This document shows, in pieces, positions 1 through 64,000 of a DNA stretch of 64,000 nt; the stretch's first letter is position 1; the number at the start of each line of letters is the position of its first letter. The translations under genes and the position numbers were made by a program. The notes beneath the pieces are model-generated. The model made no database searches, was not told where the DNA came from, and was given only the letters and a program-made list of their open reading frames with translations. The stretch is from Halarchaeum rubridurum (lineage in GTDB: Archaea; Halobacteriota; Halobacteria; Halobacteriales; Halobacteriaceae): positions 186,001 to 250,000 of the forward strand of contig NZ_BMOO01000003.1 in NCBI RefSeq assembly GCF_014647115.1, written 5' to 3'.

Positions 1-438
1 CTCGAAGGACGCCAGCGCCTCGGGTGCGGGGAGGTCGACGCTCTCGGGGAGGTCGGCGTCGAAGCGCTCGAAGTACGCGGGGGCGTACGCCATCGTGGAG
101 AGGAGGCCCTCGTGGCTCCACGCGTACGCCTCCTCGAGCGTCGCGAGCGCGCGCTCGACCTGCTCGCGCTCGGCCGCGCGCGGCGTGCCCTCGCCCTCGT
201 AGTCGAGGAGGAGGAGGAGGCGGTGCGTGGGTTCGACGACGTTCCCGTGGTCGTCGCGCGCGAGCGCGTCGTTCCACGCGTGCTGGCGCTCCGGGCGCGC
301 GTCCGGCGACCCCGTCGGGACGTCGGCGTCGCCCCCGCCCCGGTCCAGACACGCCGCGAGCGCGCTCGCCCCGCCGATTGCCAGTGCCGACTTCACGAAC
401 GCGCGCCGCTCGATTCCGCGGTCCGGTCCGTCACTCAT
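1..438 (-). CDS. Tat-exported lipoprotein, DUF7405-like (C-terminus cut off by window edge)
   Basis: Only the first 146 codons are present; the gene runs off the left edge. The N-terminus has a twin-arginine motif (ERRAFVKSAL) and a lipobox-like end (ALAAC), so the protein is probably exported folded by Tat and lipid-anchored outside the membrane. The mature part (RQHAWNDAL, RLLLLLDYEG, STMAYAPAYFERF) resembles a conserved haloarchaeal family I remember as DUF7405, some members of which are annotated as Dyp-peroxidase-like. That name is from memory. No catalytic residues can be assigned in the visible part. The start is the ATG immediately before the SDGPDRG segment. Confidence 0.7.
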   Translation of the reverse strand, partial: MSDGPDRGIERRAFVKSALAIGGASALAACLDRGGGDADVPTGSPDARPERQHAWNDALARDDHGNVVEPTHRLLLLLDYEGEGTPRAAEREQVERALATLEEAYAWSHEGLLSTMAYAPAYFERFDADLPESVDLPAPEALASFE

Positions 439-532
439 GCACGCCGGTTGGGGACGCGGACGCATATGCGCTACTGGTCGGCAGTCGGTGGTGACTCGGG
501 CGGGCCCCGACAGCGCACGCGTCGCCGTCGCC

Positions 533-796
533 CTACGCGCCGTCGTCGTCGTCGTTTTCGTCGGCCGCGTGCACGTACCACCGCGTGCCGTTCGAGTACC
601 CCCAGCGCTCGGCGACGACGCCGGTCCGCTCGCCGTCGAATCGCCCGAGGAACTGCCCGATCTGGCTCGCTGAGAGCGGGAGGTCGGCGGCGAGGTCCTT
701 GCTCTTGCAGTAGAACGGGCCGGCGTCGAGGCGCTCGCCGAGGTGGCGTTCGAGGCGCGCGACCGCCTGGTTCCGCCGTACGTCGATGGACGACAT
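533..796 (-). CDS. Small DUF7123-like protein, possible wHTH
   Basis: An 87-residue protein with the pattern CKSKDLAADLPLSASQIGQFL followed by AERWGYSNGTRWYV. This matches a common haloarchaeal family (KSK..IA.E..LS...G..L, then WGYS..T.W.V) that I remember as DUF7123. The layout looks like a short winged-helix domain, so DNA binding is possible but inferred. The C-terminus is an Asp-rich tail. A longer frame exists, but the ATG at 796 is preferred because a TATA-like GTACTTATCC lies about 28 nt upstream, as expected for a leaderless message. Confidence 0.7.
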   Translation of the reverse strand: MSSIDVRRNQAVARLERHLGERLDAGPFYCKSKDLAADLPLSASQIGQFLGRFDGERTGVVAERWGYSNGTRWYVHAADENDDDDGA

Positions 797-820
797 CACG
801 GTCGGTGGTTCGGGGCCGTC

Positions 821-830
821 GGATAAGTAC
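821..830 (-). promoter_or_regulatory. TATA-like box for the DUF7123-like gene
   Basis: GTACTTATCC on the minus strand is centred about 28 nt before the ATG at 796. That places transcription initiation at the start codon. Confidence 0.5.
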
Positions 831-857
831 GATTGCCGAGATCGGTCCCGATTGGGA

Positions 858-872
858 CCCAAATTCGGCCCG
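858..872 (-). repeat. 15-bp 3'-flank repeat, copy 1
   Basis: The plus-strand sequence cccaaattcggcccg lies 6 nt beyond the stop codon of the membrane-protein gene at 879-1289. An identical 15-mer sits 4 nt beyond the stop of its paralogue at 4512-4928. A hairpin-capable ggtccc-gatt-gggacc at 844-859 overlaps copy 1. The role is unknown; a shared 3'-end or processing signal, or simply a trace of gene duplication, are the options. Confidence 0.6.
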
Positions 873-878
873 ACTCGA

Positions 879-1289
879 CTACGTGTTGCTCTGGTAGTAG
901 AGGACGAGGGCGGCGACGCAGGCGAAGACCTCCGGCAGGAAGGTGAACGGGCCGATGGGGTGGACGGGCCCGAAACCGAGGAGGAGCGGGACGAGCGGGT
1001 TCGTCGTCGCGGCGTAGAGGAGTAGCGCGGCCGTGAACAGCACGAGGCCGCGGCTGAACCCCGTCGGGACCGCCCGGTAGAGTCGGACGTACGCGACGAA
1101 CAGCGCCGCGAGGAGGACGACGGCGAGCGTGGCGAAGAACACCTTCAGGCGCACGAGGACGCCGAATACCCCCGGCGGGTAGAACGGCACGCCGAGTCGC
1201 GGGAGCGCGAGGACGACGCCGGCGGCGAGCGCGAGCGCGACGGCGAGGAGCGCCGCGGTGCGACGCAGGGCGTCCCCGTGCACGCTCAC
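879..1289 (-). CDS. Small four-TM membrane protein, last gene of ABC/exported-protein operon
   Basis: 136 residues, nearly all hydrophobic, with about four membrane segments. The GTG start at 1289 overlaps the stop of the upstream permease (GTGA), so translation is probably coupled; a longer open frame upstream is only the shadow of the permease. It is clearly paralogous to the protein at 4512-4928: LLAALFVAYVRLYR versus LLAALVVAYVGIYR, GPFTFLP in both, and ends YYQSNT versus FYQSQT. No catalytic motif is visible. Its position suggests an accessory membrane component of the exported-protein/ABC system, which is an inference. Confidence 0.75.
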   Translation of the reverse strand: MSVHGDALRRTAALLAVALALAAGVVLALPRLGVPFYPPGVFGVLVRLKVFFATLAVVLLAALFVAYVRLYRAVPTGFSRGLVLFTAALLLYAATTNPLVPLLLGFGPVHPIGPFTFLPEVFACVAALVLYYQSNT

Positions 1290-2443
1290 CCTCGGAGGGC
1301 CTCCACGGGCGAGTCGTTCGCGGCCTTCCACGCCGGGTAGAGCCCGCTCAGCACGCTGGCGAAGACGGCGAACGCGAAGCCGTAGAGGAGGTAGCGCGCG
1401 CTCGCCCACTGGAGGACGCCGGCCGGGTCGCCGGCGACCACCTGGAACATCACCGCGCCGACGGCGAGCGAGCAGGTCGCGCCGACGAGGCCGCCGAGCG
1501 TCCCGAGGAACGTCGCCTCGGTGAGAATCATCCGCAGGACCTCGCCGCGTCTGATACCGACGGCGCGCAGGACGCCGATCTCGCCGCGGCGTTCGACGGT
1601 GCTCATCAGCATCACGTTCAGGATGGCGACGCTCGCGACGACGAGCGAGATGCCGCCGATGCCGAGCAGCGCGAGCTGGAGGGTGTTGAGGAACGACCCG
1701 ATGTTCTCCTGGACGCTGGCGTAGCTGGAGACGCGCAGGACCTCCTCCTCGTCGCGGCCGTCGGTGTTGAAGTGCTCCTCCAGCGTGTCCGCGGTTTCGG
1801 TCGCGGCGTCGCCGGAGTCGGCGATGATGGTCACGCTATCGTAGTGGTCCTGGTCGGCGAGCCCGGAGATGGGGACGACGAGCTCGCCGCGACCGCCGCC
1901 CGGCCCGAAGCCGCTCCCGGAGTCGATGAACCCGCGGATACGATAGAGGTGCCCGTCGTACTCCACGGGGTCGCCGAGTTCGAGCCCGAGCTGTTGGGCG
2001 GTGCTGTTCGAGATGAGCGCGCCCGTCTGGAGGCGCTCCGGGGCAGTGCCCCTGCTGACGTCGTAGAGCGCGGCTGCGTCCGTCACGCCCGTCACGCTCA
2101 CGTACGCCTCCTGACCGCGCGAGGAGACCGTCGTCGAGTTCGTCTTCTGCGGTATCACCTCCGCGTCGGTGATGATGCTCCGTATCTCCTCGACCTGCTC
2201 TTCGGTCACGCCGTCGTAGTCGCTGTCCTGCCCGGCGGAGACCGACACCTGGTTCGTGAGGCTCCCGAGGTTCGACGTCGCCTGCTGTTGGAGGGCGACG
2301 CCGGCCATCCCGAGCGAGGAGATGGCGACGACGCCGATGACGATGCCGAGCGCGGCGAGCGCGGTGCGCATCCGGTTGCGTCCGAGGTTCCGCCACGCCA
2401 TCATCGCGCTCGGGAACCGCCAGAGCGCGTCCGCGACGCTCAC
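1286..2443 (-). CDS. MacB/FtsX-type ABC transporter permease
   Basis: 385 residues with the MacB layout: a first membrane helix near residues 25-45 (ALGIVIGVVAISSLG), a large extracytoplasmic domain, and three C-terminal helices of the FtsX domain. The conserved coupling segment VERRGEIGVLRAVG is present and the end is AANDSPVEALRG. Such permeases pair with LolD/MacB ATPases and usually act mechanically on extracytoplasmic substrates or export lipoproteins or peptides rather than importing solutes. The GTG start at 2443 overlaps the stop of the ATPase gene (GTGA). It is third of four genes in an operon with an exported CARDB-like protein, the ATPase and a small membrane protein. The substrate is unknown. 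Confidence 0.88.
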   Translation of the reverse strand: MSVADALWRFPSAMMAWRNLGRNRMRTALAALGIVIGVVAISSLGMAGVALQQQATSNLGSLTNQVSVSAGQDSDYDGVTEEQVEEIRSIITDAEVIPQKTNSTTVSSRGQEAYVSVTGVTDAAALYDVSRGTAPERLQTGALISNSTAQQLGLELGDPVEYDGHLYRIRGFIDSGSGFGPGGGRGELVVPISGLADQDHYDSVTIIADSGDAATETADTLEEHFNTDGRDEEEVLRVSSYASVQENIGSFLNTLQLALLGIGGISLVVASVAILNVMLMSTVERRGEIGVLRAVGIRRGEVLRMILTEATFLGTLGGLVGATCSLAVGAVMFQVVAGDPAGVLQWASARYLLYGFAFAVFASVLSGLYPAWKAANDSPVEALRG

Positions 2444-3105
2444 GACTGGATCACCCCGTCGACGATGCGGACGGTGCGGTCCGTGTAGTCGAGCATCTGC
2501 TCGTCGTGCGTCACGGCCACGACGGCGATGTTCTCCTCCTCTTTGAGCCGCGTGACCTCCTCCAGAATCGTCCGTCCCGTGTCCTGGTCGAGGTTCCCGG
2601 TCGGCTCGTCCGCGAGGAGGATGTCGGGTTCGTTGATGAGCGAGCGCGCGATGGCGACGCGCTGTTGTTGGCCCCCCGAGAGCTCGTCCGGGGTGTGATC
2701 GAGGCGGTCGCCGAGACCGACGCGCTTCAGGAGGTCGATCGCCCGGTCGCGTCTGTCCACCGAGGTGTCCCAGACGGACGGGAGCTCGACGTTCTCGACC
2801 GCGCTCAGCATCGGGAGGAGGTGAAAGTCCTGGAAGACGAACCCGAGGTTCGTCCGGCGCTCCTCCGTCAGCTCGTCCTCCGTGAAGTCCGTGACGTCGT
2901 GGTCGTCGAGGCGGACCGACCCGGACGTCGGCGTGTCGAGCAAGCCGATCATGTTGAGCATCGTGCTCTTCCCGGAGCCCGAGGGGCCGATTATCGTCAC
3001 CATCTCGCCCCGGTCGGCGTGGAAGTCGACGCCCTTCAGCGCCGTGACGGTCTGCGCGCCGCTCTCGTAGCGCTTCACGACGTCGTCGAGCTCGATGACG
3101 CTCAT
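2440..3105 (-). CDS. ABC transporter ATP-binding protein, MacB/LolD family
   Basis: 221 residues and a complete ABC ATPase: Walker A GPSGSGKST near residue 40, Q-loop VFQDFHLLP, signature LSGGQQQR, Walker B ILLADEPTGNLD and H-loop VTHDE. The length and the EPTGNLD motif place it in the LolD/MacB/FtsE branch, which energises FtsX-type permeases. Its ATG overlaps the stop of the upstream exported-protein gene (ATGA), and its own stop overlaps the permease start. It presumably forms a cytoplasmic homodimer under the permease at 1286-2443. Confidence 0.93.
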   Translation of the reverse strand: MSVIELDDVVKRYESGAQTVTALKGVDFHADRGEMVTIIGPSGSGKSTMLNMIGLLDTPTSGSVRLDDHDVTDFTEDELTEERRTNLGFVFQDFHLLPMLSAVENVELPSVWDTSVDRRDRAIDLLKRVGLGDRLDHTPDELSGGQQQRVAIARSLINEPDILLADEPTGNLDQDTGRTILEEVTRLKEEENIAVVAVTHDEQMLDYTDRTVRIVDGVIQS

Positions 3106-4334
3106 GGGTTGCGCCAGCGGTAGATCGCACCGGCGACGACGAGGAGGGCGAGGACGCCGCCGCCGATGAGGAGGAACGGCGGGCCGCCGCTCGACCCGCC
3201 CGGCGGGCCGCCCTGCCCATCGGCGTTCTGTCCGCCGCCGTTCGAGCTCGACCCCGCGCTCACGGCGTTCGTCCCGCTCACGTCCACGTTCACGACCGTC
3301 GTGTGGCGCTCGCCGTCCGCGGCGTAGGCGAGGCGGACCGGGACGCTGTCGACGTCGCCGTCGACGTCTGCGGACACTTCGAAGGTGGCGAACTCGCTCG
3401 TCTCGACCTCGCCGACGTAGTAGGAGTTCGTCTCCGCGACCGCTTCGGTGTCGACGACGCTGACGACGACGGACTCCGCGTCCGCGCTCCCGAGGTTCGA
3501 GGCGTCGCCGCTGATGGTGTAACTCCCGGCTCCGCCGGTGACGTCGAGGCCCGTAACCGCCATGTTCCCGGCGTCCTGGGGCGTGTAGCGCAGCGTCGTC
3601 TCCGTCGTGGTGCGCTCCTCGGTCGTGGCGACCGTGTAGTGCGCGCGGAGCGTCACGTTGCCCGGCGGGACGTCCGCCCCGTCGAACGTCACCGACCGCT
3701 CGTTCTGCCCCGCCACGTCCGCGACGGACGCCCGCGCGACGGTCGCGCCGTCGACGACCGCGTCGATGCGCACGTCCTCGAGGTCGACCGTGCCGTGCTC
3801 GGCGAGCGTGGCTTCGAGGACGGACGAGCCGTTCGCGATGGTCGCGCTCGCGTCGAGGTCCGCGTCCACCGTCGCCCCGTCGACGTCCACGTAGATCGGC
3901 TTCTCGACGACGAAGACGCTCCCGTTCGACGCGATTCCGCGGAGCGTGACGGTGAGGCGTTTCTCGCCGGACGACTCGAACGCCGTCGAGAACGGCACGG
4001 TGACGGCCGTCCCGGGCCCGAGCGTTCCGACGTCGTCCGCGGTGACGAACGTCGAGGGACCCCGCACGCTCACTTCGGTGATCTCCGCGCTCTCCGTGCT
4101 CGCCGCGGCGCTCTCGAACGTCGCCGTGATCGTCGTCCGCTCGCCGACGACCGGGTCGTCCGGTTCGACGGTGACGTTTCCGACGGTGACGTACGCGCCC
4201 ATCGACGCGGCCGCCACGGTGTCGCCGCCGCCACCACTACTGCCGACTGCCGCGGACGCCGCCGGCGCGAACGCACCGAGTGCACTGACGACGACGAGCG
4301 CCGCGAGCGCGAGAGAGGCGACACGCCCCCTCAT
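3102..4334 (-). CDS. Exported CARDB/S-layer-like protein with C-terminal membrane anchor
   Basis: 410 residues. A Sec-type signal peptide (about residues 1-27, ending ASAAV) precedes a Thr/Val/Asp-rich beta-type ectodomain with repeated segments such as VTVEPDDPVVGERTTITATF. This is typical of CARDB / COG1361 S-layer-related proteins. A Gly/Pro/Ser-rich stretch (GGPPGGSSGGPP) then leads into a single C-terminal helix (LLIGGGVLALLVVAG) and a short RWRNP tail. It is first in the operon, overlapping the MacB-type ATPase by ATGA. The ATG at 4334 is preferred over the GTG four codons upstream because it directly begins the signal peptide. It may be the extracytoplasmic partner of the ABC pair. Confidence 0.8.
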   Translation of the reverse strand: MRGRVASLALAALVVVSALGAFAPAASAAVGSSGGGGDTVAAASMGAYVTVGNVTVEPDDPVVGERTTITATFESAAASTESAEITEVSVRGPSTFVTADDVGTLGPGTAVTVPFSTAFESSGEKRLTVTLRGIASNGSVFVVEKPIYVDVDGATVDADLDASATIANGSSVLEATLAEHGTVDLEDVRIDAVVDGATVARASVADVAGQNERSVTFDGADVPPGNVTLRAHYTVATTEERTTTETTLRYTPQDAGNMAVTGLDVTGGAGSYTISGDASNLGSADAESVVVSVVDTEAVAETNSYYVGEVETSEFATFEVSADVDGDVDSVPVRLAYAADGERHTTVVNVDVSGTNAVSAGSSSNGGGQNADGQGGPPGGSSGGPPFLLIGGGVLALLVVAGAIYRWRNP

Positions 4335-4492
4335 ACGCGCCACCACCGGCGCGCGTCGCGGCGCGCCCGTCGCGTCGGTCGAGTCGGCGGTTCCGGTCGG
4401 TCGATATCGGACTGCGTGCTCACGTCCGGGATGAGTGACGCGAGGGGTTTAGCGCTTTACCGAGATGGGGCCGGAGTCGCTCACAGAAGAGG

Positions 4493-4507
4493 CCCAAATT
4501 CGGCCCG
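4493..4507 (-). repeat. 15-bp 3'-flank repeat, copy 2
   Basis: Identical 15-mer (plus strand cccaaattcggcccg) to that at 858-872, placed 4 nt beyond the stop of the paralogous membrane-protein gene at 4512-4928. Confidence 0.6.
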
Positions 4508-4511
4508 CTTC

Positions 4512-4928
4512 TCAGGTCTGGCTCTGGTAGAAGAGCACGACGACCGCGACCCCGACGAAGAAGTTCGGGAGGAACGTGAAGGGTCCGAGGCCGGTTATCG
4601 GCGGGAAGCCGAAGGCCATCGGGGCCAGCGGGTTCGACGAGAGCGCGTAGAGGAAGAGCGCGACGCTCGTCAACAGGAGGCTGAGTGTGTACTTGTTCGG
4701 GAGGTCCCGATAGATTCCGACGTAAGCGACGACGAGCGCCGCGAGGAGCACGAGGTTGAACGTCGAGACCGCGAACTGGACGCGGACGAACGTCTCCAGG
4801 AACGCGTGGTGGTCGATTGGCGGGGGCATCGGGACGACGGGGAGTGCGACCCCGGCGACGAGCCCGCAGAGCGCGGCGACGGCCGCGACGGCCGCGGTCT
4901 TCGTCAGCGGCGTGAGGTCACGCGTCAT
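4512..4928 (-). CDS. Small four-TM membrane protein, paired with wHTH gene
   Basis: 138 residues with four predicted helices and short charged loops (VGIYRDLPNKYTLSL, GLGPFTFLPNFF), ending FYQSQT. It is paralogous to the protein at 879-1289. The gene overlaps the 3' end of the winged-helix gene at 4918-5217 by 11 nt, so the two are co-transcribed and probably translationally coupled. No enzymatic motif is visible. A role as membrane partner or sensor of the adjacent DNA-binding protein is an inference from coupling alone. Confidence 0.75.
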   Translation of the reverse strand: MTRDLTPLTKTAAVAAVAALCGLVAGVALPVVPMPPPIDHHAFLETFVRVQFAVSTFNLVLLAALVVAYVGIYRDLPNKYTLSLLLTSVALFLYALSSNPLAPMAFGFPPITGLGPFTFLPNFFVGVAVVVLFYQSQT

Positions 4929-5217
4929 CGGTCTCTCCCTCGATGTCTGCTTGGTCGGCGATCTCCTCGAGGATGTCGAGGTTCTCGCGCATGCGGTCGG
5001 TCAGGAAGTACATCTTGCCGTAGTTGTCTCCGCGCGTCGTGACGACGTCGTTCTCCTCCAGCACTTCGAGGTGGTGTTGGACGGTCTTGTAGTTCAACGC
5101 GAGCTCGTTCGACAGCTGATTGGTGTTCATCGGACGCGTCTGGAGCGTTCGGACGATGCGCAGGCGGTTCTTTCCGCCGCGGGAACCGCCGATAAGCCAC
5201 CAGAGCAGCTGTCGCAT
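4918..5217 (-). CDS. ArsR-type winged-helix regulator
   Basis: 99 residues. The N-terminal WWLIGGSRGGKNRLRIVRTL leads into a winged helix (NQLSNELALNYKTVQHHLEVL) with wing GDNYGKMYFLT. The architecture and the YKTVQHHL recognition helix are those of haloarchaeal ArsR/winged-helix regulators. The hydrophobic LLWWLIGG N-terminus is characteristic of the family and may contact the membrane or a partner. The ATG at 5217 is chosen over a GTG five codons upstream. Its stop lies inside the start region of the downstream membrane-protein gene. Confidence 0.82.
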   Translation of the reverse strand: MRQLLWWLIGGSRGGKNRLRIVRTLQTRPMNTNQLSNELALNYKTVQHHLEVLEENDVVTTRGDNYGKMYFLTDRMRENLDILEEIADQADIEGETDDA

Positions 5218-5269
5218 CGCTCGAACGTGCACGGCGAGGGGAGGAAACAGTTACGTCTCGACGGCGGCG

Positions 5270-5788
5270 TCAGTCGTCGTCCGCGGCGAGTACCGCGCCG
5301 TCGGCGAGCGCGTGCTGGAGCACCCGCCCGATGGCGAGGTGTTGGGTCATCGCCTCGCGGACGCGTTCGCGCGCGGCCCGCTCGTCGGCGACCGTGTACT
5401 CCTTCGTGCGCACCATCTCGTGGACGTCGATTGCGCCCGACTCCTCCAGGCCGTGGAGGCGGGGGTAGACCGTCCCCGGGCTCAACTCGGCGTCGAACGT
5501 CCCTTCGAGGTCGTCCATCAGCTGCTTGCCGTGCGTGCCGTCGCTCCGGAGCGCGATGAGCGCGAGGAGCAGTTCGTCGAGGCTGTGTTTGACCGTAGCC
5601 TCGTCGAACGCGAACTCCCCCTCGACGCCCTCGGTCGACCGGAGGGCGTCGAGGAGCCTGGCGGGCGAGACGTCCGTCGAGGGACCGGGGCTCCGCCCGC
5701 CCCCGAGTTCGCGGAGCAGCGTCTCGACGCTCGCGCTCGCCGACTCCGTCCCGCTCGACTCGCCGTATCGCTCCGTCGTCCGTTTCAT
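5270..5788 (-). CDS. PadR-family transcriptional regulator
   Basis: 172 residues. The N-terminal half is acidic and unassigned; the second half is a PadR winged helix (LLLALIALRSDGTHGKQLMDDL, LSPGTVYPRLHGLEESGAI, KEYTVADE). PadR proteins are usually repressors responding to small molecules or stress. Two in-frame ATGs exist at 5809 and 5788. The second is preferred because the TATA-like CTTAATCC at 5818-5811 is centred 27 nt upstream of it, fitting a leaderless message. It is divergent from the winged-helix gene at 5881, and both promoters carry the same octamer. Confidence 0.82.
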   Translation of the reverse strand: MKRTTERYGESSGTESASASVETLLRELGGGRSPGPSTDVSPARLLDALRSTEGVEGEFAFDEATVKHSLDELLLALIALRSDGTHGKQLMDDLEGTFDAELSPGTVYPRLHGLEESGAIDVHEMVRTKEYTVADERAARERVREAMTQHLAIGRVLQHALADGAVLAADDD

Positions 5789-5810
5789 ACTTTCGCGTTC
5801 TACCTTCATC

Positions 5811-5818
5811 GGATTAAG
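5811..5818 (-). promoter_or_regulatory. TATA-like box of padR-type gene, half of a divergent inverted octamer pair
   Basis: On the minus strand the box reads CTTAATCC, centred 27 nt before the ATG at 5788. The same octamer, inverted, is the TATA-like box of the divergent gene at 5881. Confidence 0.55.
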
Positions 5819-5849
5819 GGGGGGAGTGCGGTTTCAGCGTTTGAGAAAG

Positions 5850-5857
5850 CTTAATCC
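5850..5857 (+). promoter_or_regulatory. TATA-like box of wHTH gene at 5881, second half of inverted octamer pair
   Basis: CTTAATCC is centred about 28 nt before the GTG at 5881, implying a leaderless mRNA. It forms an 8-bp inverted repeat with 5811-5818, centre to centre 39 bp. Confidence 0.55.
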
Positions 5858-5880
5858 AACCCGGCGGTGACAGACGAACA

Positions 5881-6234
5881 GTGCACTCCGAGCGGGTCGA
5901 CGAGCTCCTCGACGCTCTCGGCGACGCGCGTTCGCGCGCGATCCTCGCCGCGCTCAACGAGGAGCCACGCTCGGCGAAAGAGCTGTCGAACGCCCTCGAC
6001 GTCTCGCTCCCGACGGTCTACCGCCGCCTCGACACGCTGGAGGAGTCGGACCTCGTCACCGCCCAGACCACCGTCGCCGACGACGGGAACCACTACAAGG
6101 AGTACGCCTGCACGTTCGCGGAGCTCTCGATTCGGCTCGACGGCGACGAGTACGTCGTGGACGTCCAACGCGAGGAGGGGCTCGCGGATCGGTTCAACGA
6201 CCTCTGGACGGAGCTCGGCGGCGGAGAGGAGTAG
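5881..6234 (+). CDS. ArsR-type winged-helix regulator
   Basis: 117 residues: RVDELLDALGDARSRAILAAL, then the helix-turn-helix SAKELSNALDVSLPTVYRRL and a wing ending EYACTFAELSIRL. The C-terminal 35 residues are acidic. This is a classic haloarchaeal ArsR/HTH_20-type regulator. The GTG start is supported by the TATA-like box 28 nt upstream. The next gene, a three-TM protein, starts 4 nt after the stop, so the two form an operon. This regulator plus small-membrane-protein arrangement is also seen at 4512-5217. Confidence 0.83.
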   Translation: MHSERVDELLDALGDARSRAILAALNEEPRSAKELSNALDVSLPTVYRRLDTLEESDLVTAQTTVADDGNHYKEYACTFAELSIRLDGDEYVVDVQREEGLADRFNDLWTELGGGEE

Positions 6235-6238
6235 GTTT

Positions 6239-6535
6239 ATGCGCGCGCTGACACACCCTCACGTCGTGACCTCGCTCGCGTCGTACGTCCTCGTCGCCGT
6301 CCGGCTGGCGACGTTCGCGCTCACGCTCGGGTTGACGCTCATCAGCTTCCGGGCGTATCGGCGTGCGGGGACGCGTCGCCTGGAGTACGCCTTCGTCGGC
6401 TTCGCGTTCGTGAGCATCGGCGTCGGGCTCACGGCGCTCGCCGACCAACTCCCGGTCGGTCCCGTCTTCCACATCGGCGCGACGCTCCCGTTCCTCGTCG
6501 GGTTCGCCACGCTCTACGTCTCGCTCTACCGCTGA
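6239..6535 (+). CDS. Small membrane protein, DUF7521-like
   Basis: 98 residues with three helices: VLVAVRLATFALTLGLTLI, YAFVGFAFVSIGVGLTAL and LPFLVGFATLYVSLY, with a basic loop RAYRRAGTRR. It matches my memory of the haloarchaeal DUF7521 family, which recurs next to ArsR-like genes. The start 4 nt after the regulator's stop shows co-expression. The function is unknown; the coupling suggests that it modulates or senses for the regulator. Confidence 0.75.
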   Translation: MRALTHPHVVTSLASYVLVAVRLATFALTLGLTLISFRAYRRAGTRRLEYAFVGFAFVSIGVGLTALADQLPVGPVFHIGATLPFLVGFATLYVSLYR

Positions 6536-6538
6536 GCG

Positions 6539-7861
6539 CTAGTCGGCCGCGGTGGCGTCCGCGCCCTCGCGTTCGCCCGGTTTCACTTTATCGGAGACCT
6601 GCGTGTAGACGAGGCCGGCGCCGAGGAGCGCGAGCAGACCGCCGAGGACGAACGGCGCGGCGTACGCGACCGTGGCGAGCGCGCCCGAGGCTAGCGGACC
6701 GATGGCGACCCCGAGGCCGAACGCCATCGTGAGCACGGAGAGCTGTGTCCCCGACTGGCCGGCGCGCGCGTAGTCACCGGCGAGCGCGAGCGCAGGCGCG
6801 AAGACGGCCGCGCCGGCGACGCCCTGCACGAAGCGCGCGACGATCATCATCCACGGCTCGGTGACGAACCCCTGGACGGCCGTCGCGGGCGCGAGCAACA
6901 CGAGCCCGTAGAGGATGAACGGTTTGCGGCCGTAGCTGTCGCTCGCGGAGCCGATGGGGGCCTGCAGGAGGACCTGGGCGAGGACGAACGCGGCGAACTC
7001 GATGCCGAAGAGGAAGGCGGTCTGGTCGAGGCGCGCGTTCACGTCCGCCTCGATGGCGGAGATGAGCGCGATACCGATGGCCATGAACAGCGAGGCGAGT
7101 CCGAGCGTGAAGACGGGGTCGAGGAGCTTGTCGTCGCGCTCGTGGTCGAGGACGGCGATGGAGAGGTCGTCGCCCGCGTCGTCGTCGATGCGCTCCGGGT
7201 CCGTGACGAGGAGGGTGACGAGGACGAGGCTGACGAGCGCGCCGCCCGCGGCGATGGCGAACGCGGCGTTGTAGCCGCTGAGCGTCACCACGCCGAGGGC
7301 GTACGGGCCACCGTGGACGAGGCCGCCGGCGACGATGGGGCCGAGGCCGAAGCCGAGCAGGCGGAAGGTGTTGAAGACGCCCATGTTGTTCCCGCGGGTG
7401 TCGTCCGTGGCGAGTTCGTTCACGAGCGCGATGGTCGCAGGGACGGTGAACGCGACGCCGAAGCCCTGGAGCGCGCGGATGACGAACAGGCTGACGTAAC
7501 TCCCGGCGAAGGCGTACGCGACGTTCGTGACGGTGAGGACGACGAGCCCGAAGAGTACGAAGGCGCGGCGTTTGCCGACGCGGTCGGACCACCGGCCGGT
7601 GAACGGTTGGCCGAAGCTGTTGAGGAAGCCGAACATCGAGAGGACGATACCGACGGCGAGGCTCTGCGCGAGCGTGACGTCGAACCCGACGATGTCGACG
7701 GTGACGCCGGCCCCACTCCCGCCGATGACGTCGGCGATGTAGAGCGGGAGGACGACGATCAAAAAGGAGTTGCCGAGCGCGTCGGCGGCGCGCGCGAGCG
7801 CGAGCACGAGGACGCGGCGGTCGACCGCGAAGAGCCGCCGAACGTACGCGATGGGGTTCAC
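6539..7861 (-). CDS. MFS transporter
   Basis: 440 residues and about 12 membrane helices. The MFS signature between helices 2 and 3 is present (GRWSDRVGKRR) and is echoed in the second half (GSASDSYGRKP), the usual two-fold repeat. An acidic cytoplasmic loop (DDDAGDDLSIAVLDHERDD) links the two halves. Members of this branch are annotated as multidrug or sugar exporters; the substrate cannot be read from sequence. The GTG start overlaps the stop of an 18-codon upstream ORF (GTGA). It converges with the DUF7521-like gene, with only 3 nt between. Confidence 0.88.
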   Translation of the reverse strand: MNPIAYVRRLFAVDRRVLVLALARAADALGNSFLIVVLPLYIADVIGGSGAGVTVDIVGFDVTLAQSLAVGIVLSMFGFLNSFGQPFTGRWSDRVGKRRAFVLFGLVVLTVTNVAYAFAGSYVSLFVIRALQGFGVAFTVPATIALVNELATDDTRGNNMGVFNTFRLLGFGLGPIVAGGLVHGGPYALGVVTLSGYNAAFAIAAGGALVSLVLVTLLVTDPERIDDDAGDDLSIAVLDHERDDKLLDPVFTLGLASLFMAIGIALISAIEADVNARLDQTAFLFGIEFAAFVLAQVLLQAPIGSASDSYGRKPFILYGLVLLAPATAVQGFVTEPWMMIVARFVQGVAGAAVFAPALALAGDYARAGQSGTQLSVLTMAFGLGVAIGPLASGALATVAYAAPFVLGGLLALLGAGLVYTQVSDKVKPGEREGADATAAD

Positions 7862-7914
7862 GCGCCGCCCCCGGTCGGTACCGCAGGTGTGGCTACGAGT
7901 TCGTGGAGAGACAT
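7858..7914 (-). CDS. Candidate 18-codon leader peptide coupled to the MFS gene
   Basis: An ATG at 7914 opens an 18-codon frame (MSLHELVATPAVPTGGGA) whose TGA overlaps the GTG of the MFS gene in a GTGA junction, the same coupling used between real genes in this genome. A TATA-like CTTTTACTC lies about 39 nt upstream, giving room for this ORF within the leader. It could be chance: the frame is short and composition gives little discrimination. Confidence 0.3.
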   Translation of the reverse strand: MSLHELVATPAVPTGGGA

Positions 7915-7948
7915 CCGTGGATACTAACTCATCAGTCAGGCGCGAGTA

Positions 7949-7957
7949 AAAGCCGTA
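7949..7957 (-). promoter_or_regulatory. TATA-like box upstream of leader ORF and MFS gene
   Basis: CTTTTACTC on the minus strand, about 39 nt before the leader ORF, so the transcript would have a short leader. The 16-bp palindrome at 7972-7987 sits just upstream of it. Confidence 0.35.
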
Positions 7958-7971
7958 CGGCCCCGGAAGGT

Positions 7972-7987
7972 CGATTCCCGGGAATCG
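7972..7987. promoter_or_regulatory. Perfect 16-bp palindrome upstream of MFS promoter, candidate operator
   Basis: cgattcccgggaatcg is a perfect inverted repeat with no spacer. It lies between the end of the SprT-like gene and the likely MFS promoter, about 15 bp upstream of the TATA-like box, the position of an archaeal regulator site. No regulator is identified. Confidence 0.45.
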
Positions 7988-8070
7988 TGTGTCTCAGTCC
8001 CTCGTGTCACCGATGCACGCGCAGTGGCGCGGCGCGACCGTGGGCCGCCGTCGCCGAGACACCATCGACA

Positions 8071-8613
8071 CTACCGGCAGTCCTCGACGGCGAGCGGGGC
8101 GTCGCAGCAGGCCGTCCGGTACGCCCGCGGTTCCTCGACCGTCGGACACCGCCGGTAGCGCCGACCGACGACGTCCGCACACCCCGTACAGCGGAGGCGA
8201 TAGGCGGGGTCGGCGAACGGCGGGCAGTCGAGCGGGACGTCGAGGGCGGCGGCGCGCTCGCGGAACGCCGGCCCGTGGTCCGTGACGCCGTACGCCTGCA
8301 CCTGCTCGACGTGGAGGAGTTCGTGGCGGAGGACGTCGCGGAGCGTCGCCTCGTCGAAGGACGCGGCGGCGCGCGCGGCGAGCGTCACCGTCGCCTCCCG
8401 GTGGAGTCGCAGTCGGCCACGCCAGTCGGGTTCGGTGCCGACTCGTCCCCCCGGAAGCGGCGTGTAGCGACACGACCCGGCGCGACGCTTCGCGCGCGAC
8501 GACACCGCGTGGGAGACGAGCGCGGGGTCGACGGCGAGCGCCGTCTCCGCGGCGGCCCGGCGGGTCTCGTGGGCCATCCAGCCGCGCAGGGCCGCGGCGT
8601 CCGTGAAACACAT
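8071..8613 (-). CDS. SprT-like zinc metalloprotease
   Basis: 180 residues. The catalytic motif RHELLHVEQVQAYG (HExxH) with a downstream DHGPAFR matches the SprT/Spartan fold, in which the two His and a later His bind zinc. The C-terminus carries a small zinc ribbon (CTGC near YRLRCTGC, then a second Cys pair region CCDAPL). SprT-like proteases in eukaryotes remove DNA-protein crosslinks; archaeal roles are unproven. The ATG at 8613 follows a TATA-like TTCAAGTACC about 28 nt upstream. An open frame continues further upstream but lacks a promoter-compatible start. Confidence 0.85.
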   Translation of the reverse strand: MCFTDAAALRGWMAHETRRAAAETALAVDPALVSHAVSSRAKRRAGSCRYTPLPGGRVGTEPDWRGRLRLHREATVTLAARAAASFDEATLRDVLRHELLHVEQVQAYGVTDHGPAFRERAAALDVPLDCPPFADPAYRLRCTGCADVVGRRYRRCPTVEEPRAYRTACCDAPLAVEDCR

Positions 8614-8694
8614 ACCCCACGGTGGCGCGCCCCGGTACTTGAACCTTCGAGGGCGAGTCCGTGGCCTTTTCGCCGCCCGGCCGGAAGGGAAGGT

Positions 8695-8979
8695 ATGAGC
8701 GACAGTCCGACGACGGAGTTCGAGGAGGTCCGCGAGCAGGCCATCGAGGCGCTGGAGCGCGAGGACCTGCGCTCGATATACGTCGGGATACTCGACGAGA
8801 GCGAGGAGAACGAGTTCTTCTTCGGCAACGAGACGGAGGACCCCCACGCCCTCCAGCGGACGGCTGCGACGCAGCTCGGGATGCTCTGTCGCGTGCTCGC
8901 CGACCAGTCCGACCTCACGGTCGAGCAGGTGGCGAACCTCGCGGCGGAGCGCGCGAACGAACTCGGCGTCCAGCGCTGA
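8695..8979 (+). CDS. Conserved-looking small acidic protein, function unknown
   Basis: 94 residues, acidic, predicted mostly helical, with a central NEFFFGNETEDPHALQ segment and a C-terminal helix LTVEQVANLAAERANELG. I do not recognise the family. It is divergent from the SprT-like gene and converges on the PHP gene with 4 nt between. No signal peptide, membrane segment or catalytic motif is seen. Confidence 0.72.
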   Translation: MSDSPTTEFEEVREQAIEALEREDLRSIYVGILDESEENEFFFGNETEDPHALQRTAATQLGMLCRVLADQSDLTVEQVANLAAERANELGVQR

Positions 8980-8983
8980 CGCC

Positions 8984-9733
8984 TCACTCCCGCATCGAGA
9001 CGGGGTAGGCGGAGACGAACGGCGCGCGCGAGGTCGCCACGAAGACGCTCTTCCTGACCGCGCCCTTCGCGTACTGGCTCGCGCTTCGTCGCACGGGCGT
9101 CCGACCGCCCGCGACGCCGGTCGCGCCGTCGCGGATCGCGGCGACGACGTCCCGATAGTCGACGTTCGCGGGCGCGTCCGGGCCGGGCACCTCGACGGTC
9201 GTGTACGCCCGCCCGAGGTTCATCAGGTAGTGGGCGTCGCTCGCCCCGACGCCGGGGAGACCCTGCGAGCGCGCGAAGCGCCGCGCGCGGCGGTTCCGGT
9301 AGCCCGTGAAGAGCATCGAGTTGTAGACCTCGATGGCGTCGACGGGATGCTCGCCGCCGCGCGGCGTGAGGTGGCGCCGTCGGACGCCGTGGCGCGAGCG
9401 CTGGAAGGGGTGGGGCGCGATGGCGACGCCGCCGGCGTCCCGCACCGCGGCCGCGGTCTCGCGGTACCCCATGCCGGGGTCGGGACACTCCTCGACGCCG
9501 ACGGCGAGCAGGTGGCCGTGTTCCGTCGAGACCTCGACGCCGGGGACGCCGACGAGGCCGTAGTCGGGTGCGAGACGCGCCGCGCGGAGCGACGCGTCTA
9601 TCTCGTCGTGGTCCGTGACGACGATGCCGTCGAGGCCGATGTCGGCGGCGTGCTCCAGGAGTAACTCGACGGGCTCGCGGCCGTCGTAGGAGGCGTCCGA
9701 GTGGACGTGGAGGTCCAGTCGGAGGGTGGACAT
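8984..9733 (-). CDS. PHP-domain phosphoesterase
   Basis: 249 residues. PHP metal-binding motifs are in order: DLHVHSDASYDG at the N-terminus, VVTDHDE near residue 40, GVEVSTEHGHLLAVG, APHPF and GASDAHY. These histidines and aspartates form the metal centre of the PHP phosphoesterase fold. The substrate is unknown; relatives hydrolyse nucleotides, phosphoamino compounds or histidinol phosphate. The TATA-like GCTATAC is 27 nt before the ATG. A close paralogue lies at 24841-25524. Confidence 0.88.
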   Translation of the reverse strand: MSTLRLDLHVHSDASYDGREPVELLLEHAADIGLDGIVVTDHDEIDASLRAARLAPDYGLVGVPGVEVSTEHGHLLAVGVEECPDPGMGYRETAAAVRDAGGVAIAPHPFQRSRHGVRRRHLTPRGGEHPVDAIEVYNSMLFTGYRNRRARRFARSQGLPGVGASDAHYLMNLGRAYTTVEVPGPDAPANVDYRDVVAAIRDGATGVAGGRTPVRRSASQYAKGAVRKSVFVATSRAPFVSAYPVSMRE

Positions 9734-9756
9734 ACGCGTTCGAAGGCGTTCGTGAC

Positions 9757-9763
9757 GTATAGC
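9757..9763 (-). promoter_or_regulatory. TATA-like box of PHP gene
   Basis: GCTATAC on the minus strand is centred 27 nt before the ATG at 9733. Confidence 0.45.
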
Positions 9764-9778
9764 GTTTCGTTCCGCGGG

Positions 9779-10693
9779 TCAGGCGACCGGGAGTTCGGTG
9801 TCGACCCCCTCGGCGACGGCCTCGCGGACGCGTTCGAGCGCCTCCGCCTCGCCGTCCGCCGCCAGCTCCGAGACCTCGCTCGCGTTCTCCATGAGGACGG
9901 TCTCGCTCGGGAAGAGACGCTCGCCGAGCGTGAGGCCGTGCTCGCGGGCGGTCGAGCCCGTGACGGTGAGGTAGACGCCGAGGCCGGTCTCGGCGATGGC
10001 GGCCTCCTCTTCGACCCCCTCCTCGGGGTAGACGAACTCGACGCCGTCGAGGGCTTCGAGGCCGACGACGGCCTCGACGAGGCGCTCGTAGCGCGGCGAG
10101 ATGCAGAGCGGACCCTCGTAGGCGTCGAGAAACGCGCGGTCGAAGGCGTCGGTGTCGAAGGCGTCGGCGTCGCCCATCAGCGTGTGGTACACCGTATCAC
10201 CGATGCCGGTGACGACGCGGACGTCGGTGTCCTGCGGGTCGATGCGCTCGTTGACGTCCGCGATGGTGGCGAGCGGTTCGCCCCGGAGGCCGACGACCTC
10301 CTCCAGGACGAGGTCGGCGCTGTCGAAGCCGAGCGCGAACTCGTGCTTGCGGAGGGCGCGGAAGGGCTCCTCCCGGCCCACGAGTCGGACGGGGACGCCG
10401 GCGACGTCGAGGGTGAGGGTGTCGAAGACGATGCGGCGGGGTTTGCCCTCGCGGTCGTCGCGCAGGAGGGTGTAGTCGGGCCGGTAGGGGTCGGCGGGGT
10501 CGCTGTACTCCGCGAGGCGCTCGTAGACGCCCGCGGCGGCGGTCGCGTTCCCCTTCGTGACGGCCTTCTCGCGGCGGAGCGTCTCGGTCACGTCGTCGAC
10601 GACCCGCTGAGCGTCGGGATGGCCCGCGAGCCGGTCGAGGACGGCTTCGAGCGGGCGGCCCTTGCGCGGGACGGCGACGGTGACTGGCTCCAT
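9779..10693 (-). CDS. HisG-like protein of unknown function
   Basis: 304 residues. The N-terminus VTVAVPRKGRPLEAVLD resembles the opening of ATP phosphoribosyltransferase (IAVPxKGRL). The middle contains GVPVRLVGREEPFRALRK and FALGFDSADLVLEEV, reminiscent of HisG's periplasmic-binding-protein-like core. The usual HisG phosphate-binding loop is not evident, and the long acidic C-terminal region is not typical, so I do not call it HisG. It may be a haloarchaeal paralogue with another ligand. A TATA-like ACAAAAG is about 29 nt upstream of the ATG. The next gene on the same strand encodes a UlaG-like hydrolase but has its own promoter signal. Confidence 0.6.
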   Translation of the reverse strand: MEPVTVAVPRKGRPLEAVLDRLAGHPDAQRVVDDVTETLRREKAVTKGNATAAAGVYERLAEYSDPADPYRPDYTLLRDDREGKPRRIVFDTLTLDVAGVPVRLVGREEPFRALRKHEFALGFDSADLVLEEVVGLRGEPLATIADVNERIDPQDTDVRVVTGIGDTVYHTLMGDADAFDTDAFDRAFLDAYEGPLCISPRYERLVEAVVGLEALDGVEFVYPEEGVEEEAAIAETGLGVYLTVTGSTAREHGLTLGERLFPSETVLMENASEVSELAADGEAEALERVREAVAEGVDTELPVA

Positions 10694-10762
10694 CGTTGTC
10701 GGACGAACGGGACGCGGGGGCTTTTGTGTTTCGTGAGGATGGCTCGCAGGGCCCTCTCGCCC

Positions 10763-11590
10763 TCAGAGCGAGAAGCGGTCCCCGATCTCGACGAGTTCGA
10801 TGTCGGCGGGGTGGTCGAAGCTCTTCGCGTGGTGGTGGAGGACCGTCGGGTCCGCGGTGAGGCCCTTCCACATGTCGTAGTGGGTGGGGACGAGCCGGTC
10901 GAGTTCGAGGTCGCTCGCGCACTCGACGATCTGGTTCTCGTCGTTGTACCAGCGGGTGCGCTTCGGCTCGCCAGTCTCCTTGTCGGGAACGTTGCCGACG
11001 GTGCCGAAGGCGAACGCGCCCGCGTCGATGTCGAAGCGACCGGCGAGGTCGGTGAAGGAGTCGCTGGGCTTGCTGTCGCCAGCGTGGAAGAACGTCCCGG
11101 CGTCGTGCTCGAAGACGTAGCCGACGGGGTGGGTGGCGTCCGGGTCGTGCGTCTCGACGACGTGGATGGTGAAGGAGCCGATGTCGACGGTGTCGCCCTC
11201 CGCCACCTCGGCGAACTGGTCGTCGGCGACGCCGTACTCGACCGCCCACTCTTCGGTCTCGGTGACGGCGAGCGAGTCGTCCGGCCCGTAGAAGGTCGCG
11301 CCGGTCGTCTCGAGAATCGGGGCCTGACTCGGCCCGTGGACGTGGTCGGTGTGCTCGTGCGTCGCCAGCACGGCATCGGCGGCGACGACGTCCGCCGGGT
11401 CGAAGGGGACGGGTATCATCCGCACGGTGCGGGGCGGGTCGCCCGTGCCGAGGTAGGGGTCGACGAGGACCGTCGTCCCGTCGCTCGCCTTCAGCACGAA
11501 GCCGTTACAGCCGAGGTACCAGACGTCGACGCCGTCGGGGTCCGCGTCGGCGACGGCCTGTGGCAGCCAGTCGCCCCAGTCGCTCTCCAT
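10763..11590 (-). CDS. Metallo-beta-lactamase-fold hydrolase, UlaG-like
   Basis: 275 residues. The N-terminal strand region (VWYLGCNGFVLKASDG, VLVDPYLG) is followed by the metal motif ATHEHTDHVHG, then FFHAGDSKPS and a late PTHYDMWKG, giving the di-metal site of the fold. The overall pattern is that of the UlaG/L-ascorbate-6-phosphate lactonase group, but haloarchaea are not known to use that pathway, so only hydrolase is safe. The TATA-like CCCTTAGG is 28 nt upstream of the ATG. Confidence 0.83.
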   Translation of the reverse strand: MESDWGDWLPQAVADADPDGVDVWYLGCNGFVLKASDGTTVLVDPYLGTGDPPRTVRMIPVPFDPADVVAADAVLATHEHTDHVHGPSQAPILETTGATFYGPDDSLAVTETEEWAVEYGVADDQFAEVAEGDTVDIGSFTIHVVETHDPDATHPVGYVFEHDAGTFFHAGDSKPSDSFTDLAGRFDIDAGAFAFGTVGNVPDKETGEPKRTRWYNDENQIVECASDLELDRLVPTHYDMWKGLTADPTVLHHHAKSFDHPADIELVEIGDRFSL

Positions 11591-11641
11591 GGTCCGACCT
11601 GTGCGTGCCCCGGCCCTAAGGGTTGCGACCGCCGGCGCGGG

Positions 11642-11830
11642 CTAGTCGGCGGCGACGTCGTACGCGTCGTGGCAGTCGTCGTTGCAGAAGGCGATGAAGG
11701 AGAGCGCGCCGGACTCCTCCTCGATGGTACGGACGGGTTGCCAGGTGTCGGCTTCGAGTTCGCGCCCGCAGTGCGCACACTCGTCGAAGGCGGCGGCCCG
11801 CCCGTTCGGGTCGTGGTCCCACGTCGGCAT
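11642..11830 (-). CDS. Small zinc-ribbon protein, DUF7576-like
   Basis: 62 residues with two Cys pairs (ECAHCGRE and FCNDDCHDAY) forming a probable treble-clef or zinc-ribbon site. I remember this as the haloarchaeal DUF7576 group. Function unknown. The TATA-like GTTAATC is about 28 nt upstream. Confidence 0.72.
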   Translation of the reverse strand: MPTWDHDPNGRAAAFDECAHCGRELEADTWQPVRTIEEESGALSFIAFCNDDCHDAYDVAAD

Positions 11831-11903
11831 TCGCTACTCCCTTCTTTCGTCGGGTGATTAACGTCGCTGGCTGGATGGCCAAGCAAGTCAAGTGGGCCCG
11901 CCG

Positions 11904-12728
11904 TCAGAGCTGTTCGGCGAGCCACTCGATGTTCATCAGCGCCGCGGAGACGAGGACGCCGAGGACGGAGACGGCGACGAGGAACGCGGAGACGACGCTG
12001 ACGAGCGGCGTGAGCGACGACTGGAGCGACGTCCACGCGAGGACGGGGACGGTCTGGACCTCGTAGCTCTTGAGGAACAGCGCCATGATGAACTCCTGGA
12101 GGCTGACGATGAAGGCGACGACGGCGGAGATGACGACGCCGCTGCGGACGTTCGGCAGGACGACGTGGTAGAAGACGCGACTCGGGCGCGCCCCGAGGTC
12201 CATGCCGGCATCGCGGAGGTCCCAGTCGAAGCGGGCGAAGACGGACTGCATCACGAAGAAGACGAGCGGCGTCGCCCACAGCGTGTGCGCGACGACGATG
12301 GTGAGGTAGGTGTTCCCGAAGCCGACGCGGTTGAAGTAGATGAGGAGCGTCAGCCCGATGACGACCGGCGGGAGGAGGAGCGGGAGGAGGATGACGGGCG
12401 GCAGGACGCGCGCCAGCGTCGAGTCCGAGCGCTGGACGGCGAGCGACCCCGTCACGCCGAGGGCCGTGGAGAGCACGGACGCGCCGACGCCGATGACGAT
12501 GCTGTCCCGGACGGCGCTCAGCCACTCCGCGCTGGCGAAGAACTGCGCGTACCACCGGAGGCTGAACTCCTGTGGCGGGAAGGTGAGGTACTCCCCGCGC
12601 TGGAAGGACGTGACGAAGACGACGACGATGGGGAGCATGATGACCGCGAACAGGAGCCAGTAGCCCGCACGGAAGAGCGCGTCCTCGACGCGCTCGCGGG
12701 TGAGTTCGACCTCAGACACCCTCGACAC
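11904..12728 (-). CDS. ABC importer permease 2, PotC-like
   Basis: 274 residues and six helices with the inner-membrane component signature DAGMDLGARPSRVFYHVVLPNV (EAA-type loop), which contacts the ATPase. It follows the first permease with a 17-nt overlap, so both are made from one message. With the genes at 12712-15871 it completes a type I importer of the spermidine/putrescine or Fe3+ class. The start is a GTG; a second GTG three codons later is possible. Confidence 0.87.
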   Translation of the reverse strand: MSRVSEVELTRERVEDALFRAGYWLLFAVIMLPIVVVFVTSFQRGEYLTFPPQEFSLRWYAQFFASAEWLSAVRDSIVIGVGASVLSTALGVTGSLAVQRSDSTLARVLPPVILLPLLLPPVVIGLTLLIYFNRVGFGNTYLTIVVAHTLWATPLVFFVMQSVFARFDWDLRDAGMDLGARPSRVFYHVVLPNVRSGVVISAVVAFIVSLQEFIMALFLKSYEVQTVPVLAWTSLQSSLTPLVSVVSAFLVAVSVLGVLVSAALMNIEWLAEQL

Positions 12729-13608
12729 CCCCGATGGAGCCGGTGAGGAGGCGCATCACGCCGAGCGAGACGACGAGCATCGCGGCGAGCATCAGGAGGC
12801 TGAACGCCGCGCCCGTCGGGTAGTCGAACTGCGTGAGCATCAGGCTCTCTATCTCCATGGCGAACGTCGTCTGCGCGCCCGAGCCGAGCTGGCTGGGCGC
12901 GGCGTACGCGCCGACGCTCCACGCGAACGAGACGACGGTCGCGACCGCGATTCCGGGGAGCGCCTCCGGGACGACGACTTCGAGGAACGACCGGGGACGC
13001 GACGCGCCGAGGTCGCGCGCGGCCTCGACGGTGTCCCAGTCCATCGTGGAGAGCACGCTGTAGATGGAGAGGACGGCGTACGGGAAGACGATGTACACCT
13101 GCCCGATAACCGTCCCGACCATCCCGGGCGCGAACTGGACCGGGCTCCCGAGCAGCCCGACGCCCACGAGCAGGTCGTTCAGGACGCCGTTGGGGGAGAG
13201 GAGCGGGCGCCACGCGTACGTCTTCACGACGAGCGTCGTGAGCAGCGGGAGGATGATCGAGAAGAGGAGGAGCGACTTGCGGAGTCCGGTCGCCCGGTAG
13301 GCGGCGTACGCGTAGAAGAGCGCGAGCGAGACGGCGATGACGGTGGCGACGACGCCGAGCTCGAACGAGAAGACGACGAGGTCACGATAGAGCCCCGAGG
13401 CGAGGACGGCGCGGTACGCCTCCAGCGTCCACGCCGGCTGGTAGAACCCGGGGTCGGCGTTCGCGTTCAGGCTCATCCGCACGAGGATGAGGAAGGGGAC
13501 GACGAAGAAGACGAGCTCGAACGCGGCCAGCGGCGCGATGAGGAAGACGCTCCCGGCGTCCTGGCGCTTGATGCGCTCGCCGAGCCACGCGAAGCTCAGC
13601 TCGGCCAC
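12712..13608 (-). CDS. ABC importer permease 1, PotB-like
   Basis: 298 residues with six to seven helices and the coupling motif EAARDLGASRPRSFLEVVVP. The GTG start at 13608 shares one base with the stop codon of the ATPase gene (TAGTG). The longer open frame upstream is the ATPase's shadow. A heterodimer with the permease at 11904-12728 is expected. The length and the N-terminal helix (FLIAPLAAFELVFFVVPF) are typical of PotB-type subunits. Confidence 0.87.
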   Translation of the reverse strand: MAELSFAWLGERIKRQDAGSVFLIAPLAAFELVFFVVPFLILVRMSLNANADPGFYQPAWTLEAYRAVLASGLYRDLVVFSFELGVVATVIAVSLALFYAYAAYRATGLRKSLLLFSIILPLLTTLVVKTYAWRPLLSPNGVLNDLLVGVGLLGSPVQFAPGMVGTVIGQVYIVFPYAVLSIYSVLSTMDWDTVEAARDLGASRPRSFLEVVVPEALPGIAVATVVSFAWSVGAYAAPSQLGSGAQTTFAMEIESLMLTQFDYPTGAAFSLLMLAAMLVVSLGVMRLLTGSIGGVEGV

Positions 13609-14717
13609 TACGAACCACCCCCGCCGACCCGGTCGCCGTCGGCGGCGAAGGCGAGGAGGTCGTCGGGGTCCCACGACACCGCGACCGTGTCGCCGACCGC
13701 GAAGTCGGTGTCCGCGCCGACGCTCTGCTCGAAGAAGACGTGCTCGCCGGCGCTCTCGACGTAGAAGCGGACCGAGGAGCCACGGTAGAGGACGTCCGTT
13801 ATCTCGCCGGTGATGGACGCGCCCCCGTCGCTCGCACCGCCGTCGGCGCGCTCGACGTCGAGCTCCTCCGGGCGGAAGGAGACGGTGAGTTCGTCGCCCG
13901 CCGCGACGGCCGCGTCGCCGGTCGGAATCGCGGCCTCGGTGCCGAGCGCGGTGTCGGCGACGACGCCCGTCTCGGTCGTCTCGGTGACGGTCGCGTCGAC
14001 GAGGTTCGTGTCGCCGAGGAACTCCTCGATGAAGAGGCTCACGGGGTCGTCGTACACCTCGCGGGGCGCGCCGACCTGCTCGATCTGGCCGTCGTTCATG
14101 ATGCCGATGCGGTCCGCGAGCGTGAACGCCTCGTTCTGGTCGTGCGTGACGTGGACGAACGTCGTCTCCACCTCGTCGTGGATGTTCCGCAGTTCGAGTT
14201 GCATCTGCTCGCGCAGGCGCTTGTCGAGGTTCGAGAGGGGCTCGTCGAGCAGGAGGACGTCGGGTTCGATGGCGAGCGAGCGCGCGAGCGCGACGCGCTG
14301 TTTCTGCCCGCCGGAGAGGTCCGTCGGGTCGTGGTCCGCGAACCCGCTCATCTCGACGACGTCGAGCATCTCGCGGGCGCGCTCGTGGCGTTCGTCCTCG
14401 CCGACGCCGTCCATCTTCAGGCCGAACGCGACGTTCTCGAGGACGCTCTTGTGCGGGAAGAGCGCCCACGACTGGAACACCATCGACGTGTTGCGCTCGT
14501 AGGGCGGCTGGTCGGTGACGGCGTCGCCGCCGATGTGGACGTCACCGTCCGTCGGCGTTTCGAGGCCGCCGAGCATCCGCAGCGTCGTGGACTTCCCGCA
14601 GCCCGACGGGCCGAGCAAACAGAGGAGCTCGCCGTCGTCGACGTCGAGCGAGAGGCCGTCCACGGCCGTGAGGTCGCCGTACTCCTTGCGGAGGTCGCTG
14701 AGGGTGACCGAGGCCAT
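13608..14717 (-). CDS. ABC importer ATPase, PotA-like
   Basis: 369 residues. The ATPase domain has Walker A GPSGCGKST, Q-loop FQSWALFPH, signature LSGGQKQR, Walker B VLLLDEPLSNLD and switch HVTHD. It is followed by a TOBE/OB regulatory domain (residues about 280-360; VSFRPEEL, ITDVLYRGSS, VSWDPDDLLAF). This is the layout of PotA/FbpC/MalK-type importers. It is second in the operon, sharing one base with the binding-protein stop (TGATG). The specificity comes from the partner at 14717-15871. Confidence 0.9.
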   Translation of the reverse strand: MASVTLSDLRKEYGDLTAVDGLSLDVDDGELLCLLGPSGCGKSTTLRMLGGLETPTDGDVHIGGDAVTDQPPYERNTSMVFQSWALFPHKSVLENVAFGLKMDGVGEDERHERAREMLDVVEMSGFADHDPTDLSGGQKQRVALARSLAIEPDVLLLDEPLSNLDKRLREQMQLELRNIHDEVETTFVHVTHDQNEAFTLADRIGIMNDGQIEQVGAPREVYDDPVSLFIEEFLGDTNLVDATVTETTETGVVADTALGTEAAIPTGDAAVAAGDELTVSFRPEELDVERADGGASDGGASITGEITDVLYRGSSVRFYVESAGEHVFFEQSVGADTDFAVGDTVAVSWDPDDLLAFAADGDRVGGGGS

Positions 14718-15871
14718 CAGCCCTGGGTCTTCATCTGCTTGAACTTGTTCGAGAACGTCTCGGAGTAGGGCGCGAGGTCGTCCCAGCGCGGGAGCGCCAT
14801 CTGCTGGGCCTCCTCGGCGGTCGTCGGGAGGTAGTCGCCGAGGTCACCCGCGTACGACATCTCCTCCGTCGTGAAGAACAGCGGGTGGTCCTCGGACCAC
14901 TTCGACTGCACTTCGGGGTCGAGGAGCATGTTGATGAACTCCTCACCGAGCGTGCGCTTGTCGGTGCCGCGGACGACCGCCCAGTTGTCCATGTAGCCGG
15001 CGTTCGCCTTCGGCATCGAGAAGGAGATGCCCTCGTGGTTCTCCATGTCGTAGTAGACCTGGCCGAAGTACCACTGGGCGGCGTCGATGATGCCGTTCTG
15101 GAACTGCTGCCAGACGTCGGTCCCGGAGGAGGCCCAGCCCGTAATCGGCCACGTTTCGAGGGTGTTCATCAGGGTGTCGTGGTACTGATCGTCGTAGAGT
15201 TCGCCGGCGCTCGGGGCGGCGTCCGTCCCGACCGCGGCGCCGAGCAGCGGGTAGATCCAGAAGCCGGAGTCGACGCCGACGCCCGCGGAGCTCGTGACGG
15301 TGTCGCTCGTGAAGTCGCTCCACGTCTCCACGGGCTGTTCGAGGTCGTCCCGGTAGAGGATGGTGAGCGGCGCGCCGTCGACGGGGGCGCCGTGCGTGAT
15401 CGGCCGAACGCCCTTGTAGTAGTCGTAGACGCCCTCGATGTTCGGGATGTTCTCGTCGTAGCGCAGCGGCTCGAAGAGGTCCGCGTTCCGGCCGTTGTAG
15501 TAGATGGGTTCGCACGTCACCGTGACGTCGAACGGCGGGTCGTCCGGCGGCGCGGACTGAATCTTCGCCAGGAGACTGTTCCACCCCGTGTTCACCTCCA
15601 GCTCGGCGTCGAAGCGGGACTCGAAGATGGGCTTGATGGCCTGCGTGAAGCGCTCGCCGTAGTTGCCGCTCCACGCGGTCACGCGGAGGGTCGGGGTGCT
15701 GTCGCCGCCGCTCCCCCCCATCCCGCTGCAGCCGGCCATCGCGGTCGTCGCCGCCGCACCGGCCGCCCCGAGGAAGGTCCGGCGGTTCACCACGGAGTGA
15801 CCCGTCTCGTCGGCGCGATCCGCCCGGCTCTGCGAGTGCTGACGTTCGGACACGACGGGTACATACACCAT
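14717..15871 (-). CDS. Tat-type lipoprotein, extracellular solute-binding protein (PotD-like)
   Basis: 384 residues from the ATG at 15871. A twin-arginine signal (VVNRRTFLGAAGAAA) leads to a lipobox ending MAGCSG, so the mature protein is anchored outside the cell. The body (LRVTAWSGNYGERF, LEVNTGWNSLLAK, GQVYYDMENHEG, LLDPEVQSKWSEDHPLFF) fits solute-binding protein family 1/8 of polyamine or iron importers. A TATA-like CTTTTCAG sits about 30 nt before an in-frame GTG at 15853, so translation may begin there instead; a still longer frame to 16027 overlaps dph2 and is unlikely. Confidence 0.85.
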   Translation of the reverse strand: MVYVPVVSERQHSQSRADRADETGHSVVNRRTFLGAAGAAATTAMAGCSGMGGSGGDSTPTLRVTAWSGNYGERFTQAIKPIFESRFDAELEVNTGWNSLLAKIQSAPPDDPPFDVTVTCEPIYYNGRNADLFEPLRYDENIPNIEGVYDYYKGVRPITHGAPVDGAPLTILYRDDLEQPVETWSDFTSDTVTSSAGVGVDSGFWIYPLLGAAVGTDAAPSAGELYDDQYHDTLMNTLETWPITGWASSGTDVWQQFQNGIIDAAQWYFGQVYYDMENHEGISFSMPKANAGYMDNWAVVRGTDKRTLGEEFINMLLDPEVQSKWSEDHPLFFTTEEMSYAGDLGDYLPTTAEEAQQMALPRWDDLAPYSETFSNKFKQMKTQG

Positions 15872-15996
15872 GTCACTGAAAAGGGTGGTGGCTCCACCGT
15901 GCGTGTGCAACTCGTAGGCACACGACGGCGTCGGCGGCGCTCGCGGCCGGTGCGTGGACGCGTGGCACGCGGCGCGCACCCCGAGAAACGCCGAGG

Positions 15997-16003
15997 TTAT
16001 ACG
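15997..16003 (+). promoter_or_regulatory. TATA-like box of dph2
   Basis: TTATACG is centred 27 nt before the ATG at 16027, implying a leaderless dph2 mRNA. Confidence 0.5.
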
Positions 16004-16026
16004 GCCAGATGCAGTATGCGTGCTCA

Positions 16027-17061
16027 ATGAGTCAGGACGAGCGGTCGGCGGGCGACCTCCGGAACACGGGGATGTCGCTGCGACACGACCGGACGTGGGA
16101 TTACGAACTCGAACGGATCGTCGAAGCCGTCGAGGAACGCGACGCCGAGAAGGTCGGCATGCAGTTCCCCGAGGGCCTCAAGCGCCGCGCGCCCCACGTC
16201 GCGGACGACCTGCGCGAACTCCTCCCCGACGGCGTCCGCGTGATGATATCCGGGAAACCCTGCTACGGCGCCTGCGACCTCGACACGTACATGATGCGCC
16301 GGACGGACGTCTTCGTCCACTTCGGGCACTCCCCGATGAAGGACTCGGAGAAGATAATCTACGTCCCGCTCTTCTCGAACGTCGAGGTGACGCCGATCAT
16401 GGAGGACGCCCTCGAAGAGCTCGAAACGGGCGACGTCGGCCTCGTCACCACCGCCCAGCACATGAACAAGTTCGAGCAGATGCGCGAGTGGCTCGAAGAG
16501 CGCGGCTTCACCGTCCACACGCGCCGGGGCGACGAGCGGCTGACCCACGAGGGCCAGGTCCTCGGCTGTAACTACGCCTCCGCGGACATCGACGCCGACC
16601 AGGTGCTCTACGTCGGCGGCGGGAAGTTCCACCCCGTCGGGCTCGCCATGGAGCACCCCGAGAAGAACGTCGTCATCGCCGACCCCGTCAACAACGTCGT
16701 GACGGTCGCCGACCACGAGCAGTTCATGAAGCAGCGCTACGCCTCCGTCCACAAGGCGATGGACGCCGAGAAGTGGGGCGTCATCTTCTGCACGAAGATC
16801 GGACAGGGCCGCTGGGAGCAGGCGAACGAGATCGTCGAGAACAACGACAACGCCTACCTCATCACGATGGACGAGGTGACGCCGGACCGCCTGCGGAACT
16901 TCGACATGGACGCCTTCGTCAACACGGGCTGTCCGCGCATCACGACCGACGACGGCCCGCGCTTCCACAAGCCGATGCTCACCCCCGGCGAGTACGAGTG
17001 CGCCGTCGGCAACAAACCCCTCGACGAGATGGAGTTCGACACCTTCCACGGGACGTGGTAA
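16027..17061 (+). CDS. dph2: Diphthamide biosynthesis enzyme Dph2
   Basis: 344 residues. Dph2 transfers the 3-amino-3-carboxypropyl group of SAM to the conserved histidine of elongation factor 2, using a [4Fe-4S] cluster held by three cysteines in non-classical radical-SAM chemistry. The cysteines expected from archaeal Dph2 are visible in GKPCYGACDLD (C79/C83), VLGCNYASA (C181) and VNTGCPRI (C302). An earlier in-frame ATG six codons upstream is rejected because the TATA-like box is placed for the ATG at 16027. It is divergent from the ABC importer operon. Confidence 0.93.
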   Translation: MSQDERSAGDLRNTGMSLRHDRTWDYELERIVEAVEERDAEKVGMQFPEGLKRRAPHVADDLRELLPDGVRVMISGKPCYGACDLDTYMMRRTDVFVHFGHSPMKDSEKIIYVPLFSNVEVTPIMEDALEELETGDVGLVTTAQHMNKFEQMREWLEERGFTVHTRRGDERLTHEGQVLGCNYASADIDADQVLYVGGGKFHPVGLAMEHPEKNVVIADPVNNVVTVADHEQFMKQRYASVHKAMDAEKWGVIFCTKIGQGRWEQANEIVENNDNAYLITMDEVTPDRLRNFDMDAFVNTGCPRITTDDGPRFHKPMLTPGEYECAVGNKPLDEMEFDTFHGTW

Positions 17062-17063
17062 GC

Positions 17064-17082
17064 GTCGTTCCTACGGAACGAC
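17064..17082 (+). terminator. Hairpin after dph2
   Basis: GTCGTTCC-tac-GGAACGAC, a perfect 8-bp stem with a 3-nt loop starting 2 nt after the dph2 stop. No T-run follows, so it may serve 3'-end stability rather than termination. The rest of 17083-17229 shows no further feature apart from purine-rich GAGCG-type sequence common between haloarchaeal genes. Confidence 0.4.
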
Positions 17083-17229
17083 GGTACGGCGAGCGCGGAA
17101 CGAAGTGATGCGCGAGTAGCGTCATCCGTAGGAACCACGTAGAGGCGAGCGGGAGCGACCAGCAGGTGAAACGACCCGCAGCGGCGCACAACGGCTTTCC
17201 CCGCGCGCGTCCTCACTCGACGTATACGT

Positions 17230-17748
17230 ATGGACCCTCTCGTGCTTCCGCTCCAGCAGGTCGACCCGTACGGCTTCCAGCGGGCGCTGGGCGTCGGTGG
17301 CCGCGCGGCGGGCGCGTTCCTCGGGACGCTGATAGTCGGTGCGCTCCTGCTCGCGTTCGCCGACGACCACGTCGAGCGACTCGTCGACGCGGTCGCCGAG
17401 GAGCCCGTCCCCTCCTTCCTCTGGGGGGTCGGGACGCTCGTCGCGCTCGTCTGCGTGACGTTCCTCCTCGTGCTCTCCATCGTCGGCATCCTCGTCGCCG
17501 TCCCGCTCATCCTCGTCGCCGCGGTCGTCTACTACGTCGGCAACACGCTCACGTACGTCTACGTGGGCGGACGGGCCGCGGCGGGCCTCGGCTGGGAGAC
17601 GACGCGGTGGGGCCACCTCCTCGTCGGCGCGGTGTTCGCGGGGGCCGTCGCGGCCCTCCCGGTCGTCGGCGGCCTCGTCAGTTTCGTCGTGAGCAGTATC
17701 GGCGTCGGTGCGCTCGTCCACACGTGGTACCGCTCGCGCGAATCGTGA
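17230..17748 (+). CDS. Membrane protein of unknown function
   Basis: 172 residues with four helices: AAGAFLGTLIVGALLLAF, LWGVGTLVALVCVTFLL plus VGILVAVPLILVAAVVYY, and a C-terminal pair around VGAVFAGAVAALPVVGG. A Gly-rich loop NTLTYVYVGGRAA lies between them. It looks like a haloarchaeal integral membrane family without assigned function. A T-rich ggctttcc about 36 nt upstream is the only promoter-like sequence. It is followed by the METTL5-like gene after 52 nt. Confidence 0.75.
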   Translation: MDPLVLPLQQVDPYGFQRALGVGGRAAGAFLGTLIVGALLLAFADDHVERLVDAVAEEPVPSFLWGVGTLVALVCVTFLLVLSIVGILVAVPLILVAAVVYYVGNTLTYVYVGGRAAAGLGWETTRWGHLLVGAVFAGAVAALPVVGGLVSFVVSSIGVGALVHTWYRSRES

Positions 17749-17800
17749 GCGCGGGACGGTGGACCGACGCGGCTTTTTGCGTCGGTCACGTCGCGCCCGT

Positions 17801-18433
17801 ATGAAGCGCACCCTCGAACGGCGGCTCGCGGCCGTCGCGGGGTTCGACGACCCGGACGTCGCCCGCGAGCAGTACCCGACCCCCGCGGAGCTCGCGGCCC
17901 ACGTCCTCCACACCGCGGACCTCCGGGGGGACCTCGATAGCGTCGTGCTCGACCTCGGGACGGGGACGGGGATGCTCGCGCTCGGCGCGGCGTGTCGCTC
18001 GCCGGCGCGCGTCGTGGGCCTCGACGTCGACGGTGACGCGCTGGCGACCGCGCGGGAGAACGAGCGCCGCGTCGCCCCCGAGACTCCGGTGTCGTGGGTG
18101 CGCGGGGACGCGACGGACCCGCCGCTGACGCGTGCGCGAATCGACGCGAGCGCGGCGACGGTCGTGATGAACCCGCCGTTCGGCGCGCAGCGCGGGAACA
18201 GACACGCGGACCGGCGCTTCCTCGCTGCGGCCGCGGCGCTCGCGGACGTCTCGTGGTCCATCCACAACGCGGGGAGCCGCGACTTCGTCGAGTCGTTCGC
18301 CGCGGACCGGGGCGGGACGGTGACGGACGCGTTCGCGGCCGAGTTCGACGTCGCGCGGCAGTTCGACTTCCACACGCGCGAGCGCGAGACGCTCGACGTC
18401 GAGGTCTACCGGGTCGCCTGGCCCTACGAGTAG
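17801..18433 (+). CDS. METTL5-like N6-adenine methyltransferase
   Basis: 210 residues. SAM-binding motif I is VLDLGTGTGMLALGA, motif II VVGLDVDGDAL, and the catalytic motif IV is NPPFG (VVMNPPFGAQRG), characteristic of amino-directed (adenine N6) methyltransferases. The size and the N-terminal ERRLAAVAGFDDP...EQYPTP segment match the METTL5 family, which methylates small-subunit rRNA in eukaryotes; the archaeal target is inferred. The ATG at 17801 is chosen over a longer frame; CTTTTTG is 27 nt upstream. Its last 10 bases overlap the convergent rhomboid gene. Confidence 0.88.
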   Translation: MKRTLERRLAAVAGFDDPDVAREQYPTPAELAAHVLHTADLRGDLDSVVLDLGTGTGMLALGAACRSPARVVGLDVDGDALATARENERRVAPETPVSWVRGDATDPPLTRARIDASAATVVMNPPFGAQRGNRHADRRFLAAAAALADVSWSIHNAGSRDFVESFAADRGGTVTDAFAAEFDVARQFDFHTRERETLDVEVYRVAWPYE

Positions 18434-20238
18434 GTCTCGCGGGTCGCTACGGTGACGCGCGTCCCGTTGTGCGCGGCGACGAGGTAGTCACCGGCGCGCC
18501 CGAAGCCGAGGCCGCCGGCGGTCGCGGTCTCGTTGTCGGCGGGGAGCGGCGTGCGGCCGAGCGTTTCATTCGCGTGGGAGACGACGACGCTGAACCCCTC
18601 CGGGGTGGTGGCGACGGTGACGTTCCGGCCGGCGATGACTGGCGAGGCGGCGGCGTCCGGCGAGGTGTAGGCGAGCGAGCGCTCGCCGTCGGGGCCGACG
18701 AGGGAGACGCGGTAGACGGGCGAGGCGCCAGTCGGCACCCACCCCGAACGGGTCGCGGCGACGCGCTCGCTCCAGCCGAGGCCGCCGACGCGGACGCTCG
18801 CGCGCCCCGAGTACGCGAGCGTGCCGGTCGAGACCGCCTGCGTCCAGATGGCGCGTTCGGGGTTCGAGACGATGAGGCCGCTCGCGTTCACGCTCGTCGA
18901 CTCGTTCAACAGTTCGATGTCGAACGCCCCGACGCGCTCGTTTCGGACGTCCTCCGCGTACGTGACCGTGTACCCCTCGACGTGGACGGTGTCGGCGCTC
19001 GCGTTCGCGTTCGCGGGTCCGCCGGCGTCGGGCGAGACGGCGGCGAGGTTGATCGGGACGGCGACCATGACGGTGACGAGGAGGGGAAAGCAGAGACAGA
19101 GGGTGGCGACCTGCCGGCGCGTCAGGCCGGTCTCGACGCGTTCGAGGAGCGGCCGGGAGCGCGCGCGGACGCCCGCGGCGACGAAGAGACCGAGCGCGAC
19201 GACGAGGAGGACGCCGAGGCCCCGGTAGAGGACGTAGGTCGAGGGACCGCGGTACCACCAGATGGCGTAGAGCGGGACGCTCGCGGCGTAGACGATGGCG
19301 GCCCCCCAGAGGCGGAGGGCGCTCGGGCGTTCGTCGCGCGCGGCGACGAGGAGCGCGCCGAGGAGGACGCCGAGGAGGACGCCGACGGCGTGGCCCTGCA
19401 CGGCGATACCGGCCCACCACGGGCCGCCGTAGGAGGGGCCGGCGGACGCGACGACGACGGGGTCGCGGAGGGCGTAGTAGAACGTGGAGGCGAAGCCGCT
19501 GACGGCGCTGGCGACGATGGTCCCCACGGGGTAGCGCGTGAGCGCGAACGCGCCGAAGGCGAAGACGACGCCGGAGAAACCGATTATCGGGCCCCACGCG
19601 AGCGCGCTCGTCAGAACCGCGACGACGGCGACGGCGAGGACGAACGCGCCGATCCGGGCGAGGGGGTTCGTCCGCAGCGACCCGAAGGTCGACTCGCCGC
19701 GCCGTCGCGGGTAGTGGCTCCACGCGTACTCGGCGAGCGGCGCGTAGACGAGCGTCCCGAGGAGGTTGCCCGTGACGTGCGAGAGGCCGCCGTGGGCGAA
19801 CGGCGCGGTGAGGACGCCGAGCGGGTAGAGGTACGACCACGACGTGAAGGGAATCGAGAGCGGGGCGTTCGGGTGCGTCCACCCGCCCTGCACGAACAGG
19901 TAGAAGCCCGCGACGCCCGCGACGACGACGAGCGTCCCCCACGGGACGCCGAAGAGCAGCCGCGAGCGGAGGCGACGCCCCCACTCGTCGCCGACGCCGT
20001 CGAGCGCGCGAACGCAGGCCAGCGAGACGAGCGTGCCGAGCACGACCGCGGGGGCGAGCGCGTCCGTGGGCGGGAGGCCGAACGCGGCCGCACAGCCGAG
20101 GCCGACGAGCGGGCCGAGCGGGAGGCCGACCCGGAGCGCCGTCCCCGCGCGGACGCCGCCGAGCGCGACGGCCGCGACGATGAGGAGCCAGCACGCGAGC
20201 GCGCCGGCGCCACCGGCGAGGAGGACGGACGAGACCAT
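18424..20238 (-). CDS. Rhomboid-family intramembrane protease with C-terminal ectodomain
   Basis: 604 residues, much longer than a minimal rhomboid (about 200). The protease core shows HGGLSHVTGN (the HxxxN motif, H154/N158), the catalytic serine in IIGFSGVVFAF (S222) and the catalytic histidine in AVQGHAVGVLLG (H283). Three helices precede the core and more follow; from about residue 385 there is a soluble beta-rich domain with several NxT/S sites, likely outside the cell. Rhomboids cleave membrane proteins within the bilayer; the substrate is unknown. CTTTAAGG-like sequence 27 nt upstream of the ATG supports the start. Confidence 0.88.
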   Translation of the reverse strand: MVSSVLLAGGAGALACWLLIVAAVALGGVRAGTALRVGLPLGPLVGLGCAAAFGLPPTDALAPAVVLGTLVSLACVRALDGVGDEWGRRLRSRLLFGVPWGTLVVVAGVAGFYLFVQGGWTHPNAPLSIPFTSWSYLYPLGVLTAPFAHGGLSHVTGNLLGTLVYAPLAEYAWSHYPRRRGESTFGSLRTNPLARIGAFVLAVAVVAVLTSALAWGPIIGFSGVVFAFGAFALTRYPVGTIVASAVSGFASTFYYALRDPVVVASAGPSYGGPWWAGIAVQGHAVGVLLGVLLGALLVAARDERPSALRLWGAAIVYAASVPLYAIWWYRGPSTYVLYRGLGVLLVVALGLFVAAGVRARSRPLLERVETGLTRRQVATLCLCFPLLVTVMVAVPINLAAVSPDAGGPANANASADTVHVEGYTVTYAEDVRNERVGAFDIELLNESTSVNASGLIVSNPERAIWTQAVSTGTLAYSGRASVRVGGLGWSERVAATRSGWVPTGASPVYRVSLVGPDGERSLAYTSPDAAASPVIAGRNVTVATTPEGFSVVVSHANETLGRTPLPADNETATAGGLGFGRAGDYLVAAHNGTRVTVATRETYS

Positions 20239-20260
20239 ACGCCACGCTCGCCGCGCGCGC

Positions 20261-20268
20261 CCTTAAAC
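20261..20268 (-). promoter_or_regulatory. TATA-like box of rhomboid gene
   Basis: The plus strand ccttaaac (minus strand GTTTAAGG) is centred about 27 nt before the ATG at 20238. Confidence 0.5.
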
Positions 20269-20350
20269 GCCGGCGGGACGCGGACGTGGGACGTGGACCG
20301 CGGACGGGCGCGACCGCAACGTTCAAACGCCGCAGAACCAACTCTGAACT

Positions 20351-20632
20351 ATGGATCTCCGGGTCATCGAGCAGCAGGACACAGAGCTCACCATCGAGAT
20401 CGCGGGCGAGGACCACACGTTCATGAACGTGCTCAAGGGCGCCCTGCTCGAACTCGACGACGTCGCCGCCGCGACGTACGACCAGAACCCCGAGCAGTCC
20501 GGCGGCCAGACCGAACCCGTCCTCACGCTCAAGACCGAGGGCGCGAAGCCGCTCGACTGCCTCGAACAGGGCGCGACGCTCGTCGACGAGCAGATGAACG
20601 AGTTCCGCACCGCCTTCGAGAACGCTCGCTGA
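20351..20632 (+). CDS. rpo11: DNA-directed RNA polymerase subunit Rpo11 (L)
   Basis: 93 residues. The sequence [24 protein letters not shown], followed by [11 protein letters not shown] and a helical C-terminus, is the Rpb11/RpoL fold that dimerises with Rpo3 to start polymerase assembly. The archaeal length is normal. GTTCAAAC lies 28 nt upstream of the ATG. It stands alone between the rhomboid gene and hisF, convergent with hisF; the 120-bp gap between them shows no clear hairpin. Confidence 0.93.
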
Positions 20633-20752
20633 ACCACTCCCGCGGCGAACTTCCCTGTAGATATAGCGCTCCGCTCTCTTTTCGACAGCAATACCGGTGA
20701 CTTCGAGAAGTATCGGCTCTCCGCAACGGCGACGGAAGGGTAGAGGAGAGAA

Positions 20753-21565
20753 CTACAGGCGAACGGGCACGTCGTGCTCGTCGAGGTACTCCTTGACTTC
20801 CTCGATGGTGTACTCCTCAAAGTGGAAGATGGAGGCGGCGAGCGCGGCGTCCGCGCCCGACTCGAAGGCCTCGCGCATGTGCTCGGGTTCGCCACAGCCC
20901 GACGAGGCGATGACGGGCGTCGAGACGGCGTCGCAGACGGCGCTCGTGAGCGGGAGGTCGTAGCCGTCCTTCGTGCCGTCGGCGTCGATGGAGTTGACGA
21001 AGAGCTCGCCGGCGCCGCGCTCCTCCGCCTCGGCGGCCCACTCGACGACGTCGATGCCGGTGCCCTCGCGGCCGCCCTTCACGGTGCACTCGAACCAGCA
21101 GGACTCCCCGTCCACCTGCGCGTAGTGTTCGCCCTGCTCGTCGAAGCGCCGACGGGCGTCGACGCTGATGACGATGCACTGGCTGCCGAAGGCCTTCGCG
21201 CCCTCCGTGATGAGCTCGGGGCGTTCGAGCGCGCCCGTGTTGATGGAGACCTTGTCCGCGCCGGCGCGCAGCGTCTCCTTGATGTCGTCGGTGTCGCGGA
21301 TGCCGCCGCCGACGGTGAGCGGGATGAACACCTCGTCCGCGACGTCCTCGACGACGGAGAGCATCGTCTCGCGGCCGTCCGCGCTCGCCGTGATGTCGAG
21401 GAAGACGAACTCGTCCGCGCCCGCCTCGTTGTACTTCTTCGCCAGCTCCACGGGGTCGCCCGTGTATTCGAGGTCCTCGAAGTTCACGCCCGTGTAGACG
21501 GCCGCGTCCCCGTTCTCGTCGAGGTCGACGTCGATACAGGGGATGACGCGCTTCGTGAGGGTCAT
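20753..21565 (-). CDS. hisF: Imidazole glycerol phosphate synthase cyclase subunit HisF
   Basis: 270 residues, a complete (beta/alpha)8 barrel. [10 protein letters not shown] holds the first catalytic Asp, GGGIRDTDD and INTGAL form phosphate-binding loops, ISVDARR holds the second catalytic Asp, and [10 protein letters not shown] is the second phosphate site. It uses ammonia from HisH to convert PRFAR to imidazole glycerol phosphate and AICAR in histidine synthesis. No other his gene is adjacent, as is usual in haloarchaea. CCTTTTCAG is 28 nt upstream of the ATG. Confidence 0.95.
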
Positions 21566-21613
21566 ACGCGTGATAGGCAGCCACCCCCTGAAAAGGTGTG
21601 CGACTGGGGTGCC

Positions 21614-22309
21614 CTACTCGTCCGTGAGCGCGACCGCGCGCACGTCGCTCCCCGCGACGCTCGACACCGACCCGTCGCGGAGCGCGAGCGTCACGCCGTA
21701 GCTCCACGACGTCGTCGCACCGTCCGCACTCGTCCCCGGGTACACCGACACGCCGGTCGTCGCGCGGTAGTCGCCGTTCGGGAAGCACGACCCGTCACCG
21801 TACGTGTAGGCGTCGTACGCGACGCGTAATGACTCGCCGGCGTCGAGCGTCCGCGCGTACGCGATGGTGTCCGTCGAGTAGCTCCCGGTGACGCGCCAGC
21901 ACCCGTCGGCGCGGCGCTCGGGCGGGAGGTCGCTCGCCGTGTCGTTCCCGATGGCGACTCGTTGGACGTGCTGGCGCGCGTCGTCACTCACCGGGTAGCA
22001 GAACAGCGACGCGTCGCCCTCGGTGGCGTCGAGCGTCGTCACCGAGAGCGGCGGTGCGAACCCGAACGTGGCCGTGAACGGGTCACTCCCTTCGTTCGTT
22101 AGCGTCGCCGCGAATCGGGGCGGGTGGTCGGCCGTGGCGTCGCGCACGAGGTCGGCCTCGAACGACGCCGCGTCCGGCGGGAGCGTGTCGGGCGTCGTGC
22201 TCTCGCTCGTCGTACTCGGGTCGTCGCTGGTCTCCCGGCTACTACAGCCGGTGAGTGTCACGAGGGCCGTCGCGCCCGCACCAGTGAGGAACGCACGTCT
22301 GGAGGGCAT
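21614..22309 (-). CDS. Tat-type lipoprotein of unknown function
   Basis: 231 residues. The N-terminus SRRAFLTGAGATALVTLTGC is a twin-arginine signal with a lipobox, followed by a Ser/Thr/Asp linker (SSRETSDDPSTTSESTTPD). The remaining ectodomain is beta-type (PPRFAATLTNEGSDPFTATF) with two conserved-looking cysteines (LFCYPV, GSCFPNG) that could form a disulfide or bind metal. It resembles many haloarchaeal secreted lipoproteins; no specific family is recognised. The ATG at 22309 begins the Tat motif; the longer frame to 22453 is not supported. Confidence 0.75.
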   Translation of the reverse strand: MPSRRAFLTGAGATALVTLTGCSSRETSDDPSTTSESTTPDTLPPDAASFEADLVRDATADHPPRFAATLTNEGSDPFTATFGFAPPLSVTTLDATEGDASLFCYPVSDDARQHVQRVAIGNDTASDLPPERRADGCWRVTGSYSTDTIAYARTLDAGESLRVAYDAYTYGDGSCFPNGDYRATTGVSVYPGTSADGATTSWSYGVTLALRDGSVSSVAGSDVRAVALTDE

Positions 22310-22403
22310 CCGTCTCAGCGGAGGGACGGTGACGCCATGTGCGTTGTGGAGGCCCCCTTGCGAGTCCGAAAACGGCAAGTGCCGGCCCGCGGAAGGCGAG
22401 CGC

Positions 22404-22532
22404 ATGGACACGACACACGAGGGGCGGACGACGTCGCCGATGCAACCGTTCACGACGAAACAGGTGGCCTACGGCGCGGTGGCGTTCGCCGTCGGCGCGA
22501 TCATCACGTTCGTCCTGCCCTTCCTCGGCTGA
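22404..22532 (+). CDS. 42-residue single-TM protein, DUF7550-like
   Basis: MDTTHEGRTTSPMQPFTTKQ precedes one helix (VAFAVGAIITFVLPFL). The TSPMQ.FTT..V pattern before a single C-terminal helix matches a tiny haloarchaeal family I remember as DUF7550. GAAAACGG about 30 nt upstream of the ATG may be its TATA-like box. It converges on purL with only 1 nt between the stop codons. Function unknown. Confidence 0.65.
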   Translation: MDTTHEGRTTSPMQPFTTKQVAYGAVAFAVGAIITFVLPFLG

Positions 22533-22533
22533 G

Positions 22534-24675
22534 TCACTCCATCGCGTCCGCGATGGTCCCGCGGAACGCGGCGATCTCCTCGTGCCCGTAGTCGAGCGTC
22601 TCGCCGCCCACGTCGAGCGTGAGCGTCCCGCTCGCGTCGCTCGCGCCGAGCTCGACGACGTCCGCGACGCCGTCGAAGGCCGCGCGGACCGCGTCGGGGT
22701 CGGTCGTCTCGACCACGGCGCGCCCGGGCGCTTCGGAGAAGCACGCTTCGAGCGACGGCACCGAGACGTCCGCGCCGGCGTCGGCAGTGATCGTCTCCGC
22801 GAGCGCGACGGCGAGGCCGCCGTCGCTAACGTCGTGGACGGCGCTCACGTGCGCCTCGCCCGCGACGCTGGCGAGCGTCGCCACGACGTCGCCCGCGCTC
22901 TCGGACAAGTCGGGGAAGGCGTCGCTCCCGCCGAATTCGGCGAGGAGTTCGGAGCCGCCGAGCGTCGCGTCGTGGCCGCCGACGAGGAGGAGCGTGCCGT
23001 CGCCCGCGAGGGCGCTCCCGGGCGCGTCGACGCTGTCGGTCGTGCCGAGGACGGCGAGCGTCGGCGTCGGGGGAATCGGGCCGGCCTCGCTGTCGTTGTA
23101 GAGCGAGACGTTGCCGCCGACGACGGGAATCGAGAGGTCCCGACAGCCGTCCGCGAGGCCGTCGACGATGGCCCCGAAGCCGCCGTAGACGTCGGGCTTC
23201 TCGGGGTTACCGCCGTTGAGGCAGTCGACGGCGGCGACGGGCTCCGCGCCGACGGCGGCGAGGTTCGTCGCGTTCTCCACGGCGGTCGCGTACGCGCCCA
23301 GATAGGGTTCGCAGTCGGTCCAGTTCGGGTTCGCGCCCGCGGCGAGCGCCATGCCGGGCGCGTCGGCGGCCTCGACGTCCGCCGCGTCCGCGAGTTCGTG
23401 GAGGGCGAGCACCGCGCCGTCCTCCCCGGGGCGGACGGCGGTGCGCGCGCCGACCTCGTGGTCGTACTGCCGGTAGACCCAGCGCTTCGAGGCGGTGTTC
23501 GGGCTGGCGACGACGGCCTCGAAGGCCTCGTCGAGCGCGGGGAGGTCGTAGTCGGTCGGGGGCGTCTCCGGGTCGTCCATCGGGAGGTCGTTGAGCGGCG
23601 CGCCGTCCGCAAGGAACTCCGCGGGGGCGTCGACGACGACGTCACCGTCGAACTCGCAGACGTACCGGCCGTCGCCCGTCACCTCGCCGATGTCCGAACA
23701 GCCGAGGTCGTACTTCGACGCGAGGTCGGCGATGGCGTCGACGTTCTCGGGGGCGACCTCGTACACCATGCGCTCCTGGGACTCGGCGAGCAGTATCTCG
23801 GTCGCGTTCATCCCGGGCTCGCGCTGGTGGACGGCGTTCAGGTCGAGCACGCAGCCGAGGTGGCCCTTGGCGACGAGCTCGGAGGACGCGCCCCCGAGGC
23901 CGGCCGCGCCGAGGTCGCGCGCGGACTGCACGAGCCCGGCGTCGATCAGCTCCTCGTTCGCCTCGACGAGACGCTTTTCGGCGTAGGGGTCGCCGACCTG
24001 CACCGCGGGGCGGTCCTCGGTCTCGGCGTCCTCCGCGAGGTCCTCGGAGGCGAAGGACGCGCCGCCCAGACCGTCGCGGCCGGTGCTGTTGCCGACGAGC
24101 ACGAGGCGGTTGCCGGGGCGCTGGGCTTCGGCGGTGACGAGCCGGTCGGGCGAGAGGAGGCCGACGCAGGCGACGTTGACGAGCGGGTTGCCCTCGTAGC
24201 CCTCGTGGAAGGCCGTGCTCCCGCCGACGGTGGGGACGCCGATGGCGTTCCCGTAGTGGCTGATGCCCTCGACGACGCCCTCGAGGAGGTAGCGCGAGTG
24301 CTCGCGCTCGAAACCGCCGAAGTAGAGGCAGTCGGCGAGCGCGACCGGGTACGCGCCCATCGAGAGCGTGTCGCGGACGATGCCGCCGACGCCGGTCGCC
24401 GCGCCGTCGAACGGGTCGACGTACGAGGGGTGGTTGTGGGACTCGACGCCGAACGTGGCGTAGAGCCCGTCGCCCACCTCGACGACCGCGGCGTCGTCGC
24501 CGGGGCCGACGACGACGTCCTCGCTCTCCGAGTCGAAGGCGGAGAGCAGCGGCAGCGAGGAGCGATAGGCGCAGTGTTCACTCCAGAGGTTCTCGAACAG
24601 CGCGGCCTCGGCGCGCGTCGGGTCGCGACCCAGCTCCCCGACGACGCGCTCGCGGTCCGACTCGGCGAGAGTCAT
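22534..24675 (-). CDS. purL: Phosphoribosylformylglycinamidine synthase, PurL subunit
   Basis: 713 residues, the length of the small archaeal/Gram-positive PurL that works with separate PurQ (glutaminase) and PurS subunits to make FGAM from FGAR in purine synthesis. Visible motifs: an N-terminal [14 protein letters not shown], the ATP site [19 protein letters not shown] with VGGIVRD, and [14 protein letters not shown] in the C-terminal half of the AIR-synthase-like fold. PurQ and PurS are not in this window. The ATG at 24675 is supported by a TATA-like ATAAAT 28 nt upstream. Confidence 0.95.
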
Positions 24676-24699
24676 TCATCCCTATGGTTCGTCGGGCCG

Positions 24700-24707
24700 G
24701 ATTTATG
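24700..24707 (-). promoter_or_regulatory. TATA-like box of purL
   Basis: Minus strand CATAAATC is centred 28-29 nt before the ATG at 24675, consistent with a leaderless purL message. Confidence 0.5.
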
Positions 24708-24840
24708 CGTTTCTATATACACGGTCGTGGGTATCGCGCGGCCGACGGCGTCGCGCGCGGCGGGCGTCGCGGCGGACCGGACCCCCCGTCACGCCCCGCG
24801 GACCGGCGCGCTTTTGCCCGCCGGCCGTGAAGCGCCGCGT

Positions 24841-25524
24841 GTGCTGTCGGTCGAGCTCCACACCCACTCGTCGCACTCCTACGACGGCCGCGACCCCGTC
24901 GAGATGCTCTTAGAGCAGGCGGCGGCCGTCGGCCTCGACGCCATCGCCGTCACCGACCACGACGAGTACGAGGCGAGCGCCCGCGCGGCCGAACTCGCCC
25001 CCGACTACGGGCTCATCGGTATCCCCGGGATGGAGGTGACGAGCGCCGCCGGCCACGTCCTCGCGCTCGGCATCCGCGAACCCGTCCCCATCGGTCGCCC
25101 CTTCACCGAGACGCTCGACGCGATCCGCGACGCCGGCGGCATCGCCGTCGTCCCCCACCCCTTCCAGGGGTCGCGCAGCGGCGTCGCCCCCCACGTTACC
25201 GACGCGGAGCTCGCCTCGGCGGACGCCATCGAGGTCTACAACTCCCGGCTCCTCACGGGGCGCGCGAACCGGAAGGCCGAGTCGTTCGCCCGCGAGCGCG
25301 GCCTCCCGATGACCGCCGGCTCCGACGCCCACATCGCCGAGATGGTCGGGCAAGCCGTGACGCGCGTCGACGCCGAGCGCGCCGACCTCGACGCGATACT
25401 CGACGCGATTCGGGACGGCCGCACGAGCGTCGAGGGCCGCCGGACGCCGTGGCACGTCAGCTTCCGGCAGGCCGCGGGTGGCGCGAAACGCCGCGTGAAA
25501 AACCGCCTCCGCGAGTTCTTCTGA
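24841..25524 (+). CDS. PHP-domain phosphoesterase
   Basis: 227 residues with ELHTHSSHSYDGRDPVEMLL, VTDHDEYEASARA, PGMEVTSAAGHVLALG, VVPHPFQGSRSG and TAGSDAHI, which are the PHP metal-ligand motifs in order. It is a paralogue of the protein at 8984-9733. The GTG start is supported by a TATA-like GCTTTTGC about 28 nt upstream. A much longer open frame through purL on the opposite strand is ignored. The substrate is unknown. Confidence 0.88.
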   Translation: MLSVELHTHSSHSYDGRDPVEMLLEQAAAVGLDAIAVTDHDEYEASARAAELAPDYGLIGIPGMEVTSAAGHVLALGIREPVPIGRPFTETLDAIRDAGGIAVVPHPFQGSRSGVAPHVTDAELASADAIEVYNSRLLTGRANRKAESFARERGLPMTAGSDAHIAEMVGQAVTRVDAERADLDAILDAIRDGRTSVEGRRTPWHVSFRQAAGGAKRRVKNRLREFF

Positions 25525-25561
25525 GAAGGGGACCTGCGTCCCGCGCGACCCGACGGCCGCG

Positions 25562-26032
25562 TCAGCGGCCGTCGACGGCCTCGATGGCCTCGATTCCGAT
25601 GCGCTCGACCTCCTCGCCGACGTCCGCGTCTTCGAGGTCCGCGGGCGTGAACCACTCCCAGTGTTCGGGGTCGCGCTCGTCGCCGTCCGGGTCGATGGCG
25701 CGCGAGTCGACCGCCGCGAAGTAGACGAAGTCCACGTGCTGGTGGCCGACCTCGCCGCCCTCGTAGGCGTGGATGTCCTCCAGCAACAGGTGTTCGGGCT
25801 GGGGGAGCGAGCGGACGACGCCGGTCTCGATGTCGGGGTCGGCGAGCAGGAGCGTCGGGTCGAGGCCGGTCTCCTCGCGGACCTCGCGCTCGGCGGCGCG
25901 GTGCGGGAGTTCGTCGCGCTCGACGTGGCCGCCCGGCGGGAGCCAGAGGCCGAGGCGGTCGTGCTCGTGGAGTGCCGTCGCGCCGTCGGCGACGACGTAG
26001 ACGGTCGCGGTGTAGTGGTGGGTGGTCTCCAT
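25562..26032 (-). CDS. NUDIX hydrolase
   Basis: 156 residues. The NUDIX box is complete: GGHVERDELPHRAAEREVREETG within the GX5EX7REXXEEXG pattern. The enzyme should hydrolyse a nucleoside diphosphate linked to another moiety, with Mg2+. The surrounding HQHVDFVYFAAVDS and EWFTPADL segments are common to haloarchaeal NUDIX proteins. The ATG at 26032 (METTHHY) is preferred over one four codons earlier. The substrate is unknown. Confidence 0.87.
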   Translation of the reverse strand: METTHHYTATVYVVADGATALHEHDRLGLWLPPGGHVERDELPHRAAEREVREETGLDPTLLLADPDIETGVVRSLPQPEHLLLEDIHAYEGGEVGHQHVDFVYFAAVDSRAIDPDGDERDPEHWEWFTPADLEDADVGEEVERIGIEAIEAVDGR

Positions 26033-26120
26033 ACGACCACGCACCGGCGCGCCGGCCTAACGTCTGTCGGGGCGAGTGGGAACAGACGGTGAAAGACGGA
26101 GCGCCCGCTAAAAGGAAGAC

Positions 26121-27107
26121 CTACGCCTCGACGGGGATGTCGTCCTGCGCTTCGAGGAGTTCGTGGTAGCGGTTGCGTATCGTCACTTCGCTGATGTTCG
26201 CCACCTCGCTCACCCGGTTCTGCGTGACGCGGTCGTTCGTGAGGAGACCGGCGGCGTAGACGGCGGCGGCGGCGAGGCCGACCGGCGACTTGCCCGAGTA
26301 GATTCCCTCGCGCTTCGCGGATTCGAGGAGGTCGCGGGCCTGGCGTTCGACCTCGTCGCCGAGGTCGAGATCGCTGACGAAGCGCGGGACGTAGCTCGTC
26401 GGGTCCGCGGGGGCGACTTCGAGGCTGAGTTCGCGGACGACGTAGCGATACGTGCGGGCGATCTCGTCTTTGTCGACGCGGGAGACGTTCGTCACCTCGT
26501 CGAGCGAGCGCGGCGTGCTCGCCTGCCGGGCGGCCGCGTAGAGTGCGGCGGTGGCGACGCCCTCGATGGAGCGCCCGGGGAGGAGGTCCTCGTCGAGCGC
26601 GCGGCGATAGATGACCGACGCCGTCTCACGGACGTTCTTCGGGAGGCCGAGGGCGCTCGCCATGCGCTCGATCTCGCCGAGCGCCTGCTTGAGGTTCCGC
26701 TCCTTCGAGTCCCGCGTGCGGAAGCGCTCGTTCCAGGTGCGCAGGCGCTGCATCTTCTGACGCTGGCGACTCGACAGCGAGTTGCCGTAGGCGTCCTTGT
26801 CCTGCCAGCCGATGTTGGTCGAGAGCCCCTTGTCGTGCATCATGTTCGTCGTCGGGGCTCCGACGCGCGATTTCTGGTCCTTCTCCTGGCTGTTGAACGC
26901 CCGCCATTCGGGCCCGCGGTCGATCTCGTCCTCGTCGACGACGAGGCCGCAGTCCTCACAGACGGTCTCGCCGTGGGACTCATCGACGACGAGGTTGCCG
27001 CCGCACTCCGGACAGACGAGCTCCTCGTCGGCCGCGGATTCCCGCTCCTGTTCCTCCTCCGATTGCGCCGGCCGTCGCTCTCGTCGTCGTGTGCGTGAGT
27101 CACTCAT
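26121..27107 (-). CDS. tfb: Transcription initiation factor TFB
   Basis: 328 residues with all TFB parts. The zinc ribbon is near residues 30-60 (CPECGG, CEDCGLV), the B-reader/linker GPEWRAFNSQEK through RVGAPTTNMMHDKGL, and two cyclin-like repeats follow (about 130-220 and 225-325), each with the helix patterns that bind TBP and the BRE (VRETASVIYRRALD, KSPVGLAAAAVYAA). Haloarchaea carry several TFBs with overlapping regulons; which one this is cannot be told. No TATA-like box lies at the normal distance, so the mRNA may have a leader. Confidence 0.95.
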   Translation of the reverse strand: MSDSRTRRRERRPAQSEEEQERESAADEELVCPECGGNLVVDESHGETVCEDCGLVVDEDEIDRGPEWRAFNSQEKDQKSRVGAPTTNMMHDKGLSTNIGWQDKDAYGNSLSSRQRQKMQRLRTWNERFRTRDSKERNLKQALGEIERMASALGLPKNVRETASVIYRRALDEDLLPGRSIEGVATAALYAAARQASTPRSLDEVTNVSRVDKDEIARTYRYVVRELSLEVAPADPTSYVPRFVSDLDLGDEVERQARDLLESAKREGIYSGKSPVGLAAAAVYAAGLLTNDRVTQNRVSEVANISEVTIRNRYHELLEAQDDIPVEA

Positions 27108-27274
27108 AGTGGATATCGAGGTGGTCGCTGGTCCCGCCGCCGGACGGGCCGTGATTCACTAGTGTGTGGTGCGGAGTCGGCATAAGCTTGATGACCGTTC
27201 GTGGCCCGTACTGCCGGGACTCGGGGCGTCGCGTCTTCCGAAACCCTTAGACGAACGCGGGACGCAGGGCGACC

Positions 27275-27553
27275 ATGAGCGATTCGACCGTCGACGCCGA
27301 CGAGGTCCGGCACGTCGCGGACCTCGCCCGCGTGGACCTCGACGACGAGGACGTCGGACGGTACGCCGACCAGTTCGCGGACATCCTCGACCACTTCGAG
27401 ACCCTGGAGGAGGTCCCGGACGTCGAGGCCGAACCCGAGCTCGTGAACGTCATGCGCCCCGACGAGGTCGAAGAGAGCCTCGACCAGGACGAAGCGCTGG
27501 AGAACGCCCCGGAGACGGAGGACGGCTTCTTCAAGGGGCCGAAGGTGTCGTAG
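27275..27553 (+). CDS. gatC: Asp-tRNA(Asn)/Glu-tRNA(Gln) amidotransferase subunit GatC
   Basis: 92 residues, the short helical subunit that wraps around GatA (VRHVADLARVDLDDEDV, FADILDHFETLEEV, NVMRPDEVEESLDQDEAL). The ATG has a TATA-like CCTTAGAC 28 nt upstream. The stop is directly followed by the gatA ATG. GatB is not nearby, as is common in haloarchaea. Confidence 0.93.
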   Translation: MSDSTVDADEVRHVADLARVDLDDEDVGRYADQFADILDHFETLEEVPDVEAEPELVNVMRPDEVEESLDQDEALENAPETEDGFFKGPKVS

Positions 27554-28831
27554 ATGGCGGACGCACACAACGCCTTCGTCACCGAGGAGACCATCGAGGG
27601 CGCGGATTCGGGGCCGCTCGCGGGCGCGACGGTCGCCGTCAAGGACAACATCTCGACGGAGGGCGTCCGCACCACCTGCGGCTCGGAGATGCTCGCGGAG
27701 TACGTGCCGCCCTACGACGCGACGGTCGTCTCGCGGCTGACGGACGCGGGCGCGACCATCGTCGGCAAGACGAACATGGACGAGTTCGGGATGGGGACGA
27801 CGACCGAGACGTCCGCGTTCGGCGCGACGACGAACCCCGTCGACGAGGAGCGCGTCCCCGGCGGCTCCTCGGGCGGGAGCGCCGCGGCCGTCGCCGCGGG
27901 CGACGCCGACTACGCGCTCGGGAGCGACACCGGGGGGTCCGTCCGCTGTCCCGCCGCCTTCTGCGGCGTCGTCGGCATCAAGCCCACCTACGGCCTCGTT
28001 TCGAGGTACGGCCTCGTCGCGTACGCGAACAGCCTCGAACAGATCGGCCCGCTCGCCCCGACCGTCGAGGGCGCGGCCGAACTCCTCGACGTCATCGCCG
28101 GCCCGGACGAGCACGACGCGACGACGCGCGACGCGGGCGCGGGGAGCGACTACGCGGCCGCCGCGAACGGCGACGTCGACGGCCTCACCGTCGGCGTCCC
28201 GACCGAGCTCGTCGAGGGCGCGGACGACGAGGTCCGGGCGGTCTTCGAGGACGCCCTCGACGCCTACCGCGACGCCGGGGCCGAAATCGAGGAGGTCAGT
28301 CTCCCCTCCGTCGAGTACGGCGTCGCCGCCTACTACGTCATCGCCATGTCCGAGGCCTCCTCGAACCTCGCGCGCTTCGACGGCGTGCGCTACGGCGAGT
28401 CCGGCGGCTTCGAGGGCAACTGGAACGAGTCGTTCGCCGAGACGCGCGCCGAGAACCTCGGCGACGAGGTGAAACGCCGCATCCTCCTCGGGACGTACGC
28501 CCTCTCCGCGGGCTACCACGACAAGTACTACAAGCAGGCCCAGGAGGCCCGCGCGTGGGTCCGCCAGGACTTCGAGGGCGCGTTCGAGGACGTCGACGTC
28601 CTCGCCACGCCGACGATGCCCGTCCTCCCGCCGAAGCTCGGCGAGAGCGTCGACGACCCCCTCCAGATGTACCTCATGGACGCCAACACCGTCCCCGTGA
28701 ACCTCGCCAACCTCCCCGCCATCAGCGTCCCCGCCGGCGAGTCCAGTGAGGGCCTCCCGGTCGGCCTCCAGCTCGTCGGCCCGACGTTCGGCGAGGAGAC
28801 GATCATCGACGCGGCGGCGCTGCTGGGCTAG
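27554..28831 (+). CDS. gatA: Asp-tRNA(Asn)/Glu-tRNA(Gln) amidotransferase subunit GatA
   Basis: 425 residues, an amidase-signature enzyme that releases ammonia from glutamine for transamidation of Asp-tRNA(Asn) or Glu-tRNA(Gln). The catalytic Lys-Ser-Ser triad is visible as VAVKDN (K30), GGSSGGSAAAVAAG (S105) and SDTGGSVRCPAAF (S129). The length is slightly short of the bacterial enzyme (about 480) but usual for archaeal GatA. Its last 10 codons and stop belong to a 123-bp unit that is repeated immediately downstream. Confidence 0.95.
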   Translation: MADAHNAFVTEETIEGADSGPLAGATVAVKDNISTEGVRTTCGSEMLAEYVPPYDATVVSRLTDAGATIVGKTNMDEFGMGTTTETSAFGATTNPVDEERVPGGSSGGSAAAVAAGDADYALGSDTGGSVRCPAAFCGVVGIKPTYGLVSRYGLVAYANSLEQIGPLAPTVEGAAELLDVIAGPDEHDATTRDAGAGSDYAAAANGDVDGLTVGVPTELVEGADDEVRAVFEDALDAYRDAGAEIEEVSLPSVEYGVAAYYVIAMSEASSNLARFDGVRYGESGGFEGNWNESFAETRAENLGDEVKRRILLGTYALSAGYHDKYYKQAQEARAWVRQDFEGAFEDVDVLATPTMPVLPPKLGESVDDPLQMYLMDANTVPVNLANLPAISVPAGESSEGLPVGLQLVGPTFGEETIIDAAALLG

Positions 28832-28924
28832 AGTCTCGACCGCTCGACGACGTCGAGCGGGGTTTTTCAGGCGTGTTTTTGCACCGAGTGGTTGCCTCCG
28901 GCAACCCGAGGTGGAAAAAGATGC
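28802..28924 (+). repeat. 123-bp tandem repeat, copy 1 (includes gatA 3' end)
   Basis: The unit starts 30 bases before the end of gatA and continues through the stop, an 8-bp hairpin with T5 tract, and a second hairpin (GGTTGCC-tcc-GGCAACC, 28890-28906). It is directly followed by copy 2 at 28925-29047; I count six mismatches, all clustered in the second half. The second hairpin is perfect here. Confidence 0.9.
28840..28867 (+). terminator. gatA terminator hairpin with T-tract
   Basis: CCGCTCGA-cgacg-TCGAGCGG forms an 8-bp stem with a 5-nt loop and is followed by GG and TTTTT. This is an intrinsic-type terminator placed 9 nt after the gatA stop. Confidence 0.75.
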
Positions 28925-29047
28925 ATCATCGACGCGGCGGCGCTGCTGGGCTAGAGTCTCGACCGCTCGACGACGTCGAGCGGGGTTTTTCAGGCGTGTT
29001 TGTGCGCCGAGCGGCCGCTTCCGGCAACCCGAGGTGGAAAAAGATGC
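28925..29047 (+). repeat. 123-bp tandem repeat, copy 2
   Basis: Direct tandem copy of 28802-28924, repeating the last codons and stop of gatA, the terminator hairpin and the second stem region. In this copy the second hairpin is changed (GGCCGCTTCCGGCAACC), losing two pairs, and a GCGGCCGC sequence is created. The duplicated end of gatA has no start and is not expressed as far as can be seen. Confidence 0.9.
28963..28990 (+). terminator. Duplicated gatA terminator
   Basis: Identical stem-loop and T5 tract to 28840-28867, within the second repeat copy. The two terminators in series lie before the SLC13 gene. Confidence 0.65.
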
Positions 29048-29116
29048 GTAAGCGCGGCATAACGTACGCAGAGGCTACCCGGAACCGCTTTGAGGGAGGG
29101 AGACGACTACCGGCGT

Positions 29117-31006
29117 ATGGCGATTACGCCCCTCTTAGCGCAAGCCGGGTCCGTGCCGCCGGTCACGACGGAGATGCTCGTCGTGTTCGGCGTCGTCCTG
29201 CTCGCGCTCTTCCTCTTCGTCACCGAACTCCTCCCCATCGACGTGACGGCGATCCTCGTGATGGTGCTCCTGACCGTCCTCCCGTGGACGGAGGTGTCCG
29301 TCGCCGAAGGCATCTCGGGATTCTCCAGCACGGCGACCATCGCGGTGTTGGCGATGCTCATCCTCTCGACGGGCGTCAACCGCACGGGCGTCGTCCAGAT
29401 CATCGGGCGGAAGATGGCGGCGTTCGCGGGCGACAGCCAGCCCAAGCAGCTCGCGGCGACCATCGGCGTCGCGGGCCCCGTCTCCGGGTTCATCAACAAC
29501 ACGCCGGTCGTCGCCATCCTCGTGCCCGTCATCTCCGACCTCGCGCACACGGGCAAGACCTCGCCGTCGAAGCTCCTCCTCCCGCTCTCCTACGCCTCGA
29601 TGTTCGGCGGGATGCTCACGCTCATCGGGACGTCGACGAACCTCCTGGCCTCCAGCGTCGCCGAGCGACTCATCGGTCGGGGGTTCTCGATGTTCACGTT
29701 CACCGGCCTCGGGCTCGTCGTCCTCGTCGCCGGGACGGCCTACCTGATGACGGTCGGTCAGCGGCTCATTCCGGAGCGCGTCCCCGCCCGCGAGGACTAC
29801 ATGGACGAGTACGAACTGCAGGACTACGTGACGGAGGTCGTCGTCCGCGACGACGCGCCCGTCGCGGGCAAGACCGTCCAGGACGCCATCGACGAGGCGC
29901 GCTTCGACGCGGACATCCTCCAAATCGTCCGGGACGGCGAGACCTACTTCGAGGGGATCGCCAGCAAGCGCATCCGTTCGGGCGACATCCTCACGATCCG
30001 CACGGACCGCGAGACGCTGGCGAGCCTCCGCGAGCTCGACGGCCTCGACCTCGTCGGGACGCCGCCGACGGACGAGGAACTGGAAGCCGACGCGGACGCC
30101 CAGACGCTCGTCGAAATCGTCATCCAGTCCGGCTCCAGCCTGCTCGGCGAGACGCTCACCACCTCCTCGTTCCGCCAGCGCTACGACGCGAGCGTGCTTG
30201 CGTTCCGCTCGGGCGGGGAGACGATTCGCTCGCGCCTCGACGACGTCGAACTCCGCGTGGGCGACACGCTCCTCGTGCAGGCCCCCACGGACAGCATCGA
30301 CCGGCTCTCGACGAACTCGGACTTCATCGTCGCCCACGAGTCCGAGACGCCGAACTACCGAACGGAGAAGATTCCGTGGGCCGTCGCCATCGTCCTCGGC
30401 GTCGTCGGCCTCGTCGGCGTCCCGTGGGGGGCGCTCGCGGCCGTCACGGGCGTCGAGGCGCTCGCCGCGCTCGACTTCAGCATCGTGCAGACGGCGCTCG
30501 CGGGCGTCGTCGCCATGGCCGTCACGGGCGTCATCAAGCCCGGCGAGATGTACGAGGGCGTCGACTGGAGCGTCATCTTCCTCCTCGCGGGCGTCATCCC
30601 GCTCGGCATCGCGCTCGAACAGACGGGCGCGGCGACGTTCCTCGGCTCACTCGTCGGCCTCACCGGGCAGTTCCTCCCCGTCATCGGCGTCCTCTGGGTG
30701 TTCTACATCGTGACGGGGCTCGTGACGAACGTCATCTCGAACAACGCGAGCGTCGTGTTGATGATTCCCGTCGCGGTCGAGACGGCCCACGAGGTCGGCG
30801 GGAGCCCGTTCGCGTTCATCCTCGCGGTCACGTTCGCGGCCTCGACGGCGTTCATGACGCCCGTCGGCTACCAGACGAACCTCTTCGTCTACGGCCCCGG
30901 CGGCTACAAGTTCTCGGACTACGCCCGCGTCGGCGGGCCGCTCCAGTTGCTCCTCTCCGTCGTGACGACGGTGGGCATCGCGTTCTTCTGGGGGCTCACG
31001 CCCTGA
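29117..31006 (+). CDS. SLC13-family permease with internal RCK_C (TrkA-C) domains
   Basis: 629 residues. Two membrane halves (about residues 20-210 and 425-629) flank a soluble middle with two TrkA-C-like domains (VTEVVVRDDAPVAGKTVQDA, and LVEIVIQSGSSLLGETL...VLAFRSGG). The helix-hairpin motifs PVSGFINNTPVVAIL and TNVISNNASVVLMIPVA, with SMFGGMLTLIGTSTN, match the DASS/SLC13 carriers. Members of this architecture are annotated as sulfate, citrate or dicarboxylate transporters; the substrate is not evident. The ATG at 29117 is preferred, with a CGCTTTGAG box 28 nt upstream. Confidence 0.87.
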   Translation: MAITPLLAQAGSVPPVTTEMLVVFGVVLLALFLFVTELLPIDVTAILVMVLLTVLPWTEVSVAEGISGFSSTATIAVLAMLILSTGVNRTGVVQIIGRKMAAFAGDSQPKQLAATIGVAGPVSGFINNTPVVAILVPVISDLAHTGKTSPSKLLLPLSYASMFGGMLTLIGTSTNLLASSVAERLIGRGFSMFTFTGLGLVVLVAGTAYLMTVGQRLIPERVPAREDYMDEYELQDYVTEVVVRDDAPVAGKTVQDAIDEARFDADILQIVRDGETYFEGIASKRIRSGDILTIRTDRETLASLRELDGLDLVGTPPTDEELEADADAQTLVEIVIQSGSSLLGETLTTSSFRQRYDASVLAFRSGGETIRSRLDDVELRVGDTLLVQAPTDSIDRLSTNSDFIVAHESETPNYRTEKIPWAVAIVLGVVGLVGVPWGALAAVTGVEALAALDFSIVQTALAGVVAMAVTGVIKPGEMYEGVDWSVIFLLAGVIPLGIALEQTGAATFLGSLVGLTGQFLPVIGVLWVFYIVTGLVTNVISNNASVVLMIPVAVETAHEVGGSPFAFILAVTFAASTAFMTPVGYQTNLFVYGPGGYKFSDYARVGGPLQLLLSVVTTVGIAFFWGLTP

Positions 31007-31092
31007 GGTGAGGAGGACAGCGCGGCGTCGGCACGCGACGTCACTCGGCGGCGAAAAAATCGAACGAAGCGGGTCGCGTTCGGACGGCTATC

Positions 31093-31485
31093 TCACTCCT
31101 CGGGCGGCGCGCCCGCCTCCTCCTCGGGGATTACGGGGTCCTCGTAGACGAGGTTCATGATCCACTGGGAGAAGGCGTCGCCGCGGGCGTCGACCTCCTC
31201 CTCGCCGACGAACGGCGAGAGCATGTCGCCGGCCATCAAGAGCGAGAAGTCGAGTTCCTCGTCCTTGATGATCGGCGTGATGAGGTAGGTCGTGTTGCCG
31301 GCGTGGACGGCGTCCTCGCGCTCGACGTACCCCTTCTCCTCCAGTTTCTTTGCGATTCGACTCCCCTTACGCGAGGAGACGTCGAGTGCCTTCCAGAACT
31401 CGCTCTGGTAAATCTTCCCCTGCTCGCGGACCAGTTCGAGGGCGCGCGCCTCGTCCTCGGAGAGGTCCTCTGCCTCGGCGCTCAT
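31093..31485 (-). CDS. MarR/DUF7343-type winged-helix protein
   Basis: 130 residues. RALELVREQGKIYQSEFWKAL, then SSRKGSRIAKKLEEKGYVERE and a wing HAGNTTYLITP form a winged helix of the type seen in haloarchaeal DUF7343-like regulators. The C-terminal acidic part (LLMAGDMLSPFVGEEE, QWIMNLVYEDP) is unassigned. A strong TATA-like GGTTTAAAT is 28 nt before the ATG. It stands alone, so no target is suggested. Confidence 0.8.
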   Translation of the reverse strand: MSAEAEDLSEDEARALELVREQGKIYQSEFWKALDVSSRKGSRIAKKLEEKGYVEREDAVHAGNTTYLITPIIKDEELDFSLLMAGDMLSPFVGEEEVDARGDAFSQWIMNLVYEDPVIPEEEAGAPPEE

Positions 31486-31510
31486 ACTCCAATACGCCGG
31501 CCGCGAACGG

Positions 31511-31516
31511 TTTAAA
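31511..31516 (-). promoter_or_regulatory. TATA box of the gene at 31093-31485
   Basis: TTTAAA, palindromic, centred 28 nt before the ATG at 31485. One of the clearest promoters in the window. Confidence 0.6.
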
Positions 31517-31557
31517 TGTGACCGTCCGCTCGCGGGTCGCCGGTGTCGGCCCGCACG

Positions 31558-32259
31558 CTACGGGCGCTCGAAGCCGCCGACGCGACGGTACGGCGTGCGA
31601 CACGGCGGGCCGTCGGCGAACTCGTAGCGGACGCCGTCGCCGACGGTGAGTACGGTGGACGACCGCGTCCCGTAGCCGTGACCGTGGAGGCACGCGCCGA
31701 CGTCGCCGTCCGCGAGGACGCGCTTCGCCCGCCCGCGGAACCCCGCGGCGCTCCGGGGGCGGCGGCGCGTGAGGGCGTCGCGGACCCGCGTGCGCCGGTC
31801 GGCGGCGTCGGGCGCCCCGGTCGTCGTGACGACCGTGACGCCCGGCGTGAGCGTCTCGACGCGGAGGTCGCCGTCCCAGCGGAGAAGGAACGCGATGTCG
31901 GCGTCCGCGAGCACGAGGTTGAAGCCCGCGTAGTCGCGCTCGGCGACCTCGCGTTCGACGAGGTCGCGCGCGTCCGTCGGATCGCCGGCGCGGAGGGCGT
32001 CGGCGACGAGTAGCCCGCGCGAGCGCCCCGAGTCGAGGTCGCTCCAGCGGTTCGTGATTCCGACGTAGAAGCCGTCGTCGGTGACGCCGGTCCAGGTGCC
32101 GCCGGCCTTCTCGTCGCGCGGGGCGAGCACGCGGGGATCGGTGTCGTCGTCCCACACGCGGGGCGGCGTCGCGGGGCGGTCGGTCGCTTCGTCGCGGTTC
32201 GCGGCGACGATCACGGGGGCGTCGTCGTAGACGCGCCACGCGACGGCGAGCGTGCACAC
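31558..32259 (-). CDS. NRDE-family protein (TANGO2-like)
   Basis: 233 residues. The family signature IVAANRDEATDRP near the N-terminus gives the NRDE name, followed by GGTWTGVTDDGFYVGITNRW and LRDLVEREVAERDYAGFNLVLAD-type segments. NRDE/TANGO2 proteins have an Ntn-hydrolase-like fold; recent work links TANGO2 to heme or lipid handling, but archaeal function is unknown. The GTG start places the conserved CTLAVAWR right at the N-terminus (Cys3 would be near the catalytic position of Ntn hydrolases). The TATA-like CTTTAAG is 28 nt upstream. Confidence 0.83.
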   Translation of the reverse strand: MCTLAVAWRVYDDAPVIVAANRDEATDRPATPPRVWDDDTDPRVLAPRDEKAGGTWTGVTDDGFYVGITNRWSDLDSGRSRGLLVADALRAGDPTDARDLVEREVAERDYAGFNLVLADADIAFLLRWDGDLRVETLTPGVTVVTTTGAPDAADRRTRVRDALTRRRPRSAAGFRGRAKRVLADGDVGACLHGHGYGTRSSTVLTVGDGVRYEFADGPPCRTPYRRVGGFERP

Positions 32260-32283
32260 GACCGGGAGATATGCCGCCGACCG

Positions 32284-32290
32284 GCTTAAA
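32284..32290 (-). promoter_or_regulatory. TATA box of NRDE gene, overlapping the menE stop codon
   Basis: Minus strand TTTAAGC is centred 28 nt before the GTG at 32259. The TAA stop of menE (32288-32286) is part of this box. Confidence 0.55.
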
Positions 32291-33782
32291 GATCGTCGGC
32301 CGCGGCGCGGGCGCGCTCGCGCGCCACCGCGCGATCCACCGTCCCGGAAGCCGTCCGCGGGAGGTCGTCGACGAAGGCGACCGTGCGGGGCTGTGCGAAG
32401 CCCGCGAGTCGGCCCTCCCAGTGCGTTTCGAGGGCGTCGCGGTCGAGGGCCACGCCGTCCTCGGGGACGACGAGCGCGGTGACGCGCTCCCCCCACTCGG
32501 GGTCGTCGACGCCGACGACGGCGACGTCGCGGACGGCGGGGTGCGAGCGTATCACCGCGGCGACCCGACCGGGATCGACGTTCTCGCCGCCCGTGATGAT
32601 CCGATCCGAGCGGCGGTTGAGAACGTAGAGCCGGCCCGCGTCGTCGCGGTAGCCGACGTCGCCCGTCCGGAGGCCGTGGGGTCCGAAGGCCTCGGCGTTC
32701 GCCGCGGGCGCGTCGTAGTAGCCGGGCGTGATTGTCGGACCGGACACGCAGAGTTCGCCCGTTTCGCCGGTCGGGACGGGGTCGCCCGCCTCGTCGACGA
32801 CCGTCACCGTCGTCCCGAAGAGCGGCCGGCCGACCGTCTCGGGGTTCGAGTACGCCGCCGCGGGGCGCGCGGTGGCGATCTGCGAGGTCGCCTCCGTCAT
32901 GCCGTAGGAGGGGTGGATGGGGACGCCCGCGTCCTCGCAGGCCGCGACGAGGTCGGGCGGCGTCGGCGCGCCCCCACAGAGGACGAAGCGCAGTGAGTCG
33001 GGGAGCTCGGCGTCCGCGCGGAGGAGCCGGTCGAGCATCGTCGGGACGACGGAGACGCCCGTGCAGTCGTGCTCGGCGAGCGCGCGCGCCGTCTCCTCGG
33101 CGTCGAAGCCGCGCTGGAGGACGCACGTGGTCCCGTAGAGCGCGCAGCGCAGGGGGATGGAGAGCCCGCCCATGTGGTACATCGAGAGACAGCAGAGCCA
33201 GCGGTCGTCGGGGAGGACGCCGAGGGTGAACGCGCTCGCGCCCGCCGCGGCGACGACGTTCCCGAACGTCAACCGCACGGGCTTCGGGTCGCCCGTCGTC
33301 CCCGACGTGTAGAGAAGCGCGAGGTCGTCCTCCGGGGTCCACTCGGCCGGCGCGACGTCTTCGGGGTCTCGCTCGCCGAGGACACGGACGCCCGAGTCGG
33401 TCGGTTCGTCGACGGAGACCACGGGGACGGCTCCGGCCGCGGTGAGGGCGTCGGCCTCCGTGTCAGCCTCGCAGGCGAGCAGGACGAGGTCCGCGCGCTC
33501 GCGTTGCGTCTCCAGCTCCGTCGGCGAGAGGCGCGCGTTCAGGGGGACGAGCGTCGCGCCGAGGCGCTGGACGGCGAAGACGAGGCGAACGAACGCCGGC
33601 CGGGTCTCCAGCAGGACGCCGACGTGGTCGTCGCGCGTCACGCCGAGCGCGGCAAGTCGGCCCGCCGTCCGCTCGACCGCCGCGTCGAGGGCCGCGTACG
33701 TCCACTCGCGCCCGCTGGCGTCGTCGACGAGCGCGGCGTCGCCGGGGGACGCCCGCGCCCGCGTGGCGAGGAGGTCGCGCAT
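32286..33782 (-). CDS. menE: o-Succinylbenzoate-CoA ligase MenE
   Basis: 498 residues, an adenylate-forming enzyme. The ATP motif is LLYTSGTTGDPKPVRL, the second motif YGMTEATSQ, then LRTGDVGY and the hinge LNRRSDRIITGGENVDP, with the catalytic lysine motif region PRTASGTVDR. In the latter, arginine stands where lysine is common (PRTASGKxxR), giving SGTVDR; this is worth checking. It activates o-succinylbenzoate to its CoA ester for menaquinone. The ATG directly abuts the menC stop (TAGATG). Confidence 0.85.
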   Translation of the reverse strand: MRDLLATRARASPGDAALVDDASGREWTYAALDAAVERTAGRLAALGVTRDDHVGVLLETRPAFVRLVFAVQRLGATLVPLNARLSPTELETQRERADLVLLACEADTEADALTAAGAVPVVSVDEPTDSGVRVLGERDPEDVAPAEWTPEDDLALLYTSGTTGDPKPVRLTFGNVVAAAGASAFTLGVLPDDRWLCCLSMYHMGGLSIPLRCALYGTTCVLQRGFDAEETARALAEHDCTGVSVVPTMLDRLLRADAELPDSLRFVLCGGAPTPPDLVAACEDAGVPIHPSYGMTEATSQIATARPAAAYSNPETVGRPLFGTTVTVVDEAGDPVPTGETGELCVSGPTITPGYYDAPAANAEAFGPHGLRTGDVGYRDDAGRLYVLNRRSDRIITGGENVDPGRVAAVIRSHPAVRDVAVVGVDDPEWGERVTALVVPEDGVALDRDALETHWEGRLAGFAQPRTVAFVDDLPRTASGTVDRAVARERARAAADDL

Positions 33783-34847
33783 CTACTCGTCGTGAGGCCC
33801 GGCGACGCCATTTCCCTTTCCCTGTGGGACGACGATCCGTCCATCGCGCACCGGGGCGGGGTCGGGGGCGTGGTCGCGGGCGAGCGCGTCGCCCGTCGCC
33901 AGCCCGCACGCGGGGAGCGGGGCGAGCGCCGCCGCCGCGTGGACCGCCGCCGTCCGCGCGTACACGCCGTCGAACGTCGTCGTCACGACGGGCTCGACGC
34001 CCGCTCGGCGCGCCCGCCGGCCCGCCGCGACCGTCCGGTCCACGCCGCCGAGCGCCATCGGCTTCAGGACGACGACGTCCGCCGCGTCGGCCGACAGGAC
34101 TGCGTCGAGGCCGACCGCGGCGACCGACTCGTCGAGCGCGATGGGTGCACGTCCGCGGAGCGCCGCGTGGGCGTCGAGCGACGGCGCGGCGAGCGGCTGT
34201 TCGGCGTACGCGACGTCCGCGCTGGCATCGAAGGCGTCGAGCGCGCGCCGCGCGTCGTCCGGCGTCCACGCGCCGTTCGCGTCGACGCGCAACGCGACGT
34301 CCGGGGCGGCCTCGCGGGCCGCCGCGACCCGGGCGGCGTCCGCGTCGAGCGAGCGCGCGCCGACTTTCAGCTTCACCGCCTCGAAGCCCGCCGAGACGGC
34401 TTCACGGACGCGGTCGGCCGTCGTCGCCGGGTCGGCGTCGCCGACAGTCGCGTTCACGGGGAGTCGTTCGACGCGCTCGTCGGGGGCGCTCGTCGTCGTC
34501 TCCTCGGCGACGTCGCCGGACCCGCCGCCGGCGAGGTACCGATAGAGGGGGACGCCGCAGGCGCGCGCCGCCGCGTCGGCGAACGCGAGCGAGACGGCGT
34601 GACGGGCCGCGGGCGCGCCCTCGCAGGCCGCGAGCGCGTCGGCGTCCGAACCGGCGTCGCCGGCGCGTTCGAGCGCCGCCCGACAGTCGTCGTGCGACTC
34701 CGTCCACCCGGGGAGCGGCGTCGCCTCGCCGACCCCGGTCGCGCCGTCGCGTTCGACGGTGACGAGGAAGCCGCGACGCTCCGTCATCGTGCCCCGCGCG
34801 GTGTCGAGCGGCTCGGCGAGCGGGAGGGCGACGGGCTCGACTCTCAC
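33783..34847 (-). CDS. menC: o-Succinylbenzoate synthase MenC
   Basis: 354 residues, enolase superfamily. The Lys pair is in EAVKLKVGARS, the metal ligands in RVDANGAW, AYAEQPL and IALDES, and the second lysine in VVLKPMALGG, all in the order of the muconate-lactonising subgroup. It dehydrates SHCHC to o-succinylbenzoate. The GTG start at 34847 overlaps the menA stop (GTGA); the longer open frame is the shadow of menA. The position between menA and menE fixes the assignment. Confidence 0.9.
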   Translation of the reverse strand: MRVEPVALPLAEPLDTARGTMTERRGFLVTVERDGATGVGEATPLPGWTESHDDCRAALERAGDAGSDADALAACEGAPAARHAVSLAFADAAARACGVPLYRYLAGGGSGDVAEETTTSAPDERVERLPVNATVGDADPATTADRVREAVSAGFEAVKLKVGARSLDADAARVAAAREAAPDVALRVDANGAWTPDDARRALDAFDASADVAYAEQPLAAPSLDAHAALRGRAPIALDESVAAVGLDAVLSADAADVVVLKPMALGGVDRTVAAGRRARRAGVEPVVTTTFDGVYARTAAVHAAAALAPLPACGLATGDALARDHAPDPAPVRDGRIVVPQGKGNGVAGPHDE

Positions 34848-35773
34848 AGCGCGACTCCGACGGCGAACAGCACCGAGTAGAGTGCGAGCGTCTGGCCGGT
34901 GCGGGTGAGCGCCGGGTCGAGGTGGTCGGCGTCGTCGTACCGGCAGACCGTGCGGGCGACGGGGACGGCGAGCGCGAGGGAGAGCCACGGGAGGAGGACG
35001 GCGTAGCCGAAGCCGTTCGCCACGAACCAGAGCGGAACGAGGTAGGCGACGGCGAGGAGGCCCGTGTACTCGACGCGGCTCCACGTGTAGCCGATGTAGA
35101 CCGCGAGGGTGTACTTGCCCGTCTCGCGGTCCGTCTCCATGTCGCGGAGGTTGTTCACGACGAGGATGGCGGTGGAGATGCAGGCGACGCCGACGCTGGC
35201 GACGAACGCCGCGGTCGGGAGCGTGCCCGGCGGCGGCGCGAGCGGGAACGCGGGGGCGTACGCCGCGGCCTGCACGTAGACGGTGCCGACGACGGCGATC
35301 ACGCCGAAGAACAGGAAGACGAAGACGTCGCCGAGGCCGTGGTAGCCGAAGGGGAATGGGCCGCCCGTGTATGCGATGCCGGCGGCGATGCTGGCGAGGC
35401 CGACGACGACGATGGGGAGGCCGCCGATGTAGACGAGGTAGCACCCGACGACCGTCGCGGCGAGGAAGGTGAGGTACATCGCGCGTTTGACCTCCGCGGC
35501 CTCGATGAGGCCGGACTGGGTGACGCGGGTGAACCCCTCGCGGTCCTCGGTGTCCGCGCCGTTGACCGCGTCGTAGTAGTCGTTGGCGAAGTTCGCGCCG
35601 ATCTGGATGAGCAGCGCGCCGACGAGCGCCGCGAGCGCCGGCAGCGCCGCGAAGACGCCGAGCGCGTACGCGACGCCGACGCCGACCACGACGGGCGAAA
35701 TTCCCGCCGGGAGGGTGTGCGGGCGCGCCGCCATCAGCCACGCGCGCCGCCGCGAGACCGCTTCGTCACTCAT
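34844..35773 (-). CDS. menA: 1,4-Dihydroxy-2-naphthoate polyprenyltransferase MenA
   Basis: 309 residues and about eight to nine helices, UbiA superfamily. The Asp-rich motifs that bind Mg-prenyl diphosphate are [15 protein letters not shown] near residue 65 and [14 protein letters not shown] near residue 195. The MenA N-terminus [14 protein letters not shown] is clear. It attaches the isoprenoid tail in menaquinone synthesis at the membrane. It is first in the menA-menC-menE operon; other men genes are elsewhere. Confidence 0.93.
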
Positions 35774-35818
35774 GGATACGGGTTCGGACGGGAGCGTGAA
35801 AGCGACTGCGGATGCGGC

Positions 35819-36118
35819 TTACAGCCGCGAGGTGTCGAGCGAGACGCCGGGCGGCGTGGCGACGAGGAACCCCCGGAAGTGCATCAGGGTCGCGCCCGCC
35901 TCCTTCGCGGGGCCCGCGAACCCTGCCGCGAGGTCGTTGAGGTCGCCGTCGACGGCGAGGACGAGCACGCGCCCGGCTTCGAGCGCCGCCAGCCACTCCG
36001 CGTCGGGGGTCTCGCCGTCGAGGACGCCGAGGACGACGTCGTCCGCCCCGCCCTCGACGTCCCACTCCTCGATCTGGTCCTCCGCGTTCCGCAGGTCGAG
36101 TCCGAAGCCGTCGCTCAT
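35819..36118 (-). CDS. Small DUF5779-like protein
   Basis: 99 residues with DDVVLGVLDGETPDAEWLAAL, VLAVDGDLNDLAAGFA and MHFRGFLVATPPGVSLDTSRL. This matches a conserved haloarchaeal family I remember as DUF5779. Function unknown. The ATG at 36118 has AGCTTTGAC about 28 nt upstream; the longer frame to 36301 overlaps the divergent gene and is not used. Confidence 0.75.
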   Translation of the reverse strand: MSDGFGLDLRNAEDQIEEWDVEGGADDVVLGVLDGETPDAEWLAALEAGRVLVLAVDGDLNDLAAGFAGPAKEAGATLMHFRGFLVATPPGVSLDTSRL

Positions 36119-36168
36119 ACGGCTACTGTCGCGGCCAGTCACGTCAAAGCTTCGCGGCGGAGCCCGTC

Positions 36169-36177
36169 TATTTATCC
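36169..36177 (+). promoter_or_regulatory. TATA box of the gene at 36201
   Basis: TATTTATCC is centred 28 nt before the ATG at 36201. Confidence 0.55.
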
Positions 36178-36200
36178 CCCTCGCCCACGTCGGTCGGTGT

Positions 36201-36350
36201 ATGCCGAAAGTGCATCTCGACGAGGAGACCATCGAGCGCCTCGATGGCCTCCGCACCGAGGACGAATCGTACGACGAGATCGTGAGCGAACTCATCGACA
36301 TCTACGAGGCCGAGGAGCTCACGATGTTCCACGGCGGCGACGTCGAGTAA
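36201..36350 (+). CDS. 49-residue DUF7557-like protein, possible ribbon-helix-helix antitoxin-type
   Basis: MPKVHLDEETIERLDGLRT followed by SYDEIVSELIDIYEAEEL is the strand-helix-helix pattern of small RHH/VapB-like proteins; I remember the haloarchaeal version as DUF7557. No toxin gene is adjacent, so an antitoxin role is unsupported here. The clear TATA box 28 nt upstream shows that it is expressed on its own. It converges on the next gene with 5 nt between. Confidence 0.75.
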   Translation: MPKVHLDEETIERLDGLRTEDESYDEIVSELIDIYEAEELTMFHGGDVE

Positions 36351-36355
36351 CCCCG

Positions 36356-36796
36356 TTACTCCTCGTCAGCGGCGACGCGACAGGCTTCCGACCACCGACC
36401 GTTCTCTTCGAGGCGCTCCTGGAGGAGCGTCGCGTACTCGCGGACCAGTTCTTCGGCCTCCTCGTAGCGCTCGTCCTCGCCGCCGCCGAAGCCGAGGGCG
36501 CGCTTGACGCCGCCGAGGAATCCCTCGCCGGAGGACGTGCTTCCGCTGCCCCCCGCGCCCATCGACGCCATCTGTTTCTCGACGTTGTCGATCTCGGGCA
36601 TCACCTGCGGGAGTTTCCCGGTGTCGACCGTGAGGCGCGCGTCCTCCGGGTCTTCGGGGTTCTCGATACGGAAATTCACGGCTGTCATAATGAGACCCCA
36701 CTGCTGGCGTGAGAACGAGGACGCCTCGACTTGCTCGCCGAACTCGTCGTCGACGCTCATCCGCTCGCCGACGACGCGGTCCTTCCAATCTGCCAT
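36356..36796 (-). CDS. DUF5799-like protein
   Basis: 146 residues. The N-terminal WKDRVVGERMSVDDEFGEQV, then FSRQQWGLIMTAVNFRIENP and a Gly/Ser linker (MGAGGSGSTSSGEG), end in a helical acidic tail. It matches a haloarchaeal conserved family I remember as DUF5799. Function unknown; no membrane segment or catalytic motif is visible. Confidence 0.75.
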   Translation of the reverse strand: MADWKDRVVGERMSVDDEFGEQVEASSFSRQQWGLIMTAVNFRIENPEDPEDARLTVDTGKLPQVMPEIDNVEKQMASMGAGGSGSTSSGEGFLGGVKRALGFGGGEDERYEEAEELVREYATLLQERLEENGRWSEACRVAADEE

Positions 36797-36871
36797 ACCT
36801 CCCGATACGACCGTGGGTGGTTTGTCTCTTGCCCTGCGGGGAGATACGCCCGCCGCCGTCCCGGCCGTCCC

Positions 36872-37267
36872 TCAGACGGCGTCCGTCTCGACGGAGACGT
36901 CCGCGCGGAGGTCCTCGCGGAGCGCCGCGCCGACGTGACTCGCGTCGAGGGCGTTCTCGGCGACGTCGGTCGCGGCCGCCGCGTCGAGGGCGGCCTCGAC
37001 GGCGACGTCGAACCGGATCGCCTCGATGACGCCGTCCGCGCGGTCGGCCTCGGCCTCGATGCGCACCTCTCCGAGGTCGTCGTGGCCCGCGTCCGCGGCG
37101 ACGACGCGGAGCGCGGAGACGTAGCAGGCGGCGTAGTCGGCGAGGAGGACGGCGCTCGGGTTCGGCCCGGCGTCGTCGTCCGCGTCCGTCGTGAGGCGGA
37201 AGTCGCCGACGCGGGAGGACGCGACGTGCCCCTCGTTCGAGACGGTCGTGGTTTCGAGGTCGGCCAT
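36872..37267 (-). CDS. OsmC-family protein
   Basis: 131 residues. GPNPSAVLLADYAACYVSAL is the OsmC core helix with its single cysteine; classical OsmC peroxidases also have an N-terminal and a second Cys, and here only the core Cys is seen, so peroxidase activity is uncertain. The preceding HVASSRVGDFRLTTD strands fit the fold. CGCTTAGG is about 30 nt upstream. The gap to the CBS gene (37268-37464) contains a short CTCACTCACTCACTC stretch but no gene. Confidence 0.82.
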   Translation of the reverse strand: MADLETTTVSNEGHVASSRVGDFRLTTDADDDAGPNPSAVLLADYAACYVSALRVVAADAGHDDLGEVRIEAEADRADGVIEAIRFDVAVEAALDAAAATDVAENALDASHVGAALREDLRADVSVETDAV

Positions 37268-37464
37268 CGTGTCGGCCGGACGCGCGCCCGCGGCCTAAGC
37301 GTTGTCCCCGTCCGAACGTGTCGTCGGTGTCCCGCTCACTCACTCACTCATCGCTGTCCCGCTCATCCGCGCGAGACACGCGCCGTCCACGCGCGAACGG
37401 CGACGGCGCTCGACGTCGGCGACGGAACCGGGAGAAACGGGCCGTTGCGACCGCCGCGAGTGGG

Positions 37465-37863
37465 TTATTCGTACTCTTCGAGCGTCGTGACGTACGACGT
37501 GAGGTCCGTCGTGGTGGCGATGCCGATGATGTGGTCGTCGTCGGTCACGACGGGGATGTGGTGAATCTGGTGTTCGAGGAGCTTCTTCGCGACGTCGGTC
37601 ACGACGTCCTGGGCGACCGCGGTCACGACGTCGGTCGTCATGAAGTCCGCGACCGTGGACTCGTCCTTCGGCTGGCGCTCCGCGACGATTCGGACGAAGT
37701 CGGTGGTCGTCAGGATTCCCGCGAGGCGTCCCTCCTCGTCGACGACGACGACGGAGCCGATACCCTGATCGAGCATCACCTGGGCGGCCTCCTCGACGGA
37801 GGTCTCGGGCGTGACGGTCGTCGCACCGGCCGTCATCACACGTGCGATGAAGACGTCTTCCAT
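37465..37863 (-). CDS. Two-CBS-domain protein
   Basis: 132 residues, essentially two CBS domains (VMTAGATTVTPETSVEEAAQ through LAGILTTTDFVRIV, then FMTTDVVTAVAQDVV through IIGIATTTDLTSYV). Such stand-alone pairs bind adenine nucleotides or SAM and regulate partners. Here the partner is unknown. A TATA-like CACTTAACTC is 28 nt before the ATG; the gene is divergent from the pilus operon. Confidence 0.9.
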   Translation of the reverse strand: MEDVFIARVMTAGATTVTPETSVEEAAQVMLDQGIGSVVVVDEEGRLAGILTTTDFVRIVAERQPKDESTVADFMTTDVVTAVAQDVVTDVAKKLLEHQIHHIPVVTDDDHIIGIATTTDLTSYVTTLEEYE

Positions 37864-37937
37864 GTATCGACCATCGGACGCCCGCGAGTTAAGTGCTGTC
37901 GAACCGCGTCGGGTCGCGCGCCGAGTCGGCCACAAAC

Positions 37938-37946
37938 GTTTTTCAA
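37938..37946 (+). promoter_or_regulatory. TATA-like box of the pilus-type operon
   Basis: GTTTTTCAA is centred about 27 nt before the ATG at 37969, pointing to a leaderless polycistronic mRNA for the genes 37969-45012. Confidence 0.5.
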
Positions 37947-37968
37947 GTAGATTGCCGAAGTTCCTACG

Positions 37969-40794
37969 ATGTCCACGGACGACGCCGACGACGCGGCGGT
38001 CGGGAACGCGGGGGGCCCGACCGACGACGTCGACGGTGCGACCGCCGTCGAGGAGTCGACGGCGGACGACGGCCCACGCGTCGCCAAGGACGAGTACACG
38101 TGGGCCGACTTCGAGGCGGAGTATCGCGGGGAGGACGAGGAGGCCCTCGACCCCGCCGACTACCTCGGGTTCGAACGCGACGACGTCGACGGCGTCCTCG
38201 CAGCCGGCGGCGACGCCGCAGCCGTCATCGAGTCGGTGGTCGACGAGCGGACGCTCGACGTCGAGTCGGACGTCGACGAGGACGCGTTCTTCTCCGACGT
38301 CCACGGGAACACGACGATGGCGAACCGCTACGACCTCGAGAAGGCGGTCGCGCCGGCGAAGAAGACCCACTTCTCGGAGGTCGAGCGCTACTGGGTGAAC
38401 AAGCCCTACGCGTTCGTCGTTCTCTTCCACTCCGAGAAGGAGAACGAGATGAAGTACTACCTCGTCGAGCCCTATCGGAACGCCGTCGAGGACGACCTCC
38501 AGGAGTTCCTGACGGGGAAGCTCCGCACCGCGATCAAGTATTCGAGCGGCGACGTCGCGGCCGAGGGGACGATGGACGAGCGTCGCGCGGTCATCGAACG
38601 CCAGACCCGCGACCTGCTCGAACGCTACGACATCTACGCCGAGACCCGCGGGGGCCCCTCGGCGGCAGAGCGTCTCCGGGAGCTCGTCGAGACCCTCACG
38701 GGACAGGGCGAGGCGGCCGACGACGTCCCGGTCACCGAGCGGCTGCGCTCGCTGGTCGACCGCGGGACGGACGGGTCGAGCGGCGGAGCGAACGACGAGG
38801 CGAATAACGGTGGGCCGAGCGGAAGCGAGGGCGGCGAGACGAGCGACGGGGAAGCGGAGGCGAACGAGGAGGCGGGCGAAGACGCGAGCGACGCGGCGGG
38901 GAGCGATGCCGGGTCGAACGGTGGCGACGAGGGCGGGACGGGCGCGACCGGCACCGACGTCGACTCCCGCTCCGCGGCCGACCGCCTCCGCGACGCCCTC
39001 GACGGCGACGAGGACGCCTCGCCGCTGGAGCGCGTGAAGGGGCTGTTGGGGGGCGGCGAGGACGACGAGACGTCGGTGGAGGACGCGGACGAAGCGGAGA
39101 CTGAGTCCGGGCCACCGACGGCCCTCGACGGCATCGCGGCGCGCCCCGAGCCCGCGGTGTTGGCGGAGGACACCGACACGCTCACGCAGTACCAGGTGGA
39201 GAAACTCCTCTACTACCTCAAGCGGGACTTCATCGGTTACGAGCGCATCGACGGCATCAAACACGACGTGAACGTCGAGGACATCTCCTGCGACGGCTAC
39301 AACTCCCCGGTGTTCGCGTACCACTCCGACTACGAGCAGCTCATCACGAACGTCTACCACGGCAAGGAGAGCCTCGACGACTTCGTCGTGAAGCTCGCCC
39401 AGCGCTCCGGGAAGGGTATCAGCAAGCGCCAGCCGCAGGTGGACGCGACGCTCCCGGACGGCTCGCGCGCCCAGCTGACGCTCGGCCAGGAGGTCAGCGA
39501 CCACGGGACGAACTACACGATACGGCAGTTCAAGGACGTCCCGTTCACGCCCGTCGACCTCATCAACTGGAAGACGTTCTCCTTGGAGGAGATGGCGTTC
39601 CTCTGGCTCTGCATCGAGAACAACAAGAGCCTCATCTTCGCGGGCGGCACCGCCTCCGGGAAGACGACGAGCCTGAACGCCGTCTCCCTGTTCATCCCGT
39701 CGAACGCGAAGATCGTCTCCATCGAGGACACCCGGGAGGTCGAGTTGCCCCAGCGCAACTGGGTCGCCTCCGTCACCCGGCCCTCGTTCGGCGAGGACGA
39801 GAAGGGGGACATCGACGAGTTCGACCTGCTGGAGGCCGCGCTCCGCCAGCGCCCCGACTACATCGTCATGGGCGAGGTGCGCGGTGAGGAGGGCCGGACG
39901 CTCTTCCAGGTGATGAGCACCGGTCACACGACGTACACGACGTTCCACGCGGACAACGTCGGCGAGGTCCTCAAGCGCTTCACGACGGAGCCGATCAACG
40001 TCTCGAAGACGCTGTTCACCGCCCTCGACCTCGTCTCGATTCAGGCGCAGACGCGCGTGAACGGCCGGAAAGTGCGTCGTAACCGGAACATCACGGAGAT
40101 AAACCGATACGACGCCGAGAACGACGAAATCAACGTCAGCGACGTCTTCCAGTGGGAGCCCGAAGGCGACGAGTTCCGACAGCTCACCGACTCGAACACG
40201 CTCGACGAGATTCAGTTCGACCGCGGGTGGTCTCGCGAGCGTCTCGAACGCGAGATATTCGAGCGCCAGGTCGTCCTCGCGTATCTCGTGCGCAACGGCC
40301 TCAGCGAGTACACCGAGGTCGCCGCGACCCTCCAGGCGTACATCGCGGACCCCGACACCATCCTGACGCTGCTGGCGAACGACGCGCTCACGGAGAGCCT
40401 CGCGGACCTGCGCGGGATGGAGTCCGTCCTCATCGACGTCGACCCCGAGAAGGAGGAGATGGTTCCCCGGCCCGACCCGACCGAGGACGTCTACGAGGAG
40501 GCCGGCGAACTCCTGGAGCGCGCGGAGGGCACCCTCTTCGAGGAATACCGCGGCGAGGAAGCCCCCGACATCAGTTTCGCGCTCTCCGAGGCGGCCGCGA
40601 GCGCCGCCGACCAGGACGTCGTCGTCGACGACAGCGGCGAGACGCCAACCATCGAGGCCGCGGGCGAGGACGCGGAGGGGTCGCGCGACGCCGAAGCCGA
40701 CGGCGGCGACCCGTCCGCGGGTGACGACGCGCCGGGCGACGCATCGGACGACGCACCGGACGACGGAACGGGTCGCACAGGGTCCGACGAATGA
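37969..40794 (+). CDS. Type IV pilus/archaellum-type secretion ATPase with acidic linker insertion
   Basis: 941 residues, far longer than usual (about 550). The N-terminal part (ERYWVNKPYAFVVLFHSEKEN) and the ATPase core (ISCDGYNSPVFAYHS; Walker A GGTASGKTT at 559-567; Walker B IVMGEVRGEEG; HADN) match archaeal PilB/FlaI/TadA ATPases, and align with the shorter paralogue at 51520-53139. Between them, about residues 226-404, lies a Gly/Ser/Asp/Glu-rich insert absent from that paralogue, bearing four similar short helices. A second Asp-rich tail ends the protein. It powers pilin assembly in the cytoplasm with the protein at 40791, whose start overlaps the stop (ATGA). Confidence 0.9.
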   Translation: MSTDDADDAAVGNAGGPTDDVDGATAVEESTADDGPRVAKDEYTWADFEAEYRGEDEEALDPADYLGFERDDVDGVLAAGGDAAAVIESVVDERTLDVESDVDEDAFFSDVHGNTTMANRYDLEKAVAPAKKTHFSEVERYWVNKPYAFVVLFHSEKENEMKYYLVEPYRNAVEDDLQEFLTGKLRTAIKYSSGDVAAEGTMDERRAVIERQTRDLLERYDIYAETRGGPSAAERLRELVETLTGQGEAADDVPVTERLRSLVDRGTDGSSGGANDEANNGGPSGSEGGETSDGEAEANEEAGEDASDAAGSDAGSNGGDEGGTGATGTDVDSRSAADRLRDALDGDEDASPLERVKGLLGGGEDDETSVEDADEAETESGPPTALDGIAARPEPAVLAEDTDTLTQYQVEKLLYYLKRDFIGYERIDGIKHDVNVEDISCDGYNSPVFAYHSDYEQLITNVYHGKESLDDFVVKLAQRSGKGISKRQPQVDATLPDGSRAQLTLGQEVSDHGTNYTIRQFKDVPFTPVDLINWKTFSLEEMAFLWLCIENNKSLIFAGGTASGKTTSLNAVSLFIPSNAKIVSIEDTREVELPQRNWVASVTRPSFGEDEKGDIDEFDLLEAALRQRPDYIVMGEVRGEEGRTLFQVMSTGHTTYTTFHADNVGEVLKRFTTEPINVSKTLFTALDLVSIQAQTRVNGRKVRRNRNITEINRYDAENDEINVSDVFQWEPEGDEFRQLTDSNTLDEIQFDRGWSRERLEREIFERQVVLAYLVRNGLSEYTEVAATLQAYIADPDTILTLLANDALTESLADLRGMESVLIDVDPEKEEMVPRPDPTEDVYEEAGELLERAEGTLFEEYRGEEAPDISFALSEAAASAADQDVVVDDSGETPTIEAAGEDAEGSRDAEADGGDPSAGDDAPGDASDDAPDDGTGRTGSDE

Positions 40795-42812
40795 GCCTCG
40801 GCGACACGGGATACAGTTCGTCGGACGCGCTCGGGGACGCCTTCTTCCCGCTCTACGAGTGGCTCTTCGACGATTCGAGCGACTTCGTCGCCAACGTCGA
40901 GACGAAACTCGCGGAGGCGCGCCGCGACGAGACCGTCGAGTTGTTCCTCTCGCGCGCGCTCGGCGTCGGTGCCATCGTCGGCGTCCTCTTCTGGGTCCTC
41001 GGCACGCTGCTCGGCTGGGTGCTGTTCATGATGGTCATCAGCACCGACACCATCATCGGGCTCTACATCGCCAACGACGCGCTGCTCGCGTTCATCAACG
41101 CGGTCAAGGTCCCGGCGTTGATCGTCCTCACCGGCCTCGTCTTCGGGAGCATCGGGTTCGCCGCGGGGTTCGGCGGCCTCGTCGGCGTCCCCTACATGCA
41201 GGCCGGCGAACGCAAACGCGAGATCAACATGCTGCTCCCGGACGCCATCGCGTTCATGTACGCCCTCTCGATGGGCGGGATGAACCAACTGGAGATACTC
41301 TCCGCGATGGCGAAGGCCGACGACACGTACGGCGAGGTCGCCCTGGAGTTTCGCAGCATCGTCCAGGAGACGGAGTACTTCGACACGGACTACCGGAGCG
41401 CGGTGCGCAACCGCTCGATGGAGACGCCGTCGGACGAACTCGGGCAGTTCCTCACGGACATGCTCTCCATCGTCAACAGCGGGGGCGACATGACGGACTT
41501 CCTCTCCGACAAGAAGGACAAACACATGCGGACGGCGAAACAGCAACAACAGCTCACCCTCGACACCCTCGAGCTCTTCGGCGAGATGTACATGACGCTC
41601 TCTCTGTTCCCGCTCCTCCTCATCATCATCCTCGTCATCATGAGCATGATGGGGGACTCGAAGACGACGCTCCTCTACGGGACGGTGTACGCGCTCATCC
41701 CGCTGGTCGGCGTCGGCTTCCTCGTCCTCGTCTCGACCGTGAAGGAGGACGAACCCGGCGACGGCTACCTCCGCCTCGACGAGAGCGACGCCTCCTCGAC
41801 GTCGCGCGAACCCGGGCTCTTCGACCTCGGCCTCATCGAGCGCTTCCGCGGGGAGGGCGCGCTCTTCGAGCGCATCTACAGCCGCGAGGGGACGCACGAG
41901 GCGAAGTGGCTGCTCACGCACCCACACCTGTTCTTCAAGCGCCACCCGCTCTACACGCTCGGGCTCACCGTCCCGGCCGCGCTCGTCATCCTCGGGCTCG
42001 CCGTCGCGCAGGGGACGGCACCGACGAGCCTCGACCGGATGCAGGCCAACCCCATCGCGGGGACGTTCGTCTGGGTCTACCTCCCGCTCTACATCGTCTT
42101 CATCCCGCTCGCGGCCTTCCGGTTGTGGAACCTCCGCTCGCGTCGCCGCGTCGTCAACAACCTCTCGGACGACCTCCGGAAGCTCTCCTCGGCGAACGAC
42201 ACCGGCCTCACCCTCCTCGAATCCATCAAGACGGTCTCCGAGACGTCCTCGGGGAAGCTCGCCGAGGAGTTCCGCGTCATCCACGCGAAGGTGAACTACG
42301 GGACGAGCCTGCGCGACGCGCTCGTCGAGTTCAACAACAAGTACCACATCCCCCGCCTCGCGCGCACCGTCAAGCTCGTCAGCAAGGCCCAGGAGGCCTC
42401 CAGTCAGATTTCGGCGGTGCTCACGACGGCCGCACAGTCGTCCGAGACGCAGGACGACCTCGAACGCGAACGCAAGTCCCGCACCCGGATGCAGATCGTC
42501 ATCATCATCATGACCTACCTGACCCTGCTCGCCGTCATGGCCATCCTGAAGGTGAAGTTCCTCGACGTGATGGCGGGGCTCGCCACGCAGGCCAGCGGCG
42601 GCGCGTCGTCGAGCGCGGGCGGCGGCAACATGAGCTTCGGGGCGAGCATCGACATCCAGATGATGAACATGATGTTCTTCCACGCCGTCACGATTCAGGG
42701 CATCCTCTCCGGGTTCATCGCGGGGTACATCCGCGACGCCGACCTCCTCTCGGGCGTGAAGTTCGCCATCGTCCTGCCGACCGTCGCGTTGCTCGTCTTC
42801 GCGTTCATCTGA
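40791..42812 (+). CDS. TadC/FlaJ-like (type II secretion F family) pilus platform protein
   Basis: 673 residues with two repeats of the T2SSF fold. Cytoplasmic helical domains (LPDAIAFMYALSMGGMNQLEIL; LRKLSSANDTGLTLLESIKTV) are separated by membrane pairs, with a further helix group at the C-terminus (GFIAGYIRDADLLSGVK). The N-terminus has an additional membrane region (about residues 45-130). It is the membrane platform that couples the ATPase to pilin assembly. It overlaps the ATPase by ATGA and is followed 2 nt later by the first prepilin-like gene. Confidence 0.9.
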   Translation: MSLGDTGYSSSDALGDAFFPLYEWLFDDSSDFVANVETKLAEARRDETVELFLSRALGVGAIVGVLFWVLGTLLGWVLFMMVISTDTIIGLYIANDALLAFINAVKVPALIVLTGLVFGSIGFAAGFGGLVGVPYMQAGERKREINMLLPDAIAFMYALSMGGMNQLEILSAMAKADDTYGEVALEFRSIVQETEYFDTDYRSAVRNRSMETPSDELGQFLTDMLSIVNSGGDMTDFLSDKKDKHMRTAKQQQQLTLDTLELFGEMYMTLSLFPLLLIIILVIMSMMGDSKTTLLYGTVYALIPLVGVGFLVLVSTVKEDEPGDGYLRLDESDASSTSREPGLFDLGLIERFRGEGALFERIYSREGTHEAKWLLTHPHLFFKRHPLYTLGLTVPAALVILGLAVAQGTAPTSLDRMQANPIAGTFVWVYLPLYIVFIPLAAFRLWNLRSRRRVVNNLSDDLRKLSSANDTGLTLLESIKTVSETSSGKLAEEFRVIHAKVNYGTSLRDALVEFNNKYHIPRLARTVKLVSKAQEASSQISAVLTTAAQSSETQDDLERERKSRTRMQIVIIIMTYLTLLAVMAILKVKFLDVMAGLATQASGGASSSAGGGNMSFGASIDIQMMNMMFFHAVTIQGILSGFIAGYIRDADLLSGVKFAIVLPTVALLVFAFI

Positions 42813-42814
42813 CG

Positions 42815-43252
42815 ATGACCCGGAACACCCGAGACCGCGCGCAGACGACGCTCGACTTCGCCGCCGGGGTGAGCGTCTTCCTCCTCACCGTGATATTCGT
42901 CTTCGCGTTCGTCCCCTCGCTGCTCGCGCCGGCCACCGCGCCGGGAGCCGGCAACGGCGTCGTCGCCGACCGTGTCGCCGACGACCTCGCGCGGGACGAA
43001 CTCGCGACGGAGACCCCCTACGAACTCTCCGGCCCGCCCACCGACGGGGCGCTCGCGGCCGCGCGCTCGAACGTCTCCGAGACGCTCCCGCCGGGGACGT
43101 TCCTCAACCTCACGCTCCGAACCGCGAGCGCCGGCCGGGTCGTCGCCGCCGACGGCCCGACCCCGTCCGTGGACGCGCCGACGACCGCCTCCCGGCGTGC
43201 CGTCACCGCGCCCGACGGCACGACGTACGAACTCCGGGTGGTCGTCTGGTGA
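42815..43252 (+). CDS. Prepilin-like protein 1 (class III signal peptide type)
   Basis: 145 residues. The N-terminus MTRNTRDRAQTTLDF followed by AAGVSVFLLTVIFVFAF resembles archaeal class III signal peptides (K/R-G/A before Q-x-S/T-L-E/D-F), which PibD cleaves before the Q. The rest is a soluble domain outside the membrane. I recall a related Pfam group in the DUF7284-DUF7289 range, unchecked. It starts 2 nt after the platform gene and its stop overlaps the next start (GTGA). Confidence 0.75.
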   Translation: MTRNTRDRAQTTLDFAAGVSVFLLTVIFVFAFVPSLLAPATAPGAGNGVVADRVADDLARDELATETPYELSGPPTDGALAAARSNVSETLPPGTFLNLTLRTASAGRVVAADGPTPSVDAPTTASRRAVTAPDGTTYELRVVVW

Positions 43253-43848
43253 ACGCCGCGGACGGCCCCGAACGCGGGCAGGCGCACACCCTGGAGAGCG
43301 TCATGGCGGCACTCCTCGTCGTCTCCGCCGTCATCATCGCCGTCCAGATGACCACGACGCCACCGTTGCTCGGCTCGACCGCGAACCAGCACGCCGGCCA
43401 GCAGGACCGCGCGACGGTACAGGGCGTCTTCGCCGCGAGCGACGACGGCGAGCTCCGGGACGCGGTGCGGTACCGAAACGAGACCGGCGACCCCGCGGAC
43501 CCGCTCGAACGACCGTACGGGGGCGCGGGGCCGACAGGCGACCTCCGGTTCCTCGACCGGCTGAACGAGACGCTCGCGGACCGCGGCGCGGCGTACAACG
43601 TCCGGTTCGTCTACCACGAGGACGGCGAGCGCCGCGTCGTCCGGTTCGTCCACAACGGCGAGCCCGGCGACGCCGCCGTCACCGTCCGGCGACCCGTGAC
43701 GCTCTACGACCACGACCGCACGCTCCCCACCAACGGAACCGGGGAGGCGCTCGGCGCGGCCGACCCGGCGTACTTCGTGTCCGACACCGACCCGGACGGA
43801 GAAGTGTACGCCGTCGTCACCGTCGAGGTGGTCGTGTGGCGCGTCTGA
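43249..43848 (+). CDS. Prepilin-like protein 2
   Basis: 199 residues. RGQAHTLESVMAALLVVSAV contains the R-G before Q pattern and a Glu six residues on, then a helix to about residue 38. The extracytoplasmic region contains RFLDRLNETLADRG and several beta-type stretches. It starts with GTG overlapping the previous stop. Assignment as a minor pilin is an inference from position and N-terminus. Confidence 0.73.
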   Translation: MNAADGPERGQAHTLESVMAALLVVSAVIIAVQMTTTPPLLGSTANQHAGQQDRATVQGVFAASDDGELRDAVRYRNETGDPADPLERPYGGAGPTGDLRFLDRLNETLADRGAAYNVRFVYHEDGERRVVRFVHNGEPGDAAVTVRRPVTLYDHDRTLPTNGTGEALGAADPAYFVSDTDPDGEVYAVVTVEVVVWRV

Positions 43849-44300
43849 TGGGCGACGACCGCGGTGCGGCGACCGCGCTCGGCTACGTCCTCAACATCAC
43901 GGTCGCGCTCCTGCTCGTCACCGGCCTGCTCATCGCCGTCACCGACTACGTCGACCGGCAGCGCCAGGACGCCGTTCGTGGCCAGCTCGCCGTCGTCAGC
44001 GACCGCCTCGTCGCGGACCTCGCAGCCGCCGACCGGCTCGCCGGAACCGCCGACGCCGGGGGCGTCACCGTCCGAAGCGACGCCCCGGCTCGCGTCGTCG
44101 GCCGGACGTACACGATACGCGTCTCGCACGCCGACGGCGTGACGCGCGTTCGTCTCGCCGCACCGAGCGAGAACGTCGTCGTGACGCGGACCCTACACAC
44201 GGACCGCGACGTCGTAAACGCGACCGTCACCGGGGGCGACGTCGAGATAACGACCCGGGGGGCCGCCGGCGACGGGCTACGGGTGGTCAGCGATGACTGA
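43848..44300 (+). CDS. Prepilin-like protein 3
   Basis: 150 residues. MGDDRGAATALGYVLNITVA runs into one helix (LLLVTGLLIAV), with R-G five residues from the start as in prepilins. The soluble part is beta-rich (VRSDAPARVVGRTYTIRVSH). The start ATG shares one base with the previous TGA. It is much like proteins of other haloarchaeal pilus operons in layout. Confidence 0.73.
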   Translation: MGDDRGAATALGYVLNITVALLLVTGLLIAVTDYVDRQRQDAVRGQLAVVSDRLVADLAAADRLAGTADAGGVTVRSDAPARVVGRTYTIRVSHADGVTRVRLAAPSENVVVTRTLHTDRDVVNATVTGGDVEITTRGAAGDGLRVVSDD

Positions 44301-45012
44301 GCGCGGCGTGAGCGACGCCGTCGGGTTCGTCCTCATCTTCGCGCTCATCATCACGTCCGTCGGCGTCATCTACACCGCGGGGCTCACGGGACTGCAGGAC
44401 GCCCGCGACGCCCAGCGGCTCTCGAACGCCGAAACGGCGTTCGACGCCATCGACACGACGGCGAACGACGTCGTCTACCGTGGCGCGCCCTCCCGGACGG
44501 TCGGCGTCGGCCTCGCCGGCGCGACGCTCGGCCCCGGCGACGACGTCCGAATCACGGTCAACGGGTCGGAGAGGAGCGTGCACGCGACTCTGACACCGCT
44601 CGTCTACCGATACGAGGACAGCCGGTTCGTCTACGTCGGCGGCGCGGTGCTCCGCTCGGACGGCGCCGACGCGGTGGTGCTCGACGACCCCGACGTCCGC
44701 GTCGCGCCCGGCGGCGGTCGCGCCCTCGTTCCCGTCATCAACACGACCGCCACGGGTGGGACGGTCGGCGGGCGGACCCGGGCACGCGTGTCGTTCGCGG
44801 CCCGTGGCCCGGGCACACGCGGTGTCACCGTACTCGACGGGCCCGTCACCGTCACGGTCGAGACGCCACGCGCCGACGCGTGGTCCCGGTCGTTCGCGGA
44901 CGTCGAGGCCTGCACCGACGTCTCGATGCCGACGAGCGAAACCGCCAGATGCACGCTCGACGGTGAGTCCGCCGTCGTCTCACGGACCGACGTGACCGTC
45001 CAAGTCGAGTGA
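44293..45012 (+). CDS. Prepilin-like protein 4
   Basis: 239 residues. MTERGVSDAVGFVLIFALII is the pattern closest to canonical archaeal pilins (RG before VSxxIG), followed by a helix and a 210-residue ectodomain with a disulfide candidate (EACTDVSMP, ARCTLDG). It overlaps the previous gene by 8 nt and ends the operon. A role as a tip or minor pilin is inferred. Confidence 0.75.
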   Translation: MTERGVSDAVGFVLIFALIITSVGVIYTAGLTGLQDARDAQRLSNAETAFDAIDTTANDVVYRGAPSRTVGVGLAGATLGPGDDVRITVNGSERSVHATLTPLVYRYEDSRFVYVGGAVLRSDGADAVVLDDPDVRVAPGGGRALVPVINTTATGGTVGGRTRARVSFAARGPGTRGVTVLDGPVTVTVETPRADAWSRSFADVEACTDVSMPTSETARCTLDGESAVVSRTDVTVQVE

Positions 45013-45113
45013 CCGGCGCGGGAACGGTCGGACGTGCTCGCTCCGCTGCGCGCATCCTCACTGATTCGACTCCCGTACGCGTCGCTCTTCGCCTCTACAC
45101 TCGGCAGCACAGC

Positions 45114-45126
45114 GGGCGTGGCGGGA
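45114..45126 (+). repeat. 13-bp copy of the tRNA-Arg 3' region
   Basis: gggcgtggcggga is identical to 45219-45231, the acceptor and T-arm end of tRNA-Arg, and lies about 92 bp beyond the 3' end of that gene. No integrase or element is near; it may be a remnant attachment site or chance. Confidence 0.35.
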
Positions 45127-45162
45127 GTCCCGCGAGTGAGCGACGCGAACGAGAGGGACTGA

Positions 45163-45181
45163 GCGAGACCGGAGGTCTCGC
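45163..45181. other. 8-bp hairpin between pilus operon and tRNA-Arg
   Basis: GCGAGACC-gga-GGTCTCGC, a perfect stem in the 205-bp gene-free gap 45013-45217. No T-run; role unclear. Confidence 0.4.
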
Positions 45182-45191
45182 GGAGCCACTC

Positions 45192-45221
45192 CCCGTTTTC
45201 CGACGCAGTCGTGAAAACGGG
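45192..45221 (-). terminator. Inverted repeat with T4 tract at the end of tRNA-Arg
   Basis: CCCGTTTTC and GAAAACGGG form a perfect 9-bp inverted repeat over a 12-nt loop. On the minus strand the T4 run starts directly after the tRNA 3' end, a normal archaeal tRNA termination signal. Confidence 0.5.
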
Positions 45222-45290
45222 CGTGGCGGGACTCGAACCCGCGATCTAGCGGTTAGGAACCGCTCGCCGTATCCGCTTGGCCACACGCCC
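45218..45290 (-). tRNA. tRNA-Arg (anticodon CCT)
   Basis: Folds as a full cloverleaf: acceptor GGGCGTG/CACGCCC, 3-bp D-stem GCC/GGC, anticodon stem AGCGG/CCGCT with loop TTCCTAA (anticodon CCT, decoding AGG), 5-nt variable loop, T-stem GCGGG/CCCGC with loop TTCGAGT. The discriminator is G. There is no intron and no encoded CCA. Confidence 0.95.
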
Positions 45291-45348
45291 TGCGGCGGTG
45301 GCTACGCGACTGGGGATGAAAAACGGTTGCTCTTCGTCGCGGCGGCGT

Positions 45349-45645
45349 TTACGCGTTCTTCGACGTCGTGCTCTCGGTGTCGGAGTCGATGGACTCCGTC
45401 TCGACGTCGGTGTCCGTGGTGACGTCGGCGTCGCCCTCCGTCGTCGCGCCTCCCTCGCGGACCTCTTCGAGTTCGTTCTCGATCTCCTCGCGGCCGCGCT
45501 GGAACTCGCCCATCGCCTGCCCGGTGGAGCGTGCGAGTTTGGGAATCTTGTTCGCGCCGAAGAGCAGTACCGCGATGAGCAGGACGAGCGCCAACTCCAT
45601 CCCGCCGGGGAAGCCGCCCAGGAACAGTGGCGTACTGGTGACCAT
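45349..45645 (-). CDS. tatA: Twin-arginine translocase TatA
   Basis: 98 residues. An N-terminal helix (LALVLLIAVLLFG) is followed by the hinge and amphipathic helix FGANKIPKLARSTGQAMGEF, then a long acidic cytoplasmic tail. TatA forms the pore-forming oligomer of the Tat pathway, which is the main export route in haloarchaea and is needed by the Tat lipoproteins in this window (1, 14717, 21614). The ATG at 45645 has TTATAACG-type sequence about 30 nt upstream. Confidence 0.9.
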   Translation of the reverse strand: MVTSTPLFLGGFPGGMELALVLLIAVLLFGANKIPKLARSTGQAMGEFQRGREEIENELEEVREGGATTEGDADVTTDTDVETESIDSDTESTTSKNA

Positions 45646-45739
45646 CTCTACCACACCGTAGCAAACTGCTCGTTATAGGCCTTTTGCTCGTTGTACCGAG
45701 AGCGCAACCGTCATACCGGATGCGTTCGAAACGGCGCGT

Positions 45740-46219
45740 ATGGTTGACGTTGGAGACGACGCACCCGACTTCACGGCACCGCTCGCCGACGGCGACGTAG
45801 ACTCGTTCACCCTCTCCGAGGAACTCGGCGACGAGCCGGTCGTCCTCGCGTTCTATCCCGGGGCGTTCACGGGCGTCTGCACGGACGAGATGTGCACGTT
45901 CCGCGACAACCTCGGCGCGTTCGAGGACGTCGGCGCGACCGTCTACGGCGTCAGCGTCGACACGCCCTTCGCGAACAACGAGTTCCGCGACCAGAACGAC
46001 CTCTCTTTCGACCTCGTGAGCGACTCCGATAAGGAGGCCATCGAGGCGTTCGACGTCGTCGACGAGGACTTCGCCGGCTTCGGCTACGCCGTCGCCAAGC
46101 GCTCCGTCTTCGTCGTCGACGCCGACGGCGAGGTCACCTACAAGTGGGTGACCGACGACCCCGGCGTCGAGCCGGACTACGACGAAGTCGAGGAGGCCGC
46201 CGCGGAAGCCGCGGAGTAA
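45740..46219 (+). CDS. Peroxiredoxin (AhpE/BCP-like)
   Basis: 159 residues. FYPGAFTGVCTDEMCTFRD contains the peroxidatic Cys motif (PxxxTxxC) with a second Cys five residues later, and YGVSVDTPFANNEFRDQN is the usual following segment. It reduces peroxides with thiols or thioredoxin-like donors. Standard length; divergent from tatA. Confidence 0.92.
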   Translation: MVDVGDDAPDFTAPLADGDVDSFTLSEELGDEPVVLAFYPGAFTGVCTDEMCTFRDNLGAFEDVGATVYGVSVDTPFANNEFRDQNDLSFDLVSDSDKEAIEAFDVVDEDFAGFGYAVAKRSVFVVDADGEVTYKWVTDDPGVEPDYDEVEEAAAEAAE

Positions 46220-46266
46220 CGCGCACGCTCGACGCGCCGGCCCGTCCGCCGGCACGACCCCACCGT

Positions 46267-46274
46267 CTTTTTAG
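46267..46274 (+). promoter_or_regulatory. TATA-like box of HD-domain gene
   Basis: CTTTTTAG is centred 28 nt before the ATG at 46298. Confidence 0.5.
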
Positions 46275-46297
46275 CGCGTCCGGTCGCACGTCCGTCC

Positions 46298-47152
46298 ATG
46301 AGCGACAGCGACGTTCCCGAGACGGACGCCGATGGCGGGGCCGACGCCGACGACGGGTCGCGCGGGCTCCGCGAGTACGACCCCGCGGCCGAGCACGCGT
46401 TCCCGGACGACCGGCTCAACGACGTCCTCGCCGCCGTCCGCGAGGACCCGGAGATAACCACGCTCCTCGACGCCCAGAACGTCAACCCGGTCACGCGCAA
46501 GGGGTACAACGACCACGGGGCGAAGCACGTCGAGATCGTGCGGAGTCGCGCGCTGCGACTCTACGACCTCCTGAAGCGCGGCGGCGTCGCGTTCAACGGC
46601 GCGGCCGACCAGGGCCTCGACGAGGCGGACGAACCCGTCATCGTCGCGCTCGCGGCGACGCTCCACGACATCGGTCACGTCGTCCACCGCGACGAGCACG
46701 CCTACTGGTCGATTCCGCTCGCCGCGGACGTCCTGGACCGGCTCCTCACGGAGTTCTACGACACCGCGGACGCCGTCCGCGTGAAGGCCGAGGTGCTCCA
46801 CGCCATCCTCTGTCACCACACGGAGGAGCAGCCCCTGACGCGCGAGGCGGGCGTCATCCGCGTCGCCGACGGCCTCGACATGGAGCGCGGGCGCTCGCGC
46901 ATCCCCTACGAGCGCGGCGGGCGCGGCATCAACACCATCTCCAGTCAGGCCATCGAGTCCGTGACGCTCCGCGCGGGCGACGACGTGCCCGTCCTCGTCG
47001 AGATACGGATGCGCAACGCCGCGGGCGTCTATCAGGTCGACAACCTCCTCAAGGAGAAGCTCCACGAGTCGATGCTCGCCTCCGACATCCGCATCGTCGC
47101 CGTGAACGTCGGCAGCGACGACGACCAGCTCGTCGAGCGCATCGAACTCTGA
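46298..47152 (+). CDS. HD-domain phosphohydrolase
   Basis: 284 residues. HD motifs: GAKHVEIVRSRALRL, then ATLHDIGHVVHRDEH with the His-Asp pair, HAILCHHTEEQPLT, and a late IRVADGLDMERGRSRI. These ligands bind metal in HD phosphohydrolases. The N-terminal 35 residues are acidic and unstructured. The substrate (nucleotide or cyclic nucleotide) is not evident. The box 28 nt upstream indicates a leaderless mRNA. Confidence 0.87.
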   Translation: MSDSDVPETDADGGADADDGSRGLREYDPAAEHAFPDDRLNDVLAAVREDPEITTLLDAQNVNPVTRKGYNDHGAKHVEIVRSRALRLYDLLKRGGVAFNGAADQGLDEADEPVIVALAATLHDIGHVVHRDEHAYWSIPLAADVLDRLLTEFYDTADAVRVKAEVLHAILCHHTEEQPLTREAGVIRVADGLDMERGRSRIPYERGGRGINTISSQAIESVTLRAGDDVPVLVEIRMRNAAGVYQVDNLLKEKLHESMLASDIRIVAVNVGSDDDQLVERIEL

Positions 47153-47296
47153 GCGTCGGCACCCGATAAACGGCGGACACGAACGCGAACGCGAGCGACG
47201 TTGACGACCCCCGCTTCGCGCTCCTCGGCATCGACCCGCGTCCCGTCCGCGTGTCGGGTCGCTTATGGCCGTCAGCGCGATAGCTCCACGCACGAC

Positions 47297-48589
47297 GTGT
47301 CCACGACCGACGGCCGCCTCGGCGTCTTCGCCGACCGCGAGTTCATCGCCCTCTCGGGCACCGCGTTCGCCCGCGCGCAGGCGTACTCGACCATCCTCAT
47401 CGCCATCGCGCTCTTCGCGGACGCCTTCGGCACCACCGGCTTCGTCGAGGGGCTCTTCGGGACGGCGTTCGCCGCCGTCCAACTCCTCATCGTCCTCCCG
47501 CTCGGCCGCCTCGTCGACACCCGGAACGCCAAACGCTTCCTCCTCGTCGGCCTCCTCCTCAACGTCGCCACCTTCGTCGGCTTCATCTTCGTCTCGAACG
47601 CCATCGACGTCATCCTCGTGCGGATGCTCCAGGGGCTCGGCTCCAGCGTCCTCTGGATCACGGGCTCCAGCGTCGTCGGCGAGATCAGCCCGGACGGCGA
47701 GCGCGGGCGCTGGCTCGGCTCCTACAACCAGGTCGCCGCCTTCTCCAGTTTCGCCGGCGACCTCGTCGGCGGCGCGCTCCTCTACACCTTCGAGACGTCC
47801 GTCACGTTCGTCGTCCTCTCCGGCGTCACGCTCGTCGCCTTCGGCCTCGTCTACGTCTACCTCCGCGACGACCCCGGCGGCACGATGGACCCCGAGGAGG
47901 CCGGCGGCATCGAGACCTTCCGCGGCCTCCTCGCGCGCCCGATGGTCAACTCCCTCGTCACCTTCCGCTTCGCTTTCAGCGTCGGGAAGATGGCGGTCAT
48001 CCTCTTTCTCCCCATCTACGCCCGCACCGAGTTCGGCGTCTCCGCGGTCGGGATCGGCCTCCTGCTCGCCGGCGGGAAGCTCGTCAAGGCCCTCCTCCAG
48101 GGGTGGATGGGCGACCTCACCGACCGGCTCGGCAACGAGCAGTACTTCGTCCTCGGCGGGGCGCTCACGTACGCCCTCGGGACCGCGCTCATCCCGCTCG
48201 CGCGCCCCGCCCAAGCCCTCCTCCCCGCGTTCGACGTCGGCGCGTTCGGCCACACCATCGGCCTCGACGGCGCGTTCTGCACGATGTTCGTCGCCTACGG
48301 GATCATCGGCGTCGCCGACAGCATCCGCCTCCCCGCGAGCATGTCGCTCTTCGTCGAGGAGGGCGAACGCCTCGACTCCGTCGCCTCCGCGATGAGCCTG
48401 CGCTCCATCTCGTGGAAGGTCGGCCAGGTCGTCGGCCCCGTAGCCGTCGGCGCCATCAAGGACGGCTACGGGATGGCTGTCGCCTTCTGGACCGCCGCCG
48501 CGTTCATCCTCGTCGCCAGCGCCGGCTTCCTCCTCATGTACCGCTACGGGCACCGGGTCACGGGCGGCGAGCGGGCGGGTGCGGGATGA
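47297..48589 (+). CDS. MFS transporter
   Basis: 430 residues with about 12 helices. LPLGRLVDTRNAKRFLLVG is the helix 2-3 signature, and the second half repeats the pattern (LQGWMGDLTDRLGNEQYFV). It differs from the MFS protein at 6539-7861 and is not a close paralogue. The GTG at 47297 (STTDGRLGVFADRE) is the most plausible start; a TATA-like GCTTATG is 33 nt upstream. The substrate is unknown. Confidence 0.85.
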   Translation: MSTTDGRLGVFADREFIALSGTAFARAQAYSTILIAIALFADAFGTTGFVEGLFGTAFAAVQLLIVLPLGRLVDTRNAKRFLLVGLLLNVATFVGFIFVSNAIDVILVRMLQGLGSSVLWITGSSVVGEISPDGERGRWLGSYNQVAAFSSFAGDLVGGALLYTFETSVTFVVLSGVTLVAFGLVYVYLRDDPGGTMDPEEAGGIETFRGLLARPMVNSLVTFRFAFSVGKMAVILFLPIYARTEFGVSAVGIGLLLAGGKLVKALLQGWMGDLTDRLGNEQYFVLGGALTYALGTALIPLARPAQALLPAFDVGAFGHTIGLDGAFCTMFVAYGIIGVADSIRLPASMSLFVEEGERLDSVASAMSLRSISWKVGQVVGPVAVGAIKDGYGMAVAFWTAAAFILVASAGFLLMYRYGHRVTGGERAGAG

Positions 48590-48628
48590 GCAGGTCGAAG
48601 GCGGTGACCCCAGAAAGAAGGGAAACCG

Positions 48629-48635
48629 ATTTATC
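48629..48635 (+). promoter_or_regulatory. TATA-like box of tRNA-Gly
   Basis: ATTTATC is centred 28 nt before the tRNA 5' end at 48660. Confidence 0.5.
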
Positions 48636-48659
48636 CGAGACGGGGATACGACTGAACGC

Positions 48660-48731
48660 GCGCGGTTGGTCTAGCGGCTATGACCTCAGCCTTCCAAGCT
48701 GATGACCCGGGTTCAAATCCCGGACCGTGCA
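48660..48731 (+). tRNA. tRNA-Gly (anticodon TCC)
   Basis: Cloverleaf: acceptor GCGCGGT/ACCGTGC with one G-U pair, D-stem GTC/GAC, anticodon stem TCAGC/GCTGA with loop CTTCCAA (anticodon TCC, decoding GGA), T-stem CCGGG/CCCGG with loop TTCAAAT. The discriminator is A; no intron. It is convergent with the Trm9-like methyltransferase gene. Confidence 0.95.
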
Positions 48732-48741
48732 TCCCTTCCTT

Positions 48742-49401
48742 TCACGACGTGACGACGGCGTAGGCGTTCCCCCGCGACTCGTAGGCCTCGACGACGTCGA
48801 GGGCGGAGTCGTCGAGGTCCGCGCGGAACTCCGCGGGGTCGTAGATGTGGTAGTAGCGGTTCTCGGTCGTGCCGTCGGGGAGCGTCCACTCGACGGTCGT
48901 GTCGAACCCGGTATCGGGACCGAATCGGTCGTGCGTCGTGCTCCAGACGCTGACGAGCGCCTCGCCGCCGGGCGCGAGGACGCGCGCGAGGTCGGTCAGA
49001 CTGCGGACGCGCGCCTCCCGACTCGGGAGGTGGTGGAGGGTGGCGACGTAGACGGCGAGGTTGACGGTGTCGTCGCGGAGGGGGATGCGTTCGGCGTCGC
49101 CACGAAGGAGCGCGAGCGCGTCGGCGTACTCCCTCTCTGCGGCGCGGGCGCGGGCCTCGGCGAGGAGGCCGGCGCTGGCGTCGACGCCGACGGCGGTCTC
49201 GCAGACGTCGGCGAGGAGCTCGGCGTGCCGTCCGTTGCCGCAGCCGAGGTCGAGGCCGCGTCTCCCCGTGCGCTCGGCGACGAAGTCGGCGACGTCGGGC
49301 CACGGGTGCGCGCGGGTCTCGGAGAAGTGGGCGGCGATGCGGTCGTAGACGCGGTGCGGTGCGGGGTCGCCGGTCGGGGTCGGAGTGGGTGTCTCGGGCA
49401 T
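48742..49401 (-). CDS. Class I methyltransferase, Trm9/ALKBH8-like
   Basis: 219 residues. VYDRIAAHFSETRAHPWPDV is the diagnostic N-terminal helix of Trm9-type tRNA methyltransferases, then motif I GLDLGCGNGRHAELL, AVGVDASAGLLAEAR, and HHLPSREARVRSL. In yeast Trm9 methylates carboxymethyluridine at the wobble position of certain tRNAs including tRNA-Gly(UCC). Whether archaeal homologues do so is not known to me, and haloarchaea may lack the upstream chemistry. It ends near the tRNA-Gly(TCC) gene. Confidence 0.82.
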   Translation of the reverse strand: MPETPTPTPTGDPAPHRVYDRIAAHFSETRAHPWPDVADFVAERTGRRGLDLGCGNGRHAELLADVCETAVGVDASAGLLAEARARAAEREYADALALLRGDAERIPLRDDTVNLAVYVATLHHLPSREARVRSLTDLARVLAPGGEALVSVWSTTHDRFGPDTGFDTTVEWTLPDGTTENRYYHIYDPAEFRADLDDSALDVVEAYESRGNAYAVVTS

Positions 49402-49404
49402 GGG

Positions 49405-51516
49405 TCAGGCGAAGAAGAGGAAGATGCCGTAGGCGACGGCGAGCATGATGAAGGCGTGTTTCGCGCCCGAGCGGATGTCCGTCTCGCTCATCTGCCCGGC
49501 GACGAACCCCGAGCAGACGGCCTGGACGAGGGCGGTGTGGAAGAAGAGGAGGCTGTAGGCGGCCTTCTTCTCGTCGGTGAGTTGGCCGATACTCCCGATG
49601 GACTGGCCGGCCGGGCCCGCGAACTGGTCGGCGGTCGGAATCGCGGGCACGAAGATGGTGTCGAGGGCGACGATGATGGCGATGAAGACGAGGAAGGCGA
49701 GGTAGATGACGACGAGGTAGGTGACGAGTTCGTTCCGGCGCTCGCGCTTGAGGCGCTGAGTCGATTGGGCCTCGTCGGCGGCGATGCGGAGGACGGGCGC
49801 GAGGTCACTCGTCGCGCTCATCGCGTTCGTCGTGAGCGTGACGACGCGCGTGATCATCGGCGTGCGGACGCGGGTCTCGAAGCGCTTGAGCGCGGCCTCG
49901 ACGGGCGCGCCCCAGCGGACGTCCGTCCAGGTTCGGTCGACCTCCTCGTTCAGGCCGCCGAGGTCGCCGTTGGCGACGCGCTCGATGCTGGCGACGATGG
50001 GCATCCCGGCCTCGTTCGTGCTGGCGAGGCGATCGAGGAAGTCCGGGACGGCGCGCTCGATTGCCTCCAGTCTGCGTTTGCGTATCTCCCAGACGACCGC
50101 GAACGTCCCGATGAGGAAGAGGAGCGCCTGCACGACGGCGTCGTCGAAGACGGGGAGGAGGCGTTCGAGGCTCGCGGGGTCGACGAGCGCGAGGAGCGAG
50201 AGGTCGCGCTGGCCGAGGGTGAGCCCCCAGCGGACGGCGATGGAGAGGACGGCGAGCGGGGCGGTGACGACGAGGAGCCAGACGGGCCGTTCGGTTATCG
50301 TCTCGACCGGATGCATGAGCGCGTAGCGGACCGGCGCGAGGTCGTTGTAGGCGGCGAGTCGGCCGTGGTTGCGCGCGGCGGTCTCGACGTCGTCCGATTC
50401 GACCGCTCGCGCTGCGACGCCGCCGTCGGCCGCGGTGCTGACCTCGTCGGGCGTCCGCGTGACGTAGTCGTAGCGGACTTCGGCCTCCTGCTCCCCGTCC
50501 CCGCCCTGGGTGTCGCTCGTTATCGTGTCGAGGTAGACGATGAACCCCAGCGTCCCCAGCGGGAGGATGAGGTAGGTGAACGCCCGGAGGAAGCCGAGCG
50601 TCCCGCCGGAGACGAGGCCGATGACGACGAGGATGGTGATGAGGAAGAGCGGGCCGGCGACGAAGACGGTGACGTACCCCTCGGCGAGCGTCGAGAGGAG
50701 TTCGAGGAAGCGCTGTTGTTCGCTCTCGGCTTCCTCCTTGTACTGGTCGTACTCGTTGCGGAGGAAGGCGCTGACGCTCTGGCCGGATTGGAGGACGCTC
50801 GTGAGGTTCTCGACGAACTCCTGGAGGTCCTCGCTCGGGGTCCGCCGGCCGGTCCGCCGGAGGGCGTTGATGACGTCCGCGCCGAAGAGGTCGATGTCGC
50901 GGACGGTGACGCCGAACTCGGCGGCGGTCTCGCCGTAGACGTGCTGGTTGCCCGAGAGGATGCGCAGTATCTTCGTGAACCCCATCCCGGAGCGCGAGAG
51001 CGCGAACATGAACGCGACGTTGCGCTGGAGGGTGTTCTCGATGAAGCGCTCGCGCTCGCCCGCCTTGTACTGCGGGAGGAGCCAGCGGTACTGGTAGGTG
51101 CTCACGCCCGCGAGGAGGCCGACGGTGGCACCGGCGAGTGCGACGACGGCGAACAGTTCGAGCGCGGTGAACGACGCGGCGGTCGGGACGGCGGCCTCCG
51201 TGAGTTGCGCGTCGAGCACGTCGAGGAGGAGGAGACCCGCGGCGCCGAGGTAGAGCCCGAGGATGCTGCCGACGACGACTGCGACGGCCGTGTAGAGGTA
51301 GGTGACGGCGGCGTAGGCGGCGTACGGCCGCGAGACGTGGGCGGACCGGAGCGACCGAGCGTGTCCCCGGTTCACGTGCTCGCGCGAGCGGGCGAGCGAC
51401 CCGAACAGCGCGATGGCGAGGCGGCGTACCGCCCGCGTGAGCGCGTCGCTCAGCGGGACGCAGGCGAGACAGACGAGCAGGACGCCGCCGACGACGAGCG
51501 GGAGATACGCCAGCAC
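49405..51516 (-). CDS. TadC/FlaJ-like pilus platform protein, second locus
   Basis: 703 residues, the same two-repeat T2SSF organisation as the protein at 40791 (RNVAFMFALSRSGMGFTKIL; LDRLASTNEAGMPIVASIERV), plus an additional N-terminal membrane region. It starts 3 nt after the ATPase stop (genes run 51520-53139 then 49405-51516 on the minus strand). The two proteins are clear but divergent paralogues. No pilin genes are adjacent, so its substrate must be encoded elsewhere. Confidence 0.88.
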   Translation of the reverse strand: MLAYLPLVVGGVLLVCLACVPLSDALTRAVRRLAIALFGSLARSREHVNRGHARSLRSAHVSRPYAAYAAVTYLYTAVAVVVGSILGLYLGAAGLLLLDVLDAQLTEAAVPTAASFTALELFAVVALAGATVGLLAGVSTYQYRWLLPQYKAGERERFIENTLQRNVAFMFALSRSGMGFTKILRILSGNQHVYGETAAEFGVTVRDIDLFGADVINALRRTGRRTPSEDLQEFVENLTSVLQSGQSVSAFLRNEYDQYKEEAESEQQRFLELLSTLAEGYVTVFVAGPLFLITILVVIGLVSGGTLGFLRAFTYLILPLGTLGFIVYLDTITSDTQGGDGEQEAEVRYDYVTRTPDEVSTAADGGVAARAVESDDVETAARNHGRLAAYNDLAPVRYALMHPVETITERPVWLLVVTAPLAVLSIAVRWGLTLGQRDLSLLALVDPASLERLLPVFDDAVVQALLFLIGTFAVVWEIRKRRLEAIERAVPDFLDRLASTNEAGMPIVASIERVANGDLGGLNEEVDRTWTDVRWGAPVEAALKRFETRVRTPMITRVVTLTTNAMSATSDLAPVLRIAADEAQSTQRLKRERRNELVTYLVVIYLAFLVFIAIIVALDTIFVPAIPTADQFAGPAGQSIGSIGQLTDEKKAAYSLLFFHTALVQAVCSGFVAGQMSETDIRSGAKHAFIMLAVAYGIFLFFA

Positions 51517-51519
51517 GGC

Positions 51520-53139
51520 TTACGCTCCGTCGAGGTGTCTATCGACGCGTTCGACGACGGCTTCGGGGTCCGCGTAGTACTCGTTGACGAGCGCGGTGAA
51601 CTCCCGGTAGTCCGTGACGTCGCGCTCGACGAGGTAGCGCAGGACGCGTTTGCGGTTGCGGAGTTCGCGCAGGAGTTCGGAGCGCCCCCACCCGCGGTCG
51701 TCGCGAATCTCGTCGAGGACGGCGCTGTCCTGCTGGATGAAGCGGTCGCTCCCGGGGTCCCACTCGAACGCCGTCGAGTAGTCGAGGTCGCCGGTCCGCT
51801 GGTCGATTCCCTCGATTTCGGCGATGACGCGGTTGCGACGGACGCGCTCGTCGCCGACGTACGTGAGCGTCTGGACGCAGAGGATGTCGAGGCTCTGTAT
51901 CATCGCCCGCGGGACGTTGATGGGGTCGTTCTCGAGTCTGTTGATCGCGGTCTGGACGCTGTCGGCGTGCATCGTCGAGTACGTCGTGTGCCCGGTGTTC
52001 ATCGCCTGGAACAGCGTCATCGCCTCCTCGCCGCGCACCTCGCCGACGATGATGTACTCGGGGCGGTGGCGCAGCGCCGAGCGCAGGAGGTCGTACATCG
52101 TGATGTCCGAACTCTCCCCGAGGCTCTCGCGCGTCACGGAGGAGAGCCAGTTGTCGTGGTAGAGGGTGAGCTCGCGGGTGTCCTCGATGGTGAGGACCTT
52201 CGAGCGCGGCGGGACGAACATCGAGACGGCGTTCATCGACGTCGTCTTCCCGGAGGCGGTACCGCCCGCGAAGAGGAGGCTCTTGTTGGACTCGATGGCG
52301 AGCCAGAGGTACGCCATCTGGTCGAGGTCGAACGTCTCGTAGTCGACGAGCGTCGCGGGCGTGAACGGCTCCTCGGAGTACTGGCGGATGGTGAACGCCG
52401 ACCCCCGGGGCGTGACCTCCTCGCCGAGTGCGAGTTCGGCGCGCGAGCCGTCCGGGAGCGTCGTCTCCGTCACGGGGTCCCCGACGCTGATGTGGCGCCC
52501 GGACTGCTGGGCGAGGCGCACGACGAAGTTGTCGAGCTCCTCGCGCTTGTAGGAGATGTTCGTCTCGATGTCCGTGTAGCGGTCGTGGTAGACGAACAGC
52601 GGTATCTCGTAGCCGTCGCAGGAGATGTCCTCGACGTGGTCGTCGTGCATCACCGGGTCGAGCTGTTCGTACCCCTCGAAGGCCCGGTGGAGGTAGTAGA
52701 AGAGCCGGTGGAAGGTCTCGGGGGTGACGTCCGCGCCGTACTCCTCGAGGAGCGACCGGGTCCGGTCGCGGAGGACGGCCTCGGCCTCCTCGGGGTCGTA
52801 CTCGGCGTCGTAGACGAGCGTGTCGCGGACGTCCGCGAAGAGGTTCGAGAGGAGGTCGCGCTCGACGTCGTCGAGGTCGGGTTCGACGACGTGGTAGCGG
52901 TGTTCGTTCGCCTCGTCGTCGTACCCGACCCAGACGAACGCGTAGGGGGCGTTGACCCAGTAGCGGTCCACCTCATCGTACCCTTCGAGGCCGTCGAAGG
53001 TGACGAGCGGACCGTGTTCCGCCGGCCGATAGTCCTCGGCGGGCACCGTCGAGCCGCGGAGCATCTCGACCGTCCGGGCGAGACGCCACCGCAGGCGCTC
53101 GACGCGGCCCGAGACCGAGTCTGGGGGGTGGCTGGACAT
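51520..53139 (-). CDS. Type IV pilus/archaellum-type secretion ATPase, second locus
   Basis: 539 residues of usual length: RYWVNAPYAFVWVGYDDEAN, the linker passing directly into FHRLFYYLHRAFEGYE, ISCDGYEIPLFVYHD, Walker A GGTASGKTT (about residue 290-298), IIVGEVRGEEAMTL and MHADSV. It is homologous throughout to the ATPase at 37969, without the 175-residue acidic insert. The ATG at 53139 (SSHPPDSVSG) is chosen; a T-rich GCTTTTTACC lies about 39 nt upstream, giving a short leader. A longer frame reaches 53226. Confidence 0.9.
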   Translation of the reverse strand: MSSHPPDSVSGRVERLRWRLARTVEMLRGSTVPAEDYRPAEHGPLVTFDGLEGYDEVDRYWVNAPYAFVWVGYDDEANEHRYHVVEPDLDDVERDLLSNLFADVRDTLVYDAEYDPEEAEAVLRDRTRSLLEEYGADVTPETFHRLFYYLHRAFEGYEQLDPVMHDDHVEDISCDGYEIPLFVYHDRYTDIETNISYKREELDNFVVRLAQQSGRHISVGDPVTETTLPDGSRAELALGEEVTPRGSAFTIRQYSEEPFTPATLVDYETFDLDQMAYLWLAIESNKSLLFAGGTASGKTTSMNAVSMFVPPRSKVLTIEDTRELTLYHDNWLSSVTRESLGESSDITMYDLLRSALRHRPEYIIVGEVRGEEAMTLFQAMNTGHTTYSTMHADSVQTAINRLENDPINVPRAMIQSLDILCVQTLTYVGDERVRRNRVIAEIEGIDQRTGDLDYSTAFEWDPGSDRFIQQDSAVLDEIRDDRGWGRSELLRELRNRKRVLRYLVERDVTDYREFTALVNEYYADPEAVVERVDRHLDGA

Positions 53140-53247
53140 CGGGACTCTACCGGACAACCACACCGCCGGCAGGTAAAAAGCTGTCCGCACGGGGACTCGC
53201 GGCGTCACGTTCAAGTCGTGGGACACCGTACCGCAGGACGTACTCAG

Positions 53248-53727
53248 ATGCGGCGCGAGGATTTCACGCTCGACGTCAGCGACGTGGAGTGGGTGGAGAC
53301 GGGCGGCGACCCGCGACGGCCGACGGTCACCATCGACTTCGACGGCTCACGAACCGACCTCGACGAACGCCTCACCGGCACGGAGGAGCAGGCGCTCAGC
53401 GCCGACGAGACCGACGTGACGCTCCGCCTGCAGGGCGACCCCGACGACCCCGCGACGACGGGCGTCGTCGCCGTCACGGACCGCGTCACGGGCGGCCTCC
53501 TCCTCGAACTCGACGAGGACGCCGACGACGTCCTCCGGTTCGTCCGGGCCGCGCGCACCTACGGCGAACGCTCCGAGGCCGACGCGGACGCGGGCGGCTA
53601 TCGCGTCGTCATCGCCGTCGACGGCGAGCCCGTGCGCACCTACGAGAAGGAGACCTTCCTCGTCTACAGCGAGGACGGCGACCTCCTGCGCAGCCGCAGC
53701 CTCATCCCCGGCGGCGTCGAGCTGTAA
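53248..53727 (+). CDS. DUF5793-like conserved protein
   Basis: 159 residues: REDFTLDVSDVEWVE, PTVTIDFDG, ERLTGTEEQALSADETDVTLRL, LELDEDADDVLRFVRAARTYGE, TFLVYSEDGDLLRSRSLIPGG. This matches a haloarchaeal family I remember as DUF5793. Function unknown. It is divergent from the second pilus locus. Confidence 0.78.
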   Translation: MRREDFTLDVSDVEWVETGGDPRRPTVTIDFDGSRTDLDERLTGTEEQALSADETDVTLRLQGDPDDPATTGVVAVTDRVTGGLLLELDEDADDVLRFVRAARTYGERSEADADAGGYRVVIAVDGEPVRTYEKETFLVYSEDGDLLRSRSLIPGGVEL

Positions 53728-53764
53728 CCGTAGTTCTTTCTCCCCGGCGCCGTCACCACCCGGC

Positions 53765-55129
53765 ATGGACCTCTTCGGCACCGCGGGCATCCGTGGGAGC
53801 GCGCGCGACCGTGTGACGCCGGAACTCGCCCTCGCCGTCGGTCGCGCGGCCGCTCTCGAAACCGAGACCGACGCGTTCGTCGTCGGCCGCGACGGCCGCG
53901 AGACGGGCGACGCCCTCGAAGCCGCGGCGGTCGCCGGCCTCGAATCCGCCGGCGCGGACGTCCGGCTCCTCGGGCAGGTGCCGACGCCCGCGCTCGCGTG
54001 GGCCTCGCGCGGCCGCCACGGCGTCATGCTCACCGCCTCGCACAACCCCCCGGCGGACAACGGTATCAAGCTCTTCGCGGACGGCGTCGAGTACGGCGAC
54101 GACGCCGAAGCCGAAATCGAGGCGTGCGTCGCGGCCGACGAGGGCCCCGTCGCGTGGGACGCGTGGGGCGAACGCGAGCGCGTCGACGCCCTCGCGGACT
54201 ACCGGGACGCCGTCGCCGACTACGCCCGCGGGCACGGCGCGCCCCTCGACGGCCTCGCGGTCGTCTGCGACTGTGGCAACGGGATGGCGGCGCGCGCCGT
54301 CCCGCAGGTCCTGGGCGCGCTCGGCGCGGACGTCACGGCGCTGAACGCGGCCGTCGACGGGCACTTCCCCGGGCGACCGAGCAAGCCGACGCCCGAGACG
54401 GTGCGCGACCTCCGGGCGTTCGTCGCGGACGGCGACGCCGACCTCGGCCTCGCGCACGACGGCGACGCGGACCGAATCGTCGTCGTCGACGGCGCGGGCG
54501 AGGTCGTCCACGAGGACACCGTCCTCGCGGTGCTCGCCGAACACTACACGCGCGCGAGCGACGCCGCCGACCCCGTGGTCGTGACGACGCCGAACGCCTC
54601 CGGGCGCATCGACGAGCGCGTCCGCGCGGCCGGCGGGCGGACCGAGCGCGTCCGCCTCGGCGCGCTCCACGAGGGCATCGCGGCCGCCCGCGGGGCCGAC
54701 GGCGACGTCGTCTTCGCGGCCGAACCGTGGAAGCACATACACACAGCGTTCGGCGGGTGGATAGACGGCGTCGCCTCCGCGGCGGTCTTCGCGCGCCTCG
54801 TCGCCGACGCCGGCGGGCTCGACGCCCTCCGCGCGCCCGTGACAGAGCGGCCGTACCGGAAGGTCTCCGTCGAGTGCCCGGACGACGCGAAGGAAGCGGT
54901 GATGGCCGCGCTCGAAACGACGCTCCCCGAAGCGTTCCCCGACGCGGCCGTCTCGACGGAGTACGGCGTCCGTCTCACCTTCCCGGACGACGCGTGGACG
55001 CTCGTCCGTCCCTCTGGCACCGAGCCGTACGTCCGGGTCTACGCGGAGAGCGAGGACGTGGACGCGCTCGTCGACGACGTCCGCGCGGTCGTCGCGGACG
55101 CGATTCGGGAGACCACGGAAACCACGTGA
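53765..55129 (+). CDS. Phosphohexomutase (phosphoglucosamine/phosphomannomutase, GlmM-type)
   Basis: 454 residues, the alpha-D-phosphohexomutase fold. The phosphoserine loop is TASHNPPADNGIK (S92), the metal loop AHDGDADRI, the sugar-binding loop AAEPWKHI and the phosphate loop VRPSGTEPYVRVYAES. The GTAGIRG start is that of GlmM/ManB. Sugar specificity cannot be decided here; a role in surface-glycan precursor supply is likely. TTCTTTCTCC is about 27 nt upstream. Confidence 0.92.
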   Translation: MDLFGTAGIRGSARDRVTPELALAVGRAAALETETDAFVVGRDGRETGDALEAAAVAGLESAGADVRLLGQVPTPALAWASRGRHGVMLTASHNPPADNGIKLFADGVEYGDDAEAEIEACVAADEGPVAWDAWGERERVDALADYRDAVADYARGHGAPLDGLAVVCDCGNGMAARAVPQVLGALGADVTALNAAVDGHFPGRPSKPTPETVRDLRAFVADGDADLGLAHDGDADRIVVVDGAGEVVHEDTVLAVLAEHYTRASDAADPVVVTTPNASGRIDERVRAAGGRTERVRLGALHEGIAAARGADGDVVFAAEPWKHIHTAFGGWIDGVASAAVFARLVADAGGLDALRAPVTERPYRKVSVECPDDAKEAVMAALETTLPEAFPDAAVSTEYGVRLTFPDDAWTLVRPSGTEPYVRVYAESEDVDALVDDVRAVVADAIRETTETT

Positions 55130-55186
55130 CCGGGGCGCGGTCGTCGCGCGACGCTTTTGTCGGTGCCGGACGAGCGTGTACTCGTC

Positions 55187-55579
55187 ATGTCCGTCGACGC
55201 GCTCCTCGACGCCGCCCGCGACGCCTGCGAGAACGCCCACGTCCCCTACTCGGAGTATCCGGTCGGGGCCGCGATACGGACGGCGGACGGGACGGTGTAC
55301 GTCGGCTGTAACGTCGAGAACGCGAACTACTCGAACAGCTTGCACGCGGAGGAGGTCGCGCTCGCGGACGCCGTGAAGCACGGCCACGCGGACTTCGACG
55401 CGCTCGCCGTCACCTCGGGTGCGCGCGACGGCGTGACGCCCTGCGGGATGTGTCGGCAGACCCTCGTCGAGTTCTGCGACGACGACCTCCCGGTCTACTG
55501 CGACACCGGCGACGGCGTCGAGCGCCACGACCTCGGCACGCTGCTCCCGGACACCATTACCGCCGCGAACCTCGATTGA
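55187..55579 (+). CDS. cdd: Cytidine deaminase
   Basis: 130 residues. The zinc motif is complete: NSLHAEEVALADAV (HAE) and TPCGMCRQTLVEF (PCxxC), and GCNVENANYSNS is the substrate loop of homotetrameric Cdd. It deaminates cytidine and deoxycytidine for salvage. GCTTTTGTC is about 31 nt before the ATG. Confidence 0.93.
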   Translation: MSVDALLDAARDACENAHVPYSEYPVGAAIRTADGTVYVGCNVENANYSNSLHAEEVALADAVKHGHADFDALAVTSGARDGVTPCGMCRQTLVEFCDDDLPVYCDTGDGVERHDLGTLLPDTITAANLD

Positions 55580-55585
55580 GCGCGA

Positions 55586-56497
55586 CTACGCGAGCAGCCG
55601 GGCGACGACGCGGCGGTTGGCGAGGAGGAACCCACAGACGATGAGCGCGAACCCGGCGACGAGCGGGAGCGTCAGCGGTTCGTCGAGGAAGAGGACGCTC
55701 ACGACCGCGGTGACTATCGGGACGAAGTAGGAGACGAGCGTCGTCCGGGCCGCGCCGATTTCCGCTATCAGCGTGAAGTACGCGACGTACGCGATTGCGG
55801 TCGCGGCGATTGCCAGATAGGCGAGCGACCAGTAGAAGGTCGTGCCGGCGGCCGCGAGGCTGAGTGGTTCGCCGAGCGCCCACGCCGTGACGGCGAGGAG
55901 TATCCCGCCACAGAGGAGCGCCCACGACGTGCTGGCAATCGTGTCGATGTCGGCCGGGAAGCGCTGGCTGCCGACGCTCCCGACGGCGACGCAGACGGCC
56001 GCACCGAGCAGGAGCACCTCGCCGAGCGTGTGCGCGCCGCCGAACTGGCTCGGGTCGGGGTGCGCGATGACGACGACGCCGAGGATGCCGAGGACGACGC
56101 CGACGGCCTGCGTGAGCGAGAGATCGTCCTCGGGGACGACGACCGCCGCGAGCGCGGTGGCGATGACGGGGTTGAGGCTGAAGAGGACGGAGCTGACGCT
56201 GCTTGTGACGTACTGCTGGCCGGCGAAGAGCAACGCGTTCGCACCGCCCGTGATGAACAGCGCGCCGAAGCCGACGACGACGAAGTCGCTGCGCGAACGC
56301 GGGACCCACCGGTCACCGTCACCGACGAGGAGCGCCGCGGCGGGGACGGCGACGACGCCGGCGAGGAGGAGACGGAGGGCGGCGAAGAAGACGGGGGCGT
56401 CCGGGAGGGCGTTCAGACCGATCTTGATGGCGACGAAGGAGCCGCCCCACGCGAGCGCGACGTACGCGAAGAGGACGGCGATCCGGTTCCGTGACAC
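55586..56497 (-). CDS. EamA/DMT-superfamily transporter
   Basis: 303 residues with about ten helices in two EamA repeats (N-terminal LAWGGSFVAIKIGLNAL, C-terminal YFVPIVTAVVSVLFLDEPL). Such proteins export or import small metabolites; the substrate is unknown. It converges with cdd, with 6 nt between. Confidence 0.87.
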   Translation of the reverse strand: MSRNRIAVLFAYVALAWGGSFVAIKIGLNALPDAPVFFAALRLLLAGVVAVPAAALLVGDGDRWVPRSRSDFVVVGFGALFITGGANALLFAGQQYVTSSVSSVLFSLNPVIATALAAVVVPEDDLSLTQAVGVVLGILGVVVIAHPDPSQFGGAHTLGEVLLLGAAVCVAVGSVGSQRFPADIDTIASTSWALLCGGILLAVTAWALGEPLSLAAAGTTFYWSLAYLAIAATAIAYVAYFTLIAEIGAARTTLVSYFVPIVTAVVSVLFLDEPLTLPLVAGFALIVCGFLLANRRVVARLLA

Positions 56498-56593
56498 GTT
56501 GCGTCGCTACGACCGGGCGGGGTTTTCAGCTATCGGAAGCGGCACGCGATACGGGGTGCCACTGCCGCCCTCCCGGAGAGGCGTCGAGACGCG

Positions 56594-57760
56594 TTACAGG
56601 ACGCTCCAGGCGTCGACGACGCGCTTCGGGCCGGTTATCTTGTTGATCCAGCGGGCCGCGGCGGCCTTCTTCAGGTTCTTCGCGGCGGGGCCGCCGAACG
56701 TCTCGATGGGGCTGTCGAAGCCGTTGAACGACACCTGGTGGGCGACGGCGGTCTCGCCGATGCTGATGAGCGTCCCCTGGTCCTCGTAGGTCCAGCGTTT
56801 GAGGGGGTGGCCCTCGATGGCGGCGGCGATGTTCTCACCGACGACGTCCGCGGCCTGCCACGCGGCCTGCGCGGTCGGCGGCGCGGGGTTCTCGCCCTGG
56901 TCGACGAGGGAGTTGTCGCCGATGGCGAAGACCCGCTCGTCCTCCGTGCGGAGGTTCGAGCCGGCCTTCAGGCGGTTGTGCTCCTTCTCCAGGTCGACGT
57001 CGCCGAGCTCCGTCGGGCCGGTGACGCCGCCCGTCCAGAGGAAGACGTCGTAGTCGAGGTCGTCGCGCTCGTCGAACTCGATGTGGTCGGCCGTCGCGGC
57101 CGTGATCGGGTCGTCCGTGAGGATGTCGATGTCGCGGCCTTCGAGGCGGTGGCGCAGCGCGCCCTGGACCTCCGCGTTGCCCGGCGGGAAAATCTCCGGG
57201 AGCGCCTCGACGAGCGTCACGTCGATGGGGGCGTGGTTCTTGTCGCGGAACTCCGCGACCTCGCCCGCGGACTGGATGCCGGAGAGGCCGGCACCGCCGA
57301 TGACGACCTGTGCGGGGTCGTCGCGCGTCGCGTCGCGGGCGGCCTCGCGGACCTGCTCGTGAATCTCCAGGGCGTCCGCGCGGCTCTTGAGCGTGAGCGG
57401 GTGCTCGTCCATCCCCTCGATACCGTACGTCGCGGTCTCCGAGCCGATGGCGACGAGGACGTAGTCGTAGTCGACGGTGGAGTCGTCCGCGAGGTGGACG
57501 ACGCGCTCGTCGACGTCCACGTCGACGACCTCGCCCTCGACGAACTCCGTCTCGGGGTCGGCGATTTCGCCGACGGGGATGGTGAGCTTGTCCTGCACGC
57601 CCGCGTCGCGGATGATGCGGTGGGACTCGTGGAGGACGAAGTGGTAGTCGTTCTCCGCCACCCACGTGAGTTCGACTCGCTCCGGGAGGTGCTTCTGGAG
57701 CGAATGTATCGCCCCGGCACCCGCGTAGCCGGCACCGAGAACGACGACTCGTGTTGCCAT
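56594..57760 (-). CDS. NAD(P)/FAD-dependent oxidoreductase, NDH-2-like
   Basis: 388 residues. The FAD motif VVVLGAGYAGAGAI opens the protein, the NAD motif QVVIGGAGLSGIQSAGE is near residue 150, and FAIGDNSLVDQGENP is the second FAD motif. The C-terminal region (KAAAARWINKITG) may attach to the membrane, as in type II NADH dehydrogenases. Haloarchaea rely on such enzymes as they lack a NADH-linked complex I. GGCTTTGTATCC is 30 nt upstream of the chosen ATG at 57760; another ATG lies 10 codons earlier. Confidence 0.88.
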   Translation of the reverse strand: MATRVVVLGAGYAGAGAIHSLQKHLPERVELTWVAENDYHFVLHESHRIIRDAGVQDKLTIPVGEIADPETEFVEGEVVDVDVDERVVHLADDSTVDYDYVLVAIGSETATYGIEGMDEHPLTLKSRADALEIHEQVREAARDATRDDPAQVVIGGAGLSGIQSAGEVAEFRDKNHAPIDVTLVEALPEIFPPGNAEVQGALRHRLEGRDIDILTDDPITAATADHIEFDERDDLDYDVFLWTGGVTGPTELGDVDLEKEHNRLKAGSNLRTEDERVFAIGDNSLVDQGENPAPPTAQAAWQAADVVGENIAAAIEGHPLKRWTYEDQGTLISIGETAVAHQVSFNGFDSPIETFGGPAAKNLKKAAAARWINKITGPKRVVDAWSVL

Positions 57761-57845
57761 ACCGGTACGGTGCGCCGGCCGGGGATACAAAGCCTTTGGA
57801 TTGCGGCGAGAGAGAAGGGTCGAAATCGAGGGACGCCGAGTCAGA

Positions 57846-58379
57846 CTAGTGTTCGGGGGGTTCCGCGGGGGCCTCCATCCGGTCGATTTTCAGTATCAGG
57901 ACGTTGCCCGTGTCGTCCTTCCCGTCGACCGTTCCCTCGACGACGAGCTTCGAGAGCGGCGTCGGGCCGACGGTGACGTCGTCGCCCTCGTGGAAGTCCC
58001 GGACGCTCCCGCGCAGGTGAATCTCGGCGCGACAGAGGTCGGGGTGATGAACGCTCGTGAGGCTTATCTCCTGGACGTTCGCGTCCTCGTGTGCCTCGCC
58101 GTTGTGGTACACGGGGACCTCGGCGGCCGAGTCGAGCTCCTGGACGTCGAGCGCCGTGTAGGCGTTCGACGTCGGCTTGTAGCCGCCCTTCGGGCCGGGG
58201 ACGCCCTCGACGAGCTGGAGGGCCTTCAGGCTCTGCATCTGGTTGCGGATCGTCCCCGGGTTCCGGTCGACCTCCTCCGCGATGTCCTCGCCCTTCACCG
58301 CCCCGTCCTGTTGGGTGTAGAGGTCCACGAGCGCCCGCAAAATGGTCTTCTGACTCGGCGTAAGTTCGATTGATGACAT
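57846..58379 (-). CDS. HTH regulator with conserved C-terminal domain (Rrf2-annotated type)
   Basis: 177 residues. LTPSQKTILRALVDLYTQQ, then VKGEDIAEEVDRNPGTIRNQ and a wing GPKGGYKPTSNAY form a winged helix; the C-terminal half (ISLTSVHHPDLCRAEIHLRG, DVTVGPTPLSKLVVEG) is a conserved ligand-type domain seen in haloarchaeal proteins often annotated Rrf2-like. No iron-sulfur Cys cluster as in IscR is present. A strong TATA-like TTTTATGC is 28 nt upstream. It lies next to the NDH-2-like gene and divergent from arginase. Confidence 0.82.
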   Translation of the reverse strand: MSSIELTPSQKTILRALVDLYTQQDGAVKGEDIAEEVDRNPGTIRNQMQSLKALQLVEGVPGPKGGYKPTSNAYTALDVQELDSAAEVPVYHNGEAHEDANVQEISLTSVHHPDLCRAEIHLRGSVRDFHEGDDVTVGPTPLSKLVVEGTVDGKDDTGNVLILKIDRMEAPAEPPEH

Positions 58380-58403
58380 TGCCGGAGATACGGCTGGCGC
58401 GCG

Positions 58404-58410
58404 CATAAAA
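58404..58410 (-). promoter_or_regulatory. TATA box of HTH regulator gene
   Basis: Minus strand TTTTATG is centred 28 nt before the ATG at 58379. Confidence 0.5.
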
Positions 58411-58517
58411 CCCCCGACTACCGTTCCGTCCGCGGACGACTGACACGCGCCGAGAACCGCCGAACAGGACGCTAAGACGCGGTCCTTCACTCGACGCCGC
58501 TCCTCGTGTGCCGGTGG

Positions 58518-58533
58518 CCGAGTCGGCACTCGG
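58518..58533. promoter_or_regulatory. Dyad upstream of arginase promoter, weak operator candidate
   Basis: CCGAGT-cggc-ACTCGG lies about 25 bp upstream of the arginase TATA-like box, in the 209-bp divergent gap. Confidence 0.3.
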
Positions 58534-58557
58534 ACACGTGGCGTCGGCGCCCGTCGC

Positions 58558-58564
58558 CTTTTAG
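58558..58564 (+). promoter_or_regulatory. TATA-like box of arginase
   Basis: CTTTTAG is centred 28 nt before the ATG at 58589. Confidence 0.5.
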
Positions 58565-58588
58565 CCGCGGCCGCGTCTCCGTTCGTCC

Positions 58589-59515
58589 ATGACGCGAACG
58601 CGAGACGTGCGTATCATCGGTGCGCCCTCCGACTACGGCGCGAACCGCCGCGGCGTCGACATGGGACCGTCCGCCATCCGGTACGCGGACCTCGCGGCGG
58701 GCATCGAGGCCGCCGGCGCGACCGTCACGGACGTCGGCGACCTCGCGGTACCGCGCGCGGAGGAACGCGACCCCGACCGCGAGCAGCCCACCGCGGGCCG
58801 CGCGAAGTTCCTGCGCGAGACCCGCGAGGTCTCGCAGTCGCTCGCGGACGCCGTCGCGGGCGCGCTCTCCGAGGGCGCGTTCCCCCTCGTCCTCGGCGGC
58901 GACCACAGCATCGCCATCGGCTCGCTCGCCGGCTCGGCGCGCGACGCCGAGGTCGGCGCGATCTGGTTCGACGCCCACGGCGACTTCAACACCCCGGAGA
59001 CGAGTCCCTCCGGCAACGTCCACGGGATGCCCGTCGCGGCCGCGCTCGGAAAGGGCTCGTTCGCGGACCTCCCGTGGGCCAACGCGCCCGGCCTCCGCGA
59101 GGAGAACGTCGCGTACGTCGGCCTCCGCGACATCGACGCCGACGAGCGCCGCGCGATCAACGAGAGCGACGTCACCGCGTTCACGATGTCCGACATCGAC
59201 GAGCGCGGAATCAGCGACGTCGTCGAGGACGCCCTCGACGTCGCGTGCGCGGGCGTCGACGGCATCCACGTCAGCTTCGACCTCGACTGGCTCGACCCGA
59301 ACGAAGCGCCCGGCGTCGGGACGCCCGTCCGGGGCGGGGCCACGTATCGAGAGGCGCACTGGGCCTTAGAGGCCGTCGCCGAGCGCGACGCCGACGAGGG
59401 CGTCCTCCGCTCGATGGAGCTCGTCGAGGTCAACCCCATCCTCGACGAGTCGAACCGGACCGCGGAGATAGCGGCCGAGCTCGCCGCGAGCGCGCTCGGC
59501 AAACGCACGCTCTAA
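58589..59515 (+). CDS. rocF: Arginase
   Basis: 308 residues, ureohydrolase family. The Mn ligands are in LGGDHSIAIGS, FDAHGDFNTPETSPSGNVHG and SFDLDWLDPNEAPGVGTPV. The SGNVHG motif after DAHxDxNTP favours arginase over agmatinase, though agmatinase cannot be fully excluded. It yields ornithine and urea. The product link to the polyamine-type ABC importer is only circumstantial. Confidence 0.87.
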   Translation: MTRTRDVRIIGAPSDYGANRRGVDMGPSAIRYADLAAGIEAAGATVTDVGDLAVPRAEERDPDREQPTAGRAKFLRETREVSQSLADAVAGALSEGAFPLVLGGDHSIAIGSLAGSARDAEVGAIWFDAHGDFNTPETSPSGNVHGMPVAAALGKGSFADLPWANAPGLREENVAYVGLRDIDADERRAINESDVTAFTMSDIDERGISDVVEDALDVACAGVDGIHVSFDLDWLDPNEAPGVGTPVRGGATYREAHWALEAVAERDADEGVLRSMELVEVNPILDESNRTAEIAAELAASALGKRTL

Positions 59516-59540
59516 CGCCCTCTCTCCCACCCGAACCTTG

Positions 59541-60053
59541 ATGGCGCGCGACGAACTCGTCGCGGACGCCATGCGCCGCGACCTGCTCCCGGCGGCCGTC
59601 CGGAGCAAGCCCCTCCAAGCCGCGAAGTTCGCCGGCATCGTCGTCTCGCTCGTCCTGCTCGCCCTCGGGTTCGTCCGCGTGCTCAGCGGGCCCGGTCTCC
59701 TCGACGGGCAGTTGCTCGCGCTCGTCCTGACGCCGGTCGTCGCGGGCGCGCTCGTCCTCGTCGTGACCGCGGAGACGCTCGTCTCGCTCGTTCGCGCGCT
59801 CCGCGCGGACGCGTCGCTCGCGGCACAGCTCTCCGGGCGCGTCGGCTACGTCGTCCTCCGCGCCGTCGAGGCCGTCATCGGCGTCGGCGGGGTCCTCCTC
59901 GTCGCCGCGCTCCTGCCGACGCTCCTCGCAGAGTCGACGCCCGCGCCCGCCGGTGTCGGCGTCATGCTGGTCGCCGCGGGAGTCGGTGTGGCGATATTCG
60001 CCGCGAGCCTCGTGCGCACGGCCGCGGAGCTGTTCGTCTACGGGAGCGCGTAG
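59541..60053 (+). CDS. Membrane protein of unknown function
   Basis: 170 residues with about four helices (AAKFAGIVVSLVLLALG, LALVLTPVVAGALVLVV, VVLRAVEAVIGVGGVLL, VGVMLVAAGVGVAIFA). A TTG directly precedes the ATG chosen here. It is 25 nt behind arginase, so co-transcription is possible. I do not recognise the family. Confidence 0.72.
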   Translation: MARDELVADAMRRDLLPAAVRSKPLQAAKFAGIVVSLVLLALGFVRVLSGPGLLDGQLLALVLTPVVAGALVLVVTAETLVSLVRALRADASLAAQLSGRVGYVVLRAVEAVIGVGGVLLVAALLPTLLAESTPAPAGVGVMLVAAGVGVAIFAASLVRTAAELFVYGSA

Positions 60054-60096
60054 AAGGACGGAGGGGGGAGCGCGGCGCGCTCGCCTACTCGTCTGC

Positions 60097-64000
<3,904 letters not shown>

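What the first reader, a model, noticed from the sequence alone, without database searches (positions are those of the whole stretch)
4512..6535. Cluster of three HTH regulators with coupled small membrane proteins
Seen: wHTH (4918-5217) overlaps a four-TM gene (4512-4928); wHTH (5881-6234) is 4 nt from a three-TM gene (6239-6535); a PadR gene sits between. In both pairs the regulator precedes the membrane protein on the same strand. Inference: the pair could be a minimal membrane-sensor/transcription-factor unit, with the membrane protein sequestering or modulating the regulator.
Basis: partly seen in the sequence, partly recalled or inferred. Interest (0 to 1): 0.55.

Follow-up and report, generated by a model that had tools for sequence, protein, structure and literature searches.

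The report
Archaeal regulator paired with membrane protein
Two small DNA-binding regulators in this salt-loving archaeon each sit directly before a small membrane protein, an arrangement that recurs widely in archaea and looks like a simple two-gene way of passing a signal from the membrane to the genes, although no experiment has yet shown this.

Summary
The window is from a haloarchaeon of the Halarchaeum lineage. It has two wHTH + small-membrane-protein pairs, one per strand, with a PadR gene between them. Both pairs recur far above chance. DUF7521 (PF24365) follows a wHTH of the window's type at 236 of 260 distinct places examined in Halobacteria; about 0.6 of the first 137 would be expected by chance. 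The other wHTH type ('LWWLIGG') is followed by a 3/4-TM protein at 77 of 80 loci across several archaeal phyla. In methanogens, DUF7521-like genes follow Lrp/AsnC-type regulators instead. Covariation in the DUF7521 pairs links the regulator's C-terminal helix to the two predicted cytosolic parts of the membrane protein. This was not reproduced in the smaller second family, and fused AlphaFold models gave no trustworthy interface. A MacB-type ABC exporter adjoins the pair in several lineages, the window included. Best reading: a membrane protein that binds and modulates its co-encoded regulator, working like LytTR Regulatory Systems or SdpR/SdpI without belonging to either. Binding direction, signal and targets are untested.

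The parts
4512..4928 (-). 4-TM-type membrane protein of pair 1 (P0001)
   Evidence: no Pfam family; relatives in 34 of 242 Halobacteria genomes
4918..5217 (-). ArsR-type wHTH of pair 1 (P0002), 'LWWLIGGSRGG' type
   Evidence: HTH_5 38.7 bits; alignments A1, A2
5270..5809 (-). PadR-type regulator (P0003); start probably at 5788
5811..5857 (.). divergent promoter region, inverted GGATTAAG ... CTTAATCC about 30 nt from the starts at 5788 and 5881
   Evidence: conserved in L118
5881..6234 (+). wHTH of pair 2 (P0004), HTH_20/ArsR-like
   Evidence: HTH_20 44.3 bits
6239..6535 (+). 3-TM membrane protein of pair 2 (P0005), DUF7521
   Evidence: PF24365 42.5 bits
3102..4346 (-). CARDB-domain protein with N-terminal signal-like and C-terminal TM segments (the two segments judged by eye)
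2440..3105 (-). ABC ATPase of the exporter
1286..2443 (-). MacB/FtsX-type ABC permease
   Evidence: MacB_PCD 77.0 and FtsX 64.3 bits; start uncertain
879..1283 (-). second membrane protein of the pair-1 family, without an adjacent wHTH
   Evidence: the same-genus locus L122 has a wHTH here

Best explanation
Each pair is a minimal two-gene membrane-to-DNA switch. The first gene makes a small wHTH regulator; in the pair-1 type it has no sensor domain and mostly no cysteine. The second gene, translated from an overlapping or abutting start, makes a 3- or 4-TM protein whose basic loop (YR-x-YRR / IYRDLPNK) and C-terminus face the cytosol. The regulator docks through its C-terminal helix on that cytosolic face. 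A change in the membrane or an outside ligand alters the docking, frees or re-engages the regulator, and changes transcription of its own operon and often of neighbours such as the MacB-type ABC exporter beside pair 1. Shown: gene order, overlap, recurrence, absence of a sensor domain, exporter adjacency in a minority of loci. Supported: the contact surface, by covariation in the DUF7521 pairs only. Inferred: topology (positive-inside), direction of control, the signal, autoregulation, targets.
For: DUF7521 in 115 of 116 Halobacteria genomes; wHTH directly upstream, same strand, at 126 of 137 places plus 110 of 123 further distinct places, in 20 of 23 clusters at 50% identity; 4-nt overlap the commonest junction, 46 of 126. 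Pair-1 type: 29 of 31 places by start choice; 77 of 80 named loci in Halobacteria, ANME-1, ANME-2/Methanosarcinales, Methanomicrobiales, Methanobacteriaceae, Methanomassiliicoccales, Thermoplasmatota, Hydrothermarchaeota and a Thorarchaeota MAG. The regulator class changes while the DUF7521-like partner stays: Lrp/AsnC HTH before DUF7521 in 6 methanogen loci (class confirmed by Pfam for one). 70 of 75 pair-1-type wHTHs lack cysteine, median 94 aa. Covariation, 236 pairs, 197 non-redundant: all 8 top-60 couplings of the wHTH C-terminal helix fall on predicted cytosolic DUF7521 columns (23% of columns); within-cluster shuffles give at most 6 (mean 2.9) in 40; the same bias with MIp (13 of 21), in two disjoint clusters (3 of 5, 4 of 8) and in all 8 random halves. 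Positive-inside: 3.5 K+R in loop 1 against 0.2 in loop 2. MacB-type ATPase >=170 bits within 2.5 kb in 10 of 80 pair-1-type loci against 1 of 134 DUF7521 loci, that one holding both pairs.
Against: No confident interface from AlphaFold2 (pTM 0.48; 0.62 with a linker-spanning helix). The covariation pattern is not reproduced in the pair-1 family (4 block couplings, shuffle mean 3.0, max 8; Meff 60), and the block was chosen after seeing the first ranking. Within-cluster shuffles also exceed the random expectation, so part of the signal is subfamily history. Some membrane genes lack a regulator: the window's own 879-1283, L055, and 24 of 260 DUF7521 places, which suggests some function of their own. 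No fusion protein was found. No experiment.
Confidence: 0.55

Rival explanations
1. The wHTH is an ordinary dedicated autorepressor and the membrane protein is simply the effector it controls (envelope stress protein, channel, small transporter). They do not touch; the pair is conserved because the effector needs its own switch.
For: Classical ArsR logic; both wHTHs belong to ArsR-like Pfam families; membrane genes exist without a regulator (L055; window 879-1283; DUF7521 misses); fold models show no trustworthy interface.
Against: The pair-1-type regulators mostly have no cysteine and no ligand domain, so the input must come from elsewhere; regulator classes are exchanged next to DUF7521; the covariation is focused on the cytosolic face.
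Confidence: 0.27
2. The membrane protein tethers or activates the regulator: the wHTH is active only when bound at the membrane, a split version of one-component transmembrane regulators.
For: Same anatomy and the same contact evidence; fused transmembrane regulators are reported as widespread in bacteria and archaea (PMC10269533, title and start of abstract in a listing only).
Against: No fused version found in this set; nothing separates activation from inhibition here.
Confidence: 0.1
3. A toxin-antitoxin or immunity unit: a small membrane toxin, or an SdpI-like immunity protein, with its regulator.
For: Small membrane protein plus regulator, many paralogues per genome (1-12), some copies in a segment shared between genomes, exporter nearby in some loci.
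Against: Near-universal presence in Halobacteria (115 of 116); no SdpI-domain match among the Pfam hits at E<=1.
Confidence: 0.05

Closest known systems
LytTR Regulatory Systems (HdrRM, BrsRM of Streptococcus mutans; PMC6193735, passages read)
   Same: Two-gene operon, DNA-binding regulator first, transmembrane protein without an obvious enzymatic domain second; several per genome; some co-transcribed with ABC transporter genes; membrane partner as the presumed switch.
   Different: The regulators here are winged HTH (ArsR-like or Lrp-like), not LytTR; other membrane families (DUF7521, an unnamed 3/4-TM family); archaeal promoters; inhibition and autoregulation untested here.
SdpR/SdpI of Bacillus subtilis (PMC1626106 and PMC6818787, passages read)
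   Same: An autorepressor gene (ArsR-like: recalled, and by the NCBIfam SdpR model) followed by a polytopic membrane protein that sequesters the repressor at the membrane.
   Different: No SdpI domain match; SdpR model only 27.3 and 31.9 bits against a cut-off of 100; no Sdp-type toxin seen at these loci.
One-component transmembrane transcription regulators and ArnR/ArnR1 (PMC10269533 listing; ArnR from passages of PMC13286277)
   Same: An HTH linked to the membrane.
   Different: There the HTH and TM parts are one protein; here two separate genes, and no fusion was found.
BceRS-BceAB type modules (recalled, no call)
   Same: A regulator next to a MacB/FtsX-type ABC exporter.
   Different: No kinase or response regulator is part of the pair; the exporter is present in only a minority of loci.

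Membership tests
DUF7521 (PF24365) | match above Pfam's gathering score | tested here: met
   6239-6535: 42.5 bits, cut-off 27
DUF7521 (PF24365) | the 4512-4928 protein is a distant member | tested here: inconclusive
   no Pfam hit; hhalign with the wider profile aligns all three helices in register but probability 6%, one-pair E 0.006
ArsR/SmtB metalloregulators | ArsR-type HTH domain | tested here: met
   HTH_5 38.7 bits for wHTH-1 and 33.8 for wHTH-2, cut-off 22
ArsR/SmtB metalloregulators | NCBI metalloregulator model above its cut-off | tested here: not met
   NF033788: 37.6 and 32.5 bits, cut-off 55
ArsR/SmtB metalloregulators | cysteine metal ligands (pair-1 type) | tested here: not met
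   70 of 75 have no cysteine; ligands made only of His/Asp were not tested
PadR | match above Pfam's gathering score | tested here: met
   30.7 bits, cut-off 27
LytTR Regulatory System | LytTR DNA-binding regulator | tested here: not met
   only HTH families give meaningful matches
LytTR Regulatory System | two-gene operon, regulator first, membrane protein second | tested here: met
   (gene order and spacing; co-transcription not shown)
LytTR Regulatory System | membrane protein inhibits the regulator | not testable with these tools
   needs deletion of the membrane gene
LytTR Regulatory System | direct repeats upstream of the operon promoter | not tested
   upstream regions only viewed; no repeat statistics
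SdpR/SdpI | SdpI-family membrane protein | tested here: not met
   no SdpI match at E<=1 among the Pfam hits of the window proteins or of 8 relatives
MacB-type ABC exporter (neighbour) | MacB_PCD and FtsX domains in the permease | tested here: met
   77.0 and 64.3 bits for window 1289-2443

The most novel reading that the evidence does not exclude
A pan-archaeal class of two-gene signalling units, outside two-component and one-component systems: a bare wHTH regulator of one of several families (ArsR-like, HTH_20-like, Lrp/AsnC) paired with a small 3-TM receptor of one superfamily (DUF7521 plus the unnamed 3/4-TM family), docking by the regulator's C-terminal helix on the receptor's YR loop. 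Haloarchaea would carry up to a dozen such units, and some would control MacB-type exporters as an archaeal counterpart of peptide-sensing export modules.
Probability: 0.35. Interest if true: 0.75.

Novelty: new variant of a known kind. Interest (0 to 1): 0.6.

Why it matters
How archaea pass signals from the membrane to promoters is largely open. If the pairs work as proposed, an annotated but unexplained family (DUF7521, in 115 of 116 Halobacteria genomes sampled) and an unnamed family found in several archaeal phyla become candidate receptors with a named partner, a named contact surface and a simple genetic test: delete the membrane gene alone. The text searches 'DUF7521' (0 papers) and searches listed no paper whose title or opening abstract describes the pairing; most subscription journals and all bioRxiv preprints are missing from that library.

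Tried and rejected
Fusion proteins as evidence of contact: none in the DUF7521 set. The predicted topology of DUF7521 (N-terminus outside) would forbid an N-terminal wHTH fusion, so absence says little. AlphaFold2 of in-frame read-through pairs: inconclusive. Foldseek of the second model against PDB: only the wHTH half gives sensible hits, best P. furiosus heat shock regulator 2p4w, E 1.9e-5. Homology of the two membrane families by hhalign: suggestive, not established. Replication of the covariation pattern in the second family: failed to reach significance. Methanosarcina MM2440-MM2441 (PMC3510493, passages): regulator is the second gene; set aside as unrelated. PMC5898192 on conserved archaeal membrane proteins (passages): this pair not mentioned in the passages seen. 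CsmR paper PMC13286277 (passages): no such partner mentioned in them. tblastn on plasmids: 1 and 5 records, hypothetical proteins or no annotation under the matches. Rows dropped before counts: 8 sub-threshold DUF7521 places of the 120 listed were not used (112 used); 5 duplicate loci (L197, L199, L202, L204, L207) removed from the second census and the covariation set; pairs over 95% identical removed; in fold alignment A4 one near-duplicate in-frame pair (L252) was left out (29 of 30 fused rows used) and 22 of 45 regulator-only rows were used; A5 used 12 of 21 in-frame pairs. The set L411-L450 was picked by hand from mid- and low-scoring places, so it is a sample, not a census.
Full report
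WHAT IS THERE. wHTH-1 (4918-5217, -) overlaps the next gene, a 138-aa membrane protein (4512-4928, -), by 11 nt; wHTH-2 (5881-6234, +) is 4 nt from a 98-aa membrane protein (6239-6535, +) which is DUF7521 (PF24365, 42.5 bits, cut-off 27). PadR (5270-5809, -) precedes wHTH-1 and diverges from wHTH-2. The shared promoter region holds GGATTAAG (5811-5818) and CTTAATCC (5850-5857), each about 30 nt from a start codon (5788 for PadR if the second ATG is used, 5881 for wHTH-2); it is conserved in L118. Downstream of pair 1, same strand: CARDB protein, ABC ATPase, MacB/FtsX permease, then a second membrane protein of the pair-1 family (879-1283, 46% identical). In L122 the second membrane gene has its own wHTH, so the window probably lost one; gain in L122 is not excluded.

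RECURRENCE OF PAIR 2. DUF7521 was found in 115 of 116 Halobacteria genomes, 1-12 copies each, and in 25 of 25 genomes of the window's family. Of 120 places listed for that family I used all but 8 sub-threshold ones; with 25 further class-wide places that makes 137, of which 126 have a wHTH of the window's type directly upstream on the same strand. Collapsed to clusters at 50% identity, 20 of 23 have it. A second set of 128 loci (88 mostly best matches per genome, 40 hand-picked mid- and low-scoring) gave 81 of 88 and 34 of 40; without 5 duplicates, 110 of 123. Together 236 of 260 distinct places. Control from the same loci: 7 non-partner wHTH hits in 510,733 flanking bases, i.e. about 0.6 expected by chance for 137 places within 650 nt on the same strand (my arithmetic). 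The commonest junction is the 4-nt overlap (46 of 126; median spacing 0). Misses include a subgroup (SLSGLAMVAFAANAY type) without a regulator, a second gene of a tandem DUF7521 pair or a lone copy, and seven best-match copies.

RECURRENCE OF PAIR 1. Close relatives of the membrane protein occur in 34 of 242 Halobacteria genomes. In 29 of 31 places a wHTH of the window's type overlaps or abuts the membrane gene (spacing mostly -11, -8, -4); one of the two misses (L039) does have the wHTH and failed only my start-codon choice, the other (L055) lacks it. A scan of the genome collection (84,980 species) with the wHTH alignment A2 gave 445 relatives, 80 kept. In 77 of 80 the next gene is a 3/4-TM protein of the same family; of the three misses L240 has the gene in a broken frame, L272 ends 40 bases after the wHTH, L246 is a real miss. 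Carriers include ANME-1, ANME-2, Methanosarcinales, Methanomicrobiales, Methanobacteriaceae, Methanomassiliicoccales, Thermoplasmatota, Hydrothermarchaeota, Pyrohabitans and a Thorarchaeota MAG; MAG assignments are the records' own. In a phylum-wide search (148 genomes) 34 had the wHTH, and 27 of its 30 loci had the membrane gene. No Pfam family above its cut-off covers the membrane proteins tested.

REGULATOR EXCHANGE. Weak DUF7521 matches outside Halobacteria were read at seven loci (L210-L216). Six (L211-L216) have an Lrp/AsnC-like HTH gene directly upstream instead of an ArsR-like one, and five of these show a third gene directly downstream (L213's lies in the listed ORFs too but overlaps others); Pfam confirms the regulator class for L211 (HTH_24 51.0, AsnC_trans_reg 32.8 bits) and hints at a methanogen output domain in its third protein, below the cut-offs. 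L210 has no HTH. The membrane partner is thus kept while the regulator class changes.

ARE THE TWO MEMBRANE FAMILIES ONE? Both have a basic loop with an invariant or frequent tyrosine between TM1 and TM2 and a frequent Ser near the C-terminus. hhalign with the wider profile aligns 89 columns in register, but probability is 6% and the one-pair E-value 0.006; I treat common origin as possible, not shown.

CONTACT. Positive-inside counts (3.5 K+R in loop 1, 0.2 in loop 2) put loop 1 and the C-terminus of DUF7521 in the cytosol. Mean-field DCA on 236 pairs (Meff 118) gave a top inter-protein coupling of 2.21; 12 full shuffles gave 0.88-1.51, and within-cluster shuffles up to 1.91. After seeing that six of the top 25 linked the wHTH C-terminal helix to loop 1 or the C-terminus, I tested all segments on 197 non-redundant pairs: this helix has 8 of the top 60 couplings, 5 on loop 1 and 3 on the C-terminus, none on the other 77% of columns; 40 within-cluster shuffles gave a mean of 2.9 and at most 6 in that block. 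MIp gives 13 cytosolic of 21; two disjoint subsets give 3 of 5 and 4 of 8 (top 60); eight random halves give 43-78% cytosolic against 23% expected. Against this: the block was chosen post hoc, at top 200 the bias weakens to 11 of 21, and the same test in the pair-1 family (85 pairs, Meff 60) gave 4 block couplings against a shuffle mean of 3.0 and maximum of 8, i.e. no confirmation. AlphaFold2 on in-frame read-through pairs: both halves fold well, relative placement not reliable (pLDDT 81, pTM 0.48; pLDDT 91, pTM 0.62 with one helix running through the two-residue linker).

NEIGHBOURS. Window-type ABC ATPase (>=170 bits) lies within 2.5 kb of the pair in 10 of 80 pair-1-type loci: Halarchaeum, Halorubrum/Halohasta and Haloferax (divergent), ANME-2/Methanosarcinales, Methanophagales, Methanobacteriaceae; among 134 DUF7521 loci only L122, which holds both pairs. 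In 40 wider loci (8 kb each side where the contig allowed) a strong ATPase (>=200 bits) appears in L301 and L324, and a weaker divergent one (62-65 bits) next to the pair in L327-L329. The Methanobacteriaceae permeases beside the pair are MacB_PCD + FtsX, as in the window. The exporter is thus a recurrent but minority neighbour.

MECHANISM AND COMPARISON. The simplest account is a regulator held or shaped by a co-made membrane partner. This is how LytTR Regulatory Systems (passages of PMC6193735) and SdpR/SdpI (passages of PMC1626106) are described, including, for LytTR systems, regulator-first order and ABC transporter genes likely co-transcribed with two S. mutans operons. The archaeal pairs fail the defining LytTR and SdpI domains, so they are not members; they may work alike. 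Whether the partner inhibits or activates, what it senses and what is controlled are open. I found no paper on the pairing, within a library that lacks most subscription journals.

VERDICT. Observation confirmed; interpretation partly supported and broadened from a local curiosity to an archaea-wide gene pair. Confidence 0.55 in the docking model, 0.27 in the plain repressor-effector rival.

Noticed in passing
L081:461-2722 and L005, L017, L067, L070, L072-L077, L079, L080, L082: In part of the window's family one wHTH-DUF7521 pair follows an Orc1/Cdc6 gene, in some genomes near position 1 of the first contig (Cdc6_C 113 bits in L081; Orc1-like ORF in 17 of 262 loci, duplicates included), i.e. 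probably beside a replication origin.
   Followed up: partly
L211-L216: Methanogen operon of Lrp/AsnC-type HTH, DUF7521-like 3-TM protein and a third protein with weak ATC_hydrolase / methanogen output domain 1 similarity.
   Followed up: partly
L091, L128, L129 and others: Tandem DUF7521 genes behind a single wHTH (for example G003:C2:295235 and 295543).
   Followed up: no
L093-L103, L034: A wHTH-DUF7521 pair lies in a strongly conserved segment (about 85-97% DNA identity over 4-5 kb) shared by several genomes of the family, sometimes twice in one genome; looks like a plasmid or mobile backbone.
   Followed up: no
window 879-1283: Second 4-TM-type membrane gene without a regulator; in the same-genus locus L122 a wHTH precedes it.
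   Followed up: partly
window 533-862: DUF7123 small protein (30.9 bits) downstream of the second membrane gene; a similar protein lies near the pair in 5 of 80 pair-1-type loci.
   Followed up: no

Follow-up and report, generated by a model that had tools for sequence, protein, structure and literature searches.

In a 64,000-nucleotide stretch of the Halarchaeum rubridurum genome (the window), four prepilin-like genes follow an assembly ATPase and a membrane platform protein of the PilB4-PilC4 type. The locus falls into a known group, the PilB4 class of Makarova et al. (2016; PMC4858521), and is therefore not a new machine. What is added here is the definition of a six-gene prepilin set, invariant residues close to the mature N-termini, and the displacement of two members, gX and gL, to other parts of the genome. 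The favoured reading, held at a probability of about one half, is that these prepilins form a heteromeric minor-pilin (tip or priming) complex with variable, adhesin-like gX and gL subunits, which is loaded by PilB4-PilC4. The PilB4 system and its pilins are kept by nearly all Halobacteria sampled, and the six-protein set is found in near-constant order across salt-loving and methane-making archaea.

The ATPase (37969..40794, + strand, 941 aa) is of the VirB11 family (Pfam T2SSE 2e-30; PilB3_C 9e-10). Its T2SSE core spans residues 484-696 and is flanked at both the N- and the C-terminal end by long acidic extensions. The next gene encodes the PilC4/TadC-type platform protein (40791..42812, + strand, 673 aa; T2SSF 2e-26), which shares 62-72% identity with PilC of 17 other cassette loci. 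The prepilin-like genes g1 to g4 are on the same (+) strand. g1 (42815..43252, ATG start, 145 aa) belongs to DUF7287 (PF23958, 1.2e-33), g2 (43249..43848, GTG start, 199 aa) to DUF7288 (PF23959, 2.3e-51), g3 (43848..44300, ATG start, 150 aa) to DUF7266 (PF23928, 1.6e-19) and g4 (44293..45012, ATG start, 239 aa) to DUF7289 (PF23960, 5.1e-51). An earlier note on this DNA had described four consecutive genes at 42815-45012 that overlap or nearly touch, and these coordinates are exact: the overlaps are 4 bp (g1/g2), 1 bp (g2/g3) and 8 bp (g3/g4). The gap between the PilC stop (42812) and g1 is two bases, and all other neighbours overlap by 1-8 bases. This tight packing suggests that PilB4-PilC4 and the four prepilin genes are read as a single transcript.

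Beyond g4, at 45218-45654 (- strand), a tRNA-Arg (anticodon CCT) and a TatA-like gene occupy the place where many relatives carry gL. Some 5 kb past the cassette, at 49405-53226 on the - strand, there is another ATPase/TadC pair; it is of the PilB3-PilC3 type, and no prepilins of its own were seen; in genome G003 a second PilC is likewise found about 11 kb away. On contig C4 of the window's genome (L093:3591-10402), a third ATPase/TadC pair stands ahead of a run of prepilin-like genes, among them DUF7289-type, DUF7263, DUF7262 and DUF7261-like members.

All four cassette proteins carry a short leader ending in [KRDE][GA] followed by a hydrophobic helix, as expected of archaeal prepilins. The leaders (predicted cleavage at the slash) read MTRNTRDRA/QTTLDF in g1 (mature start 42842), VNAADGPERG/QAHTLES in g2 (43279), MGDDRG/AATALGY in g3 (43866) and MTERG/VSDAVGF in g4 (44308). 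The R-[GA] motif and helix that the earlier note had reported for all four can therefore be read in each protein, and the Pfam matches are above cut-off. The mature proteins are predicted to have 136, 189, 144 and 234 aa, and their ectodomains were computed at about 108-206 aa, in keeping with the 100-210 residues of differing length first described. A FlaFind-like test (the motif, a start codon 5-30 codons upstream and an uncharged hydrophobic stretch) was applied to all 319 stop-to-stop open reading frames of at least 100 aa in the whole window. It was passed by five, four of which are g1-g4, and the PibD-type sites are kept in homologues. The genome contains one match to the prepilin-peptidase family PF01478.

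The residues that follow the cleavage site are also conserved. In Halobacteria cassettes, Gln+1 and Asp+5 of g1 were found in 63/63 copies, as were Gln+1 and Glu+6 of g2 (63/63). Across the 80 named Halobacteria loci the acidic residue was present in 79/79 copies of g1 and 77/79 of g2, and in all 22 non-halobacterial copies g1 and g2 have the acidic residue at the same place. The nearly exceptionless Asp+5 of g1 and Glu+6 of g2 resemble Glu5 of bacterial pilins. g4 has an acidic residue at +3 in 55/55 scored Halobacteria copies, while g3, whose N-terminus is PilA-like, has no conserved acidic residue there. The window proteins fall below the cut-off of the PilA family Pilin_N (PF07790) and match their DUF families alone; among homologues, weak Pilin_N matches were obtained for 5 of 41 g3 (best 0.0025) and 6 of 41 g4 (best 0.0057) proteins. 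In profile comparison, g3 and g4 share the N-terminal helix alone. Common ancestry of g1 and g2 is not claimed, as a value of 85% obtained with mis-set g2 N-termini fell to 49% once the alignment was corrected.

A scan of the genome collection with PilC was used to gather the named loci. The sampled genera repeatedly show the order PilB-PilC-g1-g2-g3-g4, and the four genes follow the ATPase/platform pair in this order in 79 of the 80 named Halobacteria loci, some of them interrupted by contig ends. The sole exception is a locus whose contig stops just past PilC (L176). Genomes of other families than the window's mostly have an interval of about 400-1400 bases between g2 and g3, which encodes a fifth prepilin, gX. 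The mature gX starts with Q[LIV].L, has an invariant Asn at position 22 and matches DUF7261 weakly; its mature length ranges from about 120 to 470 aa in Halobacteria. Facing g4 in many loci is a sixth prepilin, gL, a long protein related to DUF7289 whose profile matches that of g4 at 99.8%. Both gX and gL are highly variable in size and in what they carry at the C-terminus. In 18 loci outside the typical Halobacteria set, from other Halobacteriota families, the genes are normally colinear (g1-g2-gX-g3-g4-gL) and sometimes present in tandem copies, although a few of these loci are truncated or one of the genes is not recognisable in them. Tandem cassette copies were found in L056, L091, L114, L117 and L120. 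The cassette of four proposed earlier thus stands as regards the four genes and their order, but the conserved unit comprises five to six prepilins. Judged from the sequences, the six genes are inherited as a unit, because the cassette occurs in tandem copies and because gX and gL, where they have left the cassette, are retained elsewhere in the genome and are absent from the two same-family genomes without a cassette.

This retention is seen in the window's own family, which includes Halobacterium. In the window and 11 same-family loci, at most about 30 bases separate the g2 stop from the mature start of g3; the cassette lacks gX, which is encoded elsewhere in the genome. The named loci with such a cassette come from Halobacterium, Halospeciosus and two metagenome-assembled genomes. 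With a gX profile, a single copy was found outside the cassette in the window's genome (C5:203512-204378), as was a copy in each of the 11 other same-family genomes carrying the cassette; two same-family genomes without the cassette (G010 and G018) gave no match to the gX profile, and gL was likewise not found in them. The gL of the window's genome also lies outside the cassette (C5:162278-164083; L112:4231-6096, + strand). The gX protein of this genome (L092:6589-8379, - strand) has 596 aa in its mature form; about 290 of these are additional residues at the C-terminus, with a weak FG-GAP-like match suggesting a propeller-like binding domain. The gX of a relative (L096:7438-9210, + strand) has a similar C-terminal extension of about 290 aa.

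The cassette is widespread in Halobacteria, where the Pfam family of g2 was found in 185 of 194 genomes and that of g1 in 184. Nine of the ten genomes without g1 also lack g2, and the tenth has a marginal g2 match. Seven of these ten have no PilC near the level of true PilC4 copies (>1000 bits), and in another (G157, locus L104) PilB4 and PilC4 are broken into pieces. In G044 and G073, PilB4-PilC4 is kept and just one large prepilin, RG/VSPVVGFVLIFALI, stands behind it in place of the cassette. This 520-630 aa prepilin was located behind PilB4-PilC4 at L102:8014-9636 and L103:7607-9556 (both - strand), and G157 is related. From the state of these ten genomes, motor and cassette usually occur together, but the motor can take a different prepilin. 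In seven loci (L039, L048, L053, L062, L070, L071 and L078) a cassette has no adjoining motor in the sequence examined around it. Across the phylum sample, g2 is present in 151 of 296 genomes. PilA-type pilins, which occur in 261 of the 296 and in many copies, were found in 151/151 genomes with g2 and in 110/145 without it, whereas the cassette subunits differ from one another, each being encoded once per cassette. As support for a coupling of the two, this co-occurrence is only suggestive, because PilA-type pilins are so common, the genomes are related and the tables were compared by eye. PilA pilins are also present in the cassette-less genomes G010, G018, G014 and G044, and therefore the cassette is not essential for them.

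Structures of two of the mature window proteins, g2 and g4, were predicted with AlphaFold2, using homologues in the input. The g2 model (pLDDT 88) has N-terminal helices followed by a helix and four strands, and that of g4 (pLDDT 95) has one 57-residue helix followed by an all-beta ectodomain; as predicted, both are of pilin architecture in outline. Foldseek searches of the two models against the PDB returned nothing at E<=0.001, and therefore the g2 and g4 ectodomains are not assignable to a known minor-pilin fold such as those of GspHIJK or FimU/PilVWX. Weak matches to ribosomal-protein and reovirus-sigma1 structures were treated as noise. Profiles of g2, g3 and g4 found nothing relevant among the sequences of solved structures. 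Moreover, PHROG 34755 matches g1 and PHROG 31921 matches g2, with a weak PHROG match for g4. These two PHROGs may stem from prophage calls in archaeal genomes, and a viral origin was dropped as a search of phage records and viral contigs with g2 gave no match.

The earlier note had proposed that the four proteins could be PibD substrates forming a minor-pilin or tip complex. What the sequences show is the gene order, the processing motifs, the invariant residues, the joint retention of the six genes and their co-occurrence with PilA-type pilins; the assembly, the stem position, the tip location and the function are our inference. In the proposed mechanism, PibD would remove the 5-10-residue leaders of the cassette subunits, whose N-terminal helices would then pack together to give a short stem of unlike subunits. 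In g1 and g2 a buried acidic residue would serve much like Glu5 of bacterial pilins, while gX and gL, with their large variable ectodomains, would be placed at the end of the stem as binding subunits. The stem would prime and then cap a pilus, probably a PilA-type fibre, and in the window's genome gX and gL would be supplied from other loci. The tip complex is favoured because the subunits are unequal and single-copy, the block is duplicated as such, its order is fixed, gX and gL are variable, PilA pilins are constant companions, and there is a precedent in Myxococcus. Against it, the cassette has its own ATPase and platform, which would be needless for a mere accessory to PilB3-driven PilA pili, PilA pilins also occur in cassette-less genomes, and the folded ectodomains of g2 and g4 match no known minor pilin. 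The six-gene set, its invariant residues and its distant members provide concrete targets for co-expression, co-prediction and mutation. If the tip complex is real, the priming and binding specificity of archaeal pili would become directly testable.

A less probable reading is that the locus encodes a complete, separate type IV pilus, in which the fibre would be built from g3 (or g1) by PilB4-PilC4, with the remaining prepilins as minor pilins. It agrees with the published model of the PilB4 locus, which was predicted to have its own major pilin, arCOG03926, distantly related to PilA (Makarova et al., 2016; PMC4858521), and with the presence of a dedicated ATPase and platform in the same operon. 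g3 would be a suitable candidate, being small (144 aa when mature), PilA-like at its N-terminus and weakly matched by Pilin_N among its homologues. However, no cassette gene is amplified in the manner of the PilA genes, and some cassettes stand without an adjoining motor. Moreover, Haloferax volcanii without pilB3-C3 shows no pili despite expression of pilB4-C4 (PMC4371748); under the conditions used this is evidence against long fibres made by PilB4, though not against short ones.

The same absence of visible PilB4 pili would fit a short pseudopilus that works as a piston for secretion or surface transport, like the pseudopilus of type II secretion, as would several unequal prepilins with large ectodomains. 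This is nonetheless improbable, as neither a secreted substrate nor any other secretion component was seen beside the cassette in the window, and gX and gL more closely resemble displayed binding domains. To our knowledge, archaea have no outer membrane that would require a piston, and we know of no secreted substrate of the cassette. It is least credible, and by a long way, that the processing sites are coincidental and g1-g4 are ordinary single-span membrane proteins. The literature found contains no interaction, localisation, mutant or experimental processing data for the cassette proteins, but their sites hardly vary across well over a hundred homologues, the genes stand behind pilus motors in Halobacteria at large, and just 1 of the 315 other window reading frames passes the same FlaFind-like test.

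Among known systems, the closest is the PilB4 pilus class (clade 2 archaeal type IV pili) described for H. volcanii (HVO_1160), for which extra N- and C-terminal domains of the ATPase are the published mark in Halobacteria (PMC4858521). The H. volcanii locus and that of the window have in common the extended VirB11-family ATPase, its TadC/PilC partner and their own FlaFind-positive pilins. Named Haloferax loci have the same families in the same order, but with gX between g2 and g3, whereas gX and gL lie outside the cassette here, the displacement of gX being common to the Halobacterium family. According to Makarova et al., the same pilin set goes together with ordinary members of the ATPase family in other genomes, and the minor pilin arCOG02911 likewise marks PilB4-type systems (PMC4858521). 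g3 and g4/gL are likely the counterparts of arCOG03926 and arCOG02911, respectively. The alternative prepilin found behind PilB4-PilC4 agrees with the modular evolution proposed by these authors. A literature search for DUF7287, DUF7288, DUF7289 and DUF7266 or HVO_1154-1158 found no paper naming them. As for expression, PilB4 was detected by proteomics in H. volcanii cells from one growth medium only (PMC7305310), and pilB4-C4 is down-regulated in Haloferax gibbonsii during HFTV1 infection (PMC12542753).

The PilA1-6/PilB3-PilC3 adhesion pili of H. volcanii share the motor and pilin superfamily with the cassette, and the N-termini of g3 and g4 are PilA-like; the PilB3-C3 operon contains no pilins (PMC6491452), whereas those of the window are inside the operon. 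The Epd pilins of Methanococcus maripaludis, which are EppA substrates, have a conserved Gln+1 and an acidic +5 residue (PMC4371748), as does g1; the single PF01478 match of the window's genome may be of the PibD or the EppA type. In Myxococcus xanthus, four minor pilins and the propeller protein PilY1 make up a priming and tip complex, several such clusters can occur per genome, and PilX lacks Glu5, like GspK of type II secretion (PMC7541494). The cassette is similar in its clustered, unequal putative minor pilins and possibly propeller-bearing partner. The likeness is one of analogy, with no sequence or significant fold match found, and gX is itself a prepilin, whereas PilY1 is not. By this analogy it may be suggested, tentatively, that a six-subunit tip or priming complex conserved across the phylum, with an acidic residue near +5 in two subunits and exchangeable binding domains in two, is the archaeal counterpart of the minor-pilin/PilY1 complex, and that the dispersed parts in the Halobacterium family would let gX, with its possible propeller domain here, change independently of the stem.
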